Source: Maritalea porphyrae (GTDB lineage Bacteria; Pseudomonadota; Alphaproteobacteria; Rhizobiales; Devosiaceae). Taken from it: DNA of 64,000 nt. The position numbers and the translations under genes are program-made. The notes below the pieces were generated by a model. It saw nothing but the letters and a program-made list of their open reading frames with translations, made no database searches and was not told where the DNA came from. How positions within the stretch are numbered: the first letter of the stretch is position 1; every line of letters starts with the position of its first letter. Where the stretch lies: contig NZ_BSNI01000002.1 in the NCBI RefSeq assembly GCF_030159895.1, positions 374,039 through 438,038 on the forward strand, in the 5' to 3' direction. This document shows positions 1-64,000 of this stretch, one piece after another.

Positions 1-171
1 CAACCCTTGCTTGGATTGATCCCGCAGCGTCGAAACCAAATTCGCCGCGTCATCAACAATGGCCGCACGGTCGGTCTCTGTCAGCCGGCTTTGCTGCACC
101 AATTGCTCAACGACTTTGCCCTCATCCGGCAGATAGTGTGCTCTAATCTCTTCGCGAATTTTGTCCAACAT
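1..171 (-). CDS. putA: Bifunctional proline dehydrogenase / P5C dehydrogenase, N-terminus only (cut by window edge)
   Basis: The leftward frame opens at ATG 169-171 and runs off the window edge, giving 57 residues beginning MLDKIREEIRAHYLPDE. This resembles the N-terminal part of alphaproteobacterial PutA, which oxidises proline to glutamate in two steps using FAD and NAD. The segment is too short to contain any catalytic domain, so the call rests on this N-terminal similarity and on the divergent neighbour, which looks like the PutR activator. putA-putR divergence is known from Agrobacterium and its relatives. The rest of the gene lies outside the window. Some other long protein with a similar helical start cannot be excluded. 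Confidence 0.72.
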   Translation of the reverse strand, partial: MLDKIREEIRAHYLPDEGKVVEQLVQQSRLTETDRAAIVDDAANLVSTLRDQSKQGL

Positions 172-300
172 CGGGCTCCACCCTTAATCTGACTGCAGCC
201 AATATAGCCGCAAAAACAAATAGTGAGGAGATCCTAGCAAATTCCGGACAGCCTATTGTCCCGTTGACAGTGAATTTGGAAGGCTTTCGTCCCGTAGTAC

Positions 301-340
301 ATCTATTTTTTGCCTTGTTTGTTCCACAAAAGTAATAGAT
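301..340. promoter_or_regulatory. Inverted repeat in the putA-putR divergent promoter region
   Basis: A perfect 7-base inverted repeat, ATCTATT at 301-307 and AATAGAT at 334-340, flanks a second shorter symmetry (TTTTG / CAAAA). It ends 9 bases before the putR start. Its position suits an operator for PutR, which as an Lrp-family protein would bind symmetric AT-rich DNA and control both itself and putA. The assignment is inference. Confidence 0.4.
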
Positions 341-349
341 ACAGATCAT

Positions 350-784
350 ATGGACCAGATAGACAAGAAAATCGTTCACGCGCTTTCCGCAAATGCACGC
401 CTCTCAATGGCGGAATTGGCAGATAAAGTCGGCTTATCGAAAAGCCCAACCCAGGCGCGGGTGAAAAAGCTTGAACGGGATGGGATTATTCTGGGCTATG
501 GCGCGCGGATCAATTTTGAAAAAACCGGCAGAGGACATATTGCCTTTGTGCAGGTAACACTGAACGACACCCGCGCCGCTGCGCTTGATGCGTTCAACGA
601 TGCCGTGCGGCAAACCCCTGAAATTGCGCAATGCCACATGATTGCAGCAAGCTTTGACTATTTATTGAAAGTCAGAACCAAAGACATTTCAGCCTATCGA
701 CGGGTTTTGGGCGAAGTCATCTCCGCCCTGCCCCATGTGGCGCAAACCTCGACATTTGTGGCGATGGAAACCGTAAAAGAGTAG
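350..784 (+). CDS. putR: Lrp/AsnC-family regulator of proline catabolism (PutR)
   Basis: This 144-residue protein has an N-terminal AsnC-type helix-turn-helix (about residues 1-60) and a C-terminal RAM ligand-binding domain (about 65-140). The stretch reading HMIAASFDYLLKVRT, followed by a PHVAQTSTFVAMETVK end, closely resembles PutR of rhizobia and Agrobacterium. PutR responds to proline and activates the divergent putA. The start is an ATG next to the putative operator. A general Lrp paralogue is the alternative, but the divergent putA-like frame favours PutR. Confidence 0.85.
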   Translation: MDQIDKKIVHALSANARLSMAELADKVGLSKSPTQARVKKLERDGIILGYGARINFEKTGRGHIAFVQVTLNDTRAAALDAFNDAVRQTPEIAQCHMIAASFDYLLKVRTKDISAYRRVLGEVISALPHVAQTSTFVAMETVKE

Positions 785-790
785 CTGGAA

Positions 791-1729
791 CTAGCCGGTA
801 GATGTTGGACGGTCAAAGACCCGACGTCCAAAGCCACTTTCGGTCAAAGCCACCAACATGCGCGCACTCTTGCCCCGATCGTCAAGGTAAGGGTTCAACT
901 CAACCAAATCCATCGAGCTCATCAATCCGCTATCGCAGATCATTTCCATCGCCAAATGCGCTTCGCGATAGGTCGCACCGCCTGGAACCGTTGTGCCAAC
1001 ACCGGGTGCAAATTGCGGATCAAGGAAATCCACATCAAGACTCACGTGAAACATCGCATCGTCCGCACGAACCGCGTCCAAAACGCCATTGATTAGCGCA
1101 ACAACACCGCGCTCATCAATCCGACGCATATCCATTACATTGACGCCACGTTTGAGCAGCAAGGTGCCCTCATCTTCATCAATCGAGCGCGCACCAAATA
1201 CGTGATAATTCTTTGGATCTACAGGATGAATAGGCTCGTCAAGTACGCCATCAAAGCCGGGTTCACCACAGAACAGAGCGGCAGACATGCCGTGCATGTT
1301 TCCTGAGGTTGAAGTGTCCGGGGTATTATAATCAGGGTGTGCATCGAGCCACAAAACATGCAACTTCTTTCCCTGCTCTGCTGCATATTTGGCAACGCCA
1401 GTCACTGACCCCATTGAAAGGGAATGGTCACCGCCCATAAATATCGGCGTGGCACCAGATTTTAGAGCTTCATAACCTTGGCGGTTGAGTGCGCGGGCAA
1501 AGCCTGCCACTTCATTTTCATGATGGGTCGCGCCTGCCAATTTGAGCGACACCTGGTCCGGTGTCACATCCCCTAGATCGCGCACCTCAACCCCAAGATC
1601 GGCTAACGATGTGGCCAAGCCCGCAACCCGCAATGCAGCGGGCCCCATAATACAACCCGAAAGTCCTGCGCCGCCGTCAACAGGCGCGCCGATCAGCGCA
1701 ACTGACCCGCGTGAAGTATGCTCAACCAT
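791..1729 (-). CDS. rocF: Arginase
   Basis: The 312-residue product hydrolyses arginine to ornithine and urea. It shows the ureohydrolase metal-binding motifs in order: GGDHSLSMGS near residue 100, DAHPDYNTPDTSTSGNMHG near 130, and SLDVDFLDPQFAPGVGT near 230. These supply the His and Asp ligands of the binuclear manganese site. The N-terminus (ALIGAPVDGGAGLSGC) is typical of arginase rather than agmatinase. The gene starts at ATG 1727-1729 with an AGGGT-like ribosome site and is divergent from a second Lrp-type gene at 1879. Ornithine from this step can feed into proline and then PutA, so the first 2.3 kb forms an arginine/proline catabolic cluster. Confidence 0.93.
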   Translation of the reverse strand: MVEHTSRGSVALIGAPVDGGAGLSGCIMGPAALRVAGLATSLADLGVEVRDLGDVTPDQVSLKLAGATHHENEVAGFARALNRQGYEALKSGATPIFMGGDHSLSMGSVTGVAKYAAEQGKKLHVLWLDAHPDYNTPDTSTSGNMHGMSAALFCGEPGFDGVLDEPIHPVDPKNYHVFGARSIDEDEGTLLLKRGVNVMDMRRIDERGVVALINGVLDAVRADDAMFHVSLDVDFLDPQFAPGVGTTVPGGATYREAHLAMEMICDSGLMSSMDLVELNPYLDDRGKSARMLVALTESGFGRRVFDRPTSTG

Positions 1730-1752
1730 AAATGTACCCTAGCTCTTTTTGC

Positions 1753-1772
1753 CCAGAACTCTTTGTTTCTGG
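1753..1772. promoter_or_regulatory. Inverted repeat between rocF and its divergent Lrp-type regulator
   Basis: A perfect 6-base inverted repeat, CCAGAA at 1753-1758 and TTCTGG at 1767-1772 with 8 bases between, lies about 24 bases upstream of rocF in the divergent gap. It may be an operator for the Lrp-type protein encoded at 1879. The repeat is short, so the role is uncertain. Confidence 0.3.
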
Positions 1773-1878
1773 TTATAGCCAGCATAGAACCCAATTGCGT
1801 ACAACGAATAGATGGAAATATGTGCAAATCTGATATATCCTTTGTCAAAATGCTGCACCAAAATGAGCAAAATGATCA

Positions 1879-2313
1879 ATGGATGACCTCGATAACAAAC
1901 TAATCTCACTGTTGCGCCACGATGCCCGCACGCCTATTGCAACTATTGCGATGACGCTCAATATCTCACGCGCAACCGCAAAGTCGCGCATCGACCGGCT
2001 GGTCGGCACGGGTGTAATTGCTGGCTTTACAATCATCACTGGCTCACCCAGCGATGACAAATCCATTCATGCCATTGCGTTGATTGAGGTGGGAGGACGC
2101 AGCGCCGACGCGGTGGTGCGCTCTATGATGGGCCTGCCACAAGTGCGCTCTTTGCACACCACCAACGGCAAGTGGGATCTAATTGCTGAGCTGGAGACCG
2201 CAGACTTAATCGAGTTTGATGATGTCTTACGCCGTATTCGTTTGATTGAAGGGGTGTCGCTCACCGAAACCAATATTTTGCTGGCACCGAAAAAATCAAA
2301 ACTAGATCGATAA
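1879..2313 (+). CDS. Lrp/AsnC-family regulator, probably of arginase
   Basis: This 144-residue protein has an AsnC-type helix-turn-helix in the first 60 residues (DNKLISLLRHDARTPIATIA, then a recognition helix with SRATAKSRI) and a C-terminal RAM fold. It is divergent from rocF, and its best-fitting role is an arginine- or ornithine-responsive activator, as ArgR-type Lrp proteins act on arginase genes in Agrobacterium. It is about the same length as PutR two genes away but differs in sequence along its whole length. It is followed at once by a hairpin terminator. The regulatory target is inferred from position only. Confidence 0.78.
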   Translation: MDDLDNKLISLLRHDARTPIATIAMTLNISRATAKSRIDRLVGTGVIAGFTIITGSPSDDKSIHAIALIEVGGRSADAVVRSMMGLPQVRSLHTTNGKWDLIAELETADLIEFDDVLRRIRLIEGVSLTETNILLAPKKSKLDR

Positions 2314-2343
2314 AAAGGGCGCTGCTTGCGCAGCACCCTTTTA
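2312..2343 (+). terminator. Rho-independent terminator after the arginase regulator
   Basis: A GC-rich stem (AAAGGGCGCTGC pairing with GCAGCACCCTTT, one mismatch, four-base loop) is followed by T residues. It starts at the stop codon of the Lrp-type gene. The A-rich left side means it could also act for leftward transcription from the fasciclin genes. Confidence 0.75.
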
Positions 2344-2372
2344 AAATGCCTCTTCATGCGATGTTGAAGAGC

Positions 2373-2861
2373 TTAGTCAGATGGCAAAATCACTTTGTCG
2401 ATCACATGGATCACACCATTGTCTGCCATAATGTCCGCCGTAATCACTTTCGCATCGTCAATCATAACACTGCCATTTTCCACACCAACAGCGAGCAAAA
2501 TATCGCCGCCTTGCTTAATGGTTTTCACGTGGATCGTACGACCAGGTAACATGTTGGATGTAAATTTACGTGGCAGAACATGGTATGAAAGAATGTCGAT
2601 CAGCTGTTGCTTGTTCTCTGGCTTCAAAAGCGTTTCCACTGTGCCCGCTGGCAAAGCTGCGAACGCTTCATCAGTTGGTGCAAATACTGTTAAGTTTTCA
2701 CCATCGGCCAACGCACCGGCCAAACCTGCAGCGCCTGCTGCTGCCAAAAGTGTGTTAAAAACACCCGCTTCTTGCGCTGTTTCCACAATATTACCCGCAT
2801 AAGCTGCCGGGGCTGAAATAACGCCTAGTCCTAAAACGGCGCTCAAAAGAATCTTCCGCAT
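2373..2861 (-). CDS. Secreted fasciclin (FAS1) domain protein, copy 1
   Basis: The 162-residue product has a signal peptide ending in AAYA-GN and a single FAS1 domain with the family's two conserved stretches: LTVFAPTDEAFAALP near residue 60 and NGVIHVIDKVILP at the C-terminus. FAS1 domains act in adhesion at the cell surface or in the periplasm. I place the start at ATG 2859-2861 because GGAG sits just upstream and the signal peptide follows directly. An in-frame upstream start would add ten residues before it. The gene lies immediately downstream of a close paralogue, with near-identity over residues 24-97 and divergence afterwards. Confidence 0.88.
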   Translation of the reverse strand: MRKILLSAVLGLGVISAPAAYAGNIVETAQEAGVFNTLLAAAGAAGLAGALADGENLTVFAPTDEAFAALPAGTVETLLKPENKQQLIDILSYHVLPRKFTSNMLPGRTIHVKTIKQGGDILLAVGVENGSVMIDDAKVITADIMADNGVIHVIDKVILPSD

Positions 2862-2926
2862 ATTAATCTCCGAAATTGGAATACTGTGCAAATGCGGCCC
2901 TATTCAACGAGCTGCCCTCATTTGCT

Positions 2927-2954
2927 AAACAAAGAAGGCGGCCAGTTGACCGCC
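2927..2954 (-). terminator. Terminator-like hairpin between the tandem fasciclin genes
   Basis: Read leftward, GGCGG pairs with CCGCC around an eight-base loop, followed by a T-rich run. It lies 21 bases beyond the end of the second fasciclin gene and 66 bases before the next start, so it could end or attenuate transcription between the two copies. Confidence 0.55.
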
Positions 2955-2974
2955 CCCATAATTACAATTTGACC

Positions 2975-3463
2975 TTAGTCAGATGGCAAAATCACTTTGT
3001 CGATCACATGGATTACACCATTGTCTGCCATCACATCAGCAGTCACGACTGTGGCACCATCGACCATCACTTTGCCGCCCATCACGGAAACGGTCACTGT
3101 TTCATCACCACCCTTTTTCAAGGTTGCTACATCATTCGTGCCCGCTGGCAATTCAGATGATGTAATTTTTACAGGCAGAACATGGTATGAAAGAATGTCG
3201 ATCAGCTGTTGCTTGTTCTCTGGCTTCAAAAGGGTTTCCACTGTGCCTTCTGGCAATGCTGCGAACGCTTCGTCAGTTGGCGCAAAAACGGTTAGGTTTT
3301 CGCCGTCGGCCAACGCACCGGCCAAACCTGCAGCGCCTGCTGCTGCCAATAGTGTGTTGAATGCACCCGCTTCTTGAGCTGTTTCCACAATATTGCCCGC
3401 ATAAGCTGCTGGGGCTACCGCTACGCTCAATGCCAAAGCTGCACCAATAATTGATTTCCGCAT
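2975..3463 (-). CDS. Secreted fasciclin (FAS1) domain protein, copy 2
   Basis: This protein has 162 residues with a signal peptide ending AAYA-GN and one FAS1 domain. It matches the downstream copy almost residue for residue from IVETAQEAG to LSYHVLP and again at the C-terminus (MADNGVIHVIDKVILPSD), but differs across residues 98-140. The start ATG 3461-3463 has GGAG eight bases upstream. The two genes look like a recent tandem duplication in which the middle of the domain has diverged. A third FAS1 protein is encoded at 36278. The function is not known; surface adhesion or a biofilm role is the general expectation for the family. Confidence 0.88.
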   Translation of the reverse strand: MRKSIIGAALALSVAVAPAAYAGNIVETAQEAGAFNTLLAAAGAAGLAGALADGENLTVFAPTDEAFAALPEGTVETLLKPENKQQLIDILSYHVLPVKITSSELPAGTNDVATLKKGGDETVTVSVMGGKVMVDGATVVTADVMADNGVIHVIDKVILPSD

Positions 3464-3695
3464 GATGTATCTCCAAGTTCGTTTTCAAAACCCAAACCGT
3501 GGGTCACCGTTGCACGATTGACGTGTCGGAGAGGGTTACGGGGCTTTGAGCAAACTGGATCGATAACAAATTTGTTGAAAATCGTGCGTGATCTGTTGCG
3601 CGCGCTCATACGTAGAAACGCGCACGCGCGCGGAGCGCGAGTCAGAAATGCGGTATTATTCGCACTTAAAATAGTTCTGCTATTGGGAGAAAATT

Positions 3696-3770
3696 TGGAG
3701 CGGGCGATGAGATTCGAACTCACGACCCCAACCTTGGCAAGGTTGTGCTCTACCACTGAGCTACGCCCGC
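3696..3770 (-). tRNA. tRNA-Gly (anticodon GCC)
   Basis: Reading leftward from 3770, the sequence folds as a standard tRNA: acceptor GCGGGCG pairing with CGCCCGC, D arm GCTC...GAGC, anticodon stem CAACC/GGTTG with loop TTGCCAA, TTCGAAT in the T loop, then discriminator T and an encoded CCA at 3696-3698. The anticodon GCC is at 3736-3738, reading glycine codons GGC and GGU. Confidence 0.96.
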
Positions 3771-4023
3771 ATCCGTACCAAGCCTATGTGCGTTTTTTTC
3801 AACGTGGCTGGTGCGCGCTTATATGCCCAAACCTTTTAGCAATTGCAAGCCATATTTTTCACCTTTTTTGACTCAAACAAAAAAAACCATGATCACGCGG
3901 CAAAATTACCCCCGAAATTGAAAATTGATTGGCCCCAAGGCCTAGCCAGCGCCTTGTTTTTGTCGCAAGAAAGAACCAAATTGGCAATCAATCGCAAAAC
4001 GCAAATTCGATGAATGGAATTCA
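3771..4023. other. Non-coding gap with a hairpin before the thioredoxin gene
   Basis: No gene is visible here. The one structure I see is a short hairpin, CAAGGC at 3936-3941 and GCCTTG at 3951-3956, followed by five T residues. It sits about 65 bases before the thioredoxin start and would be in its leader if transcription begins upstream. It may be an attenuator or a chance terminator-like fold. Confidence 0.35.
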
Positions 4024-4956
4024 ATGATAACCTCAGATCTTATTAATGGTGCCGCGCCAGCGCAATCAGCGGATCTGATAAAAGATTCGGACACGCAGAA
4101 TTTTGCGGCAGATGTACTTGAAGCCTCTCAGCAAGTTCCAGTTCTTGTTGACTTCTGGGCACCATGGTGTGGCCCGTGCAAGCAATTGGGCCCAATGATT
4201 GAGCGCGCGGTAACAAATGCTGGCGGCAAGGTAAAATTGGTCAAAGTTGATATCGACCAAAACCAAGCCATTGCTGGGCAAATGGGCATCCAATCCATCC
4301 CTGCAGTTATTGCCTTTGTTGGCGGTCGCCCGGTTGATGGATTTATGGGCGCGATCCCTGAAAGCGAAATCAACGCCTTTATTGACAAGGTACTTAAGGC
4401 TGCCCCCCCTGCTCCAGAAGATCCTGCGGCGCAAATCGCAGCGGCGCTTGAACAAGCTCAGGGCGCAATGGATGCTGGCGACTTTGCCACCGCCTCCCAA
4501 ATTTACTCGCAAATTTTGCAATTCGATCAGCAAAACGATGAAGCGATTATCGGCATCGCAACGATTCACGTGAAACTTGGCGATAATGACAAAGCACAAC
4601 AGACATTAATGGCCGTGAGTGAAGAAGGGCAAATGCTTGAAAGCTATCAAAAGCTGAACGCGGCGCTAAATTTGGCGGCGGAAGCTGAAGGGCTTGAAGA
4701 AACCGATGCGCTTGAAGCCAAACTCGCTGCCGATCCAGAAAATCACCAAATGCGCTTTGATCTCGCAATTGCTTACAATGCGGCTGGTGACAAGTTAAAA
4801 GCTGCTGAAAACTTGGTGGCGATCATCAAAAAGGATCGCGACTGGAATGAAGACGGTGCGCGCACAAAGCTTTTGGAGCTGTTTGAAGCCTGGGGACCGA
4901 TGGACCCTGCATCCGTCAAAGGCCGTCGCATGCTGTCGGCTGTGCTTTTCAGCTAA
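4024..4956 (+). CDS. cnoX: Thioredoxin-TPR protein (CnoX/YbbN family)
   Basis: The 310-residue protein has an N-terminal thioredoxin fold with the redox motif WCGPC near residue 48 and the cis-proline loop IQSIPAVIAF near 98. A helical tetratricopeptide-like region fills residues 130-310 (repeats such as AMDAGDFATASQIYSQIL). This architecture is that of CnoX/YbbN, a cytoplasmic holdase that guards proteins from oxidation and hands them to GroEL or DnaK. No signal peptide is present, consistent with a cytoplasmic location. It heads a short rightward run with the LON-domain and Trm112-like genes, an order shared with rhizobia. Confidence 0.88.
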   Translation: MITSDLINGAAPAQSADLIKDSDTQNFAADVLEASQQVPVLVDFWAPWCGPCKQLGPMIERAVTNAGGKVKLVKVDIDQNQAIAGQMGIQSIPAVIAFVGGRPVDGFMGAIPESEINAFIDKVLKAAPPAPEDPAAQIAAALEQAQGAMDAGDFATASQIYSQILQFDQQNDEAIIGIATIHVKLGDNDKAQQTLMAVSEEGQMLESYQKLNAALNLAAEAEGLEETDALEAKLAADPENHQMRFDLAIAYNAAGDKLKAAENLVAIIKKDRDWNEDGARTKLLELFEAWGPMDPASVKGRRMLSAVLFS

Positions 4957-4980
4957 GCCCTTTTAAGGTAATATATCTTT

Positions 4981-5640
4981 ATGGGCTCTTCAAAAAACGA
5001 CAAGCTTGTCGCAACAAAAACGGTCTCACTATTTCCACTTGAAGGCGCGCTGTTATTTCCGCGCGCTGTGCTGCCGCTCAATATTTTTGAACCGCGTTAT
5101 TTGCAAATGGTCGACGATGCTTTTGCCACCAATCGACTGATTGGCCTCATCCAGCCACAAAACGATGGTGATGAAGCTGACAAGCCAGAGCTTCAATCCA
5201 TCGGCACATTGGGTAAAATCACCCACTTTGAAGAAATCGAAGAAGATCGCTACATGATCGGTTTAACCGGACTTTGCCGGTTTGCGCTTGAAAGCGAGCA
5301 AGACCAATCCGGTTTGCCTTATCGCGTGGGCAACATAAGCACCTCAGCCTTCAAAACCGATTTGATTGCCGGTTTCGGCGAAAACAATATTGATCGCGCC
5401 CGCTTTGTGAACTTGCTGCGCTCTTACGCTGAATTTGCAGATTTTGAATTGGATTGGGACGAGATCAACGAAGCTGGCTTGGAAGATCTGATCAACACAT
5501 GTTCGATGGCCAGCCCATATGCAGCGCGTGAAAGACAAGCCCTATTGGAAGCTGAGACGTTGGCCACCCGTGCTGAAATGCTCATGGCGTTTGCTGAGAT
5601 CGAAATGTCGCGCCAAGACGCCAACATCACCATGCAATAA
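4981..5640 (+). CDS. LON peptidase N-terminal (substrate-binding) domain protein
   Basis: This is a 219-residue stand-alone LON substrate-binding domain: FPLEGALLFPRAVLPLNIFEPRYLQMVDDAF near the N-terminus is the family signature. It lacks the ATPase and protease parts of Lon, so it cannot degrade proteins itself. Such proteins are common in alphaproteobacteria and their biochemical role is not established. The gene follows cnoX by 24 bases and overlaps the start of the next gene by one base (TAATG), so the three are probably cotranscribed. Confidence 0.9.
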   Translation: MGSSKNDKLVATKTVSLFPLEGALLFPRAVLPLNIFEPRYLQMVDDAFATNRLIGLIQPQNDGDEADKPELQSIGTLGKITHFEEIEEDRYMIGLTGLCRFALESEQDQSGLPYRVGNISTSAFKTDLIAGFGENNIDRARFVNLLRSYAEFADFELDWDEINEAGLEDLINTCSMASPYAARERQALLEAETLATRAEMLMAFAEIEMSRQDANITMQ

Positions 5641-5855
5641 TGACCAAGCAATCTCCAAAACTTGACCCAAAGATGCTGGAGATGATGGTGTGCCCATTCA
5701 CCAAGACCCGGCTCGAATGGTCAAAAGACAAAAGTGAATTGATATCCTATGCCGCGCGGCTGGCATTTCCAATTCGCAACAATGTGCCTCTGTTGATATT
5801 GGACGAGGCGCGACAGCTCAATGACGAAGAGCAGCGTAACCCCAATCAGAAATAA
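5640..5855 (+). CDS. Trm112/YcaR-like small protein
   Basis: This 71-residue protein belongs to the Trm112-like (UPF0434/YcaR) family, recognisable from LDPKMLEMMVCPFTKTRL and the FPIRNNVPLLILDEAR end. Eukaryotic Trm112 activates methyltransferases. The bacterial family has no agreed function, although a partner role is suspected. Only one cysteine of the usual zinc-binding set is present (MVCPFTK), so zinc binding is doubtful. Its start codon overlaps the stop of the LON gene, implying translational coupling. Confidence 0.85.
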   Translation: MTKQSPKLDPKMLEMMVCPFTKTRLEWSKDKSELISYAARLAFPIRNNVPLLILDEARQLNDEEQRNPNQK

Positions 5856-5870
5856 TTTGAAACCAAGCCG

Positions 5871-7094
5871 CTAGATCGGCCGCCCGCTGAGCAAGCGCGG
5901 GCCATTGCTTTGGGCAGCGGCAGCATGCCCAATGAAGGCATTTTTGAGAATGGGTAGTCGATCCACCACCCCAAGCCCAAAGTCGCGCAACACCCGAAGC
6001 GGAGGCAAATTGTTTGAAAACAACTTGTTTAGTCCATCGGTTGCAACAGCCATTAGGCCAATATCAACCCGGCGCCACTTCTCATAGCGCTCTAATACGG
6101 CTTCGTGACCAATATCTTCGCCGTGCCGCATGGCGAGGATTAACACTTCAGCCAAAGCCGCCACATCCTTGATACCCAAATTCATGCCCTGCCCCGCAAT
6201 CGGGTGCACCACATGAGCAGCATCGCCGATAAGCGCAACTCGATTAGCGAAAAAACTCTTGGCAATTTGCAACTTCAAAGGAAAGGCCTGCAATGGCGCT
6301 TCCACTGTGACCTTGCCAAAGCTTGACCCCATACGCTTTTCAATTTCCCTCGCGACAGCATCCAAATCCATATCCAAATATTGCTGAACATCTTGGCTAC
6401 ATTCCGTCCAAACCAAGCTCGAGCGTTTGTTGGGCAGAGGCAAAGTGGCAAAAGGACCTGCGGGTAGAAAATGCTCGTAAGCGATTTGATGATGATCTAG
6501 TTCGTGCGCAAAAGTCGTCACGATACCTGACTGTTTATAATCGTGCCCAACGGTGCCAATTTTCATCCGCTCACGAAGGGCAGAACGCGCGCCATCTGCG
6601 GCGATCACCAAACTGGTTTCGATCTGCGTGCCATCTTCCAACGTCACATCCACATGCGAAGCTTCAAACTCAAAGTCTGTGGCGGGGTTTGGCGCAAAAA
6701 TCTCAACACCTGATTCTTCAACAGCGTCGATCAACGCTTTCAACGTCACACGATTAGGCACCATATGCGCAAACGGCTTGCCCGGTTTCACATCACCTTC
6801 GAATTTAAGGAACAAGGGGCGGAAAATATCCGCATCATCACTATCGGTGATTTTCATGCCCTTGATGGGTTCGGCTTCGCTCGTCATTTGATCCCAAACG
6901 CCGAGCGCCTCAAATACCGATGTGACCCCCAGCGCCAAGGCCGAAGAGCGCTCATCCTTGGGGACCACCAAGGGGCGCACATCATTAATGGCAACCCGCA
7001 TTTCAGGCGAGAATCGTTTTAGCGCTAACGCCATGGTCAAACCCACTGGCCCTGCCCCAACAATCATCACGTCAAATTTTGCTGTCTTCGCCAT
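5871..7094 (-). CDS. UbiH/UbiF/COQ6-family FAD-dependent hydroxylase
   Basis: The roughly 407-residue flavoprotein monooxygenase has the FAD-binding GAGPVGL near its N-terminus, a middle DGARSALR motif, and GDAAHVVHPIAGQGMNLGIKDV near residue 300, the ribityl-binding signature of ubiquinone-ring hydroxylases. Its likely job is one of the ring hydroxylations in ubiquinone synthesis; which position cannot be told from sequence. Three consecutive ATGs lie at 7092-7100. I take the innermost, which has GAGA at a normal distance, and treat the upstream in-frame extension as untranslated. It converges with the Trm112-like gene. Confidence 0.87.
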   Translation of the reverse strand: MAKTAKFDVMIVGAGPVGLTMALALKRFSPEMRVAINDVRPLVVPKDERSSALALGVTSVFEALGVWDQMTSEAEPIKGMKITDSDDADIFRPLFLKFEGDVKPGKPFAHMVPNRVTLKALIDAVEESGVEIFAPNPATDFEFEASHVDVTLEDGTQIETSLVIAADGARSALRERMKIGTVGHDYKQSGIVTTFAHELDHHQIAYEHFLPAGPFATLPLPNKRSSLVWTECSQDVQQYLDMDLDAVAREIEKRMGSSFGKVTVEAPLQAFPLKLQIAKSFFANRVALIGDAAHVVHPIAGQGMNLGIKDVAALAEVLILAMRHGEDIGHEAVLERYEKWRRVDIGLMAVATDGLNKLFSNNLPPLRVLRDFGLGVVDRLPILKNAFIGHAAAAQSNGPRLLSGRPI

Positions 7095-7305
7095 CATCAT
7101 TTCTCGCAAATCATCTGTAGTGCATTCTAATCTCTTTCCCTGCACGGGCAAGAACTGCTTTGTCGCACGCTGTTCATTTTTTAGTCACTGATTTGATTCT
7201 GCACATAAATTAATCATTAGTGAAAATGCGTAGCTGCAGACCAATTGAGTCTTAGATCCCGATTCAAGCAAAAGATTCAACAATTTAGATAGTTACAATT
7301 CAGTT

Positions 7306-7321
7306 TGGCACGCAACTTGTT
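7306..7321 (+). promoter_or_regulatory. Sigma-54 (-24/-12) promoter of glnK-amtB
   Basis: The sequence TGGCACG, four bases, then TTGTT fits the RpoN consensus TGGCACG-N4-TTGCW, with GG at 7307-7308 and the TTG of the -12 element at 7317-7319. It lies about 45 bases before glnK. Nitrogen-limitation control through NtrC is the usual arrangement for glnK-amtB. Confidence 0.82.
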
Positions 7322-7364
7322 GGGTAAGGGGCAGGAAAAACGCCGCTTGCAAAGGATTTTGCTC

Positions 7365-7703
7365 ATGAAACTACTCGCTGCAATCATCAAACCCTCTCGC
7401 TTGGACGCTGTGCGCAATGCCCTCAGCGCCAAGGACATTCATGGCATGACCGTCACCGAGGTGCGCGGTTATGGTCGTCAAAAAGGCCACACAGAAATTT
7501 ATCGCGGCGCCGAATATGCCGTGAACTTCATCCCAAAACTCAAAGTGGAAGTCGCAGTAACTGCCGATCAACTCAGCGAAGTGATCGACTTGGTGTCTGA
7601 AGCCGCTCGTTCGGGCCGCATCGGTGACGGCAAGATTTTTGTTCTCGACTTGGAAGACGCAATCCGCATCCGCACAGGCGAACGCGGCACGGAAGCACTT
7701 TGA
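7365..7703 (+). CDS. glnK: Nitrogen regulatory PII protein GlnK
   Basis: The 112-residue PII signal protein begins MKLLAAIIKPSRLDAVR. The T-loop tyrosine used for uridylylation is at residue 51 (YRGAEYAVNF), and the C-terminal signature GDGKIFVLDLEDAIRIRTGE completes the ATP and 2-oxoglutarate site. I place the start at ATG 7365 because PII proteins begin there, although the frame is open upstream. Adjacent amtB and the sigma-54 promoter identify it as the GlnK type, which plugs the ammonium channel when nitrogen is plentiful. Confidence 0.95.
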   Translation: MKLLAAIIKPSRLDAVRNALSAKDIHGMTVTEVRGYGRQKGHTEIYRGAEYAVNFIPKLKVEVAVTADQLSEVIDLVSEAARSGRIGDGKIFVLDLEDAIRIRTGERGTEAL

Positions 7704-7735
7704 ACCCATTGAAGGACATTTTGGAGGTCCAAAAA

Positions 7736-9031
7736 ATGATCAACAATAAGAAAAAAACAATCCTAGCGCTCGCCGTACCAACAATGTTGGCAGCACTAAG
7801 CGCACCGGCATTTGCTCAAGAAGCAGCGCCTGAATATATCAATATCTTTAACACCCTGCTCTTCTTGGTGGGTGGTTTCCTTGTCATGTGGATGGCCGCT
7901 GGTTTCGCCATGCTTGAAATGGGCTTGGTGCGTCAGAAAAACGTATCCATGCAGGGCTTGAAAAACATCGCGCTTTATTCAGTTGCCGGCATCATGTTCT
8001 GGTTCACTGGCTACAACCTTATGTATACAGGCGTTGATGGCGGCTTCATGGGCAGCTTCGGTTGGTACAATTTCCCAGCGCCAGGCGCCGATGATGGTAG
8101 CGCAGGCTATTCAGTTGCCTCTGATTGGTTCTTCCAAATGGTGTTCTGTGCCACAACAGCTTCAATCGTTTCAGGCACATTGGCCGAGCGCATTAAGTTC
8201 TGGCCGTTCATCATCTTCACTGCAATCCTAACTGGTATCCTTTACCCAATCACTGGCTCTTGGCAGTGGGGCGGCGGCTGGTTGGCTGAAATGGGCTTCT
8301 CAGATTTCGCTGGTTCAACATTGGTTCACTCTGTTGGTGGTTGGGCTGCTCTTGCTGGCGCACTTATCCTGGGTGCTCGTGCTGGACGTTATGGTCCAAA
8401 TGGTGAAGTAACACCAATGCCTGGTTCATCTATCCCACTTGCAACATTGGGTATGTTTATCCTGTGGCTTGGTTGGTTCGGCTTTAACGGCGCATCTCAA
8501 CTTGCTTTGGGCACCATTGCTGATGCTGGCGATGTTTCACGCATCTTTGTAAACACAAACCTTGCTGCTGCTGCCGGTGCTGTGACAACAATCATCTTGC
8601 TACAAGTGATCTACAAAAAGATCGACGTGACCATGGTCATCAACGGCGCTTTGGCTGGCTTGGTTTCCATTACAGCTGAACCACTTGCACCAAGCGTACC
8701 TGCTGCATTGTTCATCGGTGCCATCGGTGGTGTGATCGTGATCTTTGCTGTGCCATTGCTCGACAAACTGAAAATTGACGACGTGGTTGGTGCGATCCCT
8801 GTTCACTTGCTTGCAGGTATCTGGGGCACATTCATCACTCCACTTTCAGGTTCAGGCAACTACGGCACACAAATCGTAGGCATCGTTGCCATTGGCGCCT
8901 TCACAATGATCCTTTCAGGTGTGATCTGGTTTGTCCTTAAAGCAACAATGGGTATCCGCGTATCCGCTGAAGACGAAGCGCTTGGGCTTGATAAAGCTGA
9001 AGTGGGCGTTGAGGCATACCCAGAGTTCTAA
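7736..9031 (+). CDS. amtB: Ammonium transporter AmtB
   Basis: The 431-residue membrane protein has a cleavable signal peptide (ending SAPAFAQEA) followed by eleven predicted membrane helices. Family signatures include the DWFFQMVFCATTASIVSGTLAERIK region and GGWAALAGALILGAR. It conducts ammonium across the inner membrane and is blocked by its partner GlnK, encoded 32 bases upstream. The start ATG 7736 has GGAGG ten bases before it. The pair forms one nitrogen-regulated operon closed by a strong terminator. Confidence 0.96.
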   Translation: MINNKKKTILALAVPTMLAALSAPAFAQEAAPEYINIFNTLLFLVGGFLVMWMAAGFAMLEMGLVRQKNVSMQGLKNIALYSVAGIMFWFTGYNLMYTGVDGGFMGSFGWYNFPAPGADDGSAGYSVASDWFFQMVFCATTASIVSGTLAERIKFWPFIIFTAILTGILYPITGSWQWGGGWLAEMGFSDFAGSTLVHSVGGWAALAGALILGARAGRYGPNGEVTPMPGSSIPLATLGMFILWLGWFGFNGASQLALGTIADAGDVSRIFVNTNLAAAAGAVTTIILLQVIYKKIDVTMVINGALAGLVSITAEPLAPSVPAALFIGAIGGVIVIFAVPLLDKLKIDDVVGAIPVHLLAGIWGTFITPLSGSGNYGTQIVGIVAIGAFTMILSGVIWFVLKATMGIRVSAEDEALGLDKAEVGVEAYPEF

Positions 9032-9085
9032 CACTCAAACCCCTCCCAAATCTGTCAATTGTGTGAGCGCATATTGACAAGAAAC

Positions 9086-9121
9086 TGGGCCCAGCGGCAT
9101 TCCCGCTTGGGCCCATTTTTC
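9086..9121 (+). terminator. Rho-independent terminator after amtB
   Basis: A long GC-rich stem, TGGGCCCAGCGG pairing with CCGCTTGGGCCCA around a short loop, is followed by five T residues. It closes the glnK-amtB operon. Confidence 0.92.
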
Positions 9122-9197
9122 TGTCAAAAGTTAGCCACAAATTAACCATGGCGATCTAGTCTGACGATTGAGTTAGTGCGTAAAACGAGATCGATCC

Positions 9198-11843
9198 TTG
9201 TCTGTTCATACATCGTCCGCTTTGGAAAAACATCAAGACGCCCAAACCGCAATCGCTGTGAAAATCCCACTGCGCTTGATCGGTATTCTTTGTTTGGTCT
9301 CTGTCGCCTTCATCATTTTTGCGCTGATGTCATGGTCGGTAAATGATCCAAGTTTGAGCTATGCTTCAAGCGAAGCCGTGAACAATTGGCTTGGCTATCC
9401 CGGCGCCGTAGTTGCGGACATTATGCTGCAATTTTTTGGCCTAGGTGGCATCCTCTACATCATCCCCCCGGCGATTTGGTCTTTGTCTCTTGTGCGCAAA
9501 AAAGTGCCTTTGGGTTTTGGACTGCGCGTATTGATGTGGGCCTGCGCGTTGTTTTTAACTTGTGGCGTTCTTGCCTTCATCCCTTCTCCAACCAGCTGGC
9601 CCCTGCCAACAGGCTTGGGTGGAATCATCGGCCTTGGTTTTTCTGCGGTTGCCAGTTTTGTTGTTGGACCTGAAGTGCTTCAGGCGGCGGGTTGGTTATT
9701 CGCTGTTATTCTAGCAACCCCTGCCCTCGTCAGTTTTTGGATGGCCGTCAGAGCTGGCGCGCGCTTTGGTCTTGAAACCCAAGACGCCAATGCTGTTGCC
9801 ACGACTGACCAGAAATCCGACGAGCCAAAAACGCTGATCCAATGGATTGGGGCAAAACTCACTGCCATGTTCACCATTCTACTTGGCGCAATCACCCATG
9901 TGATCTTTTCAACCCATGTGAGCATCAAAAAGTCCTGGGCTGCCCGCAAGGCTGAAAAGCAACAGGCCGAAGAGCAACCTTGGCGACAAGGTGAGCACGA
10001 ACCGGCTCTACACAACCCACACCCAGCCCAAGCTCAACAGCATCAACGTCGAATTGAGCCGCGGTTTGAAGGTCCAAATGCGCCATCGCCCGACCAAGCC
10101 AACTGGGCTGAAGGTCCCACAGATCAATATCCTGACGACTATGTTGATGTGGACCCGGCCGAATATGCGCAGCCTTATGCTGCGCCAGAACATGAAAATC
10201 CCGCACCGACGCAACCTGCAGCACCGTCAGCCGCATCTGCCAAACCAAGCCCGCGCGTTGCCGCACCGGCGCCACGGCCAGCGCCTGGTCGTCGGATGGT
10301 GGCTGAAGCGCAGCAAAGCTTTCTTGGCAATGACACATTTGAATTGCCAGAGCTCAGCTATATGGCTGAACCGCCAACCACCAAAACCGCGCGCGAACAT
10401 TTGCCAGAAGTCTTGGAAGAAAATGCGCGGCTCCTGGAAGGCGTATTGGAAGACTTTGGCGTACGCGGTGACATCATCAATGTTCGTCCTGGCCCGGTTG
10501 TAACGCTTTACGAATTGGAACCCGCACCCGGCATCAAATCATCTCGCGTGATTGGCTTGGCCGACGATATCGCCCGCTCCATGAGCGCCATATCTGCGCG
10601 TGTCGCCGTAGTGCCCGGGCGCAACGCCATTGGCATCGAGTTGCCAAACAAAACCCGCGAAACAGTTTATCTGCGCGAAATGCTCGGCTCAGCGGACTTT
10701 GAAAAGGTCAAAGGCAAGCTGCCACTTTGCTTGGGCAAAACCATCGGTGGCGAACCCGTCATCGCCGACCTGGCCCGCATGCCGCACTTGCTGATCGCTG
10801 GTACCACCGGTTCAGGTAAATCAGTTGCGGTGAACACATTTATTCTCTCGCTCCTTTATCGTTGGACGCCAGAGCAATGTCGTTTGATCATGATCGATCC
10901 AAAAATGCTCGAGCTTTCGATCTATGATGGCATTCCACATCTGCTCACCCCTGTGGTGACCGATCCAGCCAAGGCTGTAACGGCGCTTAAATGGGCCGTA
11001 CGCGAGATGGAAGATCGCTATAAAAAGATGTCAAAAATCGGCGTGCGCAACATTGATGGCTTCAACCAAAAAGTTGCTGAATCAAAGAAGAAGGGTGAGA
11101 TCATCACCCGCACCGTTCAAACCGGTTTCGACAAAGAAACGGGCGAAGCGATTTTTGAAAGCGAAGAATTTGATCTCGAACCATTACCATTTATCGTGGT
11201 GATCGTTGACGAGATGGCCGACCTTATGATGGTCGCGGGCAAAGACATTGAAGGCGCGATCCAGCGCTTGGCGCAAATGGCACGTGCCGCTGGCATTCAC
11301 CTCATTATGGCGACACAGCGCCCATCGGTTGATGTGATCACGGGCACGATCAAAGCCAACTTCCCAACACGGATTTCGTTCCAGGTGACTTCGAAAATCG
11401 ATAGCCGCACCATTCTTGGCGAGCAAGGCGCGGAGCAATTGCTCGGCATGGGTGACATGCTCTATATGGCAGGCGGCGGTCGCACCAAACGTTTGCACGG
11501 ACCGTTCGTGGCAGACGCTGAAGTTGAAACCGTCGTAAACCACCTTAAGGCTCAAGGCTCGCCTGAATATCTTGAAAGCGTGACTGAAGAGAGCGAAGAG
11601 GACGCTGGCGTTGGCAACTCCAACTTGGGCAATTCAGGCGATGAATTATACGACAAGGCCGTCAATATTGTTTTGTCGGATCGCAAAGCCTCTACGAGCT
11701 ATATCCAACGCCGCCTCTCTATTGGCTACAACCGCGCCGCCACGCTGATCGAACGTATGGAACAAGAAGGGGTCATCTCCCCGGCCAACCATGCGGGCAA
11801 GCGCGAAGTGCTGGTGGGTGGAGACGAAGAAGCGCCGTTCTGA
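9198..11843 (+). CDS. ftsK: DNA translocase FtsK
   Basis: The product (881 residues from the TTG at 9198) has an N-terminal membrane domain with about four helices, then a proline- and alanine-rich linker (about residues 250-385). The RecA-like motor follows, with Walker [14 protein letters not shown] and Walker [12 protein letters not shown], and a C-terminal gamma winged helix ([19 protein letters not shown]) that would read KOPS sequences. FtsK anchors at the septum and pumps the chromosome terminus during division. The start is unsure: TTG 9198 has a GAGA upstream, and a GTG about 20 codons in is the alternative. The ftsK-lolA-xthA order is conserved in Rhizobiales. Confidence 0.95.
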
Positions 11844-11856
11844 TTCACGTGAAACT
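11841..11856 (-). other. parS-like site downstream of ftsK
   Basis: Read leftward the site is AGTTTCACGTGAATCA, matching 14 of 16 bases of the ParB-binding consensus TGTTTCACGTGAAACA. It begins three bases before the ftsK stop ends and includes a GANTC site at 11842-11846. It lies about 17 kb from the putative origin, at the far edge of where parS sites usually occur. Confidence 0.5.
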
Positions 11857-11938
11857 TTTGCGCGGCGCCCTCATCTTAATGCCATAATGTGCACCTATCA
11901 GTGCTCCTGAACGACACCAAAAGATTTGCGAAATAACT

Positions 11939-12547
11939 ATGCGCCCCATTGCAAAAGCTCTTCTAGCCTTCGGACTTTTTCTCAGCATGGCAACAGCCAG
12001 CTCCTCGCTGGAACGGCCATTGACCGAAGAAGAAATTCAAATCATTACCGACATTAGCCAACACCATTCTGGCGTCGAACAAATGGCCGGACGTTTCTTG
12101 CAATTGGATAGCGGTGGCAATCGAAGCGAAGGTATTTTTTACCTCAAGCGGCCAAACAAAATCCGCTTCAAATATGCCCCCCCTTCTTATGAAGAGGTCA
12201 TTTCCGTTGGCAAAGGCTTCTATGTCATTAACCGCAAAGAGCAATCAAAGTTCGCTTATCCGCAATCCCGGGTGCCGTTGCGTCAATTCCTATCGGACGA
12301 GATTGATCTCTTTTCCGCCAATATTACCGACGTCATCAAGACCGAAGAAATGATTGCGGTAGGTGTTTCAGACGAGACGCCCGCTGGCCCAGTTTCTGTC
12401 ACCATGATCTTCAATCTGGAAACAAAAGAGATTGAACAATGGACCCTCACTGAGCCCAATGGCAATGAGGTGACATTTTCGATCTATGACACGACCACAG
12501 AGATCGATATCCCTAAAGCCTATTTCTACTTGCCCGACTATAAATAA
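11939..12547 (+). CDS. lolA: Outer-membrane lipoprotein carrier LolA-like protein
   Basis: The 202-residue periplasmic protein has a signal peptide (LLAFGLFLSMATASS) and the LolA fold pattern: GRFLQLDSGGNRSEGIFYLKRPNKIRFKYAPP, with the basic-aromatic surface typical of the carrier. LolA shuttles lipoproteins from the inner-membrane LolCDE complex to the outer membrane. The alphaproteobacterial version is often annotated simply as an outer-membrane lipoprotein carrier. It follows ftsK by 95 bases in the conserved ftsK-lolA-xthA order. Confidence 0.88.
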   Translation: MRPIAKALLAFGLFLSMATASSSLERPLTEEEIQIITDISQHHSGVEQMAGRFLQLDSGGNRSEGIFYLKRPNKIRFKYAPPSYEEVISVGKGFYVINRKEQSKFAYPQSRVPLRQFLSDEIDLFSANITDVIKTEEMIAVGVSDETPAGPVSVTMIFNLETKEIEQWTLTEPNGNEVTFSIYDTTTEIDIPKAYFYLPDYK

Positions 12548-12636
12548 GTCAGGGGTCAAAAACGGCTGGACCCTGCCTGCCAATTTGCCAATATTAGTTT
12601 GTTGGCGATTCGCTCAACAATCAGCGGGGAAGATTT

Positions 12637-13440
12637 ATGTCGATTTCAGTAGCCACTTGGAACATCAATTCTGTGCGTTTGCGCTTGCCAATGGTGCAGG
12701 ATTTTTTGTCCGATCACCAACCTGATGTTTTGTGCCTACAAGAAATCAAATGCCAGAACGATCAGTTCCCCACTAAAGCATTTGAAGAATCCGGCTACAC
12801 CTACCAAGCGGTGAACGGCCAAAAAAGCTATCACGGTGTCGCCATCGTTTCTCGCATTCCGCTTGAAGATCATCATGCTCGCGAGTTCTGCCAAATGGGT
12901 GACGCCCGTCACATAAGTGGTGTCGTTGATGCCCCTTCAGGCAAAACCCGCATCCACAATTTTTATATCCCTGCAGGTGGCGACGAAGCCGATCCGGTCA
13001 AAAACCCAAAGTTCAAACACAAGCTCGATTTCTTGAACGAGCTGCAAGACTGGTTCGACCATCAAGATTTCGACAATGGTCATGTGATCGTTGGTGATTT
13101 CAATATCGCTCCACACGAAAACGATGTGTGGTCCCACAAGCAGCTTCTAAAAGTGGTCAGCCACACCCCAATCGAAACTGAGTTTTTAGATGCATTGCAG
13201 GCGCGTCGCAATTGGGTTGATGTGGTACGCAAGCATATCCCACATGAGGAAAAACTGTTTAGCTGGTGGAGCTACCGCTCGAAAGATTGGAGCGCATCAA
13301 ACAAGGGCCGCCGTCTCGATCATATTTGGTCAACACCCGATGTAGCAGAACACAGCACTGAAACTATTGTGTTGCGCGATGCCCGCGGCTGGACAGAAAA
13401 GCCTTCTGACCACGTGCCCATTATTTCGCGTTTTGGATAG
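12637..13440 (+). CDS. xthA: Exodeoxyribonuclease III
   Basis: The 267-residue enzyme has the exonuclease III/AP-endonuclease motifs in order: WNINSVR at the N-terminus, CLQEIKC with the catalytic Glu near residue 34, VGDFNIAP near 148, and SDHVPI at the C-terminus with the catalytic Asp-His pair. It cleaves abasic sites and removes 3' blocks in base-excision repair. A GGGGA ribosome site lies eight bases before the ATG. It ends six bases before a convergent gene. Confidence 0.95.
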   Translation: MSISVATWNINSVRLRLPMVQDFLSDHQPDVLCLQEIKCQNDQFPTKAFEESGYTYQAVNGQKSYHGVAIVSRIPLEDHHAREFCQMGDARHISGVVDAPSGKTRIHNFYIPAGGDEADPVKNPKFKHKLDFLNELQDWFDHQDFDNGHVIVGDFNIAPHENDVWSHKQLLKVVSHTPIETEFLDALQARRNWVDVVRKHIPHEEKLFSWWSYRSKDWSASNKGRRLDHIWSTPDVAEHSTETIVLRDARGWTEKPSDHVPIISRFG

Positions 13441-13445
13441 GCGGG

Positions 13446-13889
13446 TTAGTGGACGTCTGCTGAACCGAGAGCATGGACATAGCGCGAGATCGACATCTTG
13501 ATCCGCGCAGCTACCTTTGAAGCCAGTTCAGGATAGTTCTCCATCAAGCGCTTAAAGTGTTTGCGCGGAACAAATACCAACTCGGTATTTGAAAGCGCCG
13601 TCACTGAAGCTGGGCGTGGTTTATCAACGATCAATGCCAATTCACCAAAGGTCGTGCCCTTCTCGCGCAATATTGGCCCTTCGGACTTTGCGCCTTCATG
13701 TGTCGACTGCAAAGCGCCCGTCACCAAAATATAAGCGCCATCCGCAATTGCCCCTTCTGAGAACAACACTTCATCAGCTGCCAATTTTCGGCTGTCACTA
13801 ACAAACCCAATAAGCTTTAGCTGCTCTTCATTGAGCGTTTGAAATGGGTCCGCCAGTTTCAATATTGCGGTGATTTCATCCAGCGACAT
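13446..13889 (-). CDS. Cyclic-nucleotide-binding-domain protein without DNA-binding domain
   Basis: The 147-residue protein is essentially one Crp-type nucleotide-binding domain. The beta-roll and phosphate-binding cassette are visible (FGELALIVDKPRPASVTA, residues about 85-103), followed by the hinge helix (residues 110-140). There is no helix-turn-helix after it, so it should act as a sensor subunit rather than a transcription factor. Only 14 bases separate it from the response regulator upstream, so the two are probably cotranscribed and may act in one pathway. The ligand (cAMP, cGMP or none) cannot be told. Confidence 0.85.
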   Translation of the reverse strand: MSLDEITAILKLADPFQTLNEEQLKLIGFVSDSRKLAADEVLFSEGAIADGAYILVTGALQSTHEGAKSEGPILREKGTTFGELALIVDKPRPASVTALSNTELVFVPRKHFKRLMENYPELASKVAARIKMSISRYVHALGSADVH

Positions 13890-13903
13890 ACCAATCCCTG
13901 CCC

Positions 13904-14587
13904 TTATGGCACCAGGCGATAACCGCCCTCTTCCGTGACCAACAATCTTGCATTACTTGGATCACGTTCAATTTTCTGTCGCAAGCGATAAATGTGTGTC
14001 TCAAGCGTGTGCGTTGTCACCCGATTATTGTAACCCCAAACCTCTTGCAACAAGATGTCGCGCGATACGGTTTTTGAACCCTGACGATAAAGGAACTTCA
14101 AAATCGACGTCTCTTTATCGGTTAAGCGGACCTTTGACCCATCTTCACTTTCAAGCGTTTTGGTTGCGGGTTGAAAATTATATTGCCCGATAGTGAATAC
14201 CACATCTTCACTTTGATCATGCTGGCGCAACAATGCGCGCACCCGCGCAAGTAAAACTGAGAAACGAAACGGCTTGGTGACATAATCGTTTGCACCACTT
14301 TCAAGCCCAAGAATTTCATCGGAATCGCTATCGTGTCCGGTGAGCATTAGAATTGGACTCTTAAAACCATCTTGGCGCATGATCTTAACCGCTTCGCGCC
14401 CATCCATATCGGGCAGACCAACATCTAGCAGCACCAGATCAAATGGCGCGGCTTTGACTTCGCGCAGCGCTGTGGCGGCATCCGCCCCTTGGGTGATTTC
14501 AAATTCGCGATAGTGGGACAACTGATCCACCAATGATTGGCGCAATTCATCTTCATCATCCACAATCAAAAGCCGACGCTTATTCAT
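13904..14587 (-). CDS. OmpR-family response regulator
   Basis: The 227-residue protein has a receiver domain with the acidic pair D10-D11, phospho-acceptor D55 (LVLLDVGLPD), T83 and K105, then a C-terminal winged helix (about residues 130-225) with the recognition region TTHTLETHIYRLRQKIE. All residues needed for phosphorylation are present. No histidine kinase gene is adjacent. A gene for a cyclic-nucleotide-binding protein follows in the same direction. Signal and regulon are unknown. The C-terminal helix is related to those of CtrA and other OmpR-type regulators but I do not recognise a specific orthologue. Confidence 0.9.
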   Translation of the reverse strand: MNKRRLLIVDDEDELRQSLVDQLSHYREFEITQGADAATALREVKAAPFDLVLLDVGLPDMDGREAVKIMRQDGFKSPILMLTGHDSDSDEILGLESGANDYVTKPFRFSVLLARVRALLRQHDQSEDVVFTIGQYNFQPATKTLESEDGSKVRLTDKETSILKFLYRQGSKTVSRDILLQEVWGYNNRVTTHTLETHIYRLRQKIERDPSNARLLVTEEGGYRLVP

Positions 14588-14695
14588 ATTATTGCCCTTC
14601 GTTGGCCATCACCAAAATTTCATTTGTCTCTAATGTAGGTATTCAGCGTTAACATCCCAATCACAAGCTTGTGTGATTTTTGTGTTGGTTAACGT

Positions 14696-15370
14696 CTAAG
14701 GGTAGTCACGTTGCCCAAATATCGCTGACCCTACGCGCACATATGTTGCGCCCATCTCTACCGCAGTGTCAAAGTCAGCGCTCATGCCCATAGACAATTC
14801 ATTTAAATTCGCCTGCTTTGCCAGACCCGCCAATTGTGCAAAATAAGGCGCTGCCGGCTCCCCGGCTGGCGGGATGCACATCAATCCACGCACATCCAAA
14901 TTGTAAGTATTTTGGCAAAGCGCCACGAACGCCACCGCATCTTCTGGAGCGATGCCAGCCTTTTGCGGTTCCTCACCAATATTGACCTGAATGAACACAG
15001 GAAGATTCTTTCCTGTGGCCGCAAATTCTTTGGCAAGCGATTTAGCCAATTTCTCCCGATCCACCGAATGGATCACATCAAATAGCTGAACCGCATCTTT
15101 CACCTTGTTGGTTTGCAACGGGCCAATCAAATGCAAAACCGTATTTGGAAAAGCTTCCTTCAATGTCGGCCATTTGCCTTGCGCTTCTTGGACCCGGTTT
15201 TCACCAAAATCAACTTGCCCAGCTTCCAGGATCGGCTGAATGTCTTCGGCCGCAAATGTTTTTGAAACAGCGATCAGCTTTGGCTTTGGCGCATTGTCAT
15301 CAAGCGGGCCAAAACGCTTCGCTGCTTCAGCGATCCGGTTATTAACTTCATCTAATTGCGCAACGCCCAT
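14696..15370 (-). CDS. YggS-family pyridoxal-phosphate homeostasis protein
   Basis: The roughly 224-residue single-domain PLP-binding barrel has the cofactor lysine in LIAVSKTF near residue 35, the FGENRVQEAQ motif near 75, and the MGMSADFDTAVEMGATYVRVGSAIFG phosphate-binding end. Proteins of this family buffer pyridoxal phosphate and affect amino-acid pools; no enzyme activity is known. I place the start at ATG 15370, which has GAGG six bases upstream. An upstream TTG is possible but would sit on the ribosome site. It is divergent from leuS. Confidence 0.9.
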   Translation of the reverse strand: MGVAQLDEVNNRIAEAAKRFGPLDDNAPKPKLIAVSKTFAAEDIQPILEAGQVDFGENRVQEAQGKWPTLKEAFPNTVLHLIGPLQTNKVKDAVQLFDVIHSVDREKLAKSLAKEFAATGKNLPVFIQVNIGEEPQKAGIAPEDAVAFVALCQNTYNLDVRGLMCIPPAGEPAAPYFAQLAGLAKQANLNELSMGMSADFDTAVEMGATYVRVGSAIFGQRDYP

Positions 15371-15544
15371 AATGCACCTCAAATCACTTCCACCCCTCTA
15401 TTTGAATCATTTTTCGCCACGGGGCAACGATTCGAAGGCAATCTATATTGACCCCACCCCCCAAATCTGGTGAAGGTCCGTGTAACGCTTGAAGATGGGG
15501 AAAAAGACCCGATCGAAAATGACGACCTAAAAGGACCCGAAGAC

Positions 15545-18172
15545 GTGACCGGCAACAATTCAGAACGGTATAATCCGCGCGAGAGTGAACCCCATTGGCA
15601 AAAAGTTTGGGACGAGCGCAAAAGCTTTGTTTCATCCAATGAAGATGATCGCGAGAAATATTACGTCCTTGAGATGTTCCCCTACCCGTCCGGCCGTTGC
15701 CATGTGGGTCATGCCCGTAACTATACGATGGGTGATGTGATCGCGCGGTATAAACGCGCCAAAGGCTTTAACGTTTTGCACCCAATGGGCTGGGATGCAT
15801 TCGGCATGCCGGCTGAAAACGCCGCCATGAAAAATGACGCGCATCCAAAGAGCTGGACCTACCAAAACATCGCCTCGATGAAAACACAGCTTCAATCGAT
15901 GGGTTTCAGCCTTGATTGGACGCGGGAATTTGCCACCTGTGATCCAGAATATTACGCGCAGCAGCAAAAGCTATTCATCGACTTTTTGAGCAACGACCTA
16001 ATTTATCGCAAAAGTTCAAAAGTGAATTGGGACCCTGTTGACCACACTGTGCTTGCCAACGAGCAGGTGATTGATGGCCGCGGTTGGCGGTCAGGCGCAT
16101 TGGTTGAACAAAAAGAATTGACCCAATGGTTCTTCAAAATCACGGACTATGCCGAGGACTTGTTGAACGAAATCGACAATCTAAATGATTGGCCCGAAAA
16201 AGTTCGCTTGATGCAAAAGAACTGGATTGGCAAATCCGAAGGCCTGACCATTCGTTGGGAGTTGGATGCAGCAACGGCGCCCGAAGGTTATTGCGATCTT
16301 GAAGTTTACACCACGCGCCCAGATACCATTTTTGGCGCAAGCTTTATGGCGGTCGCGGCTGACCACCCGTTGGCACAAGAAGCCGCAAAATCAAATCCGG
16401 AATTGCAGGACTTCATTGAAGAATGCCGCCGTTTGGGCACATCAGTTGCCGCTTTGGAAACCGCGGAAAAACGAGGTTTCAATACTGGGATTCACGTGAA
16501 ACACCCGTTTGACGAAAACTGGACCCTACCAATCTATGTCGCCAACTTCGTTCTGATGGACTATGGCACCGGCGCAATTTTTGGCTGCCCTTCTGGTGAC
16601 CAACGCGATTTGGATTTTGCCCGCAAATATGATTTGCCGGTGAAAGCAGTTGTGATGCCTGAGGGTGAAGACGCTTCCAGCTTTGCGATCGAAAACGAGG
16701 CCTATACCGGTGAAGGAGTGATGATCAACTCATCCTTCCTTGATGGTATGACACCGCAAGAAGCCTTTGACGAAGTTGCCAACCGATTGGCAAATGTTGA
16801 TACCAACGGACAGGTGCAAGGCGAGCGCAAAGTGAATTACCGTTTGCGCGATTGGGGCATTTCGCGCCAACGCTATTGGGGTTGTCCGATCCCAATTATC
16901 CATTGCGATAATTGCGGCATCGTTCCGGTTCCTGATGAAGACTTGCCCGTTAAACTGCCCGAAGATGTCAGCTTTGATAAACCGGGTAATCCGCTTGATC
17001 ACCACCCGACTTGGAAAGACACGCACTGTCCAACATGTGGGGCGTCGGCTCGACGTGAAACAGATACGATGGACACATTTGTTGATTCATCCTGGTATTT
17101 CGCGCGTTTCACTGCACCTACGGCCTCGTCTCCGACGAACCCAAAAATGGCCGATGAATGGTTGCCTGTTGATCAATATATTGGCGGCGTCGAACATGCG
17201 ATTTTGCACCTCCTTTATTCGCGCTTCTTTGCACGCGCGATGAAAAAGGCAGGCCATTTGAACGTGACCGAACCGTTCAAAGGTTTGTTCACTCAAGGCA
17301 TGGTGACCCACGAAACCTACAAGACCGCCAGTGGCGATTGGGTTTCGCCCGAAGAAATCAGCTTTGAAGGTGGCGGTGACGAGCGCAAAGCGATCCACAA
17401 AGCAAGTGGCGAAGAGCTAAAAATTGGCTCCATCGAAAAGATGTCAAAGTCAAAACTCAACGTGATTGACATGACAGCCATGGCTGAAAGCTTTGGCGCG
17501 GATGCAACACGATGGTTTGTGCTTTCTGATTCACCACCTGAGCGTGACGTGCAATGGACAGAATCTGGCATTGAAGGCGTTTGGCGCTTTGTGCAAAAGG
17601 TCTGGCGCTTGGTCGACGATGCAAAAGCCATCATCGACAATAATGAAGATTCGGCGACTGAAAGTTTTGATAGTGAGGCTTTGCTTAAGGCAGCACACCG
17701 GGCGGTGGACCAGGTCTCAGATTCATATGAGAACCTACGGTTCAACCGCGCAATCGCGCTGATTTACGAGCTAACCAACGTGTTGAGCAAAGCCGTTGCC
17801 GCTGTTAAACACAACCCTTCGGTAAAAGAGCGAACAGCCATCCGCGTGGCAACGACATTCCTTGTGAAATTGTGCAATCCAATTGTACCGCACGTCACCG
17901 AAACCTGTTGGGCGCATTTGGGCAACACCTCCATTTTGGCCGATGAAACTTGGCCGGAGGCAGACGAACAATATCTCAAAGATGACACAATCATCTTGCC
18001 TGTTCAGGTAAACGGCAAACGACGTGGCGAAATTGAAGTCATGAAGGATCTGCCAAAAGATCAAATTGAAGATGCGGCCTTGTCACTTGATGCGGTTTCA
18101 CGCATCTTGGATGGGCAAGCACCCAAAAAGGTGATCGTCGTGCCAGGTAGAATTGTGAATGTCGTTGTTTAG
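15545..18172 (+). CDS. leuS: Leucyl-tRNA synthetase
   Basis: The class I synthetase charges tRNA-Leu. The HIGH-type motif is in [18 protein letters not shown] near residue 50, the CP1 editing domain occupies about residues 225-420 ([12 protein letters not shown]), and the KMSKS loop appears as [10 protein letters not shown] near 625. The reading frame is open back to GTG 15470. I prefer GTG 15545, which has AGGA nine bases before it and gives the usual N-terminus ([16 protein letters not shown]) and family length of about 875 residues. It overlaps the lptE start by 14 bases. The parS-like site at 16488 lies within it. Confidence 0.95.
16488..16503 (-). other. parS-like site inside leuS
   Basis: Read leftward the sequence is TGTTTCACGTGAATCC, matching 14 of 16 consensus bases and identical to the site at 22497. 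It contains a GANTC site at 16489-16493. Being intact inside a coding gene does not argue against function; several known parS sites are intragenic. Confidence 0.65.
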
Positions 18173-18656
18173 TCGCCCTAAAAGAAAAACAATCGTCGCA
18201 CTAGCCAGCATATTTATGCTGGCTGGTTGCACCCTCACCCCTGTCTATCAAGACAACACCAACAGCAAATACCAGATCAGCTATACCAAACCTGCCTCTG
18301 TTGTAGAGCAGACAATCATTCAAGAGTTGGCATTTAAGCTCGGCCGTTCATCGAACCCTGCCTACCAGCTCTCGCTTTCAACATCGACAAGCACACGCGC
18401 CATTCATGGTGTTTCTTCGCAGTTTGTCCGCTCTGAGACCGAAGCAACAGTTCGCTCAAAATTCGTTCTAAAGAACATTGATACAGACGAACAAATTGCA
18501 GCAGGTGAACGATTTGCATCTGCAGTTTACCAGAACAGCAGCCAAAATATCGCCAATAATACCGCCGTTGCTGATGCCTATCAGCGCGCGGCCAAGGACG
18601 TTGCACGCCAAATTGAACTGCTGATCATCGCTGCGCTCAATGAGGACAAACCTTGA
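18159..18656 (+). CDS. lptE: LPS-assembly lipoprotein LptE
   Basis: The 165-residue lipoprotein has a signal peptide with lipobox LAGC near residue 23 ([14 protein letters not shown]), followed by a short globular domain. Its position between leuS and holA is the standard location of lptE in proteobacteria. LptE plugs the LptD barrel in the outer membrane and helps insert lipopolysaccharide. The sequence is only weakly conserved in the family, so the name rests on lipobox, size and gene order together. Both ends overlap neighbours, indicating one operon. Confidence 0.87.
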
Positions 18657-19675
18657 CGGCTTTGAAAGCACGCGACGTTGAGGGTTTTGTTGCAAAACCT
18701 GATCTGACCGCTGGTATGATCCTCATTTATGGTCCGGACGCTGGCCGCGTGCGTGAAACCACAGACCGCCTGCAGGCACATTTCCATTCTAAAGATGCTG
18801 ATCCAATGGCACTGGTCAGCTTACAGTTTGGCGACTTTGAAAACCCAGGCGAACGTATATCGGTCGAAGCAAACACACCCTCTATGTTTGGTGACCAACG
18901 TGTGATCCGCGTACGCGGCGCCACCAATGCCTTCGCCAAGGAGATTGAACAAACAGTAGATGAAGGCTTTGATGCCATTTTGCTTGTTGAAGCAGGCAAC
19001 CTCACCCCAAAAGATGCATTGCGCAAAATGGCTGAAAAACAAAAAACAGCCCGTGCGGTCCCTTGTTTCGCAGATGATGCGCGCAGCTTAACGCAGCTCG
19101 CGCGTGAAATGTTTCAAAAGGCGCAAATATCGATTGATTCTGACGCCCTTCGCGGTCTGATCGATGTATTGGGCAACGATCGACAAATCACCCGCCTTGA
19201 AGTTGAAAAGCTAATTCTATTTGCGCAAGACAGCAAACAGGTCACCTATAATGACGTGATGGTTTTATGCGGCGATAATGCAGCTGAAACTATGGACGAA
19301 ATTTTGGACAGCGCGGGCACTGGCCATGTTCAAAAACTGGACACCGCACTTTCCCGCGCCTTTAGTTCAGGCACCCATTCGTCGGCAATTCTCACCCGCT
19401 CGCTGATGCACTTCTCGAACCTTCGCGAAATGCGTGCCGCCTATGATCAAGGTAAGACATTGCAAGAGATTCTAAGCGGCGGCCGGTTTCGGGTTCACTT
19501 TTCGCGCAAGAGCGCAATGGAAAGTCAGGTTAGGTCTTGGTCGGCACAAAACCTGGCCGCAGCATGCGCACGTCTACAAACCACCGTTCTTGAAACCCGC
19601 AAGAATGCTAATCTGGACACCGAGCACACAAGACAAGCCCTGTTAGCAATTGCAACTATTGCGGCGCGCAACTGA
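18653..19675 (+). CDS. holA: DNA polymerase III subunit delta
   Basis: The 340-residue protein opens the beta clamp in the clamp loader. It has the delta N-terminal AAA-like fold without a working Walker A (MILIYGPDAGRVRETTDRL), the central LIDVLGNDRQITRLEVEKLILFA region, and a helical C-terminal collar domain. The start is TTG 18653, whose last bases overlap the lptE stop (TTGA), a coupling arrangement. It ends the leuS-lptE-holA operon. Confidence 0.92.
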   Translation: MTALKARDVEGFVAKPDLTAGMILIYGPDAGRVRETTDRLQAHFHSKDADPMALVSLQFGDFENPGERISVEANTPSMFGDQRVIRVRGATNAFAKEIEQTVDEGFDAILLVEAGNLTPKDALRKMAEKQKTARAVPCFADDARSLTQLAREMFQKAQISIDSDALRGLIDVLGNDRQITRLEVEKLILFAQDSKQVTYNDVMVLCGDNAAETMDEILDSAGTGHVQKLDTALSRAFSSGTHSSAILTRSLMHFSNLREMRAAYDQGKTLQEILSGGRFRVHFSRKSAMESQVRSWSAQNLAAACARLQTTVLETRKNANLDTEHTRQALLAIATIAARN

Positions 19676-19690
19676 AATCTATGTCATTTG

Positions 19691-19715
19691 GTTTCACTCA
19701 ATTCTGCCGTGAAAC
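19691..19715. repeat. Split parS-like inverted repeat (GTTTCAC-N11-GTGAAAC)
   Basis: The two exact halves of the parS core, GTTTCAC and GTGAAAC, are separated by 11 bases, about one helical turn. It starts 15 bases after the holA stop and is followed by ATTTT, so a weak holA terminator is the plain alternative reading. Confidence 0.4.
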
Positions 19716-20038
19716 ATTTTGGCTTGCATAAAACCAACTCAGATTTTGTTTTTCGCGTTGCAAAAAACGGCTCTCTCGTCGAGCAGATTTAATTTAATTG
19801 ACCTATGGGACAAGCTGAGTCACCAGACAGCACAACACAACTCAGCATTTATGACGTGTTTTCTAGGTAACTCATTGAATTTAAATATAAAATTTATCTT
19901 CAATTGCCGTTTTTGGTGATGTTCGGAATCGCATCAAATCGACCCATTTCTACCCCTTTTTTGCAATTTCATCATTTTAGGGGCTCACCGATTCAAATTT
20001 GTTCCCAGTCCCTACAACATGCTCGAAATGCCGTGAAA

Positions 20039-20066
20039 CAAAAAGGGACGCCAAATTGGCGTCCCC
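20039..20066 (-). terminator. Rho-independent terminator after parB
   Basis: Read leftward, GGGGACGCC pairs with GGCGTCCC around a short AT loop and is followed by five T residues. It lies 31 bases beyond the parB stop and closes the leftward operon. Confidence 0.9.
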
Positions 20067-20096
20067 AAAATCTCAATCCTAAAAGGCATATAAAGT

Positions 20097-20984
20097 CTAT
20101 CGAGATTGCAATCGCTGACAAATGTCATCCAACTGTTCAAGCGTGCGATATTTAATCTCAAGTTTGCCGCCGCGCTCTTTGTGATCAATAGATACTTTTA
20201 GCCCCAGCACATCGCTCAGCGTTTTTTCAAGCGCCAAAGTGTCAGCATCTTTTGCAGCTTTAGCAGATTTGGATGGTTTATCGCTTGTTGCTTCTGACTG
20301 TGCCTGCTTCTGCGCTAAATTCTCAGCTTCACGTACGCTCAAACCACCATCAATTATTCGCTTGGCAAGTTCACTCGGGTTTGAAGCTGTAATCAATGCC
20401 CGGGCGTGACCGGCTGACAAGGCGCCATCGGAAACGGCTTGCTGAACGTCAGTAGGCAATTTCATCAATCGTAGCGTATTCGCCACATGGCTTCGGCTCT
20501 TACCAATCACTTGGGCCAGATCAGCTTGCGTATAGCCAAACTGCTGCATCAATTGATCATAACCTTTTGATTCTTCGATAGAATTAAGGTCAGCACGCTG
20601 CACGTTTTCAATAATAGCAAGCTCAAGTGCCTCACGATCATCCACCTCGCGGATAATCACCGGCACCTCGTGTAGACCAGCTCGCTGCGCTGCACGCCAG
20701 CGGCGCTCACCAGCCACCAATTCATACTGATCCGGCTCAACCGGGCTCGGACGCACCAACAGTGGCTGCATCACACCCTTTTCACGGATCGAATTTGTTA
20801 GATCTTCCAGGTCTTCGGGAGCAAAATGCCGGCGTGGGTTATTAGGACTTGCAATAATGAACTCCACAGGCAGACGACGAATACCGTCACCGCTTGTGAT
20901 ACGTGTTGCTTCCACCGGGGGCACATCACCAATCAAGGCTGCCAAACCACGACCAAGTCTAGAATTTGTGTTTTTATCGTTCAT
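20097..20984 (-). CDS. parB: Chromosome-partitioning protein ParB
   Basis: The 295-residue CTPase binds parS and spreads along DNA. The N-terminal nuclease-like domain carries the ParB boxes SPNNPRRHF and GERRWRAAQRAGLHEVPVI (the CTP-binding arginine motif). The central helix-turn-helix is in YTQADLAQVIGKSRSHVANTLRL (about residues 150-175), and the C-terminal dimer domain reads LKVSIDHKERGGKLEIKY. It follows parA by nine bases. Multiple parS sites lie within 5 kb upstream in rsmG, mnmG and mnmE. Confidence 0.96.
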   Translation of the reverse strand: MNDKNTNSRLGRGLAALIGDVPPVEATRITSGDGIRRLPVEFIIASPNNPRRHFAPEDLEDLTNSIREKGVMQPLLVRPSPVEPDQYELVAGERRWRAAQRAGLHEVPVIIREVDDREALELAIIENVQRADLNSIEESKGYDQLMQQFGYTQADLAQVIGKSRSHVANTLRLMKLPTDVQQAVSDGALSAGHARALITASNPSELAKRIIDGGLSVREAENLAQKQAQSEATSDKPSKSAKAAKDADTLALEKTLSDVLGLKVSIDHKERGGKLEIKYRTLEQLDDICQRLQSR

Positions 20985-20993
20985 TTTGTCGTC

Positions 20994-21797
20994 CTATGCC
21001 GCCGTCAATCGACGTTCACGCTTGATCACTTCAGTGGCCAGATGCAAATAGGCCTGGCTTCCCGCACATTTCAAATCATATAACAATGCCGGTTTCCCAT
21101 ATGAAGGGGCCTCAGAAAGCCGTACATTTCTTGGGATAACGGTTTCATATACCAGATCACCAAGATGCGACCGCACATCGCTAAGCACCTGATTTGAAAG
21201 ATTATTTCTCTTGTCATACATCGTCATAACCACACCTTGAATATAAAGGTTAGGATTAAGACTTGATTTGATTTGCTCAATTGTCTGTAGCAACTGACTT
21301 AGCCCTTCGAGCGCGAAGAACTCACATTGCATCGGAACCAAAACAGCGTCAGCCGCCGCCAGAGAATTAATCGTAAGCAGGTTAAGTGATGGCGGACAAT
21401 CAATCAAAATGTAGGTAATTGGCTTACCATCAAATATGATATCGCCCGCCCTACTTAAGGCATTGCGCAAACGAAACGCCCGGTCTCCATGGTCAGAAAT
21501 CGCCATCTCGAGGCCCAAAAGATCCATGGTTGAAGGCACAACCACCACATTTGGCACATTTGTGCTGACAATGGCGTCTTGAAGTTCAACTTCGCCCGTC
21601 ATCAAATCATATGCAGAATACTGCCGCGCCTGCCGGTCAATACCAAAGCCTGTACTGGCATTGCCTTGAGGGTCAATATCAACAATCAACACGCGCTCGC
21701 CAATCGCTGCAAGTGCCGTCGCCAAGTTGATAGCGGTCGTTGTTTTACCAACGCCACCCTTCTGGTTTGCCAATGTAAGAATGCGCGGCTGTACCAC
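20994..21797 (-). CDS. parA: Chromosome-partitioning ATPase ParA
   Basis: The 267-residue Walker-type ATPase moves ParB-parS complexes toward the new pole. It has the deviant Walker A KGGVGKTTT near residue 17, Walker A' DIDPQGNAS near 45, and Walker B ILIDCPPS near 125. The frame opens at TTG 21812, but GGAGG sits just before a GTG at 21795-21797, which gives the standard length and N-terminus (VVQPRILTLANQKGG). I use that start. It lies in the rsmG-parA-parB block read away from the putative origin. Confidence 0.95.
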   Translation of the reverse strand: MVQPRILTLANQKGGVGKTTTAINLATALAAIGERVLIVDIDPQGNASTGFGIDRQARQYSAYDLMTGEVELQDAIVSTNVPNVVVVPSTMDLLGLEMAISDHGDRAFRLRNALSRAGDIIFDGKPITYILIDCPPSLNLLTINSLAAADAVLVPMQCEFFALEGLSQLLQTIEQIKSSLNPNLYIQGVVMTMYDKRNNLSNQVLSDVRSHLGDLVYETVIPRNVRLSEAPSYGKPALLYDLKCAGSQAYLHLATEVIKRERRLTAA

Positions 21798-21818
21798 AAG
21801 CTCCTCCAACAACAGATT

Positions 21819-22469
21819 TTAGCGCTGTTTGAGACCAGAAATAGCCAATATGACGGAATCGGGTGCTACAACACTGCTAAATGTCGCAATATCATAGCTC
21901 CAATTTGACTTCGATGCTGCAATTTCTTCATCATATCCACGGCCTTTTTGCAATAAGGCCACCGAATCGACGCCAAAATGCGGCATACAAATCTCGAACA
22001 TCGAAGACAAATCCGTAAAACCTCGGGCAGTGATTGTACCCACATACACATTCTCGGGCAGTACAAATGACTCAGCGCGAACATCGTGGACCGTGCAGTT
22101 TAGGCCAAGTGTGCGAGAAATATGACGTAAAAACGAGCATTTACGGCTATTCGCCTCAATCAGATGAACCTTAAGGTCTGTCTGCTTAAAAGCAATTGCC
22201 AATACTATGGCAGGCAATCCCCCGCCACTTCCATAGTCCAGAATAATGCCGCGATTTGGATCTATATGCTTTGCAAGTTGAAAACTATCTAGAAAGTGTC
22301 TGGACCAAATTTCTGACAATGTTTCACGTGAAACAAGGTTTTTGACCTTTTGCCACCGAACAAGCTCCTGTGCGTATTTTTGCAGGTCTGGAATGATGGT
22401 TTGTGTCGACAGGTCCATATCCATACAGAGCTTTTCAATTTCTTTCAAAGCGTCCTGTTCCGAGATCAT
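21819..22469 (-). CDS. rsmG: 16S rRNA (guanine-N7) methyltransferase RsmG
   Basis: The 216-residue SAM-dependent enzyme methylates G527 of 16S rRNA. The SAM-binding glycine loop is ILDYGSGGGLPAIVLA near residue 70, followed by HLIEANSRKCSFLR and the catalytic-region ARGFTDL. Loss of rsmG in bacteria gives low-level streptomycin resistance. The gene stands between mnmG and parA as in most alphaproteobacteria and contains the perfect parS site at 22320. Confidence 0.94.
   Translation of the reverse strand: MISEQDALKEIEKLCMDMDLSTQTIIPDLQKYAQELVRWQKVKNLVSRETLSEIWSRHFLDSFQLAKHIDPNRGIILDYGSGGGLPAIVLAIAFKQTDLKVHLIEANSRKCSFLRHISRTLGLNCTVHDVRAESFVLPENVYVGTITARGFTDLSSMFEICMPHFGVDSVALLQKGRGYDEEIAASKSNWSYDIATFSSVVAPDSVILAISGLKQR
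22320..22335 (+). other. parS site, perfect palindrome
   Basis: TGTTTCACGTGAAACA matches the bacterial parS consensus at all 16 positions. It lies inside rsmG, about 6.5 kb from the putative origin. This is the only copy in the window without a GANTC site. Confidence 0.95.
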
Positions 22470-22475
22470 AATGAA

Positions 22476-24353
22476 TTATCCGACTTTGCCGATAGATGTT
22501 TCACGTGAATCCCAGCGCTTCGCCGCCGCAAGAATGAGCATAATCGCGGCCGGCGTCATGCCTTCAATACGTTGTGCCTGTGCTATCGTCGTTGGGTTGT
22601 GAAGACGCAATTTTTGACACATTTCCTTCGACAGGCCATCTAAGCCTTCATAATCGATGCCTTCGGGAATGCGTCGATTTTCATCCCGGCGCACCGCTTC
22701 CACATCGGCACGCTGCCGGTCCAAATAGACAGCGTATTGAGCATCAACACAAACTTGTTCCAAAATGTCAGACGTAAACTTGTTTACCTCTGGCCAAATC
22801 CTGGCAATGGTCTCCAATTCAACATCGGGATGGGAGAGCAGTTGGAATGCGCTTCGCCGAACACCGTCAGCATTTACCTTGATCCCATGTGCTTTTGCCT
22901 CGGTTGGCGTCAGTTGAAGGCGTTCTAGCAGCGATCGGGCTTCATTCAGCGCCGCCATACGCGCTTCGAAAACGCGTCGGCGCTCTTCGCCAACTAAACC
23001 ACAATCAATGCCATGTTGAGTTAAACGTTGATCTGCATTGTCAGAACGCAAATGCAGGCGGAATTCCGCCCGGCTGGTAAACATGCGATAAGGTTCTGTC
23101 ACGCCGCGTGTCACCAAATCATCAACCATCACAGCTATATAGCTTTCAGTCCGAGAAAACCGGATAGGTTCGCCGCCGGTTGCACGCTTTGCCGCATTAG
23201 CACCCGCCAACAGCCCCTGTGCCCCAGCTTCTTCGTAGCCGGTTGTCCCGTTAATCTGCCCAGCCAAAGACAAACCAAGCAATTTCTTCAATTGCAGCGT
23301 ATGATCCAATTCTCTTGGATCAATATAGTCATATTCTATGGCGTAGCCAGACTGATTGATTATAGCATTTTCGCACCCAGGCAGGGAACGCACGATATCC
23401 AATTGAACATCCTCAGGCAAACTCGTCGAAATACCATTCGGATAGATATTGTCGTCATCCAACCCTTCGGGTTCTAAGAAAATTTGGTGCGAATCTCGAT
23501 CTGCGAACCGTACGATCTTATCTTCAATCGACGGACAATAGCGTGGGCCTTTGCTCTCAATACGACCTGAATACATTGCCGATTTAGAAAGATTGTCTTC
23601 GATAATCTTATGTGTACCTGCATGAGTACGCGTAACGTAACAAGGCACCTGCTGCACAGTAATCTTCTCAGTCAGTGCAGACATGGGTTCCAGGTCAACA
23701 TCGCCATGCTGAACCTCTAGAACGTCCCAGTTTATACTGTTTCGATCTAACCGAGGTGGGGTGCCGGTCTTTAGTCGACCCAACTGTAGTCCCAATGATT
23801 CCAAGCGCTTAGATAGGCCAAGCACTGGCTTTTCACCCACGCGACCCGCAGGTATCTGCTTTTCGCCCAAGTGGATAAGACCGCGCAAGAAAGTACCCGT
23901 TGTCAATACAACTTCACGCGCACCAATCCGTGTACTATCCCCCAACACGACACCAGCGATCACACCATTGTCTACGATCAGATCGTCAACTTCACCTTCA
24001 ATAACCGCAAGGTTCGATTGTTGGGCAATCGCTGCCTGCATGGCATTGCGGTAAAGCTTGCGATCTGCCTGCATGCGCGGACCACGCACTGCTGGACCCT
24101 TACGTCGATTGAGCAGCCGATATTGAATGCAGGCCTGGTCAGCAACGCGCGCCATTAAGCCATCAAGCGCATCAATTTCACGCACCAAGTGGCCTTTTCC
24201 CAATCCGCCAATTGCTGGATTACAAGACATTTCGCCAATCTTTGCGCGGCTATGAGTAACCAGAGCTGTACGTGCACCAAGGCGTGCAGATGCGGCAGCG
24301 GCTTCACAGCCCGCATGTCCACCACCTACAATAATGACGTCAAATCTTTCCAT
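22476..24353 (-). CDS. mnmG: tRNA uridine-5-carboxymethylaminomethyl enzyme MnmG
   Basis: The 625-residue flavoprotein works with MnmE to modify the wobble uridine of several tRNAs. It shows the FAD-binding [13 protein letters not shown] at the N-terminus, the two conserved active-site regions ([23 protein letters not shown] and the [13 protein letters not shown] stretch), and the C-terminal helical MnmE-binding domain (residues about 550-625). The start at ATG 24351-24353 has AGGTG five bases upstream; a TTG one codon earlier is less likely. A parS site at 22497 falls near its 3' end. Confidence 0.96.
22497..22512 (+). other. parS site (14 of 16) in the 3' end of mnmG
   Basis: TGTTTCACGTGAATCC differs from consensus at positions 14 and 16. 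The change at 14 creates GAATC, a GANTC methylation site, at 22507-22511. Confidence 0.8.
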
Positions 24354-24364
24354 CAAAACACCTA

Positions 24365-24380
24365 TGTTTCACGTGAATCA
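24365..24380 (+). other. parS site (15 of 16) between mnmG and mnmE
   Basis: TGTTTCACGTGAATCA differs from consensus only at position 14, again creating GAATC. It begins in the 24-base gap between mnmE and mnmG and runs into the last codon of mnmE. Confidence 0.88.
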
Positions 24381-25694
24381 TTTTCCGATACAGAAGCCGG
24401 AAAACAACTCATCCAAAACGTCTTCAGTACCAACTTCACCAATAAGCCGTGCTAAACTGTATGAAGAAATTCTGAGTTCTTCTGCTAAGAGTTCAGGTGC
24501 ATACACCAAATTGGCAGCACGATCCAGCGCATCAATCGATAGTGATAAAGCTTGCTTGTCTCGTGCATGCGATATTAGACCTGTTTCACGTGAATCATGT
24601 TCAGCATATACGCACGCTTTCAACAGCCGCTTCAGTTCGTCAATCCCCTCACCGCTTTTAACACTGATTTCACAATTCACATCCAAACATTCAATGGTTG
24701 TTTCACGTGAATCTCGCTTGGTACCAATTACCATATCGAAATCAAAGCCAACAGGAAGCGTGCCATCGTCTGTTAGACCAATCACGATATCAGCATTTTT
24801 TGCAGAACGAATTGAACGCTCAATACCGATTTGTTCCACTTCATCTATGGTTTCTCTTACGCCTGCCGTATCCGCCAAGACAAATAGAACCCCATCAAGA
24901 TCAATTTCCACTTCGATAACATCACGCGTGGTGCCCGGCACATCTGTGACAATTGCCGTATCTGATCTGGCTAGGTAATTAAGGAGCGAAGACTTGCCAA
25001 CATTGGGCTTGCCAACCAAAGCGACGCGGACCCCTTCCCTAATCATCCGCCCATGATCAAAACTTTGTAGCTCAACATTGATGGTGCTTCGCAGCGCGGT
25101 CAATTCATTCAAATAGTTTTGTGGAAGATCAAACGGGACATCATCTTCGTCGGAGAAATCCAGACGCGCCTCAATTTCTGCGCGAAGACGAAGCATTTGT
25201 TGCCGCCAATCTATGATCTTGTCGTTCAATCCACCCCGCATACGCGAAACAGCGAGACGTCGTTGGCTCTCCGTTCGAGCATCAATAAGATCAGCAATGC
25301 CTTCAACACGTGTTAGATCAAGTTTGCCATTCTCAAACGCTCGACGGGTGAATTCCCCAGGTTCTGCAAGACGAACATGTTCTAACGCCGTCATTTGATC
25401 CAAAACGAACTGCACAACGGCGCGACTACCATGCAACTGCAATTCCAACAGATCTTCACCGCTGAAACTATTTGGATTTGGAAAAAAGAGGACAAGTCCT
25501 TCGTCAACGACAATGCCATCAATTGGCGATATCAGTTTCGCAAATTTTGCGACGCGCGCATCAGGTAATAGAATACCAAAATGCGCGCAAATAGTCCTGG
25601 CACCGGGCCCAGAAGCCCGGATTACAGCAACACCCGACGGCAATTGACCCGATGACAGCGCGACGATGGTGTCTTGATGCTGTCCTTGTGTCAT
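24378..25694 (-). CDS. mnmE: tRNA modification GTPase MnmE
   Basis: The 438-residue GTPase partners MnmG. It has the N-terminal tetrahydrofolate-binding domain (VAVIRASGPGA), a helical domain interrupted by the G domain with P-loop GKPNVGKSSLLN near residue 225, DTAG near 272, and the C-terminal FCIGK motif whose cysteine is essential. Two parS sites lie within the gene and a third at its stop codon. It is part of the leftward block rho-mnmE-mnmG-rsmG-parA-parB. Confidence 0.96.
   Translation of the reverse strand: MTQGQHQDTIVALSSGQLPSGVAVIRASGPGARTICAHFGILLPDARVAKFAKLISPIDGIVVDEGLVLFFPNPNSFSGEDLLELQLHGSRAVVQFVLDQMTALEHVRLAEPGEFTRRAFENGKLDLTRVEGIADLIDARTESQRRLAVSRMRGGLNDKIIDWRQQMLRLRAEIEARLDFSDEDDVPFDLPQNYLNELTALRSTINVELQSFDHGRMIREGVRVALVGKPNVGKSSLLNYLARSDTAIVTDVPGTTRDVIEVEIDLDGVLFVLADTAGVRETIDEVEQIGIERSIRSAKNADIVIGLTDDGTLPVGFDFDMVIGTKRDSRETTIECLDVNCEISVKSGEGIDELKRLLKACVYAEHDSRETGLISHARDKQALSLSIDALDRAANLVYAPELLAEELRISSYSLARLIGEVGTEDVLDELFSGFCIGK
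24582..24597 (+). other. parS site (15 of 16) inside mnmE
   Basis: TGTTTCACGTGAATCA, identical to the site at 24365, carries the same position-14 change that creates GAATC. Confidence 0.88.
24699..24714 (+). other. parS site (14 of 16) inside mnmE
   Basis: TGTTTCACGTGAATCT differs from consensus at positions 14 and 16 and contains GAATC. It lies 117 bases from the previous site, and together with 24365 forms a cluster of three within 350 bases. Confidence 0.82.
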
Positions 25695-25705
25695 TTGTGG
25701 GCTCG

Positions 25706-26971
25706 TTATGTATTCATGGAGTCAAAGAAGTCAGAATTTGTTTTTGTCTGACGAAGTTTGTCGAGCAAGAACTCAATAGCATCAACAGTGCCCATTGGGT
25801 TCAAGATACGGCGCAACACATACATCTTTTTCAAAAGATCAGGTGCAACCAACAGGTCTTCTTTACGTGTACCTGACTTCGTGATGTCGATGGCTGGGAA
25901 CACGCGCTTGTCAGCAACTTTGCGATCAAGAACAATTTCAGAGTTACCTGTACCCTTAAATTCTTCAAAGATCACTTCATCCATCCGGCTACCCGTATCA
26001 ATCAAAGCGGTAGAAATAATGGTCAGAGAGCCGCCATCTTCGATATTACGCGCAGCACCAAAGAATCGTTTTGGGCGCTGCAGTGCATTTGCGTCCACAC
26101 CACCGGTCAATACTTTACCCGACGATGGTACAACAGTGTTATAAGCACGACCCAAACGGGTGATCGAATCGAGGAGGATTACAACATCACGCTTGTGTTC
26201 AACAAGCCGTTTTGCTTTTTCGATAACCATTTCAGCCACTTGAACGTGTCGACTGGCCGGTTCATCAAATGTTGATGAAATAACCTCACCGCGCACAGAA
26301 CGTTGCATATCGGTCACTTCTTCTGGACGTTCGTCAATTAACAGAACGATCAAATAACACTCTGGATGATTGGTCGCGATTGATTGAGCAATATTTTGCA
26401 GCAATACGGTTTTACCAGTTCTTGGCGGCGCAACGATCAATGCACGTTGGCCTTTACCAAGCGGCGCAACCAAATCAATAATCCGGGCGCTTTTGTCTTT
26501 TACTGCCGGGTCCTGCACTTCCATATTGAAGCGCTCATCCGGATAAAGTGGCGTTAGGTTATCAAAGTTGATTTTGTGGCGAGCACGCTCAGGCTCTTCA
26601 AAGTTAACTGTATTGACTTTTAAAAGCGCAAAATAACGTTCACCATCCTTTGGCGAGCGAATTTGTCCTTCAACAGTATCCCCAGTACGCAAAGAAAATT
26701 TTCTTATTTGCGAAGGACTTACATAGATATCATCGGGGCCAGGCAAATAGTTCGCATCAGGACTACGCAGAAAACCAAATCCATCCGGTAAAACCTCAAC
26801 AACGCCTTCACCGGTAATGTCGACATCGTTAGATGCAAGTTGCTTCAATATAGCAAACATCAATTCCTGTTTGCGCAAAGTGCTTGCATTTTCAACTTCT
26901 ACCTGTTCGGCAAAAGCCAAGAGTTCGGCTGGATTTTTAGCCTTAAGCTCGCTGAGCTTCATATTCTGCAT
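25706..26971 (-). CDS. rho: Transcription termination factor Rho
   Basis: The 421-residue hexameric RNA helicase ends transcripts. It has the N-terminal helix bundle ([15 protein letters not shown]), the RNA-binding cold-shock-like domain with [22 protein letters not shown], Walker [14 protein letters not shown] near residue 180, and Walker [18 protein letters not shown]. Length and sequence are typical of alphaproteobacteria. The ATG at 26969-26971 is taken as start; a second ATG three codons later is possible. It is 165 bases downstream of hemJ in the origin-proximal leftward block. Confidence 0.97.
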
Positions 26972-27136
26972 AAAGGACGTACCCTGAGGCTGGCAGATAA
27001 CAATTAAGGGGTGGGGAGACGTAAACCGAGGTCGATTTCTTTAAAAGGACCAATGTGTTTCGTTAGAGTTGGCGGTGTATATCGCAAAAAACCCTGTGTG
27101 ACAAGGAAAAATCATTACCTGCGACCAAACGTAACG

Positions 27137-27562
27137 TTAAAACGGCTTCACAATCACCATGATAACAATGACAATCATCAACAAGGTTGGCACCTCGTTG
27201 ATCATGCGGAAAAACTTTGTAGATTTTGTGTTTTCATTTTGCGCAAAAGCCCGCTGATAGGAAGCTAGATGAAAATGAACGCCGGTTAGGCCGATGATAG
27301 AAAAACCTTTCACCCAAGCCCAAATATCGTCAATGGCCACCATCTGAAAACCAAAAGCCAACCACAGTCCAAAAACCCAAGAACTGATCATAGCCGGAGT
27401 CATAATCGCCTTAAGCAATCGACGCTCCATAACAATAAAGGTTTCAGACTGTTTTGAACCAGCTTCCGCATCACAATGATAAACAAAAAGCCGCGGCAGA
27501 TACAAAAGACCTGCCATCCAAGCAATAACAGAAATCACATGTAAGGCTTTAACCCATTCCAT
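27137..27562 (-). CDS. hemJ: Protoporphyrinogen IX oxidase HemJ
   Basis: The 141-residue inner-membrane protein has four predicted helices. The conserved histidine and arginine stretches of HemJ are visible: KALHVISVIAWMAGLLYLPRLFVYH, with the essential His near residue 8. It oxidises protoporphyrinogen IX to protoporphyrin IX in haem synthesis in bacteria lacking HemY and HemG. It follows hemE by four bases, so the two haem genes are cotranscribed. Confidence 0.93.
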   Translation of the reverse strand: MEWVKALHVISVIAWMAGLLYLPRLFVYHCDAEAGSKQSETFIVMERRLLKAIMTPAMISSWVFGLWLAFGFQMVAIDDIWAWVKGFSIIGLTGVHFHLASYQRAFAQNENTKSTKFFRMINEVPTLLMIVIVIMVIVKPF

Positions 27563-27566
27563 CGCG

Positions 27567-28604
27567 CTAGTTGCCTTTCACGTGGTTCACAAGTGCTTCC
27601 ACGTTCGCAATTGGCGTTTGGGGCACAATTCCGTGTCCCAGGTTAAAGATATGCGGACGCCCTTTAAAGGCGTGCAAAATCTCATCTGCTCGATCGAGCA
27701 TTTGTTTGCCACCAGAAACCAAACGTAGCGGATCCAAATTGCCCTGAACTGTTGCCAAAGGCGAAATGTGCTCACGTGCAAAATCCAGCGGCATCGCATA
27801 ATCTAGACCAACAGCATTTACCCCTGTCGCCTTAATATATCCTGGGATCATCGCAGCTGCACCGCGAGGAAAACCAATAATAGGCGCATCAGGACGCTTT
27901 TCACGCACTTTCTGAACAAGGCGAACCGTCGGTTTCACCACAAAGTTTTCAAAATTCACTTCATCAAGATTAAGTGCCCAGCTTTCAAAGATCTGAACCA
28001 CGTCAGCGCCGGCATCCAACTGCGCTAACAAATATTCAGCGCTCGCATCAACCAATATATCCATCAATTTTTGAAACAGGTCAGGTTGCGCCAATGCAAA
28101 TAATCTTGCTTTTGCTTGGTCAGGCGATCCGCGGCCGCCGAGCATATATGTGGCAACGGTCCAAGGAGCACCGCAAAAACCAATTAAGGTCTTGTCCTCA
28201 TCAATACCAGCGCGAACGCCACGCACAGTTTCTAAAACTGGTGCTAAATGATCAAGAACCTTAGAGACATCGAGCTTCGCCAAATCTTCAGCGGTTTCAA
28301 TCTCTTTCAATATTGGTCCTTCACCTACTTCGAACCTAACATCTTGCCCAAGCGCATCTGGTATAACTAAGATGTCAGAAAACAAAATTGCTGCATCTAA
28401 ATCGAAGCGACGTAGTGGTTGTAGTGTTACTTCAATTGCCTTTTCCGGCGTGTAACACAAATCGAGAAAACCTGAAGTGGATGCCCTGACTTCGCGGTAT
28501 TCGGGCAAATAGCGTCCTGCTTGCCGCATAATCCACATAGGGGGCACATCATCAACAAAGCCTCTTACACAATCTAGTAACTTCCGACCGGTTTTTTCTA
28601 CCAC
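27567..28604 (-). CDS. hemE: Uroporphyrinogen decarboxylase
   Basis: The 345-residue enzyme converts uroporphyrinogen III to coproporphyrinogen III. The N-terminal signature PPMWIMRQAGRYLPEYR and the second signature IGFCGAPWTVATYML are both present. The start is GTG 28602-28604. In Caulobacter and many relatives hemE lies directly beside the replication origin, and the stretch upstream of this gene has the features of oriC. Confidence 0.96.
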   Translation of the reverse strand: MVEKTGRKLLDCVRGFVDDVPPMWIMRQAGRYLPEYREVRASTSGFLDLCYTPEKAIEVTLQPLRRFDLDAAILFSDILVIPDALGQDVRFEVGEGPILKEIETAEDLAKLDVSKVLDHLAPVLETVRGVRAGIDEDKTLIGFCGAPWTVATYMLGGRGSPDQAKARLFALAQPDLFQKLMDILVDASAEYLLAQLDAGADVVQIFESWALNLDEVNFENFVVKPTVRLVQKVREKRPDAPIIGFPRGAAAMIPGYIKATGVNAVGLDYAMPLDFAREHISPLATVQGNLDPLRLVSGGKQMLDRADEILHAFKGRPHIFNLGHGIVPQTPIANVEALVNHVKGN

Positions 28605-29061
28605 GTTTCCAAACGACCCCTATCTAAATAAGATTCTATTTTTAGATTCTTCTTCTTCTTTATGCCTGTGTTTTGCAGGAATTCTTTTGTTTCCACAAGT
28701 CTTGTCCACATGCGGCATTTCGGCAGCTGCTGTGCGTATTCTTTCTTTGCGTTCAATCGCAAAAGATGAACAAATCCCTAAAAGGCATGGTTACTGGAAA
28801 GTTAACACCTCTTACCTTTGTGGATATTAACTGAATATGCTGTGCAAAAAATGGGATAAGTTTTGACGTAAAATTTCACTCCACAATTGCTATGGATTCG
28901 CGTTTCGACAATTCACAATGGATAAGCTGTGGATGAGATTCAAACCAGCGGGTACAAATCGGTGAATAAAACTTCCTCACACGCGTTTGCCCTGTAAATA
29001 ACAAATAGGCTGGATAAGTGTGTGGATAACCCAATTCGGTAAGACGTAACATCTTGAAAAC
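28605..29061. other. oriC: Putative chromosomal replication origin (oriC)
   Basis: This 457-base non-coding, AT-rich region lies between hemE (leftward) and maf (rightward), the point where gene polarity flips: parB to hemE run left, maf to dnaQ run right. It contains one perfect DnaA box (TGTGGATAA, 29021-29029) and near matches TGTGGATGA (28928-28936), TGTGGATAT (28819-28827) and TTGTCCACA (28702-28710), plus several GGATAAG half-boxes. GANTC sites occur at 28632, 28645, 28895 and 28937. An oriC next to hemE is established for Caulobacter and is common in the class. I did not compute GC skew. Confidence 0.85.
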
Positions 29062-29646
29062 ATGATTATTTTAGCAACGAAAAGCCAAACACGCATTCAA
29101 CTTCTCGCAAATACGGGCATAGATTTTAAGACCGAAACCGCACGAATCGACGAGCGTGAAATCGAATCGTCTGCCACTAGCAGCACGTTCGATCAACAAA
29201 ACCTAACGCAAAATCTTGCTGATGCAAAAGCAAAAAACGTCTCCTCGCGTCATCCACAGGCGCTTGTAGTTGGTGCGGACCAAACCTTGAGTATTAACGA
29301 TTCTTACCTGCATAAACCGGCAAATTTTGATGCTTTGCGCGACCAATTGCAGCTTTTGCGCGGCAAAACTCATATATTGTGTGCAGCTGTTTCTGTCTGT
29401 CGCGATGGTGAAGTACTCTGGGGGCAACAAAGCGATGCCAAGATGACTATGCGAGAATTTTCGGACGCAGAAGCGGATCACGTGATTAAGCTAGAGGGCG
29501 ATAAACTGCTCAAAAGCGTTGGCGGATACCGATTGGAGGGGCCCTCCATCCAACTATTTGAAAGAATTGATGGCGACTATTTCACTATTCTTGGCCTACC
29601 ACTTTTGCCGCTCCTCACTGCACTCCGTGAATTGAAAGCAATCTAA
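29062..29646 (+). CDS. maf: Maf-family nucleotide pyrophosphatase
   Basis: The 194-residue protein has the Maf signature at the N-terminus (ILATKSQTRIQLLANTGIDF), the VVGADQTLSI active-site region near residue 70, and KSVGGYRLEG near 150. Maf proteins hydrolyse non-canonical or modified nucleoside triphosphates; the exact substrate of this subtype is unclear. It is the first gene right of the putative origin, as in other Rhizobiales, and is followed directly by aroE. Confidence 0.9.
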   Translation: MIILATKSQTRIQLLANTGIDFKTETARIDEREIESSATSSTFDQQNLTQNLADAKAKNVSSRHPQALVVGADQTLSINDSYLHKPANFDALRDQLQLLRGKTHILCAAVSVCRDGEVLWGQQSDAKMTMREFSDAEADHVIKLEGDKLLKSVGGYRLEGPSIQLFERIDGDYFTILGLPLLPLLTALRELKAI

Positions 29647-30483
29647 ATGAAAGAAGCCTTTGTCATTGGTCACCCGATTGCGCACTCAAAATCGCCTTTG
29701 TTGCATGGCCATTGGATAGACACGCACAAGATTGATGCAACATATAGCGCCCTAGACGTCGCTCCAGAAAAGCTAAGCGATTTTGCTGCACGTCTAAAAA
29801 ATGGCAGCCATGTCGGTGGCAATGTCACCGTTCCCCATAAGGAAGCAATTATGGCGTTTTGTGATCAAATAAGCGAAACAGCTCAAAAAATTGGCGCGGT
29901 TAATACGCTTTGGCTTCAGAACGGTAAATTGTGCGGCGACAACACCGACAAATATGGGTTTTTGGCTAATCTGGATCAGCAACTCCATGGCTGGGACCAA
30001 CAAAATGATTGCGCGATTGTGCTCGGTGCTGGCGGTGCTGCAAGAGCGATTTTGGTTGGTCTTGTTGAGCGAGGCTACAAAACAATTTTCGTTCTAAACC
30101 GCACTATTGAGCGGGCTGACGCCTTGTGCCAAGAATTAAACAAGGCGCTTAACACCAATGCATTGCAATCAAAAAATATCAGCCAATTCAACATACTAAG
30201 CGATCACGCGGATTTGGTGGTCAATACAAGTGCTGTCGGGATGGGAGGCAGCAAATTCGAAGGCCTGTCGCTTAAAACCTTGCCAAGAACAGCAATTGTT
30301 ACGGACATTGTCTATACACCGCTTGAAACGCCTTTGCTGTTGGATGCCAAAGCGCAAGGATTGCGCGTTGTCGATGGCATTGGCATGCTGCTCCATCAAG
30401 CCGTGCCCGGGTTTGAGCGCTGGTTTGGTTTGCGCCCGACTGTGACCGAAGAATTGCGACAAAAGATTTTGGGAGCCAACTAA
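29647..30483 (+). CDS. aroE: Shikimate dehydrogenase
   Basis: The 278-residue NADP-dependent enzyme reduces 3-dehydroshikimate in aromatic amino-acid synthesis. Visible motifs are the substrate-binding IGHPIAHSKSPLLHGHW, catalytic Lys in GGNVTVPHKEAIM near residue 65, the NADP loop GAGGAARAILVGL near 127, and a GMLLHQA end. It follows maf with no gap and overlaps coaE at the last base. Confidence 0.94.
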   Translation: MKEAFVIGHPIAHSKSPLLHGHWIDTHKIDATYSALDVAPEKLSDFAARLKNGSHVGGNVTVPHKEAIMAFCDQISETAQKIGAVNTLWLQNGKLCGDNTDKYGFLANLDQQLHGWDQQNDCAIVLGAGGAARAILVGLVERGYKTIFVLNRTIERADALCQELNKALNTNALQSKNISQFNILSDHADLVVNTSAVGMGGSKFEGLSLKTLPRTAIVTDIVYTPLETPLLLDAKAQGLRVVDGIGMLLHQAVPGFERWFGLRPTVTEELRQKILGAN

Positions 30484-31076
30484 TGATTAGACTTGGCCTA
30501 ACTGGTTCAATGGCAACCGGTAAATCTACGGTTGCTGCAATGTTCGCAAAGCGCGATATCCCAATCTATGACGCGGATAAAGCTGTGCACGACCTATATG
30601 AAGGTGAAGCAGTGCCTGTAGTGGGCGCGCATTTTCCCGATGCAATTATGGATGGCAAAATTGATCGAAAAGCTTTGTCAAAACTCGTACTTGGCGACAA
30701 GGAAAAACTGGCGCAGCTTGAAGCGCTTGTGCACCCGCTTGTCCATCAGAAAATGCACGAATTTTTGGCGCAAAATCAGCGATCCGGTGAAACGCTAGTG
30801 ATCTTAGAAATTCCGCTTTTGTTTGAAACGGGCAAAGACTATCCGCTCGACAAAATCGCGGTCACTTTTTGTGCTGACGAAATCCAAAAACAGCGGGCGC
30901 TGGCCCGTGAAGGTATGACGGAAGAGAAGTTTGAAGCGATCAAAGCTCGCCAAATGCCACAAAGTGAGAAAAAACAGCGCGCCGACTTCCTAATTGATAC
31001 AGGTCTGAGCCCAGTTGAAACCCAACAAGTGGTGGATGACGTGATCAAAACTTGCCGACAGCTGGTGAATGACTAA
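30483..31076 (+). CDS. coaE: Dephospho-CoA kinase
   Basis: The 197-residue P-loop kinase performs the last step of coenzyme A synthesis. It begins LGLTGSMATGKSTVAAMF (Walker A), followed by DADKAVHDLY, and EIPLLFETG near residue 105 in the acceptor-binding region. The start overlaps the aroE stop by one base (TAATG), so maf-aroE-coaE are translationally coupled. Confidence 0.95.
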   Translation: MIRLGLTGSMATGKSTVAAMFAKRDIPIYDADKAVHDLYEGEAVPVVGAHFPDAIMDGKIDRKALSKLVLGDKEKLAQLEALVHPLVHQKMHEFLAQNQRSGETLVILEIPLLFETGKDYPLDKIAVTFCADEIQKQRALAREGMTEEKFEAIKARQMPQSEKKQRADFLIDTGLSPVETQQVVDDVIKTCRQLVND

Positions 31077-31115
31077 ACTCTAGCCAAAAATGCAATCGGG
31101 TAGATAAAGAGCATA

Positions 31116-31820
31116 ATGGCCATTCGCGAAATTGTACTTGATACAGAAACCACGGGACTAAGCGCCGCCAATGGCGACCGTTTGGTGGAAATTGGCTGTG
31201 TTGAACTGATCAATCACATTCCGACCGGCAAAACATTTCACAAATATTGCAACCCAGAACGTGACATGCCCGACGAGGCCTTTAAAGTACACGGGCTTTC
31301 TGAAGAGTTTTTGGCTGATAAGCCCCTTTTTAAGGATATCGCCCAAGACTTTCTCGATTTTATCGGTGACTCGGTGCTGATCATTCATAATGCGCCCTTC
31401 GATATGGGCTTTTTGCAAGCCGAACTCGAATGGTCGAAAATGCCGCGTATCAATAATGATGTGATTGATACTGTGCTCTTGGCCAGAAAGGTTCATCCCG
31501 GCGCGCGGGTGAACTTGGATGCCTTGTGCCGAAACTATGGCATCGATTTGTCGCGCCGTACGTTGCACGGTGCGCTACTCGACAGTGAAATCCTAGCCGA
31601 GGTTTATCTTGAGCTTATTGGTGGGCGACAGGTGGCGTTTAGCCTAGCGCAAGACACCAAAGATGATTCTGGGGTGACTATTGCAAATCGCGAGGTCAAA
31701 AAGCGCCCAGAGCCACTAGCGTCACGCCTGACAGAAAATGAGCGACAAAGTCACAAGGACTTCATCGCTCAAATGTCTGATGCGCCCATATGGCAAAAAT
31801 ACCGGACGGATGATCAGTGA
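31116..31820 (+). CDS. dnaQ: DNA polymerase III epsilon subunit (proofreading exonuclease)
   Basis: The 234-residue DEDD-type 3'-5' exonuclease has motif I VLDTETTGLSA at residue 6, motif II IIHNAPFDMGFL near 90, and motif III with LHGALLDSEILAEV near 150, giving all metal-binding acidic residues and the catalytic His. The C-terminal tail would contact the polymerase alpha subunit. It ends the rightward maf-aroE-coaE-dnaQ run and converges with secB. Confidence 0.95.
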   Translation: MAIREIVLDTETTGLSAANGDRLVEIGCVELINHIPTGKTFHKYCNPERDMPDEAFKVHGLSEEFLADKPLFKDIAQDFLDFIGDSVLIIHNAPFDMGFLQAELEWSKMPRINNDVIDTVLLARKVHPGARVNLDALCRNYGIDLSRRTLHGALLDSEILAEVYLELIGGRQVAFSLAQDTKDDSGVTIANREVKKRPEPLASRLTENERQSHKDFIAQMSDAPIWQKYRTDDQ

Positions 31821-31841
31821 TAAAGGTTTAAGAACAAGCGC

Positions 31842-32339
31842 TTAGTTAACGCTTGCGTCTTCACCTTCTTTGATTTTCGCAGCAGCAGCTTCTAGGTTTT
31901 GGCGATAGATCGCGCTGAAATCTACTGGTTCCATCAACAATGGTGGGAAGCCGCCATTTTGGGTGACAGTTGATAGGATCTGACGTGCAAATGGGAAAAT
32001 CAAACGAGGACATTCGATCATCACCAATGGGTGAATTTGATTTTCAGCGAAGTTTTGGATGCTGAACAGGCCGCCATAGACCAGCTCAACATTAAACAAC
32101 ACAGTGCCTTCACGCTCAGCCTTTGCGTTGATGGTCAATTCAACTGCATAAATGTCGTTTTCTTGCTTTTGCGCACCAACATTGATGCTGATGCCAATTT
32201 GTGGCGCAGCGCCTGGTGCAAGTGAAGCCGGCGCATTTGGATTTTCAAAGCTCAAATCTTTGATATATTGGCCCACAATGTGCAATGAAGGTTGTGGCGC
32301 ATCCTGATTAGCGGCTGTGTTTGGTGTTTCTTCGGCCAT
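31842..32339 (-). CDS. secB: Protein-export chaperone SecB
   Basis: The 165-residue tetrameric chaperone keeps precursor proteins unfolded for SecA. Conserved features are IVGQYIKDLSFENPNAP near the N-terminus and LVMIECPRLIFPFARQILSTVTQNGGFPPLLMEPVDF in the second half. It lies in the standard Rhizobiales dnaQ-secB-fxsA order and points left. The start is ATG 32337-32339. Confidence 0.95.
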   Translation of the reverse strand: MAEETPNTAANQDAPQPSLHIVGQYIKDLSFENPNAPASLAPGAAPQIGISINVGAQKQENDIYAVELTINAKAEREGTVLFNVELVYGGLFSIQNFAENQIHPLVMIECPRLIFPFARQILSTVTQNGGFPPLLMEPVDFSAIYRQNLEAAAAKIKEGEDASVN

Positions 32340-32407
32340 TTATTTGCTCATTCTTTGTCATGAAAAATCGTTGGCATGTGGCTAACATCTTTAGGCACAA
32401 GCGGCAA

Positions 32408-32428
32408 GCGGCGAAGCATTTTCGCCGC
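32408..32428 (-). terminator. Hairpin after fxsA
   Basis: A perfect 8-base stem, GCGGCGAA and TTCGCCGC, with a five-base loop lies 12 bases beyond the fxsA stop. The T-tract that follows leftward is weak, so it may be a poor terminator or a 3'-end stabiliser. Confidence 0.5.
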
Positions 32429-32439
32429 ACAAAACCTAT

Positions 32440-32913
32440 TTAGGATTTACCGCGCCAATTCTCATCATCAAGGTCAATAATGCCGTCTTCTTGACGTTCG
32501 GGTTGGCTGTTTGACGACGGGTGATGAGCTGAATATTGGCTATAGCTTGTCGCGGACACCACGCTTACGCGCTTTCGCAATTGTTCAAAAATGAAATAGC
32601 GCACTTGGGGCACAAACAGCGCAAAACCCACCGCGTCGGTGAAAAAGCCTGGTGTAAGCAACAAAGCACCTGCAATGGCAAGCATGATGCCATCAACAAT
32701 CGACTGTCCTGGGAATTGCCCAGCGCGCATTTTGCCTTGGACGTCGGTCCAAACAGCAAATCCTTGCATGCGCAACAAGTAAGACCCCAAAAGCGCTGTA
32801 AATACCACGCCACCCATGGTCCACCAAAAGCCAATAATGCCGCCCATGGCGACAAAAATGGCAATCTCAATAATAGGCACCACCAAAAATAGCGCGAACA
32901 AAAAGCGTCCCAA
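32440..32913 (-). CDS. fxsA: FxsA-family membrane protein
   Basis: The 157-residue inner-membrane protein has three to four predicted helices in the first 120 residues and a polar C-terminal tail ending with acidic residues. The family signature is the glycine-rich FVAMGGIIGFWWTMGGVVFTALLGSYLLRMQG. FxsA in E. coli relieves F-plasmid exclusion of phage T7; its normal role is unknown. The start is TTG 32911-32913 with AAGG eight bases upstream. It is divergent from the Tim44-domain gene. Confidence 0.88.
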   Translation of the reverse strand: MGRFLFALFLVVPIIEIAIFVAMGGIIGFWWTMGGVVFTALLGSYLLRMQGFAVWTDVQGKMRAGQFPGQSIVDGIMLAIAGALLLTPGFFTDAVGFALFVPQVRYFIFEQLRKRVSVVSATSYSQYSAHHPSSNSQPERQEDGIIDLDDENWRGKS

Positions 32914-33066
32914 TGATCAAACCTTTCTCATAAAAACCCGGACAAAGTGAACCAAATCACATAAATAGAGCGTATCAACGCTGGTCACGAGCCAGTTTCG
33001 TTCTATATATAGGAGCGATTAACAAAGAATGCGAGTGCTGCGAGACAGTACATTATTGAGGCAGAT

Positions 33067-33789
33067 ATGGGCGACTTCTTAGACATTCCAACATTATTCT
33101 TCCTAATCGTTGCGGTGGTTGTATTGCTACGTCTTCGAAATGTCCTGGGCACGCGAGACGGATTCGAACGTCCGCCGGAGCGCCCAGATGCACGCAAAAG
33201 CGAAAACGACTCCGATGCAGATAATGTGGTGAGCTTGCCCAACCGTGATCGCACGGTTGCACCAGCGAATTTGGACAAAGAAAAGCAACGTCTTAAAGTT
33301 GAAGCGGAAATCGAGCGCTTTGCCAAAGGCGACGCGGATCTTACAGCTGGTTTGAATGAGGTTATTGCCGCAGATGATAGCTTTAGCCCTAAAGGCTTCA
33401 TGGACGGTGCGATTTCTGCTTATGAAATGGTTGTGGTGGCGTTTGCGCAAGGCGACCGCAAGACCTTGAAAATGATCCTTGATAAGCCCGTTTACGAAGG
33501 GTTTGAATCAGCGATTGTTGAGCGCGAGGGCCGCGGGGAGACAGTTGATTTCACTTTCGTTGGCTTCTCGGATGTCAATATGGTCGCCGCGGAGATGGAC
33601 GGCAAAAACGCCAATGTTACCGTGCGTTATGCTGCACAAGTTGTCTCTGCGACCAAAAATGCGGATGGCGAATTGATCGATGGCGACGAAGAGGCTGTTG
33701 TAAATATTGCCGACGAGTGGACATTCTCACGAAATGTAAAGTCTCGCGATCCGAATTGGAAACTTATCGGCACCAACCAGCTGGATTAA
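33067..33789 (+). CDS. Tim44-domain protein
   Basis: The 240-residue protein has one N-terminal membrane helix (PTLFFLIVAVVVLLRL) followed by a charged linker and a C-terminal Tim44-like domain (about residues 95-240, containing FSPKGFMDGAISAYEMVVVAFAQGDRKTL). Mitochondrial Tim44 tethers the import motor. Alphaproteobacterial versions face the cytoplasm or periplasm and have been linked to membrane-protein handling, but the role is not settled. It belongs to the conserved fxsA-Tim44-Smr run; the usual mltA gene is absent here. Confidence 0.9.
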   Translation: MGDFLDIPTLFFLIVAVVVLLRLRNVLGTRDGFERPPERPDARKSENDSDADNVVSLPNRDRTVAPANLDKEKQRLKVEAEIERFAKGDADLTAGLNEVIAADDSFSPKGFMDGAISAYEMVVVAFAQGDRKTLKMILDKPVYEGFESAIVEREGRGETVDFTFVGFSDVNMVAAEMDGKNANVTVRYAAQVVSATKNADGELIDGDEEAVVNIADEWTFSRNVKSRDPNWKLIGTNQLD

Positions 33790-33808
33790 TTCACAGGCGA
33801 TATTATCA

Positions 33809-34432
33809 ATGTCACGCGCCAAAAAGCCGCCAAAAGATCTAGCCGATTGGCACCTTTGGACAGAAGTGACAAAATCTGTGTCGCCGCTCAAACCAGCTGA
33901 TGAAAACATCTTGCGTGTCAAGCGGGCTGAATTGCCCGGCGCGCTCGATAAATCTCAAAAACCGGCACCGCGCATCAAAGTGCGCCCAACATCAAAAAGT
34001 TGGGCGCCACTGGCAACACATATTCACAACACAGATCGCCATTTGCCGCACTTCAATTCTGTTGCCATTCCGCAAAAAGCGGAGAAGCCAATGGATCAAA
34101 AACTGCGCCGCAAAATCGCGCGCGGCCGTGTTTCTATCGATGCGACGCTGGATCTGCACGGCATGCGTCAGCTGGAAGCACATTCGGCGTTGATCCACTT
34201 CGTTTCCACCGCATTTCATCGTGGTGATCGCAATATTCTGGTCATTACCGGCAAGGGCGTAAAACGCACCGGCTATGCAGAATTTGAACAAAAAGGTGTA
34301 TTGCGCCACCTCGTGCCTGCTTGGTTGAAGGAGCCAGCGCTGGTGCATATGGTAGCAGGTATCGACGCCGCGGCCCAAAATCACGGCGGGGCAGGGGCAC
34401 TATATGTGCGTCTTAAGAGGGCGGGCAAATGA
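33809..34432 (+). CDS. Smr/MutS2-domain protein
   Basis: The 207-residue protein ends with a Smr domain: ATLDLHGMRQLEAHSALIHFVSTAFHRGDRNILVITGKG then HGGAGALYVRLKR. The LDLHGM and TGKG motifs are characteristic of the nuclease-like Smr fold. The first 110 residues are basic and probably disordered. Stand-alone Smr proteins may nick nucleic acid, but this subgroup has no assigned function. It begins 19 bases after the Tim44 gene and its stop overlaps the next start (ATGA). Confidence 0.88.
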   Translation: MSRAKKPPKDLADWHLWTEVTKSVSPLKPADENILRVKRAELPGALDKSQKPAPRIKVRPTSKSWAPLATHIHNTDRHLPHFNSVAIPQKAEKPMDQKLRRKIARGRVSIDATLDLHGMRQLEAHSALIHFVSTAFHRGDRNILVITGKGVKRTGYAEFEQKGVLRHLVPAWLKEPALVHMVAGIDAAAQNHGGAGALYVRLKRAGK

Positions 34433-34809
34433 CCCCACTTGGCGCAAAGATTAGAAAAATCCGCAAGGATAGAGATATTTCTCTAAAGCAGATGGCAGCG
34501 GACCTTAATGTTTCAAGCGCTTATCTTTCTGCGCTCGAGCACGGCCATCGCGGTACGCCCACTTGGTTTATGCTCCAACGTATCATCTCATATTTCAATG
34601 TGATTTGGGACGAAGCAGAAGAGTTGCAGCGCTTAGCGGAAATTTCAGACCCTAAAATCACAATTGATACTGCAGGCATGTCCCCAAAGGCTACCGAATT
34701 GACCAATAGGTTATCCCAAAATATTGATAGTTTAGAAGATGACGATTTGCAGTTCCTGGTGCAGGAAATAGAGCAACGCGGCGCACGCGCGCGCGCAAAA
34801 AAAGCTTAA
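34429..34809 (+). CDS. XRE-family helix-turn-helix regulator
   Basis: The 126-residue protein has a Cro/CI-type helix-turn-helix in residues 1-65 (LGAKIRKIRKDRDISLKQMAADLNVSSAYLSALEHGHRG), then a helical tail rich in acidic and basic residues. It overlaps the Smr stop by four bases, a pairing found throughout Rhizobiales next to gyrB. gyrB is not the next gene here. Targets are unknown. Confidence 0.87.
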   Translation: MTPLGAKIRKIRKDRDISLKQMAADLNVSSAYLSALEHGHRGTPTWFMLQRIISYFNVIWDEAEELQRLAEISDPKITIDTAGMSPKATELTNRLSQNIDSLEDDDLQFLVQEIEQRGARARAKKA

Positions 34810-34891
34810 ATTTCATGCCTTTTGGCAAAACACTGATCCGACTTAGCGCCTTGCACGTATAATCAGCGAACAAGGGCAAAAGGATCGTTGT

Positions 34892-35467
34892 ATGGGCGAT
34901 CAAGCACATAATGCGTCAGGGTCAGTTGCAGCAGCGGCTGAACTTGAAGATTTAATCGCGCGTACGGCACTTCGCGACAAATCCGCATTTGCGGAGCTAT
35001 ATCATCGCACCAGCTCGAAACTTTTTGGCGTTTGCTTCCGTATCTTAAATGATCGGAGCGAAGCAGAAGACGTGTTGCAAGAGATTTACATAAAAATTTG
35101 GAACAAGGCAGACCAATTTGCCACTGGACGTGCAAGCGTAATCGCTTGGATGGCTACAATTGCACGTAATCAGGCAATTGACCGCTATCGTGCGCGTGGA
35201 AAACCTACAGACGATCTGGATGATCATCATGACATCAAAGATGAGATGCCCGATCCCGAACAAGCGGTTGTGCAGCTTCACCAAAAACGTGAAATAGAAA
35301 TTTGCCTTGATTCTTTAAAACAATCACACGCAATTGCGGTGCGCCAAACCTATTTGTCTGGCTGGTCATATCAAGAGGCCGCAGATAAGTTGGATGTACC
35401 TCTCAACACGGTCAAAACATGGATTAGACGATCACTCATGCAGCTTAGGGAGTGCTTGGAAAAATGA
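34892..35467 (+). CDS. ECF sigma factor, SigK-like
   Basis: The 191-residue group IV sigma factor contains region 2 (residues about 30-100: FAELYHRTSSKLFGVCFRILNDRSEAEDVLQEIYIKIW, the core-binding and -10 part) and region 4 (about 130-188: QTYLSGWSYQEAADKLDVPLNTVKTWIRRSLMQLR, the -35 part). It overlaps the next gene, a RskA-type anti-sigma, by four bases, so sigma and its inhibitor are made together. AAGGA lies nine bases before the ATG. The following fasciclin gene makes this the same gene neighbourhood as mycobacterial sigK-rskA. Confidence 0.92.
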   Translation: MGDQAHNASGSVAAAAELEDLIARTALRDKSAFAELYHRTSSKLFGVCFRILNDRSEAEDVLQEIYIKIWNKADQFATGRASVIAWMATIARNQAIDRYRARGKPTDDLDDHHDIKDEMPDPEQAVVQLHQKREIEICLDSLKQSHAIAVRQTYLSGWSYQEAADKLDVPLNTVKTWIRRSLMQLRECLEK

Positions 35468-36159
35468 CTTCTCCCTTAAATGAACGTGATCAGATGTTCG
35501 CGGCCGAATTTGCGCTCGGCACGTTGGAAAACGAGCTGCTTGATGAGGCGCAAAAGCGCTACGATCAAGAACTTGTCTTTCGCCATGAGGTCGACCAGTG
35601 GTCTGAGCGCCTTGCTCCGATGCTTGACGAGGTGGCAGAAATGCAGCCTTCGCCAAAAGTTTGGCGCGGGATTGAACGGGCGTTAAATCAGAACATGCAC
35701 GAAAAGTCGGGCTGGATAGCAAATCTATTCAGCAGCAAATTTGCTCTGGTCTCTGGCGCGCTGGCGGTGCTTCTTTTGGTGGTTGGCATAAACTATTTGC
35801 CTTCATTCACTTCTCAATCTGGACCAATTCTCACGGCGACTTTGAGCGGTGAGCAGGTGCAATCTGCAATGATTGCAAATTATGATTCAAAATCCGGCAA
35901 ATTGCTTATCACAACAAATATGCGAGTTGTGGAGAGGGGCGATTATGAACTTTGGATCATCGCCGACGGGCAAGCAGCCCCGATTTCAATGGGCATTATC
36001 GCACCAAGTGGCACAGCCGAATTGGCCCTGCCAACAGAAATAACAGATTTGCTTACACAAGGCGCAACACTTGCAGTTTCTGAAGAACCAATTGGGGGCT
36101 CCCCAACCGGCCTTCCCACTGGCCCGGTAATCGCTGTTGGTACTCTAACGCAAGGGTAA
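35464..36159 (+). CDS. RskA-type anti-sigma factor
   Basis: The roughly 231-residue membrane protein has a cytoplasmic N-terminal sigma-binding part (residues 1-85), one membrane helix (about 92-112: LVSGALAVLLLVVGINYL), and an extracytoplasmic RskA domain. That domain ends in the family signature LAVSEEPIGGSPTGLPTGPVIAVG. No zinc-finger HxxxCxxC motif is present. It should hold the ECF factor at the membrane until an envelope signal triggers cleavage. I take ATG 35464, whose ATGA overlaps the sigma stop, over the upstream GTG 35452. Confidence 0.9.
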   Translation: MTSPLNERDQMFAAEFALGTLENELLDEAQKRYDQELVFRHEVDQWSERLAPMLDEVAEMQPSPKVWRGIERALNQNMHEKSGWIANLFSSKFALVSGALAVLLLVVGINYLPSFTSQSGPILTATLSGEQVQSAMIANYDSKSGKLLITTNMRVVERGDYELWIIADGQAAPISMGIIAPSGTAELALPTEITDLLTQGATLAVSEEPIGGSPTGLPTGPVIAVGTLTQG

Positions 36160-36201
36160 AGCATTGAGTTTTAATGCGTTTCAATAAAACTCAAACTTTT
36201 T

Positions 36202-36228
36202 TGAAACAAATTGCAACACACCTCCGTA
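36202..36228 (+). promoter_or_regulatory. Possible ECF-type promoter before the fasciclin gene
   Basis: TGAAAC at 36202-36207, 17 bases, and CGTA at 36225-36228 resemble the AAC / CGT hallmark of ECF-dependent promoters. It is 50 bases before the fasciclin start and 43 bases after the anti-sigma stop. The match is short and untested. Confidence 0.4.
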
Positions 36229-36277
36229 GCTTCAATAACCCCAAAAACAGGGGGTAATTTGAAAACGGAGAACACAA

Positions 36278-36841
36278 ATGATTAAGTCAATTTTGAAGTC
36301 ATCAACTGCACTTGTAATGGCAGCAGGTATTGCTTTTGCAGCAGCGCCCGCATCAGCGGAAAATCCTATGGTTGGCGGCGCTCCAATGTACGAAACAATG
36401 AACATTGTTGAAAACGCCGTGAATTCAAAAGACCACACAACTTTGGTTGCCGCGGTAAAAGCTGCTGGTCTGGTCGAGACGCTGGCGTCCGAGGGTCCGT
36501 TTACAGTGTTTGCACCGGTAAATGACGCCTTTGCGGCTTTGCCCGAGGGCACAGTGGACACATTGTTGAAGCCTGAGAACAAAGAAATGCTGGTAAAAGT
36601 GCTAACCGCGCACGTTGCGGCTGGCAGTTGGACAGGCGCGGACATTATGGCCAAAGCGGAAGAGAATGGCGGCACATGGGCATTTAAAGCCGTAAGTGGC
36701 GACACGCTGACAGCACAGGTCCAAAATGGCCAGCTTTACATCATCGATGAAAATATGAATGCGGCAAAAGTCACAATTGCTGACGTGATACAGTCAAATG
36801 GTGTGATCCATGTTGTGAGCTCTGTATTGGTTCCAAAATAG
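36278..36841 (+). CDS. Secreted fasciclin (FAS1) domain protein next to the SigK-like module
   Basis: The 187-residue protein has a signal peptide (ending APASAEN) and one FAS1 domain with FTVFAPVNDAFAALPEGTVDTLLKPENKE and NGVIHVVSSVLVPK. It shares the FAS1 core with the two copies at 2373-3463 but is clearly separate in the N-terminal and middle parts. In Mycobacterium the SigK regulon includes MPT70 and MPT83, which are also fasciclin proteins, so control of this gene by the sigma factor upstream is a reasonable inference. Function at the cell surface is likely but unproven. Confidence 0.9.
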   Translation: MIKSILKSSTALVMAAGIAFAAAPASAENPMVGGAPMYETMNIVENAVNSKDHTTLVAAVKAAGLVETLASEGPFTVFAPVNDAFAALPEGTVDTLLKPENKEMLVKVLTAHVAAGSWTGADIMAKAEENGGTWAFKAVSGDTLTAQVQNGQLYIIDENMNAAKVTIADVIQSNGVIHVVSSVLVPK

Positions 36842-36853
36842 GTCAAAATGGAA

Positions 36854-36875
36854 GGTCGACCCTTCGGGGTCGGCC
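36854..36875 (+). other. Hairpin between the fasciclin and msrB genes
   Basis: GGTCGACCC pairs with GGGTCGGCC around a tight loop, one G-U pair. No T-run follows, so it is more likely a transcript stabiliser or partial attenuator than a full terminator. Confidence 0.5.
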
Positions 36876-36918
36876 ACCAAATTGCGACCATATTGACCCT
36901 GCACACGAAGGAAATGTC

Positions 36919-37452
36919 ATGAAAAACGACGGTAAAATCAATCGACGCAACTTGATAAAGAAGAGTGGTTTTTTGTTTGGCGGGTTTGCGGTAGCTGGTT
37001 TGGGCGCCAGTGCCTTTATTTGGCAAAGCGATGGCCAAAATAGTGCAATTGCGGCAGAGGGCAGTTTTGAGAGTGAGCGCACGCCCGATGAATGGAAGGC
37101 GCTACTTACAGAAAACCAATATTTTATTCTGCGTGAAGAAAAGACAGAGCGTCCCTACACATCTGTTTTACTTAAAGAAAACCGCAAAGGCACCTATCAT
37201 TGCGCTGGATGTGATCTGGCGGTCTATCCGTCCGACACAAAATATGAAAGCGGCACAGGCTGGCCAAGCTTTTGGGCATCGATTGAAAATGCCGTGCGCA
37301 CAAAGCCAGATAATACACTCTTTTCCGCTCGAACCGAGGTTCATTGCCGTCGTTGTGGCGGACATTTTGGTCATATATTTGATGATGGCCCAGAGCCAAC
37401 GGGTAAGCGCCATTGTCTTAATGGGTTGGCGCTGACTTTCAAGCCCGCCTAG
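36919..37452 (+). CDS. msrB: Tat-exported peptide-methionine (R)-S-oxide reductase
   Basis: The 177-residue enzyme reduces methionine-R-sulfoxide. The N-terminus reads NRRNLIKKSGFLFGG, a twin-arginine signal, followed by a hydrophobic stretch and an AxA-like site near residue 48, so export to the periplasm is predicted. The MsrB domain keeps both zinc CxxC pairs (CAGCDLAVY and CRRCGGHFGH) and the catalytic cysteine in RHCLNGLAL. Exported MsrB following the sigma/anti-sigma/fasciclin genes suggests a role in envelope oxidative damage. It lies 77 bases after the fasciclin gene. Confidence 0.9.
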   Translation: MKNDGKINRRNLIKKSGFLFGGFAVAGLGASAFIWQSDGQNSAIAAEGSFESERTPDEWKALLTENQYFILREEKTERPYTSVLLKENRKGTYHCAGCDLAVYPSDTKYESGTGWPSFWASIENAVRTKPDNTLFSARTEVHCRRCGGHFGHIFDDGPEPTGKRHCLNGLALTFKPA

Positions 37453-37505
37453 TCATTAGAACTTTAGCATTGCCGCGTCCCTTTGCCCCGGCGCTGCAAG
37501 AAAAG

Positions 37506-37544
37506 AAAAAGCGTGCGTTTTTCAAAAAAGGACGCACGCTTTTT
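37506..37544. terminator. Bidirectional terminator between msrB and hslU
   Basis: AAAAAGCGTGCGT and ACGCACGCTTTTT form a perfect 13-base stem around a 13-base loop. With A-runs and T-runs on both sides it can end transcription from msrB (rightward) and hslU (leftward). Confidence 0.88.
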
Positions 37545-37568
37545 CAGCATTCAGATTATGGGCACTTT

Positions 37569-38879
37569 CTAGAGAATAAAGCGGCTCAAATCAGTGTCGC
37601 CTGCCAATTCACCTACTTGCTTGCGCACATAATCGCCATCGATTTGGATGGTTTCGCCATTCTTATCTGGCGCGTCGAATGAAATTTCTTCAACCAATTT
37701 TTCCATCACAGTCTGCAGGCGCCGCGCGCCGATATTCTCAATCTTTGAGTTAATCGCCACAGCCAGCTCCGCGATCACATCAATCGCATCGTCGGTAAAA
37801 TCTAGCGTTACGCCTTCGGTGCCCATTAGCGCTACATATTGCTTGATCAGGCTGGCGTCTGTGTCATTGAGAATGCGCACAAAGTCTTCATGCACCAGCG
37901 CGCGCAGTTCAACGCGAATTGGCAAACGACCTTGCAACTCGGGCAGCAAATCAGAAGGCTTCGCCACATGAAACGCGCCGGAAGCAATGAACAAAATATG
38001 GTCAGTTTTCACAGGCCCATATTTGGTCGACACGGTGGTACCTTCAATCAAAGGCAACAGGTCGCGTTGCACCCCTTCACGGGACACATCGCCGCCAGAG
38101 CGGCCATCGCGCACGCATATTTTGTCGATTTCATCTAAGAAAACGATGCCGTGATTTTCAACCAGATCAATAGCGTCTGCTTTTACTTTGTCTTGATCAA
38201 GTAGCTTGTCTGCTTCTTCGTTGATCAGGATTTCGTAGCTATCTTTCACTTTCACTGTGCGTTTGACGCCGGGTTGTTTGAAAGCTTTGCCAAGCATGTC
38301 AGATAAATCGATCATGCCCATATTTGCGCCTGGCATGCCTGGAATTTCAAACATTCCATTACCTTGTGGCGCAGCCACTTCAATTTCGATTTCTTTGTCG
38401 TCCAACTCATTGCTTCGCAGTTTATTGCGGAAGCTTTCGCGCGTCGAAGGGGTGGCGGACTGGCCAACCAATGCGTCCAAAACCCGCTCCTCAGCTTGCA
38501 AATGCGCCTTGGCTTGCACTTCTTTTCGGCGTTTGTCGCGCAATAGGGAAATGCCGGCTTCCACCAGATCACGAACGATCTGTTCCACATCACGGCCCAC
38601 ATAGCCTACTTCGGTGAACTTGGTTGCTTCCACTTTTACAAAGGGCGCTTGCGCCAATTTGGCCAACCGCCGCGAAATTTCGGTTTTACCAACACCAGTT
38701 GGGCCAATCATTAGAATGTTTTTCGGGCTAACTTCCTGGCGCAAATCGCTATCAAGTTGTTGGCGGCGCCAACGGTTGCGCAGCGCCACGGCCACAGCAC
38801 GCTTTGCATCTTTTTGACCCACAATATAGCGGTCCAATTCAGATACGATTTCGCGTGGAGAAAAACTCAATTCACTCAT
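37569..38879 (-). CDS. hslU: ATP-dependent protease ATPase subunit HslU
   Basis: The 436-residue AAA+ unfoldase feeds HslV. It begins [35 protein letters not shown], with Walker [15 protein letters not shown] near residue 60, Walker [12 protein letters not shown] near 245, and a C-terminal tail ending DLSRFIL that activates HslV. The intermediate domain spans about 110-230. It follows the GNAT gene with a four-base overlap; hslV is one gene further upstream. Confidence 0.96.
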
Positions 38880-39397
38880 TCTTTTATCCCTTTCGGTGCC
38901 TCGTCTAAAAAGCGCACCATCAGTTCTTCATCTATATATTTGTTATGTACGAAAAGGCTGCGCGGCTCGACGCCATAGGTCTTAAAGCCTGCCTTTTCAT
39001 AGGATTTTTTCGCCGCCTCATTGTGGCTGCCAACGCCCAAATGCAATTGAACAATGCCTTTTGATTTCGCATGTTCGGCAATGTGATCGATAATCTGACC
39101 CGCTGCTCCTTTGCCACGCAGTTCTGGCGCGCAATACATGGAAATCACATAGGCACGGTGGCGCATCTTTAATCCGCGTTCGCGAAAATAGGCGCCGATG
39201 CCCAGTAGTTGATCGTCCACAAAGGCACCAAACGCCACCATGTCGGTTAGCCATTCTTCAAAGTGCGATACTGGTTTTGACACCAGTTCGTCATATGAAG
39301 AGCCAAATGCATCCGGATGCGTTTTGAACGCTTCAAGCCGTACGGTTCGAAACATCTGGGCATCACGTGCATCTAGGCGGCGAATGGCAAAATTCAT
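38876..39397 (-). CDS. GNAT-family N-acetyltransferase between hslU and hslV
   Basis: The 173-residue acetyltransferase has the acetyl-CoA-binding motif A ([26 protein letters not shown], containing RGKGAAG) near residue 95 and a motif B region with [24 protein letters not shown]. It overlaps both hslU and hslV by four bases, so all three are translated as a unit. Rhizobial hslVU operons often carry such a gene. Its substrate is unknown; acetylation of protease substrates or ribosomal proteins would be guesses. Confidence 0.9.
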
Positions 39398-39957
39398 GCG
39401 TCCAAATCTATCGTTTCAACGGTTAGACTTTCATTGGTGTAAACACATATGTCTGCCGCAATCTTCATGGCACGGCGTGCCACATCTTCTGCGTCATAGT
39501 CCGTGTCCATCAAAGCGCTTGCCGCGGCTAGGGCATAATTGCCACCAGAGCCAATGCCCATCACACCGCTATCGGGCGACAAAACGTCACCTGTGCCGGT
39601 TAGAACAAGGCTATCGGATTTGTCTGCGACAATCATCATGGCTTCTAGACGGCGCAAATAGCGGTCTGTGCGCCAATCTTTGGCCAATTCAACGCAGGCG
39701 CGCATCAATTGATCAGGATATTGTTCTAGTTTTGCTTCGAGGCGTTCAAAAAGGGTGAAGGCATCCGCAGTAGCTCCTGCAAATCCTGTAATGACTTTTC
39801 CACCAGCTAAGCGCCGTACTTTACGCGCGCCATGTTTAATCACTGTCGGGCCCAATGAGACTTGGCCATCTCCAGCCACAACCACTTTATTGTTCTTGCG
39901 AACCGTCAAAATAGTTGTGCCGCGCCATCCCGCTGAACCTTGCTGATTTTGTTGCAT
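39394..39957 (-). CDS. hslV: ATP-dependent protease peptidase subunit HslV
   Basis: The 187-residue proteasome-like peptidase has its catalytic threonine in [25 protein letters not shown]. The mature enzyme should start at one of the two Thr residues (about positions 14-15) after removal of a short leader, as seen in other alphaproteobacteria. It assembles as a double hexamer with HslU. It heads the leftward hslV-GNAT-hslU operon and is divergent from hisB. Confidence 0.95.
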
Positions 39958-40129
39958 AGTTTGATTTTCTCCTGCAATAACCGTTCCTATTTAGGACTTC
40001 TGCGGCCAATTACAATCACTTCGCGACTTTAGCGACTTTTCGCCCGCAACAAGAGGTGCTAATAAGACGCGACAAATTCTAAAGGCGAAGCGATATCGAA
40101 CGCTTCAAGACAAAAGGTTGGCTAAGACC

Positions 40130-40717
40130 ATGCGCCAAGCAAAACTGACCCGCAAGACCAATGAGACAGATATTTCTGTATCCGTTGATTTGGATGGTAC
40201 AGGTAAATCAAACATCAATACAGGTGTTGGTTTTCTCGATCATATGCTGGATCAGGTTGCTCGACATGGCATGATCGATATCGACATTAAAGCCAATGGC
40301 GATTTGCACATTGATGCGCACCACACCACAGAAGATGTGGGCATTGCGCTTGGCCAAGCCATCAAAGAGGCTTTGGGCGACAAAAAAGGCATCCGCCGCT
40401 ACGCCTCATGCGATTTGCCAATGGATGAAGCCTTGTCTCGTGCGGCGTTGGATATTTCAGGTCGCCCTTTCCTTGTGTGGCGCGTTGAGTTTAAACGCGA
40501 CAAGGTTGGCGATTTTGACACGGAACTGTTCCAAGAATGGTTCCAGGCATTTGCCATGAATGCAGGCATCACCTTGCATGTGGAAAATGTCTATGGCGAC
40601 AATGCCCATCATATCGCAGAAAGCTGCTTTAAAGCGTTGGCCCGTGCCTTGCGCGACGCCATCGAAATCGACCCGCGCAACGCGGACAGAATTCCTTCCA
40701 CCAAGGGCGTGCTTTAG
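40130..40717 (+). CDS. hisB: Imidazoleglycerol-phosphate dehydratase
   Basis: The 195-residue stand-alone HisB performs step 6 of histidine synthesis. Its manganese-binding histidines sit in [36 protein letters not shown] and, near the end, the [24 protein letters not shown] stretch. I choose ATG 40130 as start; a TTG four codons upstream is in frame but lacks a ribosome site. There is no fused phosphatase domain, which is normal outside enteric bacteria. It begins the hisB-DUF2628-hisHAFE-coaA run. Confidence 0.95.
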
Positions 40718-40751
40718 CACATAAGCCTTTGGGCAGATATTCGAGGCGAAT

Positions 40752-41240
40752 ATGAGCCTTTTTGCCATTTACGCAAAACCAGCGGCACCTGACCTGCCGC
40801 AAACTTTGGCCAATGAAGAAGTTGAAGTGATCAAAGATCGTTTCTCCATCTTTGCGTGCCTGCTCACCCCCATTTGGTGTGTCTGGCACAAGCTTTGGCT
40901 TGAGTTGGTCGCCTATGTCGGCGTTGCCTTCGTCTTGGGCTTTGTAGCCTTCTTTGTGGGTGAAAGCGCATCGGCTTGGGTTGGCTTTTTGGTGGCCGTC
41001 CTTATTGGGTTGGAGGCATCTTCCATACGCGGCTATGCCTTGCAGCGAAAAGGCTATTTGTTCAAAGGTGGCGTGCTGGCCCAATCAGCGCGAGATGCGG
41101 AATGGTGCTATGTGGCGGGACAATTGGACCAACCGACCAAGAAAGCGTCGGAAACGCCCCCTTCAACGAGCGATCAGGCCCCTACGAATATTTCAACAAC
41201 GCTCTTGTCAAATGAGCGCCCGTCAGGAGCCATACAATGA
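40752..41240 (+). CDS. DUF2628-family membrane protein
   Basis: The 161-residue protein has a conserved hydrophobic core of two to three membrane helices (FSIFACLLTPIWCVWHKLWLE, then VGVAFVLGFVAFFVG and WVGFLVAVLIGLEAS) and a polar tail. This is the DUF2628 family, commonly encoded between hisB and hisH in Rhizobiales. The function is unknown. It overlaps hisH by four bases. Confidence 0.85.
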   Translation: MSLFAIYAKPAAPDLPQTLANEEVEVIKDRFSIFACLLTPIWCVWHKLWLELVAYVGVAFVLGFVAFFVGESASAWVGFLVAVLIGLEASSIRGYALQRKGYLFKGGVLAQSARDAEWCYVAGQLDQPTKKASETPPSTSDQAPTNISTTLLSNERPSGAIQ

Positions 41241-41893
41241 GCCAGAAAATCGTAATCGTTGACTATGGTGCTGGGAACTTGAAATCAGCGCAAAATGCCA
41301 CTCAACGTGCTGCGCGTGAGCTGGGCGGTGGGTTTGAAGTTGTGGTATCAAGCGACCCCAAAGATGTGCAAAATGCTGACCGGGTTATCTTGCCGGGCGT
41401 TGGCGCCTTTGCTGATTGTATGGCGGGGCTAACCGCTGTTGAGGGTATGATCGAAGCAATGCACAAGCGCGTGATTTTGGACGCCGTGCCGTTCCTTGGC
41501 ATTTGCGTGGGCATGCAATTGCTGGCCAGCGAGGGCCGCGAGAAGATTTATACCCATGGCCTTGATTGGATCCCGGGGATCGTCAAACATATCGAGCCGA
41601 ACGACAAAACGCTTAAAGTGCCGCATATGGGGTGGAACACGCTCACCCAAACCAATCCACACCCAATGCTGGATGATTTGGATATCGGGCCAGATGGTTT
41701 AAACGCCTATTTCGTTCACTCTTATCACTTTGAAGTGGCGGACCCAGCTCATCTGCTGGCAACGGTTGAATATGGGCAAACGCTCACAGCTATTGTTGGG
41801 CGCGATAATCTGATTGCCACCCAATTTCACCCAGAAAAGAGCCAAAGCCTTGGCTTAAAGTTCATTTCAAATTTCCTCAATTGGTCGCTTTAA
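41237..41893 (+). CDS. hisH: Imidazole glycerol phosphate synthase, glutaminase subunit HisH
   Basis: The 218-residue class I glutamine amidotransferase supplies ammonia to HisF. The oxyanion and nucleophile region is [12 protein letters not shown] with the catalytic Cys near residue 88, and the His-Glu pair is in TQFHPEKSQ near 200. Together with HisF it makes imidazole glycerol phosphate and the purine intermediate AICAR. Confidence 0.95.
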
Positions 41894-41909
41894 CGAAAGG
41901 CCGCGTAAA

Positions 41910-42641
41910 ATGATTTTGTTTCCAGCGATCGATTTGAAAGACGGCAAATGTGTGCGCCTACAAAAAGGCGACATGGATGCGGTGACCGTGTTTAACGACA
42001 ATCCAGCCGACCAGGCCAAGCAATTTGAAGATCAAGGCTTTGAATATCTTCATGTAGTCGATCTAAATGGCGCCTTTGCTGGCGAAAGCGTCAATGGTGA
42101 TGCAGTTGAAGCCATCATTAGATCGGTTGAAATGCCGGTACAATTGGGTGGTGGCATTCGCACCATCGACCATATTCAAGCGTGGCTCGACCGTGGGCTT
42201 GCCCGTGTGATTTTGGGCACAATCGCTGTGCGTGACCCTGAATTGGTCAAAGAAGCGTGTAAGAAGTTCCCTGGCCAAATTGCAGTGGGCATTGATGCTC
42301 GTGGTGGCAAAGTGGCCGTTGAAGGTTGGGCCGAAACGTCTGAACTTGATGTGATCGAACTGGCGAAAAAATTTGAAGGCGCTGGTGTGGCGGCCATCAT
42401 TTTCACTGACATTGATCGTGATGGAATTCTCACCGGTATCAATTGGGATGCAACGCTTGAACTTGCGAAAGCGGTTTCCATTCCGGTGGTTGCATCAGGC
42501 GGCTTGGCGTCAATGGATGACATTGAGATAATGACAAAACCGGAAATGCAGGTGCTTGAAGGCGCGATTTCTGGCCGTGCGCTTTATGACGGCCGAATTG
42601 ATGTGCCGTTAGCGCTGCAAAAGATCAAGGATGCATCATGA
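41910..42641 (+). CDS. hisA: Phosphoribosylformimino-AICAR-ribotide isomerase HisA
   Basis: The 243-residue TIM-barrel enzyme has the half-barrel phosphate-binding motifs VQLGGGIRT and VVASGGLAS, with the catalytic Asp pair near the strand ends ([14 protein letters not shown] and IFTDIDRDG). It isomerises the substrate of HisF/HisH. It follows hisH by 16 bases and overlaps hisF by four. Confidence 0.95.
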
Positions 42642-43438
42642 CCCTTAAAACCCGTCTCATTCCATGCCTTGATGTCAAAGACGGTCGCGTTGTCAAAGGC
42701 GTAAACTTCGTTGACCTCGTTGATGCTGGTGATCCGGTTGAATCAGCAATTGCTTATGATGCGGCTGGCGCCGACGAATTATGCTTCTTGGATATCACCG
42801 CAAGCCATGAAGGCCGCGAAACGATCTATGATGTAGTCGCACGTACCGCAGCGCATTGCTTCATGCCTCTAACGGTTGGCGGTGGCATCCGCACCGTAGA
42901 AGACATCCGAAAACTGCTATTGTCTGGCGCGGATAAGGTATCGATCAATTCAGCGGCCGTAAAAGACCCAGATTTCATCAATCGTGCCGCCGACAAGTTT
43001 GGCAATCAATGCATTGTGGTATCGGTTGACGCCAAACGTCGCGCCGAGGATGCGCTGGTGGAGGGGCAATCCAAGTGGGAAATCTATACCCATGGGGGCC
43101 GCAACGCTACGGGCATTGATGCGATTGAATTTGCCAAGGATATGGTCAAACGCGGGGCAGGGGAGCTGCTGGTGACCTCGATGGATCGTGACGGCACAAA
43201 AATTGGTTTTGATCTGGAATTGACCCGCGCCATTTCAGATGCGGTGGAAGTGCCGGTGATCGCCTCTGGTGGCGTTGGTACACTCGATCACCTGGTAGAT
43301 GGGGTCAATGAGGGCCGCGCCAGCGCCGTACTGGCTGCATCCATATTCCACTTTGGCACCTACTCCATTGGTGAGGCCAAACAGCACATGGCCCAAAGTG
43401 GTATTGCGGTGCGCCAAGACAATGTGGCTAAAGGATAG
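42638..43438 (+). CDS. hisF: Imidazole glycerol phosphate synthase, cyclase subunit HisF
   Basis: The 266-residue TIM barrel closes the imidazole ring. Typical features are [20 protein letters not shown] at the N-terminus with catalytic Asp, LTVGGGIRT, and [17 protein letters not shown] with the second catalytic Asp. Its start overlaps the hisA stop (ATGA). It is paired with HisH in an ammonia-channelling complex. Confidence 0.96.
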
Positions 43439-43441
43439 GCT

Positions 43442-43759
43442 ATGACATTTACCCTAAGTGATCTCGAACAGATCATCGCCACCAAATCCGCCGCATCACC
43501 GGATAAATCCTATACGGCGAAGCTGTTGCAGAACAACGGCAAAGAGGCGGCGAAAAAGCTTGGGGAAGAAGCGGTGGAAACCGTGATCGCGGCGATCAGC
43601 AATGACCGCGCGGAATTGACCAAAGAAGCCGCCGACGTGCTTTATCACTTGCTTGTGGTGCTAAAAGGCAATCAGGTGCCATTGGATGATGTTTTGGCCG
43701 AGTTGGAGCGCCGCACAGCGCAGTCAGGCTTGGCCGAAAAGGCATCCAGAAAGAGGTAA
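43442..43759 (+). CDS. hisE: Phosphoribosyl-ATP pyrophosphatase HisE
   Basis: The 105-residue all-alpha enzyme of the MazG-like fold carries out the second step of histidine synthesis. The metal-binding signature [33 protein letters not shown] occupies residues about 38-72. It starts three bases after hisF and is followed at once by coaA. Confidence 0.94.
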
Positions 43760-43762
43760 GGT

Positions 43763-44719
43763 TTGGACCAGATCACCAACGCATCCTACCCATCGCCCTA
43801 TTACCAGTTTTCAAAAACGGAATGGGCGGCGCTCCGCGCTGGAGAGCCGATGACGTTGACCGCAGAAGATCTGGTGCGACTACAGTCTCTGAACGACCCT
43901 ATTTCTTTAAGTGAGGCTGAAAAAGTCTATTTGCCGATTACGCGGCTTTTGTCGTTCTATGTGGAAGCAGTGCAGGGCCTGCACTTGGCGGCTGGCAAAT
44001 TCTTGCAGCACAATGGCGATAAGGCACCCTTTATTATTGGGGTTGCCGGGTCTGTGTCGGTCGGAAAATCCACCACAGCGCGAATTTTGCGCGCACTGTT
44101 GCAGCGCTGGCCCTCTTCGCCACAAGTTGATTTGGTAACGACAGACGGGTTTTTGTTGCCCAATGCCGAACTTGAAAAGCGCGGGCTGATGGAGCGTAAG
44201 GGCTTCCCTGAAAGCTATGATCGCGGTGCCTTTTTGAAGTTCTTAGCGCAGATCAAAGCGGGCGAACCCAATGTCAGCGTGCCCACTTATTCGCACCTCG
44301 TTTATGATGTGGTGCCCGGTGAAGAAGTGGTCGTGGATCGCCCCAATATCCTCATTGTTGAGGGTTTGAACATCTTGCAGCCTGGTGAATTGCCCAAAGA
44401 TGGCAAACCGATCCTGTTTGCCTCAGACTATCTGGATTTCTCCGTCTATATCGACGCCGAAGAACCCAACTTGCGCAAATGGTATGTGGAGCGGTTTTTG
44501 CGCTTGCGCGAAACGGCCTTCCGTGACCCAACAAGCTTCTTTCATCAGTTTTCAAAGCTCAGCATTGATGAAGCCAAGGAGCTCGCGGTATCGATTTGGG
44601 AACAGATCAATTTGCCCAACTTGGTCGACAATATTCTGCCCACCCGCGGACGCGCGGACTTGATCCTCACCAAAGGCTTGGATCACACCATCGATAAGGT
44701 TGCTTTGCGTAAACTCTAG
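43763..44719 (+). CDS. coaA: Pantothenate kinase (type I)
   Basis: The 318-residue enzyme starts coenzyme A synthesis by phosphorylating pantothenate. Walker A is [17 protein letters not shown] near residue 95; [13 protein letters not shown] and the KGFPESYD motif follow, all type I features. The start is TTG 43763 with AGAGG upstream, giving the expected N-terminus ([15 protein letters not shown]). It ends the his operon and is convergent with the adenosine kinase gene, five bases apart. Confidence 0.95.
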
Positions 44720-44724
44720 TCGAC

Positions 44725-45729
44725 CTAAAGCGCTAAACGGTTCTGTGTCGCTAGATCTTTTAGACTTACATTTGGGCGTGCACCCACGTGCGAAATCACC
44801 TCAGAAGCACTTAAGCAGCCAAGCGATAGGCTTTGCTCCATGGTTTGGCCGCGTGCCAACCCATAAAGAAAGCCCGATGCAAATAGATCGCCGGCGCCGG
44901 TTACATCTTCCACCTGTTCAACTGCAAATGCGGGCACTTCGCTCACTTCACCATCTTTGATGGCCATGGCGCCTTTTGCACCTAGCGTAATCGCGACAGT
45001 GGAACAGTCTTTTTGAACGGCTGCGATCGCCTCATTGAGATCGCCCACCTGATAAAGCGATTTGATCTCATCATCATTGGCCAGCAAAACATCAATGGTT
45101 TTATCACGAATAAGACCAACAAATTCATCACGGAAACGATCAACGCAAAATGGGTCAGACAGGGTGATACCGGTCTTGCGGCCATGTTTGTGCGCCAATT
45201 CGCCAGCCTTCACAAATGCCCGCTTGGCCTCTGGCGGGTCCCACAAATATCCTTCCATAAAGGTCAATGCAGATGCGGCAATCAAGTCCTCGTCCATGTC
45301 AGCTACAGTGAGCTCTTGGCAGGCGCCAAGATAGGTGTTCATGGTGCGCTCCCCGTCCGGGGTAATCACAATCATTGAGCGCGCAGTGGAGGTGCCATGG
45401 ATCAGGGTTGGCGTATTGTAAAAGACGCCCGCCTTTGTGAGGTCTTTGCGATAAATATTGCCCAAATCATCTTCGGCGACTTTGCCGATAAAAGCGCCAT
45501 TGCCGCCCAGTGAAGACACGCCAACCGCCGTGTTGCAGCATGAACCGCCTGAAATATGTTGTGGGCTGCCGGGCAAGCGAGAATAGAGATATTCGGAGCG
45601 TTCCGCGTCCACCAAATGCATAATGGATTTGTCCATGCCTTCTTTTTCCAGGAAGGCATCATCAACTTTTGCAAACACATCCACAATGGCATTGCCAATC
45701 GTGAGCACATCGAACTTGGCATCTGCCAT
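44725..45729 (-). CDS. PfkB-family sugar/nucleoside kinase, probably adenosine kinase
   Basis: The 334-residue ribokinase-fold protein begins MADAKFDVLTIGNAIVDVFAKVDD and has the PfkB C-terminal signature VEDVTGAGDLFASGFLYGLARG with its catalytic Asp. In rhizobia this subfamily is annotated as adenosine kinase or generic carbohydrate kinase; the exact substrate is not decided by sequence. I place the start at ATG 45729, which has GGAG eight bases upstream, rather than the open frame beginning at 45786. It precedes coaA convergently. Confidence 0.88.
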   Translation of the reverse strand: MADAKFDVLTIGNAIVDVFAKVDDAFLEKEGMDKSIMHLVDAERSEYLYSRLPGSPQHISGGSCCNTAVGVSSLGGNGAFIGKVAEDDLGNIYRKDLTKAGVFYNTPTLIHGTSTARSMIVITPDGERTMNTYLGACQELTVADMDEDLIAASALTFMEGYLWDPPEAKRAFVKAGELAHKHGRKTGITLSDPFCVDRFRDEFVGLIRDKTIDVLLANDDEIKSLYQVGDLNEAIAAVQKDCSTVAITLGAKGAMAIKDGEVSEVPAFAVEQVEDVTGAGDLFASGFLYGLARGQTMEQSLSLGCLSASEVISHVGARPNVSLKDLATQNRLAL

Positions 45730-45796
45730 ATCATTTTCTCCAAAGATCGCCCGGTTTTCTTTTAGTGCGCTCGGCGCACGGGTCAACCGCTAACCC

Positions 45797-46453
45797 TTAA
45801 GGTTCTAGGACTTTGTCCTTAAATTTGCATTGATCAATGATTATGCAGCGATAGCATTCCGGTTTACGCGCTTTGCAGATATATCGCCCGTGTAAAATCA
45901 GCCAATGGTGCGCATGTAGCAAAAACTCTTTGGGAATGATCCGCTCAAGCAGCAATTCAACCGCTAACGGGGTCTTGCCTGGGGCAAGGCCTGTACGGTT
46001 TGAAATGCGAAACAGATGGGTATCCACAGCGATTGTCGGATGACCAAATGCGATGTTGAGGACCACATTTGCTGTTTTTCGCCCCACCCCCGGTAAGGCT
46101 TCTAGTTCATCACGTGTCTGCGGTACTTGGCTATTGTGTTTTTCGATTAGTTCTTTGCAAAGAGCATAGACATTTTTCGCTTTGTTGCGAAAAAGCCCGA
46201 TCGTCTTGATATAGTCGCGAATTTTCTCTTCGCCCAACCCGTACATCAGTTCGGGGGTCGGCGCGATTTCAAATAGGGATCTCGTGGCTTTGTTGACCCC
46301 CACATCGGTTGCCTGTGCGCTCAAAACCACTGCCACCAACAAGGTGAACTCGTTCACATAATCGAGTTCCCCTTGCGGTTCAGGGTCATTCGCGGCAAAA
46401 TTGGCGAACATCTGATGGATGGTCTGTTTCGTAAGGCGTGAGCGTTTAGCCAT
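45797..46453 (-). CDS. nth: Endonuclease III
   Basis: The 218-residue DNA glycosylase/AP lyase removes oxidised pyrimidines. The helix-hairpin-helix LEALPGVGRKTANVVLN contains the catalytic lysine near residue 127, the catalytic Asp is in FGHPTIAVDTHLFRISNR, and the iron-sulfur cluster cysteines follow the C-x6-C-x2-C-x5-C pattern at the C-terminus (CKARKPECYRCIIIDQC). All features of an active enzyme are present. Confidence 0.96.
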   Translation of the reverse strand: MAKRSRLTKQTIHQMFANFAANDPEPQGELDYVNEFTLLVAVVLSAQATDVGVNKATRSLFEIAPTPELMYGLGEEKIRDYIKTIGLFRNKAKNVYALCKELIEKHNSQVPQTRDELEALPGVGRKTANVVLNIAFGHPTIAVDTHLFRISNRTGLAPGKTPLAVELLLERIIPKEFLLHAHHWLILHGRYICKARKPECYRCIIIDQCKFKDKVLEP

Positions 46454-46492
46454 AGCAATCGCGTTTCTGGTTCAAGACCATTAGATTAGGGC

Positions 46493-46978
46493 ATGAGACA
46501 GATGGAATTAAAAGAGCAAAAGCCGCATTTCTGTGCGGTACTCACACCCCATCGCGCGCTGGATCAAAATGGCGTGCAAATTGTGATGATCATCACCTGC
46601 ATCTTGGCCGCAATTCCAGGAATTGTATTTTTTCTAATGGGTGCCTGGCCAATCGTTGGGTTTTTGGGATTGGATGTTGCCTTGCTATTTTGGGCGCTTT
46701 CAAAATCACGAAAACAGGTCAATGGTTTTGAAGAAGTTACCCTATATCCTGACAGTTTGGACATAAGAAGGGTAAGCCCAAAAGGGCGGGAGACCAGATT
46801 TCAGTTCAATCCATTCTGGACCAAAATTGAGGTGTTCAAAGACTTTGAAGATCGGGTGACAGACATCGTTTTGAAATCAAAGGAGCGCTCGCTCAAAATT
46901 GGCACATTTCTCAACCCTGACGACAAGAAGAGTTTCGCTTCGGCATTGTCTAACGCTCTATATCGGGTGAAACGCTAG
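46493..46978 (+). CDS. DUF2244-family membrane protein
   Basis: The 161-residue protein has two membrane helices near residues 30-68 (IVMIITCILAAIPGIVFFLMGAWPIVGFLGLDVALLFWAL) and a soluble C-terminal part typical of DUF2244 (TLYPDSLDIRRVSPKGRETRFQFNPFWTKIE, then LKIGTFLNPDDKKSFASAL). The function is unknown. It is divergent from nth, an arrangement seen in other alphaproteobacteria. Confidence 0.85.
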   Translation: MRQMELKEQKPHFCAVLTPHRALDQNGVQIVMIITCILAAIPGIVFFLMGAWPIVGFLGLDVALLFWALSKSRKQVNGFEEVTLYPDSLDIRRVSPKGRETRFQFNPFWTKIEVFKDFEDRVTDIVLKSKERSLKIGTFLNPDDKKSFASALSNALYRVKR

Positions 46979-47043
46979 CATATATCTGATCGTGTTAAAT
47001 TCGGGTCGCAAAACCAACAGATTGTGAATAATCTGATGCAACT

Positions 47044-47913
47044 ATGAATGACATGACACCACTTTTTGCCAAGGCGCAGGACTATCAAATCGTCAAAAAG
47101 GTGATCGAGGAAATATCTCTTCGGCCCGCCGACGAACACGATTTTGAAGCTTTGGCACGTGACCTATCAATGACTTCACGCCAGTTGACCGCGCTCTTTA
47201 AACGCTGGGCCGGGCTAACCCCGAAAGCCTTTTCGCAATGCGTGACGCTTAATCGCGCCAGGCAAATGTTGCGCGAAAATGCGCCTTTGCTCGATACAAG
47301 CTATGAGCTAGGGCTTTCATCTGCTGCACGGCTTTACGATTTGTTTGTCACGCACGATGCGATGCCACCAGGGGCCTATAAAGCAAAGGGAGAGGGGCTG
47401 GAAATCCGCTATGGTTTCCACCCGTCACCATTTGGCCAAGCGCTGATCATGGTCACTGACTACGGATTGGCAGGACAAGCGTTTTGTGATGAAGGCGAAG
47501 AACAGGCGGCGCTAGAAGACATGACACGACGTTGGCCCAAAGCAAACTATGTTCACGCTGAAAATCAAGAAACCCGACAATGGGCAGAAAAGATTTTTGA
47601 TCCCAATAAGTGGGATAAAGATCAGCCCATAAAAGTGGTGATGATCGGCACCGACTTTGAGGTGCGGGTTTGGCAAACTCTGTTAGGCATCAAACCAGGG
47701 CAAGCCACATCTTATGGGGAAATCGCCGCCCATATCGGCAAACCAAAAGCCGCGCGCGCTGTAGGCGCAGCGGTTGGCCGCAACCCAATTTCTTTCGTTG
47801 TGCCTTGCCACCGGGTCATCGGCAAGAACGCAAAGCTAACTGGTTATCATTGGGGCTTAACCCGCAAACAAGCCATTTTAGGTTGGGAAGCCGGGTTGGT
47901 GGCGCAGACATAA
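47044..47913 (+). CDS. AraC-type HTH / O6-methylguanine-DNA methyltransferase fusion (Ada-like without N-domain)
   Basis: The 289-residue protein joins an AraC-type helix-turn-helix domain (residues about 15-110, DFEALARDLSMTSRQLTALFKRWAGLTPKAFSQCV) to a C-terminal methyltransferase (about 125-289) with the suicide cysteine in FVVPCHRVIG. Full-length Ada also has an N-terminal zinc domain that senses methylphosphotriesters; it is missing here, so the protein can repair O6-methylguanine but probably cannot be activated in the E. coli way. It ends at a shared terminator with gpmA. Confidence 0.9.
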   Translation: MNDMTPLFAKAQDYQIVKKVIEEISLRPADEHDFEALARDLSMTSRQLTALFKRWAGLTPKAFSQCVTLNRARQMLRENAPLLDTSYELGLSSAARLYDLFVTHDAMPPGAYKAKGEGLEIRYGFHPSPFGQALIMVTDYGLAGQAFCDEGEEQAALEDMTRRWPKANYVHAENQETRQWAEKIFDPNKWDKDQPIKVVMIGTDFEVRVWQTLLGIKPGQATSYGEIAAHIGKPKAARAVGAAVGRNPISFVVPCHRVIGKNAKLTGYHWGLTRKQAILGWEAGLVAQT

Positions 47914-47939
47914 AAAAGGCGGTCCGAAGACCGCCTTTT
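47914..47939. terminator. Bidirectional terminator between the Ada-like gene and gpmA
   Basis: AAAAGGCGGTC and GACCGCCTTTT make a perfect 11-base stem with a CGAA tetraloop. A and T runs on both sides serve both convergent genes. Confidence 0.93.
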
Positions 47940-47942
47940 GTT

Positions 47943-48560
47943 CTATTCGATGTTTTCGACGTTGGTGACGTTTCCGTCCGCATCAAAATCATAGATAATC
48001 GGTTTACCGGTGGCGATTTCGCGTTTCAAGATCTGCTCCGGGGTTAGCCCTTCAAGCTTCATCACCAAAGCGCGGAGCGAGTTGCCGTGCGCGGCGACCA
48101 AAATTGTGCCGCCATCTGCAACACGAGGTGCAATTTCGGCTTCGTAGTAAGGCAAAACGCGCTCTGCAGTATCTTTTAAGCTTTCGCCGCCTGGAGGTGG
48201 GGTGTCATATGAACGGCGCCAAATATGAACCTGTTCTTCGCCCCATTTTTCGCGGGCATCATCTTTGTTCAAGCCTGCAAGGTCGCCATAGTCTCGCTCA
48301 TTTAACGCTTGGTTGCGGATGATCGTCATATTGACGATGTCCATATTCTCCAAGATCAAATCGAGTGTGCGTTGTGCGCGCGTTAGCGCTGATGTGTAAC
48401 ACAACTCAATCTCGTAACCGCGCGATTTGAGCAATTTGCCAGCAGCAATTGCTTCTTCAACACCTTTTTCCGTAAGGCCTGGGTTTTTCCAACCCGTGAA
48501 TAGGTTTTTGAGGTTCCATTCGCTCTGCCCGTGGCGAACAAGAATCAGTCTACGATCCAT
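47943..48560 (-). CDS. gpmA: 2,3-bisphosphoglycerate-dependent phosphoglycerate mutase
   Basis: The 205-residue enzyme interconverts 3- and 2-phosphoglycerate. It has [18 protein letters not shown] with the phospho-His near residue 9, and the second catalytic His in [14 protein letters not shown] near 155. The shorter length (about 205 rather than 250) is normal for alphaproteobacteria. It is the first gene left of the shared terminator and follows dapB in the leftward direction. Confidence 0.94.
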
Positions 48561-48586
48561 TTAGAAGTTCCCTTGAAATTGTGGGG

Positions 48587-49387
48587 TTAAAGGCCAAGAA
48601 CGTCGGCCATTGAATAAAGTCCAGGCGCCTTATCTTGCGCCCAAAGTGAGGCATGTACTGCGCCATTGGCAAATATAGAGCGATCTTGCGCATGGTGGCT
48701 GAGTTCGATCCGCTCATTGCTGCCGGCAAACACAACGGAATGATCACCTATCACCGTGCCGCCGCGCAAAGTGGCGAAACCAATTGTGCCAGGCTCACGA
48801 GCGCCAGTAATCCCGTCGCGCGCACGCACGGCGTTGCTGGCAAGGTCAATTTCTCGGCCCTCAGCTGCTGCTTCCCCCAGCATCAAAGCTGTGCCAGACG
48901 GCGCATCCACCTTCATGCGGTGGTGCATTTCCAAAACCTCAATGTCAAAGTCCTCAGGCAAGGCCGCTGCCGCTTTTTTCACCAAACCCATCAGCAAGTT
49001 GACACCCAATGACATGTTGCCCGCTTTAACCAAGCGGCCATTGCCTGACAAAGAAGCGATTTCAGCGTCTTCTTCGGCGGTCCAGCCTGTGGTGCCAATC
49101 ACATGAACAAGACCAAGCGCGTGTGCCTTCTTCGCGTAATCGATTGAGACTTGCGGCGCGGTGAAATCGATAATGGCATCTGAGCCGTCAAGCGCTTCAT
49201 CCACGTTCGAGGTGATCAATACGCCTGATGGCTCTAACCCTGTAAGGGCCCGCGCATCTTTGCCGATCGCATCGACGCCTTCGCGCTCAAGCGCACTGTA
49301 AAGGGCCGCGCCATCAATTTGCGCTATCGCGTGTATTATCGCCTGGCCCATTCGGCCCGTTGCGCCTAAAACTGTGATCTTTTGCAT
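48587..49387 (-). CDS. dapB: 4-hydroxy-tetrahydrodipicolinate reductase
   Basis: The 266-residue enzyme of the lysine/diaminopimelate pathway has the NAD(P)-binding [14 protein letters not shown] at the N-terminus, [11 protein letters not shown] near residue 100, and the signature [21 protein letters not shown] with the catalytic His and Lys near 155. It is followed by gpmA 26 bases downstream, probably in the same transcript. Confidence 0.95.
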
Positions 49388-49445
49388 CTTGAATGACCTC
49401 TAATTGCCGCGCTTTTCCTAAGGTTATCTCACATGCACAAAGGAA

Positions 49446-50687
49446 TTAAAACCGTTGGCCAAATACAACCCGTTCGCCCGCATGCGACAAGGCGTTTTCT
49501 ATCTCAGAAGTCTTGATTGCACGCAATTCTTCGCCAATATGTGCATCATCGAGATAACTAAAGCCAAGACGCAAATAATATGGCCCGTTCCAGGGTACAT
49601 TTTTGTAGGTAATCCCAGCAACGCCGCTGAACCCTTCTGCCTTGGCAAAATTAACAAAATGATTGATCAGCTTTTCGCCAAGGCCTTTGCCGTGATGATG
49701 TTTGAGCACAGACATTTCAGCGCAATATAAGATATTATCAACGGGCTTCGCCCGCAAAAACCCAACCGGTTCGCCGCGCAATTCCACGAGCCAGATGATT
49801 TGGTTCTGCCCGATTGCATCAATGTAGAATTGCGGTGTCATGGCGGAGAAATCAATATCTGCAAACCTGCCACCAAGCTGCCTGAACACAATGGCTGCAT
49901 TGTCTTCAATTGCGCTTAGTGCTTCAGCGTCCGTTGCATCGGCAGCGCGAAAGCTTGTGATGTTTTGATTGGCTGCAAATATCTCATCGTTGACCGCGCT
50001 AGCGGCGGCATAAGGATCATCAGCGCGATAAATGGGGCGGCCAACGACCAAATGGTCAGCGCCAATTTCAATCGCTTGGCTGGGGGTCAAAATGCGTTTT
50101 TGATCGTCTGTGGCGCTACCTGCTGGGCGAATGCCGGGCGTTACGGCCATCAACTTGCCCCCACTAGCCTGTTTCACTAGCTCAATCTCGTGGGCCGAGC
50201 AAATCACCCCGTCAATGCCAATGCCCGCAGCCTGTTTGGCGCGGCGCTCCACCAGATCACGAACACCATAGGCATAGCCGCTTGCCTTAAGGTCATCATC
50301 ATCTAAAGAGGTCATCACAGTAACGCCCATCAGTTTAGTCGATGAGCCTTCTGCAGCCCGTTTCGCAGCGGTCATGCAATGGGGTTCTGCGTGGATGGTG
50401 ACAATGTCTGCGCCAATATCCACAAGCCCTGCGACACCCTTTTCAACTGTGTTCGGGATATCGAGCAATTTGACATCGCAAAAGACCTTCTTCCCCGCAG
50501 CTTTGAGCGCCTTTGCCAATCCCAGACCATCATCGCCGTAAATCAACTGATAGCCAATTTTGAAGAACACCCCATTATCATCGATTTTTTCGACAAGTGC
50601 TTCAGCCTCCTTGCGGGTCGAAACATCAAGTGCGGTAATCAATTGAGGGGTAGCATTGGTCATTGAGGGTGGGTCTCCGGCGGTCAT
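49446..50687 (-). CDS. pyrF: Orotidine-5'-phosphate decarboxylase fused to a GNAT acetyltransferase domain
   Basis: The 413-residue protein begins with a complete PyrF barrel (residues about 15-240) showing the catalytic Asp-Lys-Asp in FCDVKLLDIPNT and the phosphate-binding VVGRPIYRA. It then runs straight into a second domain (about 245-413) of GNAT type, with the acetyl-CoA region SVLKHHHGKGLGEKLINHF and a Y-x-R-x-GF end. PyrF makes UMP and normally has only about 230 residues. The reading frame is continuous with no stop between the parts. The start is ATG 50687 or the ATG eight codons on; neither has a clear ribosome site. Confidence 0.9.
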   Translation of the reverse strand: MTAGDPPSMTNATPQLITALDVSTRKEAEALVEKIDDNGVFFKIGYQLIYGDDGLGLAKALKAAGKKVFCDVKLLDIPNTVEKGVAGLVDIGADIVTIHAEPHCMTAAKRAAEGSSTKLMGVTVMTSLDDDDLKASGYAYGVRDLVERRAKQAAGIGIDGVICSAHEIELVKQASGGKLMAVTPGIRPAGSATDDQKRILTPSQAIEIGADHLVVGRPIYRADDPYAAASAVNDEIFAANQNITSFRAADATDAEALSAIEDNAAIVFRQLGGRFADIDFSAMTPQFYIDAIGQNQIIWLVELRGEPVGFLRAKPVDNILYCAEMSVLKHHHGKGLGEKLINHFVNFAKAEGFSGVAGITYKNVPWNGPYYLRLGFSYLDDAHIGEELRAIKTSEIENALSHAGERVVFGQRF

Positions 50688-50732
50688 AAGCGTCGGAGCT
50701 GTTAACTGGCACAGTTTACCAAAAACAACAAG

Positions 50733-51329
50733 CTAATGTTGTGGCCAGTCTTCTAACGCTATCCAGTCCGTGAGCAGTTTCTGCGTTGACCATTCAAAGG
50801 CGAACATGTTTCCACCTCCTTTTGCGGCCATCAGCCGTTGATCTTCGGTGCGAGCAATTGAGCGATTGCCTATATGGCATTTCAGAAGTGTGCCAATCGT
50901 ACCATGGCCGACAAACAAGGTGTTGTCGTTCATGTCATTTACCAGGTGCGAATTTAGCGCTGCGATCATGCGATTCAATGTATCACTAGCGCTTTCCCAG
51001 CCGTTGGCACGCTCGTTCGGCCTTTCATAAAGCAAATTGAGGGTGTTCTCGAACTCTTCTTTGGTTAAAAAGCCGGTCGCTAAACGTTCATTTTCATTAC
51101 ACAAGGGCTCTTCGATAACGCCAATGCCGATATGCTTGGAGATGATCGTCGCGGCTTGCTGTGCTTTTTTCTCTTTGGAGCAAATGATTTGCGTGATGGA
51201 AGCAAACGTGCCACGCGATGCAGCATTTTCGATGCGTTGGCGACCAATGCGTGAGAGCGACCAAAATGTGGCGTGCATTTCGGGATCAATGGTCACTTCA
51301 GGGTGTGTGAGATAGAAAGATCTTCCCAT
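50733..51329 (-). CDS. Histidine-phosphatase-superfamily protein with altered RHG motif
   Basis: The 198-residue protein has the fold and spacing of the histidine phosphatase family: a first motif near residue 9, a CSKEKKAQQAATII region near 49, and a second catalytic His in LFVGHGTIG near 140. The usual first motif RHG reads THP here (FYLTHPEVTIDP): the histidine that carries the phosphate is kept, but the arginine is threonine and glycine is proline. Activity may be reduced or specialised. It lies in a leftward run between a FMN reductase gene and pyrF. Confidence 0.8.
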   Translation of the reverse strand: MGRSFYLTHPEVTIDPEMHATFWSLSRIGRQRIENAASRGTFASITQIICSKEKKAQQAATIISKHIGIGVIEEPLCNENERLATGFLTKEEFENTLNLLYERPNERANGWESASDTLNRMIAALNSHLVNDMNDNTLFVGHGTIGTLLKCHIGNRSIARTEDQRLMAAKGGGNMFAFEWSTQKLLTDWIALEDWPQH

Positions 51330-51333
51330 CCGA

Positions 51334-51876
51334 TTATCGCTTAAGGGTCATCAACTCGTTCACCAACGCTTCGGCACGGGCAGCCACGCGCTGGTCGGCT
51401 AACTCGTCACTCTCATTAAAGGCACGCGCGGCCATACCAACACCTAAGGCAGTCGGGGCGATCAATGCGCCAACTTTGGAAAGTACGTCGCGCAAGTGCG
51501 AAAGCGCCATAATGCCGGCAAGCGAACCACTCGAGACGGATCCAATGCCAAATGTTGCTTTGGCAAAGGCCCCTAGTTTTTGGTGATGAACCCAATCAAT
51601 GGTGTTTTTCAACAAAGGTGTGAGAGAACCATTATACTCTGGCGATGCGATGAAAACGGCATCGGCTTGGGCCAGTAAATTCGCTAATTCAAGTGCGCAT
51701 TTTGGCTGTTCTTCACGCAACAAATCCTCGTTGAACAGCGGCATTTCAAAATTGGAAAGGTCCAAATAGGCAGCATCCGCGCCCCGAGCGCGCAAATGCC
51801 GAACCATCATGTGGGCCAATTTGGCATTGAAAGAGTCTTTACGTATCGACCCCGAAATTGCGAGAATTTTTGTCAT
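51334..51876 (-). CDS. NADPH-dependent FMN reductase family protein
   Basis: The 180-residue flavodoxin-fold protein has the FMN phosphate loop ISGSIRKDSFNAKLA at the N-terminus and the isoalloxazine-binding SPEYNGSLTPLLKNTIDWVHH near residue 80. Members reduce quinones, chromate or FMN using NADPH. The physiological substrate is unknown. It ends five bases before the histidine-phosphatase gene start and may be cotranscribed with it. Confidence 0.9.
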   Translation of the reverse strand: MTKILAISGSIRKDSFNAKLAHMMVRHLRARGADAAYLDLSNFEMPLFNEDLLREEQPKCALELANLLAQADAVFIASPEYNGSLTPLLKNTIDWVHHQKLGAFAKATFGIGSVSSGSLAGIMALSHLRDVLSKVGALIAPTALGVGMAARAFNESDELADQRVAARAEALVNELMTLKR

Positions 51877-51950
51877 GAAGTGTCCCTATCCATTTCATAA
51901 CGGATCAGATCAGCTTTCAGATGACAACCCGCAAACTCAATTCGTCCCGC

Positions 51951-53105
51951 CTAGTCTTTGCGCGCGTGTTCGCTCAGCCCTTCAAAAAGGCCTTTGATCT
52001 TTTTAAAGAACCCAGCAGATGTCGGGTTGGTCTCTTTTGTGGTGATCTCATCAAACTCTTCGAGCAACTCGCGCTGGCGTTTGGTCAAATTTTGCGGTGT
52101 TTCCACGTCCATTTGAATGTATAGATCGCCCATTTGTTGAGAGCGCAGAACTGGCATGCCTTTGCCTTTTAAGCGTACGCGCTGACCAGCTTGAGTGCCT
52201 TGTGGCACCTTCACCTTAGCGCGGCCTCCGCCAAGCGCGGGCACTTCAAACTCGCCGCCAAGCGCTGCGGTGGTCATCGAAATGGGGACACGGCAGAAAA
52301 GATCTGCCCCATCGCGTTGGAACAAATCGTGTGGACGGATCGATACAAAAATGTAGAGATCGCCAGCAGGGCCGCCGCGCATGCCTGCTTCGCCTTCACC
52401 AGAGAGGCGAATGCGCGTGCCGTCCTCAATGCCTTTTGGCACATCTACGGACAATGAACGAGATTTTTGTTTGCGTCCTTGTCCATTACAATCGGTACAA
52501 GGTTGATCCATTGTTTCGCCGCGTCCATGGCATTGTGGGCAGGTGCGCTCAATGGTGAAGAAGCCCTGCGCAGCACGCACTTTGCCATGTCCTTGGCATG
52601 TGCCGCAGGTGGAAAAGCCAGTGCCCGGTTTTGCGCCATTGCCATCGCACGTGTCGCAACCAACCAATGAGGGTACGTCAATATCAACGGTTTGGCCCTC
52701 AAATGCCTCTTCCAGCGATACTTCAAGATTATATCGTAGGTCAGAGCCGCGCATGGCAGAGCTGCGCTCGCGTCGACCACCTTGGCCGCCCATGAAGTCG
52801 CCAAAAATATCTTCAAAAATGTCAGACATGGATGAAGAGAAATCGGCGCCAAATCCGTGTTGGCCACCACCGCCACCATTTTGGAACGCGGCATGACCAA
52901 ATCGATCGTAAGCTGCGCGTTTTTGCGGGTCTTTTAGTGTGTCATATGCTTCAGAAACTTCTTTAAATGATGCCTCAGCGGCTTCATCTCCCGGGTTTCT
53001 GTCCGGGTGATATTTCATCGCGAGTTTGCGATAGGCAGATTTCAGGGCTTTTTCATCAACCTCACGGCCGACCCCCAAAACATCGTAGAAATCTTTTTTT
53101 GACAT
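51951..53105 (-). CDS. dnaJ: Chaperone DnaJ
   Basis: The 384-residue co-chaperone stimulates DnaK. It has the J domain with HPD in [11 protein letters not shown] near residue 33, a glycine-rich region (about 76-90), four zinc-binding CxxCxGxG repeats (about 144-215), and two C-terminal client-binding domains. It follows dnaK by 91 bases, which contain a stable hairpin. Confidence 0.97.
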
Positions 53106-53126
53106 GGCGCGATCGCTCCAAGATCG

Positions 53127-53170
53127 TTGGCGGGACCCGCTTGCAAAACCAGTGCAAGCTGCCCCGCCAA
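53127..53170 (-). other. Stable hairpin between dnaK and dnaJ
   Basis: TTGGCGGG pairs with CCCGCCAA and, inside, GCTTGCA pairs with TGCAAGC around a seven-base loop. There is no T-run after it leftward, so it is more likely to set relative dnaK/dnaJ mRNA levels by processing or attenuation than to end transcription outright. Confidence 0.7.
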
Positions 53171-53196
53171 TTATGATCAGTTTGGTCGGTTAAGAC

Positions 53197-55098
53197 TTAT
53201 GACTTTTGGTCTTCGTCTTTAACTTCTTCAAAGTCAGCGTCCACAACATCATCGTCTGCTGCGTCACCGCCGTCAAACTCTTCGCTGTCATCTTCTTGGC
53301 TTGCCTGATACATGGCTTCACCAAGTTTCATTGAGCTTTGAGCCAAGGCTGTGGTTTTTTCTTTGATCAAATCTGCATCGTCACCCTCAAGGGCAGATTT
53401 CAGTTCTTCCAAAGCACCTTCGATTGATTCGCGTGTTTCTTCGTCAACCTTGTCGCCATGCTCTTTCAAAGAGTTCTCAGTTGAGTGGACCAAAGCTTCG
53501 CCTTGGTTCTTGGCTTCAACCGCTTCACGCTTCTTCTGGTCAGCGTCAGCATTTGCTTCCGCATCTTTAACCATTGCTTCGATCTCATCATCAGATAGAC
53601 CACCTGAAGCTTGAATGCGGATTTGCTGCTCTTTGCCGGTACCTTTGTCTTTAGCCGATACGTTCACGATACCGTTCGCATCAATGTCGAATGTCACTTC
53701 AACCTGAGGAACGCCACGTGGTGCAGGCGGAATACCGACCAAATCGAACTGGCCGAGCATTTTGTTGTCCGCAGCCATTTCACGTTCACCCTGAGAAACC
53801 CGAATGGTCACCGCAGACTGATTGTCTTCAGCTGTAGAGAACACTTGGCTCTTCTTGGTTGGGATAGTTGTGTTGCGGTCGATCAAACGAGTGAACACGC
53901 CACCCAAAGTCTCAATGCCCAGTGACAGTGGTGTCACGTCCAAAAGCAGAACGTCTTTAACATCACCTTGCAACACGCCAGCCTGAATAGCTGCACCTGC
54001 TGCCACAACCTCATCAGGGTTCACACCCTTATGTGGTTCTTTGCCAAAGAATTCTTTTACAGTTTCTTGGATCTTAGGCATGCGGGTCATACCGCCAACC
54101 AAAACCACTTCGTCAATCTCGCCTGCAGTTACGCCAGCATCTTTGAGCGCTGCTTTACATGGCTCAATTGTGCGTTTGATGAAGTCTTCAACCAAAGATT
54201 CAAGCTTCGCGCGTGTCAATTTAAGCTGCAAGTGCTTTGGACCAGATTGGTCCGCAGTGATAAACGGCAAGTTGACTTCGGTTTGTGTGGCTGATGACAA
54301 TTCGATCTTTGCCTTTTCAGCGGCTTCTTTCAAGCGCTGTAGAGCAAGCTTATCGCCACGCAGATCGATACCGTTTTCACGGTTAAACTCGTCAGCCAAA
54401 TAGTCGACCAAGCGCATGTCGAAGTCTTCACCACCAAGGAATGTATCACCATTGGTCGATTTCACTTCAAATACGCCGTCGCCAATCTCGAGGATCGACA
54501 CGTCAAACGTACCACCACCAAGGTCATAAACCGCAATGGTGCCAGCTTCTTGTTTGTCCAAACCGTATGCAAGCGCCGCTGCAGTTGGCTCGTTGATGAT
54601 CCGCAAAACTTCCAAACCAGCAATCTTGCCTGCGTCTTTTGTCGCTTGGCGTTGGCTGTCATTAAAGTAAGCAGGAACCGTGATCACAGCCTGTGATACA
54701 GTTTCACCCAAATAGCTTTCCGCAGTTTCCTTCATTTTTTGAAGGATCATGGCCGAAATCTGTGAAGGAGAGTATTTCTCACCTTTCGCTTCAACCCATG
54801 CATCGCCGCTATCGGCTTTTACAATTTTGTATGGAACAAGATCTTTGTCTTTTTTCACCATCGGATCATCGAACCGACGGCCGATCAAACGCTTGATCGC
54901 AAAAAGAGTGTTCTCAGGGTTGGTTACAGCTTGGCGTTTCGCTGGCTGTCCAACCAAGCGGTCGTCGTCAGTGAACGCGACCATTGAAGGCGTTGTCCGC
55001 GCACCTTCTGCGTTTTCAACGATTTTTGGCTCGGAACCATCCATGATCGCGATACACGAGTTGGTGGTACCAAGGTCAATTCCAATTACTTTACCCAT
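53197..55098 (-). CDS. dnaK: Chaperone DnaK (Hsp70)
   Basis: The 633-residue Hsp70 has the ATPase signatures [31 protein letters not shown] and [14 protein letters not shown], the linker [12 protein letters not shown] near residue 390, the substrate-binding domain, and an acidic C-terminal tail. It is preceded by AGAGG at a good distance, and an RpoH-type promoter lies about 130 bases upstream. With DnaJ and GrpE (encoded at 58883) it forms the main cytoplasmic folding machine. Confidence 0.98.
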
Positions 55099-55228
55099 TT
55101 ATAAACCTCTTTGTTGGCAGACCCTTTGTCTGACCCCGTTTCCAGCAGTCTTTCACCGGCATTTCGCCGTTTGGGTCCCTCATATTCATGACAAGGACAC
55201 CGCCGCGCCCAAATCACTGGTTAACCGG

Positions 55229-55258
55229 TATATAGGAAGCAACATTTTGCCCTTCAAG
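55229..55258 (-). promoter_or_regulatory. RpoH (heat-shock sigma) type promoter of dnaK
   Basis: Read leftward: CTTGAA (55253-55258), 16 bases, then CCTATATA (55229-55236). This fits the alphaproteobacterial sigma-32 pattern (CTTG, about 17 bases, CYTATNT). It is about 130 bases before the dnaK start. Confidence 0.75.
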
Positions 55259-55326
55259 CGTCAAAAACAAGATTCTTTGACATCTTTAATGCGACCTTTG
55301 TTGCAGCCCTTTTTCGATCAACGCAT

Positions 55327-56040
55327 GTGCGAATAGTTTGGACCGTAAAGAACAAGCGCGGTTATATAGACAAGATTGATTTCAAAAGCGACACCAAAAT
55401 TACAAAAAACATGCGAATTTTTCCTTCAAAGCTACAAAAAAGCCAGCAAATCGAACTGTTGGATCATATCGAACAAGCCTTGATCCATGCGCCTTTGTTC
55501 GTGCCGAAAATGCCGCGTACCGGAAAACCTTTTTCCGTACGCATGACCAATTTTGGCGTCTTGGGTTGGGTGTCAGACCAAAAGAATGGATACCGTTATC
55601 AGAAAGAACATTTGGAAACGGGCAAACCTTGGCCGCATATTCCAAGCATTCTGACGGATTTGTGGGAGGAACTGACGGGTTATCCTGCGCCACCTGAAGC
55701 CTGTTTGGTGAACTACTACGCGCCAGGTGCCAAAATGGGTATGCATCAGGACAAGGACGAGCATGATTTTGATGCGCCCGTTCTGTCAATTTCTTTAGGC
55801 GATCGCGCCCGCTTTAGACTGGGGGGCACCAAACGTGGCGGCAAGACCTCTGCAATAGAGATCAGTTCAGGCGATGTGTTGATACTGGAAAAGGAAACGC
55901 GACTTGCCTATCACGGCATCGATAAGGTGTTCCAAGGTTCATCAAATTTGCTTGAAAACCGGACACATTTTCCAAATGGGGGGCGGATCAATTTGACATT
56001 GCGTCGAGTGACGAAACCCGACGCAATTCGCTCTAGCTAA
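55327..56040 (+). CDS. alkB: AlkB-family alpha-ketoglutarate-dependent DNA repair dioxygenase
   Basis: The product (about 209-237 residues) oxidatively removes alkyl groups from DNA bases using Fe(II) and 2-oxoglutarate. Iron ligands are in MHQDKDE (His-x-Asp) and in the distal YHGIDKV, and 2-oxoglutarate-binding arginines are in RINLTLRR. The frame opens at GTG 55327; ATG 55411 gives an N-terminus closer to other AlkB proteins (MRIFPSKLQKSQQ), so the true start is uncertain. The 3' end overlaps the convergent GGDEF-EAL gene by eight bases. Confidence 0.92.
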   Translation: MRIVWTVKNKRGYIDKIDFKSDTKITKNMRIFPSKLQKSQQIELLDHIEQALIHAPLFVPKMPRTGKPFSVRMTNFGVLGWVSDQKNGYRYQKEHLETGKPWPHIPSILTDLWEELTGYPAPPEACLVNYYAPGAKMGMHQDKDEHDFDAPVLSISLGDRARFRLGGTKRGGKTSAIEISSGDVLILEKETRLAYHGIDKVFQGSSNLLENRTHFPNGGRINLTLRRVTKPDAIRSS

Positions 56041-58177
56041 CAATCTGCAGTTCAGCCTTTTTGTTTTTGCCCTCAAGAATAAATCTATCGATCTCTTCTT
56101 TTGGCATTGGTCGACCAAGCAAAAAGCCTTGTAGCTGATCGCATTTGTGAGCGTTCAAAAACTCAGCCTGTGCTTCAGTTTCCACCCCTTCGGCGGTCAC
56201 ACACATCTCCAACGTGTGACCTAAAGCAATGATGGTTGAAACAATCTGATTGGCTTTTTCGTCGACATTTTCCATGCCGCCTAAAAATGATTTATCGATT
56301 TTGATTTTGTCGAAGGGGAACTTCCACAAATATCCAAGCGACGAATAGCCGGTGCCAAAATCATCCATTGCAATTGAAACACCAATTTCCTTGAGCAATT
56401 CAAGCTGGCGCAAATTACGTTGCGAATTGCTCATCAAAAGGCTCTCGGTTATTTCCAGCTCCAGGCGTTCGGGTTTTAATCCGCTGCGCACTAGCGCTGA
56501 GCTGACGATGCTGAGGAGTTTGCCGCTTTCAAACTGCTTTGGCGATAGATTAACGGCCAAACCAACCTGGTCTGGCCAGTTCATCGCGGTTTTTGTGGCT
56601 TCGCGCAAAATGAATTCGCCGAGCTCCTCCATCATACCCATATCCTCAGCCACAGGGATAAAGACATCTGGGGGTACAAATTCACCCTTTTCGTCGCGCA
56701 TCCGCACCAAAGTCTCAAAAGCAATGAGAGCTCGAGATTTTTGGTCAAATAGTGGTTGGAAATGCAATTCAAATGCTTGGTCATGACGAGCCTGGCGCAG
56801 CAACGCTTCCATATTGCGACGCTTCTTCATTCGTTTTTCCATGCCGCGCTCGAAGAAGGCATAGCCATTGCGGCCATTTGTTTTCACATTGTAGAGGGCT
56901 ATATCCGCCTTCTGCATCAGTTCCGCGGGCAATTCAGCATCATCAGGACAAAGTGCAACACCAATGCTGGCCGTTGTCACCACATCATGGCCATTCACTT
57001 CGTAGATGCCCGTTAAAGACGCCAATGTGTGATTGGCTAGATCGTGCAGGTCTACCTCATCTGGATCAAAGCTAACAAACGCTGCAAATTCATCGCCGCC
57101 AAGTCGGGCTATCGCATCTAAGTCTTCACCTTGAAACTTCAAAGAGTCGGCCAATTGGCGCAATAATTCGTCACCGACATCGTGGCCAAATCCGTCATTG
57201 ATTCCCTTAAAGCCATCTAGATCGATGATGAACAAGCCAATTTGCTCATTGATACCACGCCGGGTTTGCGCCGCATGTTCCAATTGATCAAGAAAGCTGC
57301 TCCGATTGAGCAGTCCGGTCAACGGATCATGGCGTGCCAAAAAATGCACCTGCTGGTCAGCAAGCTCTGCCTGTTTGCGGCTCCGCAGTGCCAAAAGGGC
57401 GGGAATGCCAACCGCAAGCAGCACAATTGACGCTAGGATAATGGAAAGCGTTGAAACTGCAGCTTGATAGATCTCAAACCGTTCCGTTTGGTCGAGCCGC
57501 AATCGAATAACATATTGAATTTCACCGTTTACGGTGACTGGGTGGTTGACTTCGGCAAAGTGAATAGGATCTGTTTCGCCGTCACCAATCATTAGCTTGG
57601 TCGAATGCTGCAAATGCGGTTGTGTCGAACTGCCCGGATATGCCGCCGCGTGGTCGTGTTCACCATGCGCTTGCGGTTCTTGAGGGGCCGCATGATCGTG
57701 TGCATGAGCACCGTGATCATGGCTCGTTGGTGTGTTGGACGCGCTGGCAGCGTGCGTGGTATGGTTGTCGTGTTGGACATGTTCCACATCTGCGCCCAAT
57801 TGTGGCGCTGGGTCATGTGAGTGAGCGTGGTGCGCGGCTTCGCCCGCCTCAGCTGGAGGGTGATAAGACCCTGTTTTAAAAATCAGCTCACCATGCGGTG
57901 AGATAAAAGCAAATTGGTAGATGTCGCCAACGGCCGCGAGTCTGCCCAAAACCCCTTCAACATCTGACGCTGGGGCATATCCTGAGACGACAGCATTTAA
58001 CCCATCTGTTGTGTCGGCAACATGTTGTGCCCAACTCATCCCGTTTGAGACCGCATCTTTACGCAACAAATCATCCATGACTTTTTGCGCTGAGTACACA
58101 CTCGCCCCGATTGTGGCGACGCCGATGGCAAAAAGGCCCAGCGAGATAATCCAATTGCGTTTATGAGTTTTTTGCAT
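56033..58177 (-). CDS. GGDEF-EAL cyclic-di-GMP protein with a histidine-rich periplasmic loop
   Basis: The 714-residue membrane protein has two membrane helices (about residues 9-29 and 242-264) enclosing a 210-residue periplasmic region. Within it, residues 106-191 contain about 19 histidines in HxH and HDH groupings. In the cytoplasm follow a GGDEF domain with an intact GGDEF at 360-364 and an EAL domain in which EAL reads ETL (488-490), while the remaining metal and catalytic residues (VNLSP, ELEITES, DDFGTGYSSL, KIDKSF, AEGVE) are kept. It may make or degrade c-di-GMP in response to a metal sensed outside. No RxxD inhibitory site is seen before GGDEF. Confidence 0.93.
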   Translation of the reverse strand: MQKTHKRNWIISLGLFAIGVATIGASVYSAQKVMDDLLRKDAVSNGMSWAQHVADTTDGLNAVVSGYAPASDVEGVLGRLAAVGDIYQFAFISPHGELIFKTGSYHPPAEAGEAAHHAHSHDPAPQLGADVEHVQHDNHTTHAASASNTPTSHDHGAHAHDHAAPQEPQAHGEHDHAAAYPGSSTQPHLQHSTKLMIGDGETDPIHFAEVNHPVTVNGEIQYVIRLRLDQTERFEIYQAAVSTLSIILASIVLLAVGIPALLALRSRKQAELADQQVHFLARHDPLTGLLNRSSFLDQLEHAAQTRRGINEQIGLFIIDLDGFKGINDGFGHDVGDELLRQLADSLKFQGEDLDAIARLGGDEFAAFVSFDPDEVDLHDLANHTLASLTGIYEVNGHDVVTTASIGVALCPDDAELPAELMQKADIALYNVKTNGRNGYAFFERGMEKRMKKRRNMEALLRQARHDQAFELHFQPLFDQKSRALIAFETLVRMRDEKGEFVPPDVFIPVAEDMGMMEELGEFILREATKTAMNWPDQVGLAVNLSPKQFESGKLLSIVSSALVRSGLKPERLELEITESLLMSNSQRNLRQLELLKEIGVSIAMDDFGTGYSSLGYLWKFPFDKIKIDKSFLGGMENVDEKANQIVSTIIALGHTLEMCVTAEGVETEAQAEFLNAHKCDQLQGFLLGRPMPKEEIDRFILEGKNKKAELQIVS

Positions 58178-58401
58178 TGCACTTACCCATTTCTACTATC
58201 CGAGTAAGGCTAAGGGCGAGTGGGTAAAAAAACATAAAGTGCAACCAACATGCGCATGCAATTCATGCGCCTTGGTTAATTATTCGGTGTTCGTCGATGG
58301 TTGAGAGTTGATTAACATCGCGCAACCATATCCGCAGGATTGGTCAATCAAGAATCGGATAGACTTGTTTTGAAGCGAGTTGAAAAGGATAGAGAAACAA
58401 A
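58178..58401. other. Divergent regulatory region between the GGDEF-EAL gene and the GFA gene
   Basis: There is no gene here. Two symmetric elements stand out. TTACCCA (58193-58199) and TGGGTAA (58221-58227) form a 7-base inverted repeat just upstream of the GGDEF-EAL start. GCGCATG (58252-58258) and CATGCGC (58264-58270), extended by AACCAA (58243-58248) and TTGGTT (58272-58277), form a longer hairpin. Either may be an operator. Confidence 0.5.
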
Positions 58402-58830
58402 ATGACCAGAGCAAAACGCGTTGGAAAGTGCCTTTGTGGTGCCGTCGAGATTTCCATTTCGGCTGCCGCTGACAAAATTGGGGCCTGCCATTGTACTATG
58501 TGTCGTCGTTTTAGCGGCGGAAGTGCTTTTATGGCAGTGCACGGCACTGAGCAAATTGATGCTAAAGGGGCAGAGCATATCGGGCGATATAAGTCATCCG
58601 ATTGGGCGGAACGTGGGTTTTGCACCCAGTGCGGAACGCCGCTTTTTTATCACCTTACTGTCGGCACCATGGAATACTTCTACTCTGCAGGTTTGTTCCA
58701 AAACGATGACAAGGACTTTAAGGTCAATCTCGAGATCTTTGTTGATCAAAAACCCGATTTTTATGACTTTGCAAATGCACAAAGTCAGCGAAAGACTTCT
58801 GAACAGGTGTTTCAAGAGGTCAATGAATAA
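58402..58830 (+). CDS. GFA/CENP-V family zinc protein
   Basis: The 142-residue protein has the zinc-binding CLCGAVEISI near residue 10, the second pair in GACHCTMCRRFSGG near 32, and FCTQCGTPLFYHL near 75, which together make the glutathione-dependent formaldehyde-activating (GFA) fold. Despite the family name, formaldehyde activity is proven for few members; the substrate here is unknown. It is divergent from the GGDEF-EAL gene and ends at a terminator shared with grpE. Confidence 0.9.
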   Translation: MTRAKRVGKCLCGAVEISISAAADKIGACHCTMCRRFSGGSAFMAVHGTEQIDAKGAEHIGRYKSSDWAERGFCTQCGTPLFYHLTVGTMEYFYSAGLFQNDDKDFKVNLEIFVDQKPDFYDFANAQSQRKTSEQVFQEVNE

Positions 58831-58856
58831 AGCCGGCACCTAATGGCACCGGCTTT
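58829..58856. terminator. Hairpin terminator between the GFA gene and grpE
   Basis: AAAGCCGG pairs with CCGGCTTT, with further partial pairing around the loop. It serves the GFA gene rightward and grpE leftward. Confidence 0.7.
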
Positions 58857-58882
58857 CAGATTCTCAGATCAATTGGACTAGT

Positions 58883-59521
58883 TTAAACGGAGCGGTCCAC
58901 ATTTTCGCCTTCACTTGGCGCTGCAGTGGCTTCGCCATTTGGCACTGGCGCAACTTTTGGGCCACCTTTTGCCACGCCAACCATTGCTGGACGCAATACG
59001 CGCTCACCAATCACATAGCCCGCTTGAACAACTTCCATAACAGTGCCGTCCGCAACATCGTTGTTGGGAATTTCAAACATCGCTTGGTGGAAGTTGGGGT
59101 CAAACTTTTCGCCCTTTGGCTCTAGCTTGGTAATGCCGTTCTTCTCGAGCAAACGATGCATTTCGCGCTCGGTCATCTCAACACCTTCAATCAAAGATTT
59201 GAAAGCGCCGTCAGCTTCTGCCTTGGCTTCGTCAGACATGGTCAGCAATGCACGAGACAAATTGTCAGTTGCGGTAAGCATATCGCGCGCGAAGTTGGCC
59301 ATTGCATAGGAGCGCGCATCTTTTACATCGCGTTCTGTGCGCTTACGCAGATTTTCCATCTCCGCAACAGCGCGCAGCAAACGGTCTTTCAGCTTGGCGT
59401 TTTCAGCTTCAAGCGCTTCTATAGGAGACGCCGCGTTCTGTTCGTCCGCAGCATTCTCTTGAGCTTCCGCGTTTTCTTGCTCATTTTGATTTGCTTCGTT
59501 TTGGAACTCTTCGTCACTCAT
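58883..59521 (-). CDS. grpE: Nucleotide exchange factor GrpE
   Basis: The 212-residue protein releases ADP from DnaK. It has a long acidic, coiled-coil N-terminal part (residues 1-70, rich in Glu, Asn and Ala) and the conserved C-terminal head with VIEVVQAGY-type sequence ([28 protein letters not shown]). It lies downstream of hrcA, with a CIRCE operator in the 105-base gap between them. Confidence 0.94.
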
Positions 59522-59591
59522 TGTTTCAATTCGCTTGTTTCATTTTGGTGAAATAATTGACCCGGATATCGACCATTGCTGGGCAAATTTC

Positions 59592-59616
59592 AAGCACTCA
59601 AATTACATGAGTGCTA
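59592..59616 (-). promoter_or_regulatory. CIRCE operator (HrcA binding site) upstream of grpE
   Basis: AGCACTC (59593-59599), nine bases, GAGTGCT (59609-59615) matches the core of the CIRCE consensus (TTAGCACTC-N9-GAGTGCTAA) with the correct spacing. It lies in the hrcA-grpE gap, 71 bases before grpE. A possible promoter follows, CTTGAA (59589-59594) and GATATC near 59565-59571 with 17 bases between, and the operator overlaps its -35 element, so HrcA binding would block it. Confidence 0.85.
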
Positions 59617-59626
59617 TTTTTTGCCG

Positions 59627-60712
59627 TTAAACACTGCGTTTATTGATCAACTTTGAGACCACATGAGCGGTATAATCTACAGCAGGCACGATCCGAGCAT
59701 AGTTAAGACGCGTTGGACCAATGACGCCAACAATCCCAACAACGTTGGCATTGTGGTCTCGATAAGGCGATAAAATCACAGACGAGCCAGAGAGGGAAAA
59801 CAGCTTGTTTTCGGAGCCGATAAATATCCGCACGCCATCTGCATCTTGTGTGTCCGCAAGCAGATCAATAATCGATTTTTTGGATTCTAGTTCGTCAAAT
59901 AGCTGGCGTACGCGGTCCAATTCTTCATTTGCCATGGTATCGGCAATCAAATTAGCTCGGCCACGCACAATCAAAGTCGGGGTTTCATCGCCCCGAGGCT
60001 CGGCAAGTGTTGCCAAACCTTCATCCACCAACTGTTTGGTCAGGGCGTCAAGTTCGGCCTTATGTGCAATCTGTTGCTCTTTCAGGGTTGTGCGCAGTTC
60101 GCGTAAAGTCCGGCCAACCACATGATGCGACAAAAAGTTGCTCGCTTGCGTCAGTTCGCTAGCGGTCAGGCCGGGTGGAATGGAGAAGACCCGATTTTCC
60201 ACATGCCCATCTTCACCCACCAAAACCGCCATTGCCAATTGTGCATCTAGCCGCACAAATTCGATATGCTTGAGCACAATGTCGGCCTTTGGCGCAAGTA
60301 CAAGCCCTGCGCCATGGGAGAGACCCGATAGCACTTGGCTAGCTTGGGCTAAGACATCTTCAATTTTTTCATTGTGGGCGCTGTCATCAATATGACGCTC
60401 AATGTTTAGTCGTTCTTCTTTGCCGATTGAGCCGACCTCAAGCATTGCATCAACAAAGAAGCGCAAGCCAGCTTGTGTCGGCGCGCGTCCAGCCGAGGTA
60501 TGAGGTGCCGCGATTAACCCAAGATCTTCGAGATCTGCCATAACGTTGCGAACGGACGCTGCGGATAGGTTAACCTCTAAAGCGCGCGAAAGCTGCCGCG
60601 AACCTACAGGTTCGCCGGTTTCCAAAAAACGTTCCACAAGGCGTTTGAAAATACCCTGCGAGCGTTCGTTGAGGACTGACAAAAAATCTTGATTGACAGA
60701 TGGCGTACTCAA
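59627..60712 (-). CDS. hrcA: Heat-inducible transcription repressor HrcA
   Basis: The 361-residue repressor binds CIRCE and loses activity on heating. It has an N-terminal winged helix (FKRLVERFLETGEPVGSRQLSRALEVNLSAASVRNVMADLEDLGLI, residues about 15-65), a central dimer domain, and the C-terminal GVIGPTRLNYARIVPAVDYTAHVVSKL signature. The frame is open far upstream, but the correct start is probably TTG 60712, preceded by GAGG and giving the usual N-terminus (LSTPSVNQDFLSVLNERS). It is followed by a CIRCE site and grpE. Confidence 0.94.
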   Translation of the reverse strand: MSTPSVNQDFLSVLNERSQGIFKRLVERFLETGEPVGSRQLSRALEVNLSAASVRNVMADLEDLGLIAAPHTSAGRAPTQAGLRFFVDAMLEVGSIGKEERLNIERHIDDSAHNEKIEDVLAQASQVLSGLSHGAGLVLAPKADIVLKHIEFVRLDAQLAMAVLVGEDGHVENRVFSIPPGLTASELTQASNFLSHHVVGRTLRELRTTLKEQQIAHKAELDALTKQLVDEGLATLAEPRGDETPTLIVRGRANLIADTMANEELDRVRQLFDELESKKSIIDLLADTQDADGVRIFIGSENKLFSLSGSSVILSPYRDHNANVVGIVGVIGPTRLNYARIVPAVDYTAHVVSKLINKRSV

Positions 60713-60810
60713 AATTGCCTCACCAAACCTTGTGCTGATAGACTTATTTAGGCGCAAAATGCGAGAACGCCAAGCATATAGCACCTGAACTTTGAGCAAA
60801 ATTGGGCAAT

Positions 60811-60890
60811 TGGCATGCTTTGCTCTTGATGTTGGGCCAAAATTCAGCCAAGCAAAGCCAACATCTGTCAAATGCCAGTTTCCATGGCAT
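60811..60890. promoter_or_regulatory. Leader of rph with interleaved inverted repeats
   Basis: Two perfect 8-base inverted repeats interleave: GCTTTGCT (60817-60824) with AGCAAAGC (60851-60858), and GATGTTGG (60828-60835) with CCAACATC (60858-60865). A third set, TGGCAT and ATGCCA, surrounds them (60811, 60872, 60885). The order A-B-A'-B' means the two pairings conflict or make a pseudoknot. This lies between divergent hrcA and rph. Confidence 0.45.
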
Positions 60891-60905
60891 ATAAAGGGGA
60901 AATAT

Positions 60906-61625
60906 ATGCGGCCGTCAAAACGCGCTTCAGATCAAATGCGCGAAGTCAAAATTCAGCGTCATGTCTCTTCCCACGCCGAAGGGTCATGCATGATCTCATT
61001 TGGCGGCACCAAAGTATTGTGTACCGCAAGCGTTGAGACCAACTTGCCGCCCTGGCGTCGCGGACAAGGCTTAGGCTGGGTCACTGCAGAATACGGTATG
61101 TTGCCCCGTTCAACCGGACAACGCATGCGCCGGGAGGCGACGGCTGGCAAACAATCAGGTCGCACCCAAGAAATCCAACGTTTGATCGGTCGCTCGCTGC
61201 GCGCTGTCGTGGATATGAAAGCGCTTGGCGAAAATCAAATCACGGTAGATTGCGACGTAATTGAAGCGGACGGCGGCACGCGAACAGCCTCGATTACAGG
61301 CGCGTTTGTGGCCATGATGGATGCACTTTCTTGGATGAAAGAGCGCGATTTGGTTGGTGACAATGTGGTTTCCGATCATTTGGCGGCAATTTCTTGCGGC
61401 ATCTATCGCGGCACACCGGTGCTTGATTTAGATTATGACGAAGATAGCGCAGCTGAAACGGACGCCAACTTTGTCATGACGGGCAAAGGTGGTTTTGTTG
61501 AAATTCAAGGCACCGCCGAAGAAAGCCCGTTTTCAGCAGATGAGCTGGCACAATTGATCGGTTTGGCGCAAAAAGGCGTAAACGAGTTGGTCGAATTGCA
61601 AAAAGCTGCGCTAAAGGATCAGTAA
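60906..61625 (+). CDS. rph: Ribonuclease PH
   Basis: The 239-residue phosphorolytic exonuclease trims tRNA 3' ends. Signatures are [18 protein letters not shown] at the N-terminus, the phosphate-binding region [44 protein letters not shown], and [20 protein letters not shown]. The frame is open upstream to 60792, but ATG 60906 has AGGGGA before it and gives the standard N-terminus, so I use it. It overlaps the rdgB start by one base. Confidence 0.96.
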
Positions 61626-62263
61626 TGCTCAAACTAGAACGCGGTCAAAAACTGGTTGTTGCGACACATAATGCGGGCAAGCTTCGCGAGTTTAAAACCC
61701 TGCTTGAGCCGTTCGGCTTGGAATTGGTGTCTGCTGGTGAACTTGATCTTCCCGAACCTGAAGAAACCGGTTTGACCTATGAAGAAAACGCCAAGATAAA
61801 AGCGCTTGCTGCCACAACAGCATCCGGACTTTGGGCGTTGTCAGATGACTCAGGGTTAAGCGTTGATGGTTTAGACGGCGATCCGGGCATTTATTCTGCG
61901 CGTTGGGCGGGACCAGACAAGAATTTTGATGATGCAATGGTCAAAGTCCATACATCATTGATGGAAAAAGGTGCCATGGCACCGGGTCAGCGCACCGCAG
62001 CCTTTGTCGCGGTTCTGTGCTTGGCCAATCCTGCGGGCGAAACCGTTTGTTTTGAAGGTCGTGCCGAAGGCACTTTGGTTTGGCCGCCGCGCGGTAATCA
62101 GGGTTTTGGTTATGATCCAATGTTTCAGCCAAAAGGGCATATGCGGACATTTGGCGAAATGAGCGAAGCGGAAAAGCACAGCTGGTCAAAAGACAAAATC
62201 GGCCTTTCGCATCGTTCACGTGCATTCTCTGAATTTGTGAAGGACTGTTGCCCTGACGACTGA
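61625..62263 (+). CDS. rdgB: XTP/dITP pyrophosphatase RdgB
   Basis: The 212-residue Ham1-family enzyme removes non-canonical purine triphosphates such as dITP and XTP. The substrate-binding [10 protein letters not shown] is at the N-terminus, the catalytic region [25 protein letters not shown] near residue 75, and the C-terminal [11 protein letters not shown] and LSHRSRAF motifs follow. It begins at the rph stop (TAATG) and overlaps the inferred start of hemW. Confidence 0.96.
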
Positions 62264-63407
62264 GCCTGATCTTTTTGGTGTTTATGTGCATTGGCCGTTT
62301 TGCGCGGCCAAATGCCCTTATTGCGACTTCAACTCGCACGTCCATCGCGGTCCGTTCGATGAAGACGCATATGTTGAAAACTATCTCACCGAGATAAGCC
62401 AAACCGCTGAATTGGTGCCAAATCGCACTGTACGTTCGATCTTTTTTGGCGGCGGCACGCCTTCTTTGATGCAACCCCAATCGGTTGAAAAAATCATCAA
62501 TGCGATTTCAACCAAGTGGCAATTGTCGAACGATGTTGAAATCACATTAGAAGCGAATCCGACAAGCGTAGAACAGGAAAAATTCCAAGCTATTCGTTTG
62601 GCCGGAGTAAATCGTGTTTCGCTCGGTGTGCAATCTTTGCGCGCCGATCCCCTGGCGGCGCTAGGTCGCTTGCATTCGGTGGAAGATGCCGTGGCGGCGG
62701 TAAAACTGGCGCAGTCCAATTTTGACCGTGTCAGCTATGATCTAATTTATGCTCGCCCTAACCAAACATTGGATGAGTGGCGCGATGAATTGAATGAAGC
62801 GCTGGATCTAGCGCGCGAACACATCTCGCTTTATGCCCTCACCATCGAGCATGGCACTCGCTATTACGATTTGTTCCATGCAGGTAAACTGGCGATGCCT
62901 GACCCTGAACTATCAGCGGACTTTTACGAGTTGACGCAGGAAATCTGCGAAGCGCGAGGTTTGCCCGCTTATGAAATTTCAAACCATGCAGCGCCTGGCG
63001 AAGAAAGCCGTCACAATCTCACTTATTGGCAATATGGAGAATATGCAGGCATTGGTCCTGGGGCGCATGGGCGTCTGCTGATTGACGGACAGCGCCATGC
63101 AACGTCCACCGAACGCATGCCATTCAAATGGGCAGAATATGTGTCGGCGAAAGGCGATGGCTTTGTCGAATTTGACGCGCTGAGCCGAGGCGAACAAGCG
63201 GACGAATATTTGCTGATGGGGTTGCGCCTTAAAACGGGGATTTCGCCAAGCCGGTTTGAAGCGCTGGCGGGGCAAAAGTTACGCCAAGAACAGATTGACC
63301 ATCTCACGGAAATTGGTTTCGTCGAAATCCTAGCAGACGGAAATCTTCGGGTGACCGACAAAGGCTGGCCGGTACTTGATGCTGTGGTTGCGGATTTGGC
63401 TGCATAA
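62253..63407 (+). CDS. hemW: Radical SAM haem chaperone HemW with probable CTG start
   Basis: The product (about 384 residues) inserts haem into respiratory proteins. The radical SAM cluster is CAAKCPYC (Cys-x3-Cys-x2-Cys), followed by [10 protein letters not shown] and LEANPTSVE. The conserved N-terminus [15 protein letters not shown] begins upstream of the first in-frame GTG (62286), but no ATG, GTG or TTG exists between that GTG and the stop at 62238. CTG 62253, with AAGGA eight bases before it, restores the full N-terminus ([15 protein letters not shown]). I therefore annotate a CTG start, overlapping the end of rdgB. Confidence 0.85.
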
Positions 63408-63431
63408 AACTTAGCAAATTGACTAACTATC

Positions 63432-63460
63432 TTGACAGGTGCTTTCTTTGTGTGAATACT
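63432..63460 (+). promoter_or_regulatory. Sigma-70 type promoter of the ArsR-type gene
   Basis: TTGACA (63432-63437), 17 bases, AATACT (63455-63460) fits the housekeeping promoter consensus. The next ATG is at 63468, so transcription would begin at or beside the start codon and the mRNA would have almost no leader. Confidence 0.75.
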
Positions 63461-63479
63461 TAGGAATATGACTAAGTAT
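63456..63479. promoter_or_regulatory. Operator of the ArsR-type regulator
   Basis: A perfect 8-base inverted repeat, ATACTTAG (63456-63463) and CTAAGTAT (63472-63479) with eight bases between, covers most of the -10 box and the first codons. Its shape suits a dimeric ArsR-family repressor blocking its own promoter. Confidence 0.7.
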
Positions 63480-63815
63480 GATGTGAATCTAAATCTGATC
63501 TTTGCGGCGCTGAGCGATGAAACGCGTCGTGCAATTTTGGTGCGCCTGTCGCGTGGCCCTGCCACGGTGGGTGAATTGGCATCCCATCACGAAATGGCGC
63601 TCCCCTCATTCATGGGGCACATCACAAAACTCGAAGCTGCAGGCATGATCGAGACCGCTAAGAAGGGCAGAACCCGCTATTGTCGGCTGTCGCCTGATGG
63701 CATCGCGCCAGCGCAGCACTGGCTAGATCAACAAGCTGACCAATGGGTCAAGCGGCTTGATCAATTTGATGAATATGCATTGTCGTTATTGAAAGGGAAA
63801 AACGATGAACCTTGA
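63468..63815 (+). CDS. ArsR-family transcription regulator
   Basis: The 115-residue winged-helix protein has the ArsR pattern NLIFAALSDETRRAILVRLSRGPATVGELASHHEMALPSFMGHITKLEAAGMIETAKKGRTRYCRLSPDG. No cysteine pair typical of metal sensors is seen in the recognition helix. With the following AHSA1-type gene it forms the common ArsR/SRPBCC pair; such pairs respond to small molecules of unknown identity. The gene overlaps its neighbour by 11 bases. Confidence 0.9.
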   Translation: MTKYDVNLNLIFAALSDETRRAILVRLSRGPATVGELASHHEMALPSFMGHITKLEAAGMIETAKKGRTRYCRLSPDGIAPAQHWLDQQADQWVKRLDQFDEYALSLLKGKNDEP

Positions 63816-64000
63816 TCCTGAAACTGATCTCAGTTTTACGCGGCAACTCAAAGCGCCTCGGGCACTATTGTGGGAATGCTGGACCACACCTGAGCACATC
63901 AAACATTTCTTTGTTCCTCGCCCACACAAAATTGTCTCTTGTGAGATCGATTTACGCGTCGGTGGCAAGTTCAACACAACCTTTGAAGTTGACGGCGCTG
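63805..64000 (+). CDS. AHSA1/SRPBCC-domain protein, N-terminal part (cut by window edge)
   Basis: An ATG at 63805 opens a frame to the window edge, giving 65 residues (start MNLDPETDLSFTRQLKAPRALLWECWTTPEH) with the AHSA1 fold pattern: RxLxAPRALLWECWTTPEHIKHFF and DLRVGGKFNTTF. SRPBCC proteins bind hydrophobic ligands. The rest of the gene lies outside the window. It overlaps the end of the ArsR-type gene and should share its promoter. Confidence 0.85.
   Translation, partial: MNLDPETDLSFTRQLKAPRALLWECWTTPEHIKHFFVPRPHKIVSCEIDLRVGGKFNTTFEVDGA

Follow-up and report, generated by a model that had tools for sequence, protein, structure and literature searches.

Across the genus Maritalea, pyrF-GNAT occurs as a genuine fusion gene, in which one reading frame joins orotidine-5'-phosphate (OMP) decarboxylase, PyrF, to a C-terminal GNAT acetyltransferase domain. 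The explanation of the whole that we favor, and hold to be reasonably probable, is that two operon neighbors fused in a manner now seen throughout the genus, leaving two enzymes that would work separately on one chain.

Structure and genomic context of the fusion gene

The gene lies in a 64,000-nucleotide stretch of Maritalea DNA (the window), where a single minus-strand open frame extends from 50687 to 49446 with no stop codon at the junction. This frame, together with Pfam matches to both domains, bears out an earlier note on this DNA, which had described one continuous frame with a complete OMP decarboxylase followed by a complete GNAT domain and had asked whether a stop was missed at the junction; the frame of this minus-strand gene is open throughout. 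The same note began the frame at 50687, which proved too early. In all six Maritalea species (6/6), GCCGGAG stands just 5' of the conserved ATG (50663 in the window). The ATG at 50687 precedes this GGAG, and one relative (L032) carries an in-frame TAA immediately before the conserved ATG. Because of this GGAG placement and the L032 TAA, Met-9 of the frame from 50687 (position 50663) is very probably the true start, giving a protein of 405 aa. We annotated the gene and its parts as follows:

49446..50663, minus strand: pyrF-GNAT fusion gene, 405 aa, stop included (open frame; start of the six-orthologue Maritalea alignment; conserved upstream GGAG)
50675..50678, minus strand: GGAG, conserved upstream of the ATG and likely the ribosome-binding site for pyrF-GNAT
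49962..50663, minus strand: PyrF (OMP decarboxylase) part, residues 1-234 (Pfam PF00215; NCBIfam NF001273; invariant residues)
49449..49961, minus strand: GNAT acetyltransferase part, residues about 235-405 (PF13508 and PF00583 above cut-off; PA2271 (9cr5) profile match; alignment)

In an AlphaFold2 single-chain model of the full protein (mean pLDDT 85.8, pTM 0.81), the last PyrF helix (217-234) passes virtually without a linker into the first GNAT strand (236-240), in agreement with the junction proposed earlier at about 49960. Confidence is high at the joint between the two domains, and the model has no exposed linker there. Since codons 215-258 of the window genome contain no in-frame ATG, GTG or TTG, no obvious start site is available for the GNAT half alone; candidate starts in other species are not conserved, and we rejected a separate GNAT start.

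On the minus strand the gene order is dnaK, dnaJ, FMN reductase, histidine phosphatase, pyrF-GNAT, dapB and gpm, and we saw no terminator-like site between the fusion gene and dapB. The nearest flanking features are:

51334..51876, minus strand: NADPH-FMN reductase-like gene, a conserved pyrF neighbor (PF03358, E 2.3e-34; neighborhood table)
50733..51329, minus strand: divergent histidine-phosphatase gene upstream of pyrF (PF00300, E 1.2e-10)
48587..49387, minus strand: dapB, the next downstream gene (TIGR00036 above cut-off), 58 bp from the fusion gene
47943..48560, minus strand: gpm, phosphoglycerate mutase (NF002339 above cut-off), end of the apparent operon
47914..47939, minus strand: terminator-like hairpin 3' of gpm (11-pair stem and a T run)

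The histidine-phosphatase gene evolves fast (48-52% identity within the genus), and its RHG motif is replaced by THP (YLTHPEV), as it is in L032 and L033; the product is possibly an inactive or altered enzyme. Beyond the hairpin, the plus-strand gene at 47044-47913 encodes a protein that joins an AraC-type HTH with an O6-methylguanine-DNA methyltransferase domain, resembling Ada without its N-terminal domain.

Features of the PyrF and GNAT halves

Residues 14-231 match OMPdecase (PF00215, E 1.7e-54), and the NCBIfam equivalog for orotidine-5'-phosphate decarboxylase, NF001273, scores 257 bits (cut-off 193). By Foldseek, this half matches solved bacterial OMP decarboxylases with TM-scores of 0.83-0.90, normalized by target length. 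OMP decarboxylases characteristically form dimers that place the active sites at the interface. Across 26 aligned PyrF sequences, D13, K35, D63, K65, D68, Q188 and R209 are invariant; we take D13, K35 and D63xK65xxD68 to be the catalytic Asp/Lys set, and Q188 and R209 to be ligand-binding. The fusion is the sole OMP decarboxylase gene in the 3.35-Mb genome, and from this single copy and the conserved residues we infer that the N-terminal half makes UMP as the only OMP decarboxylase of the cell.

The C-terminal half matches Acetyltransf_7 (PF13508, E 2e-11) and Acetyltransf_1 (PF00583, E 9e-11) above cut-off at residues about 287-377 (given also as about 287-381 of the frame from 50687), and its model has the GNAT-type order of alpha/beta strands and helices. 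By sequence, its closest solved relative is PA2271 (9cr5) of P. aeruginosa, with a family-profile match at E 2.7e-41 covering profile positions 6-173 of 175. In NCBIfam, no named family scores above cut-off; the nearest are mostly small-molecule or ribosomal-protein acetyltransferases, all as weak matches. A core motif (N, G, P, Y, G, F; NGPxY...GF) is invariant in 10 aligned sequences and reads WNGPYY in the window protein, and a tyrosine is the usual general acid of GNATs (PMC8072286), Tyr363 of WNGPYY being a candidate for this role. Compared with the acetyl-CoA loop pattern Q/R-x-x-G-x-G/A, the window protein has HHGKGLG (Q to H) and three species have HQGKGLG. The M. porphyrae orthologue at L033 4019-5233 has HQGKRIG, in which Arg replaces a loop Gly and may weaken acetyl-CoA binding. 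Overall, we predict a PA2271-like GNAT that would use acyl-CoA as donor to acylate an acceptor, which is probably an amine. Base composition gives no sign of a foreign origin for this half (GC 0.479, against 0.484-0.554 for its neighbors and a window mean of 0.494), and we rejected that candidate.

Conservation and selection

The earlier note had suggested looking for the same fusion in other genomes, and we found it intact, without an internal stop and at 65-86% identity, in 6/6 Maritalea genomes, which include the named relatives M. porphyrae, M. mediterranea, M. myrionectae and M. mobilis, along with one uncultured Maritalea. The fusion is therefore neither a chance event nor an assembly error. 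That a sequencing or assembly error joined two genes, which the earlier note had named as a refutation, has a practically negligible probability, as the same junction recurs in six assemblies of different species.

We searched 136 genomes of the family, of which 129 had a match, and the two domains were fused only in the six Maritalea. A sample of the order (397 genomes) held no further open fusion among the matches listed, and the fusion was not found on plasmids. The class-wide search used a strict threshold and so excludes fusions beyond the order only weakly. As far as seen, the domain combination is restricted to one genus.

For the species pairs L034-L036, in which synonymous change is unsaturated, dN/dS was about 0.03 in the PyrF half and 0.13-0.16 in the GNAT half, indicating that both halves are under purifying selection, the GNAT half more loosely.

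Origin of the fusion

In two other genera of the family (G008 and G009), the GNAT gene is separate and lies between pyrF and dapB, its GTG start overlapping the TGA stop of pyrF by 4 bases (GTGA); in most other family loci read, dapB directly follows pyrF. These pairs have the same two kinds of gene, in the same order and at the same site before dapB, as the fusion, but they encode two proteins, and their GNAT domains are only about 26% identical to that of Maritalea. An origin from an operon pair is most likely because two genera keep overlapping separate genes in the same place, and the idea, raised earlier, that the fused genes came from a shared transcription unit is thus well supported by the unfused GTGA pairs of these related genera.

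We propose that an ancestral GNAT gene would have stood between pyrF and dapB in a dnaK-dnaJ-FMN reductase-pyrF-dapB-gpm cluster, where a GTGA overlap with pyrF would have coupled the translation of both. A small indel would then have deleted the pyrF stop, bringing pyrF and GNAT into a single frame, and the halves would now act as separate enzymes on a shared chain at a fixed 1:1 ratio. This order of events, the activity of both halves and their independent action are what we infer; the data themselves show the fusion and its conservation, intact motifs, selection acting on each half, and the unfused neighbors of related genera.

In a tree of GNAT domains, the Maritalea domain did not group with the G008 and G009 GNATs, whose rows have very long branches, although the grouping was not rejected (p-AU 0.13). 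A mixed alignment of fusions and separate GNATs was left out, as it aligned GNATs over PyrF. Because the tree leaves the grouping neither recovered nor rejected, common descent of the G008, G009 and Maritalea neighbors rests mainly on position.

Outside the family, 14 genomes have pyrF and a GNAT gene on the same strand within about 400 bp, whereas by our own estimate, based on about 120 GNAT matches across 397 multi-megabase genomes, far fewer than 1 such pair would be expected by chance. In family f44, eight genomes of genus g84 have a GNAT gene after pyrF, and families f13, f34 and f40 have the order pyrF, DUF1330, GNAT. A DUF1330 gene lies between pyrF and GNAT at loci L094 and L098-L103, in three other families of the order; the window genome has DUF1330 elsewhere only. 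One clade uniting every GNAT adjacent to pyrF was rejected (p-AU 0.005), and the adjacency may therefore have been gained, or lost, more than once.

Function of the fused protein

Most likely, the protein is a predicted bifunctional enzyme, with two independent activities on one chain, fixed by operon fusion. We weighed this against another view, which retains a modest outside chance: the acetyltransferase domain may be a passenger in decay, or may have become no more than a structural tail of PyrF. The GNAT half diverges much faster than the PyrF half (44-77% versus 81-95% identity), and its acetyl-CoA loop is variable (HHGKGLG in the window, HQGKRIG in L033). The dN/dS of this half, the frame kept open in six species, and the invariance of the core motif and Tyr363 all argue against decay, and the upstream histidine-phosphatase gene diverges equally fast. 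Cleavage of the finished chain into free PyrF and GNAT proteins is very improbable: junction residues 226-240 are the least conserved (47-67% identity among the window protein, L032 and L033), but the modeled helix 217-234 runs into strand 236-240 at high confidence, with no exposed linker.

The GNAT half might instead act on PyrF, as the earlier note had suggested it could, acetylating a lysine in the same or a partner chain and tying UMP synthesis to the supply of acetyl-CoA. We judge this unlikely. OMP decarboxylase has catalytic lysines (K35 and K65 in the window protein), and pyrF and GNAT are adjacent in several families and fused in Maritalea. Acetylated lysines in E. coli OPRTase, the preceding enzyme, strongly lower its activity (PMC10087573), which makes control of PyrF thinkable; the acetylation reported there, however, concerns PyrE, and the main acetylation route in E. 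coli is non-enzymatic, via acetyl-phosphate (PMC10087573). In most relatives, a similar PyrF occurs with no GNAT gene next to it, and the acetyltransferase families nearest to this GNAT by weak matches, mostly acting on small molecules or ribosomal proteins, also point away from PyrF as the acceptor. A broader version, in which the GNAT regulates PyrF by acetylation or by sensing acetyl-CoA and the pyrF-GNAT neighborhoods of related families are the unfused form, appears decidedly unlikely.

Relation to known systems

Stand-alone bacterial PyrF proteins (1eix, 3ldv) share the whole domain, the catalytic residues and the fold with the Maritalea protein, which differs by its added C-terminal GNAT domain. 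UMP synthase, the PyrE-PyrF fusion of eukaryotes, likewise places PyrF in a two-domain protein; its partner is the preceding enzyme, OPRTase, whereas the partner in Maritalea is an acetyltransferase, and neither Pfam nor NCBIfam gave a phosphoribosyltransferase (OPRTase) match in the fusion protein. PA2271 (9cr5) matches nearly the whole GNAT half, its VPWNxPxY motif included, but is a stand-alone GNAT. A literature search on the fusion, Maritalea pyrF and PA2271 found nothing relevant. The domain combination is without an earlier report in the literature searched, and with an ordinary evolutionary explanation its novelty is tidy but modest.

Gene fusions hint at functional links, and here a well-studied enzyme of UMP synthesis is permanently joined to an acetyltransferase. 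The likely unfused precursor arrangement survives in relatives, making a possible link between the GNAT and pyrimidine synthesis directly testable, and the fusion could help to assign a substrate to PA2271-like GNATs.
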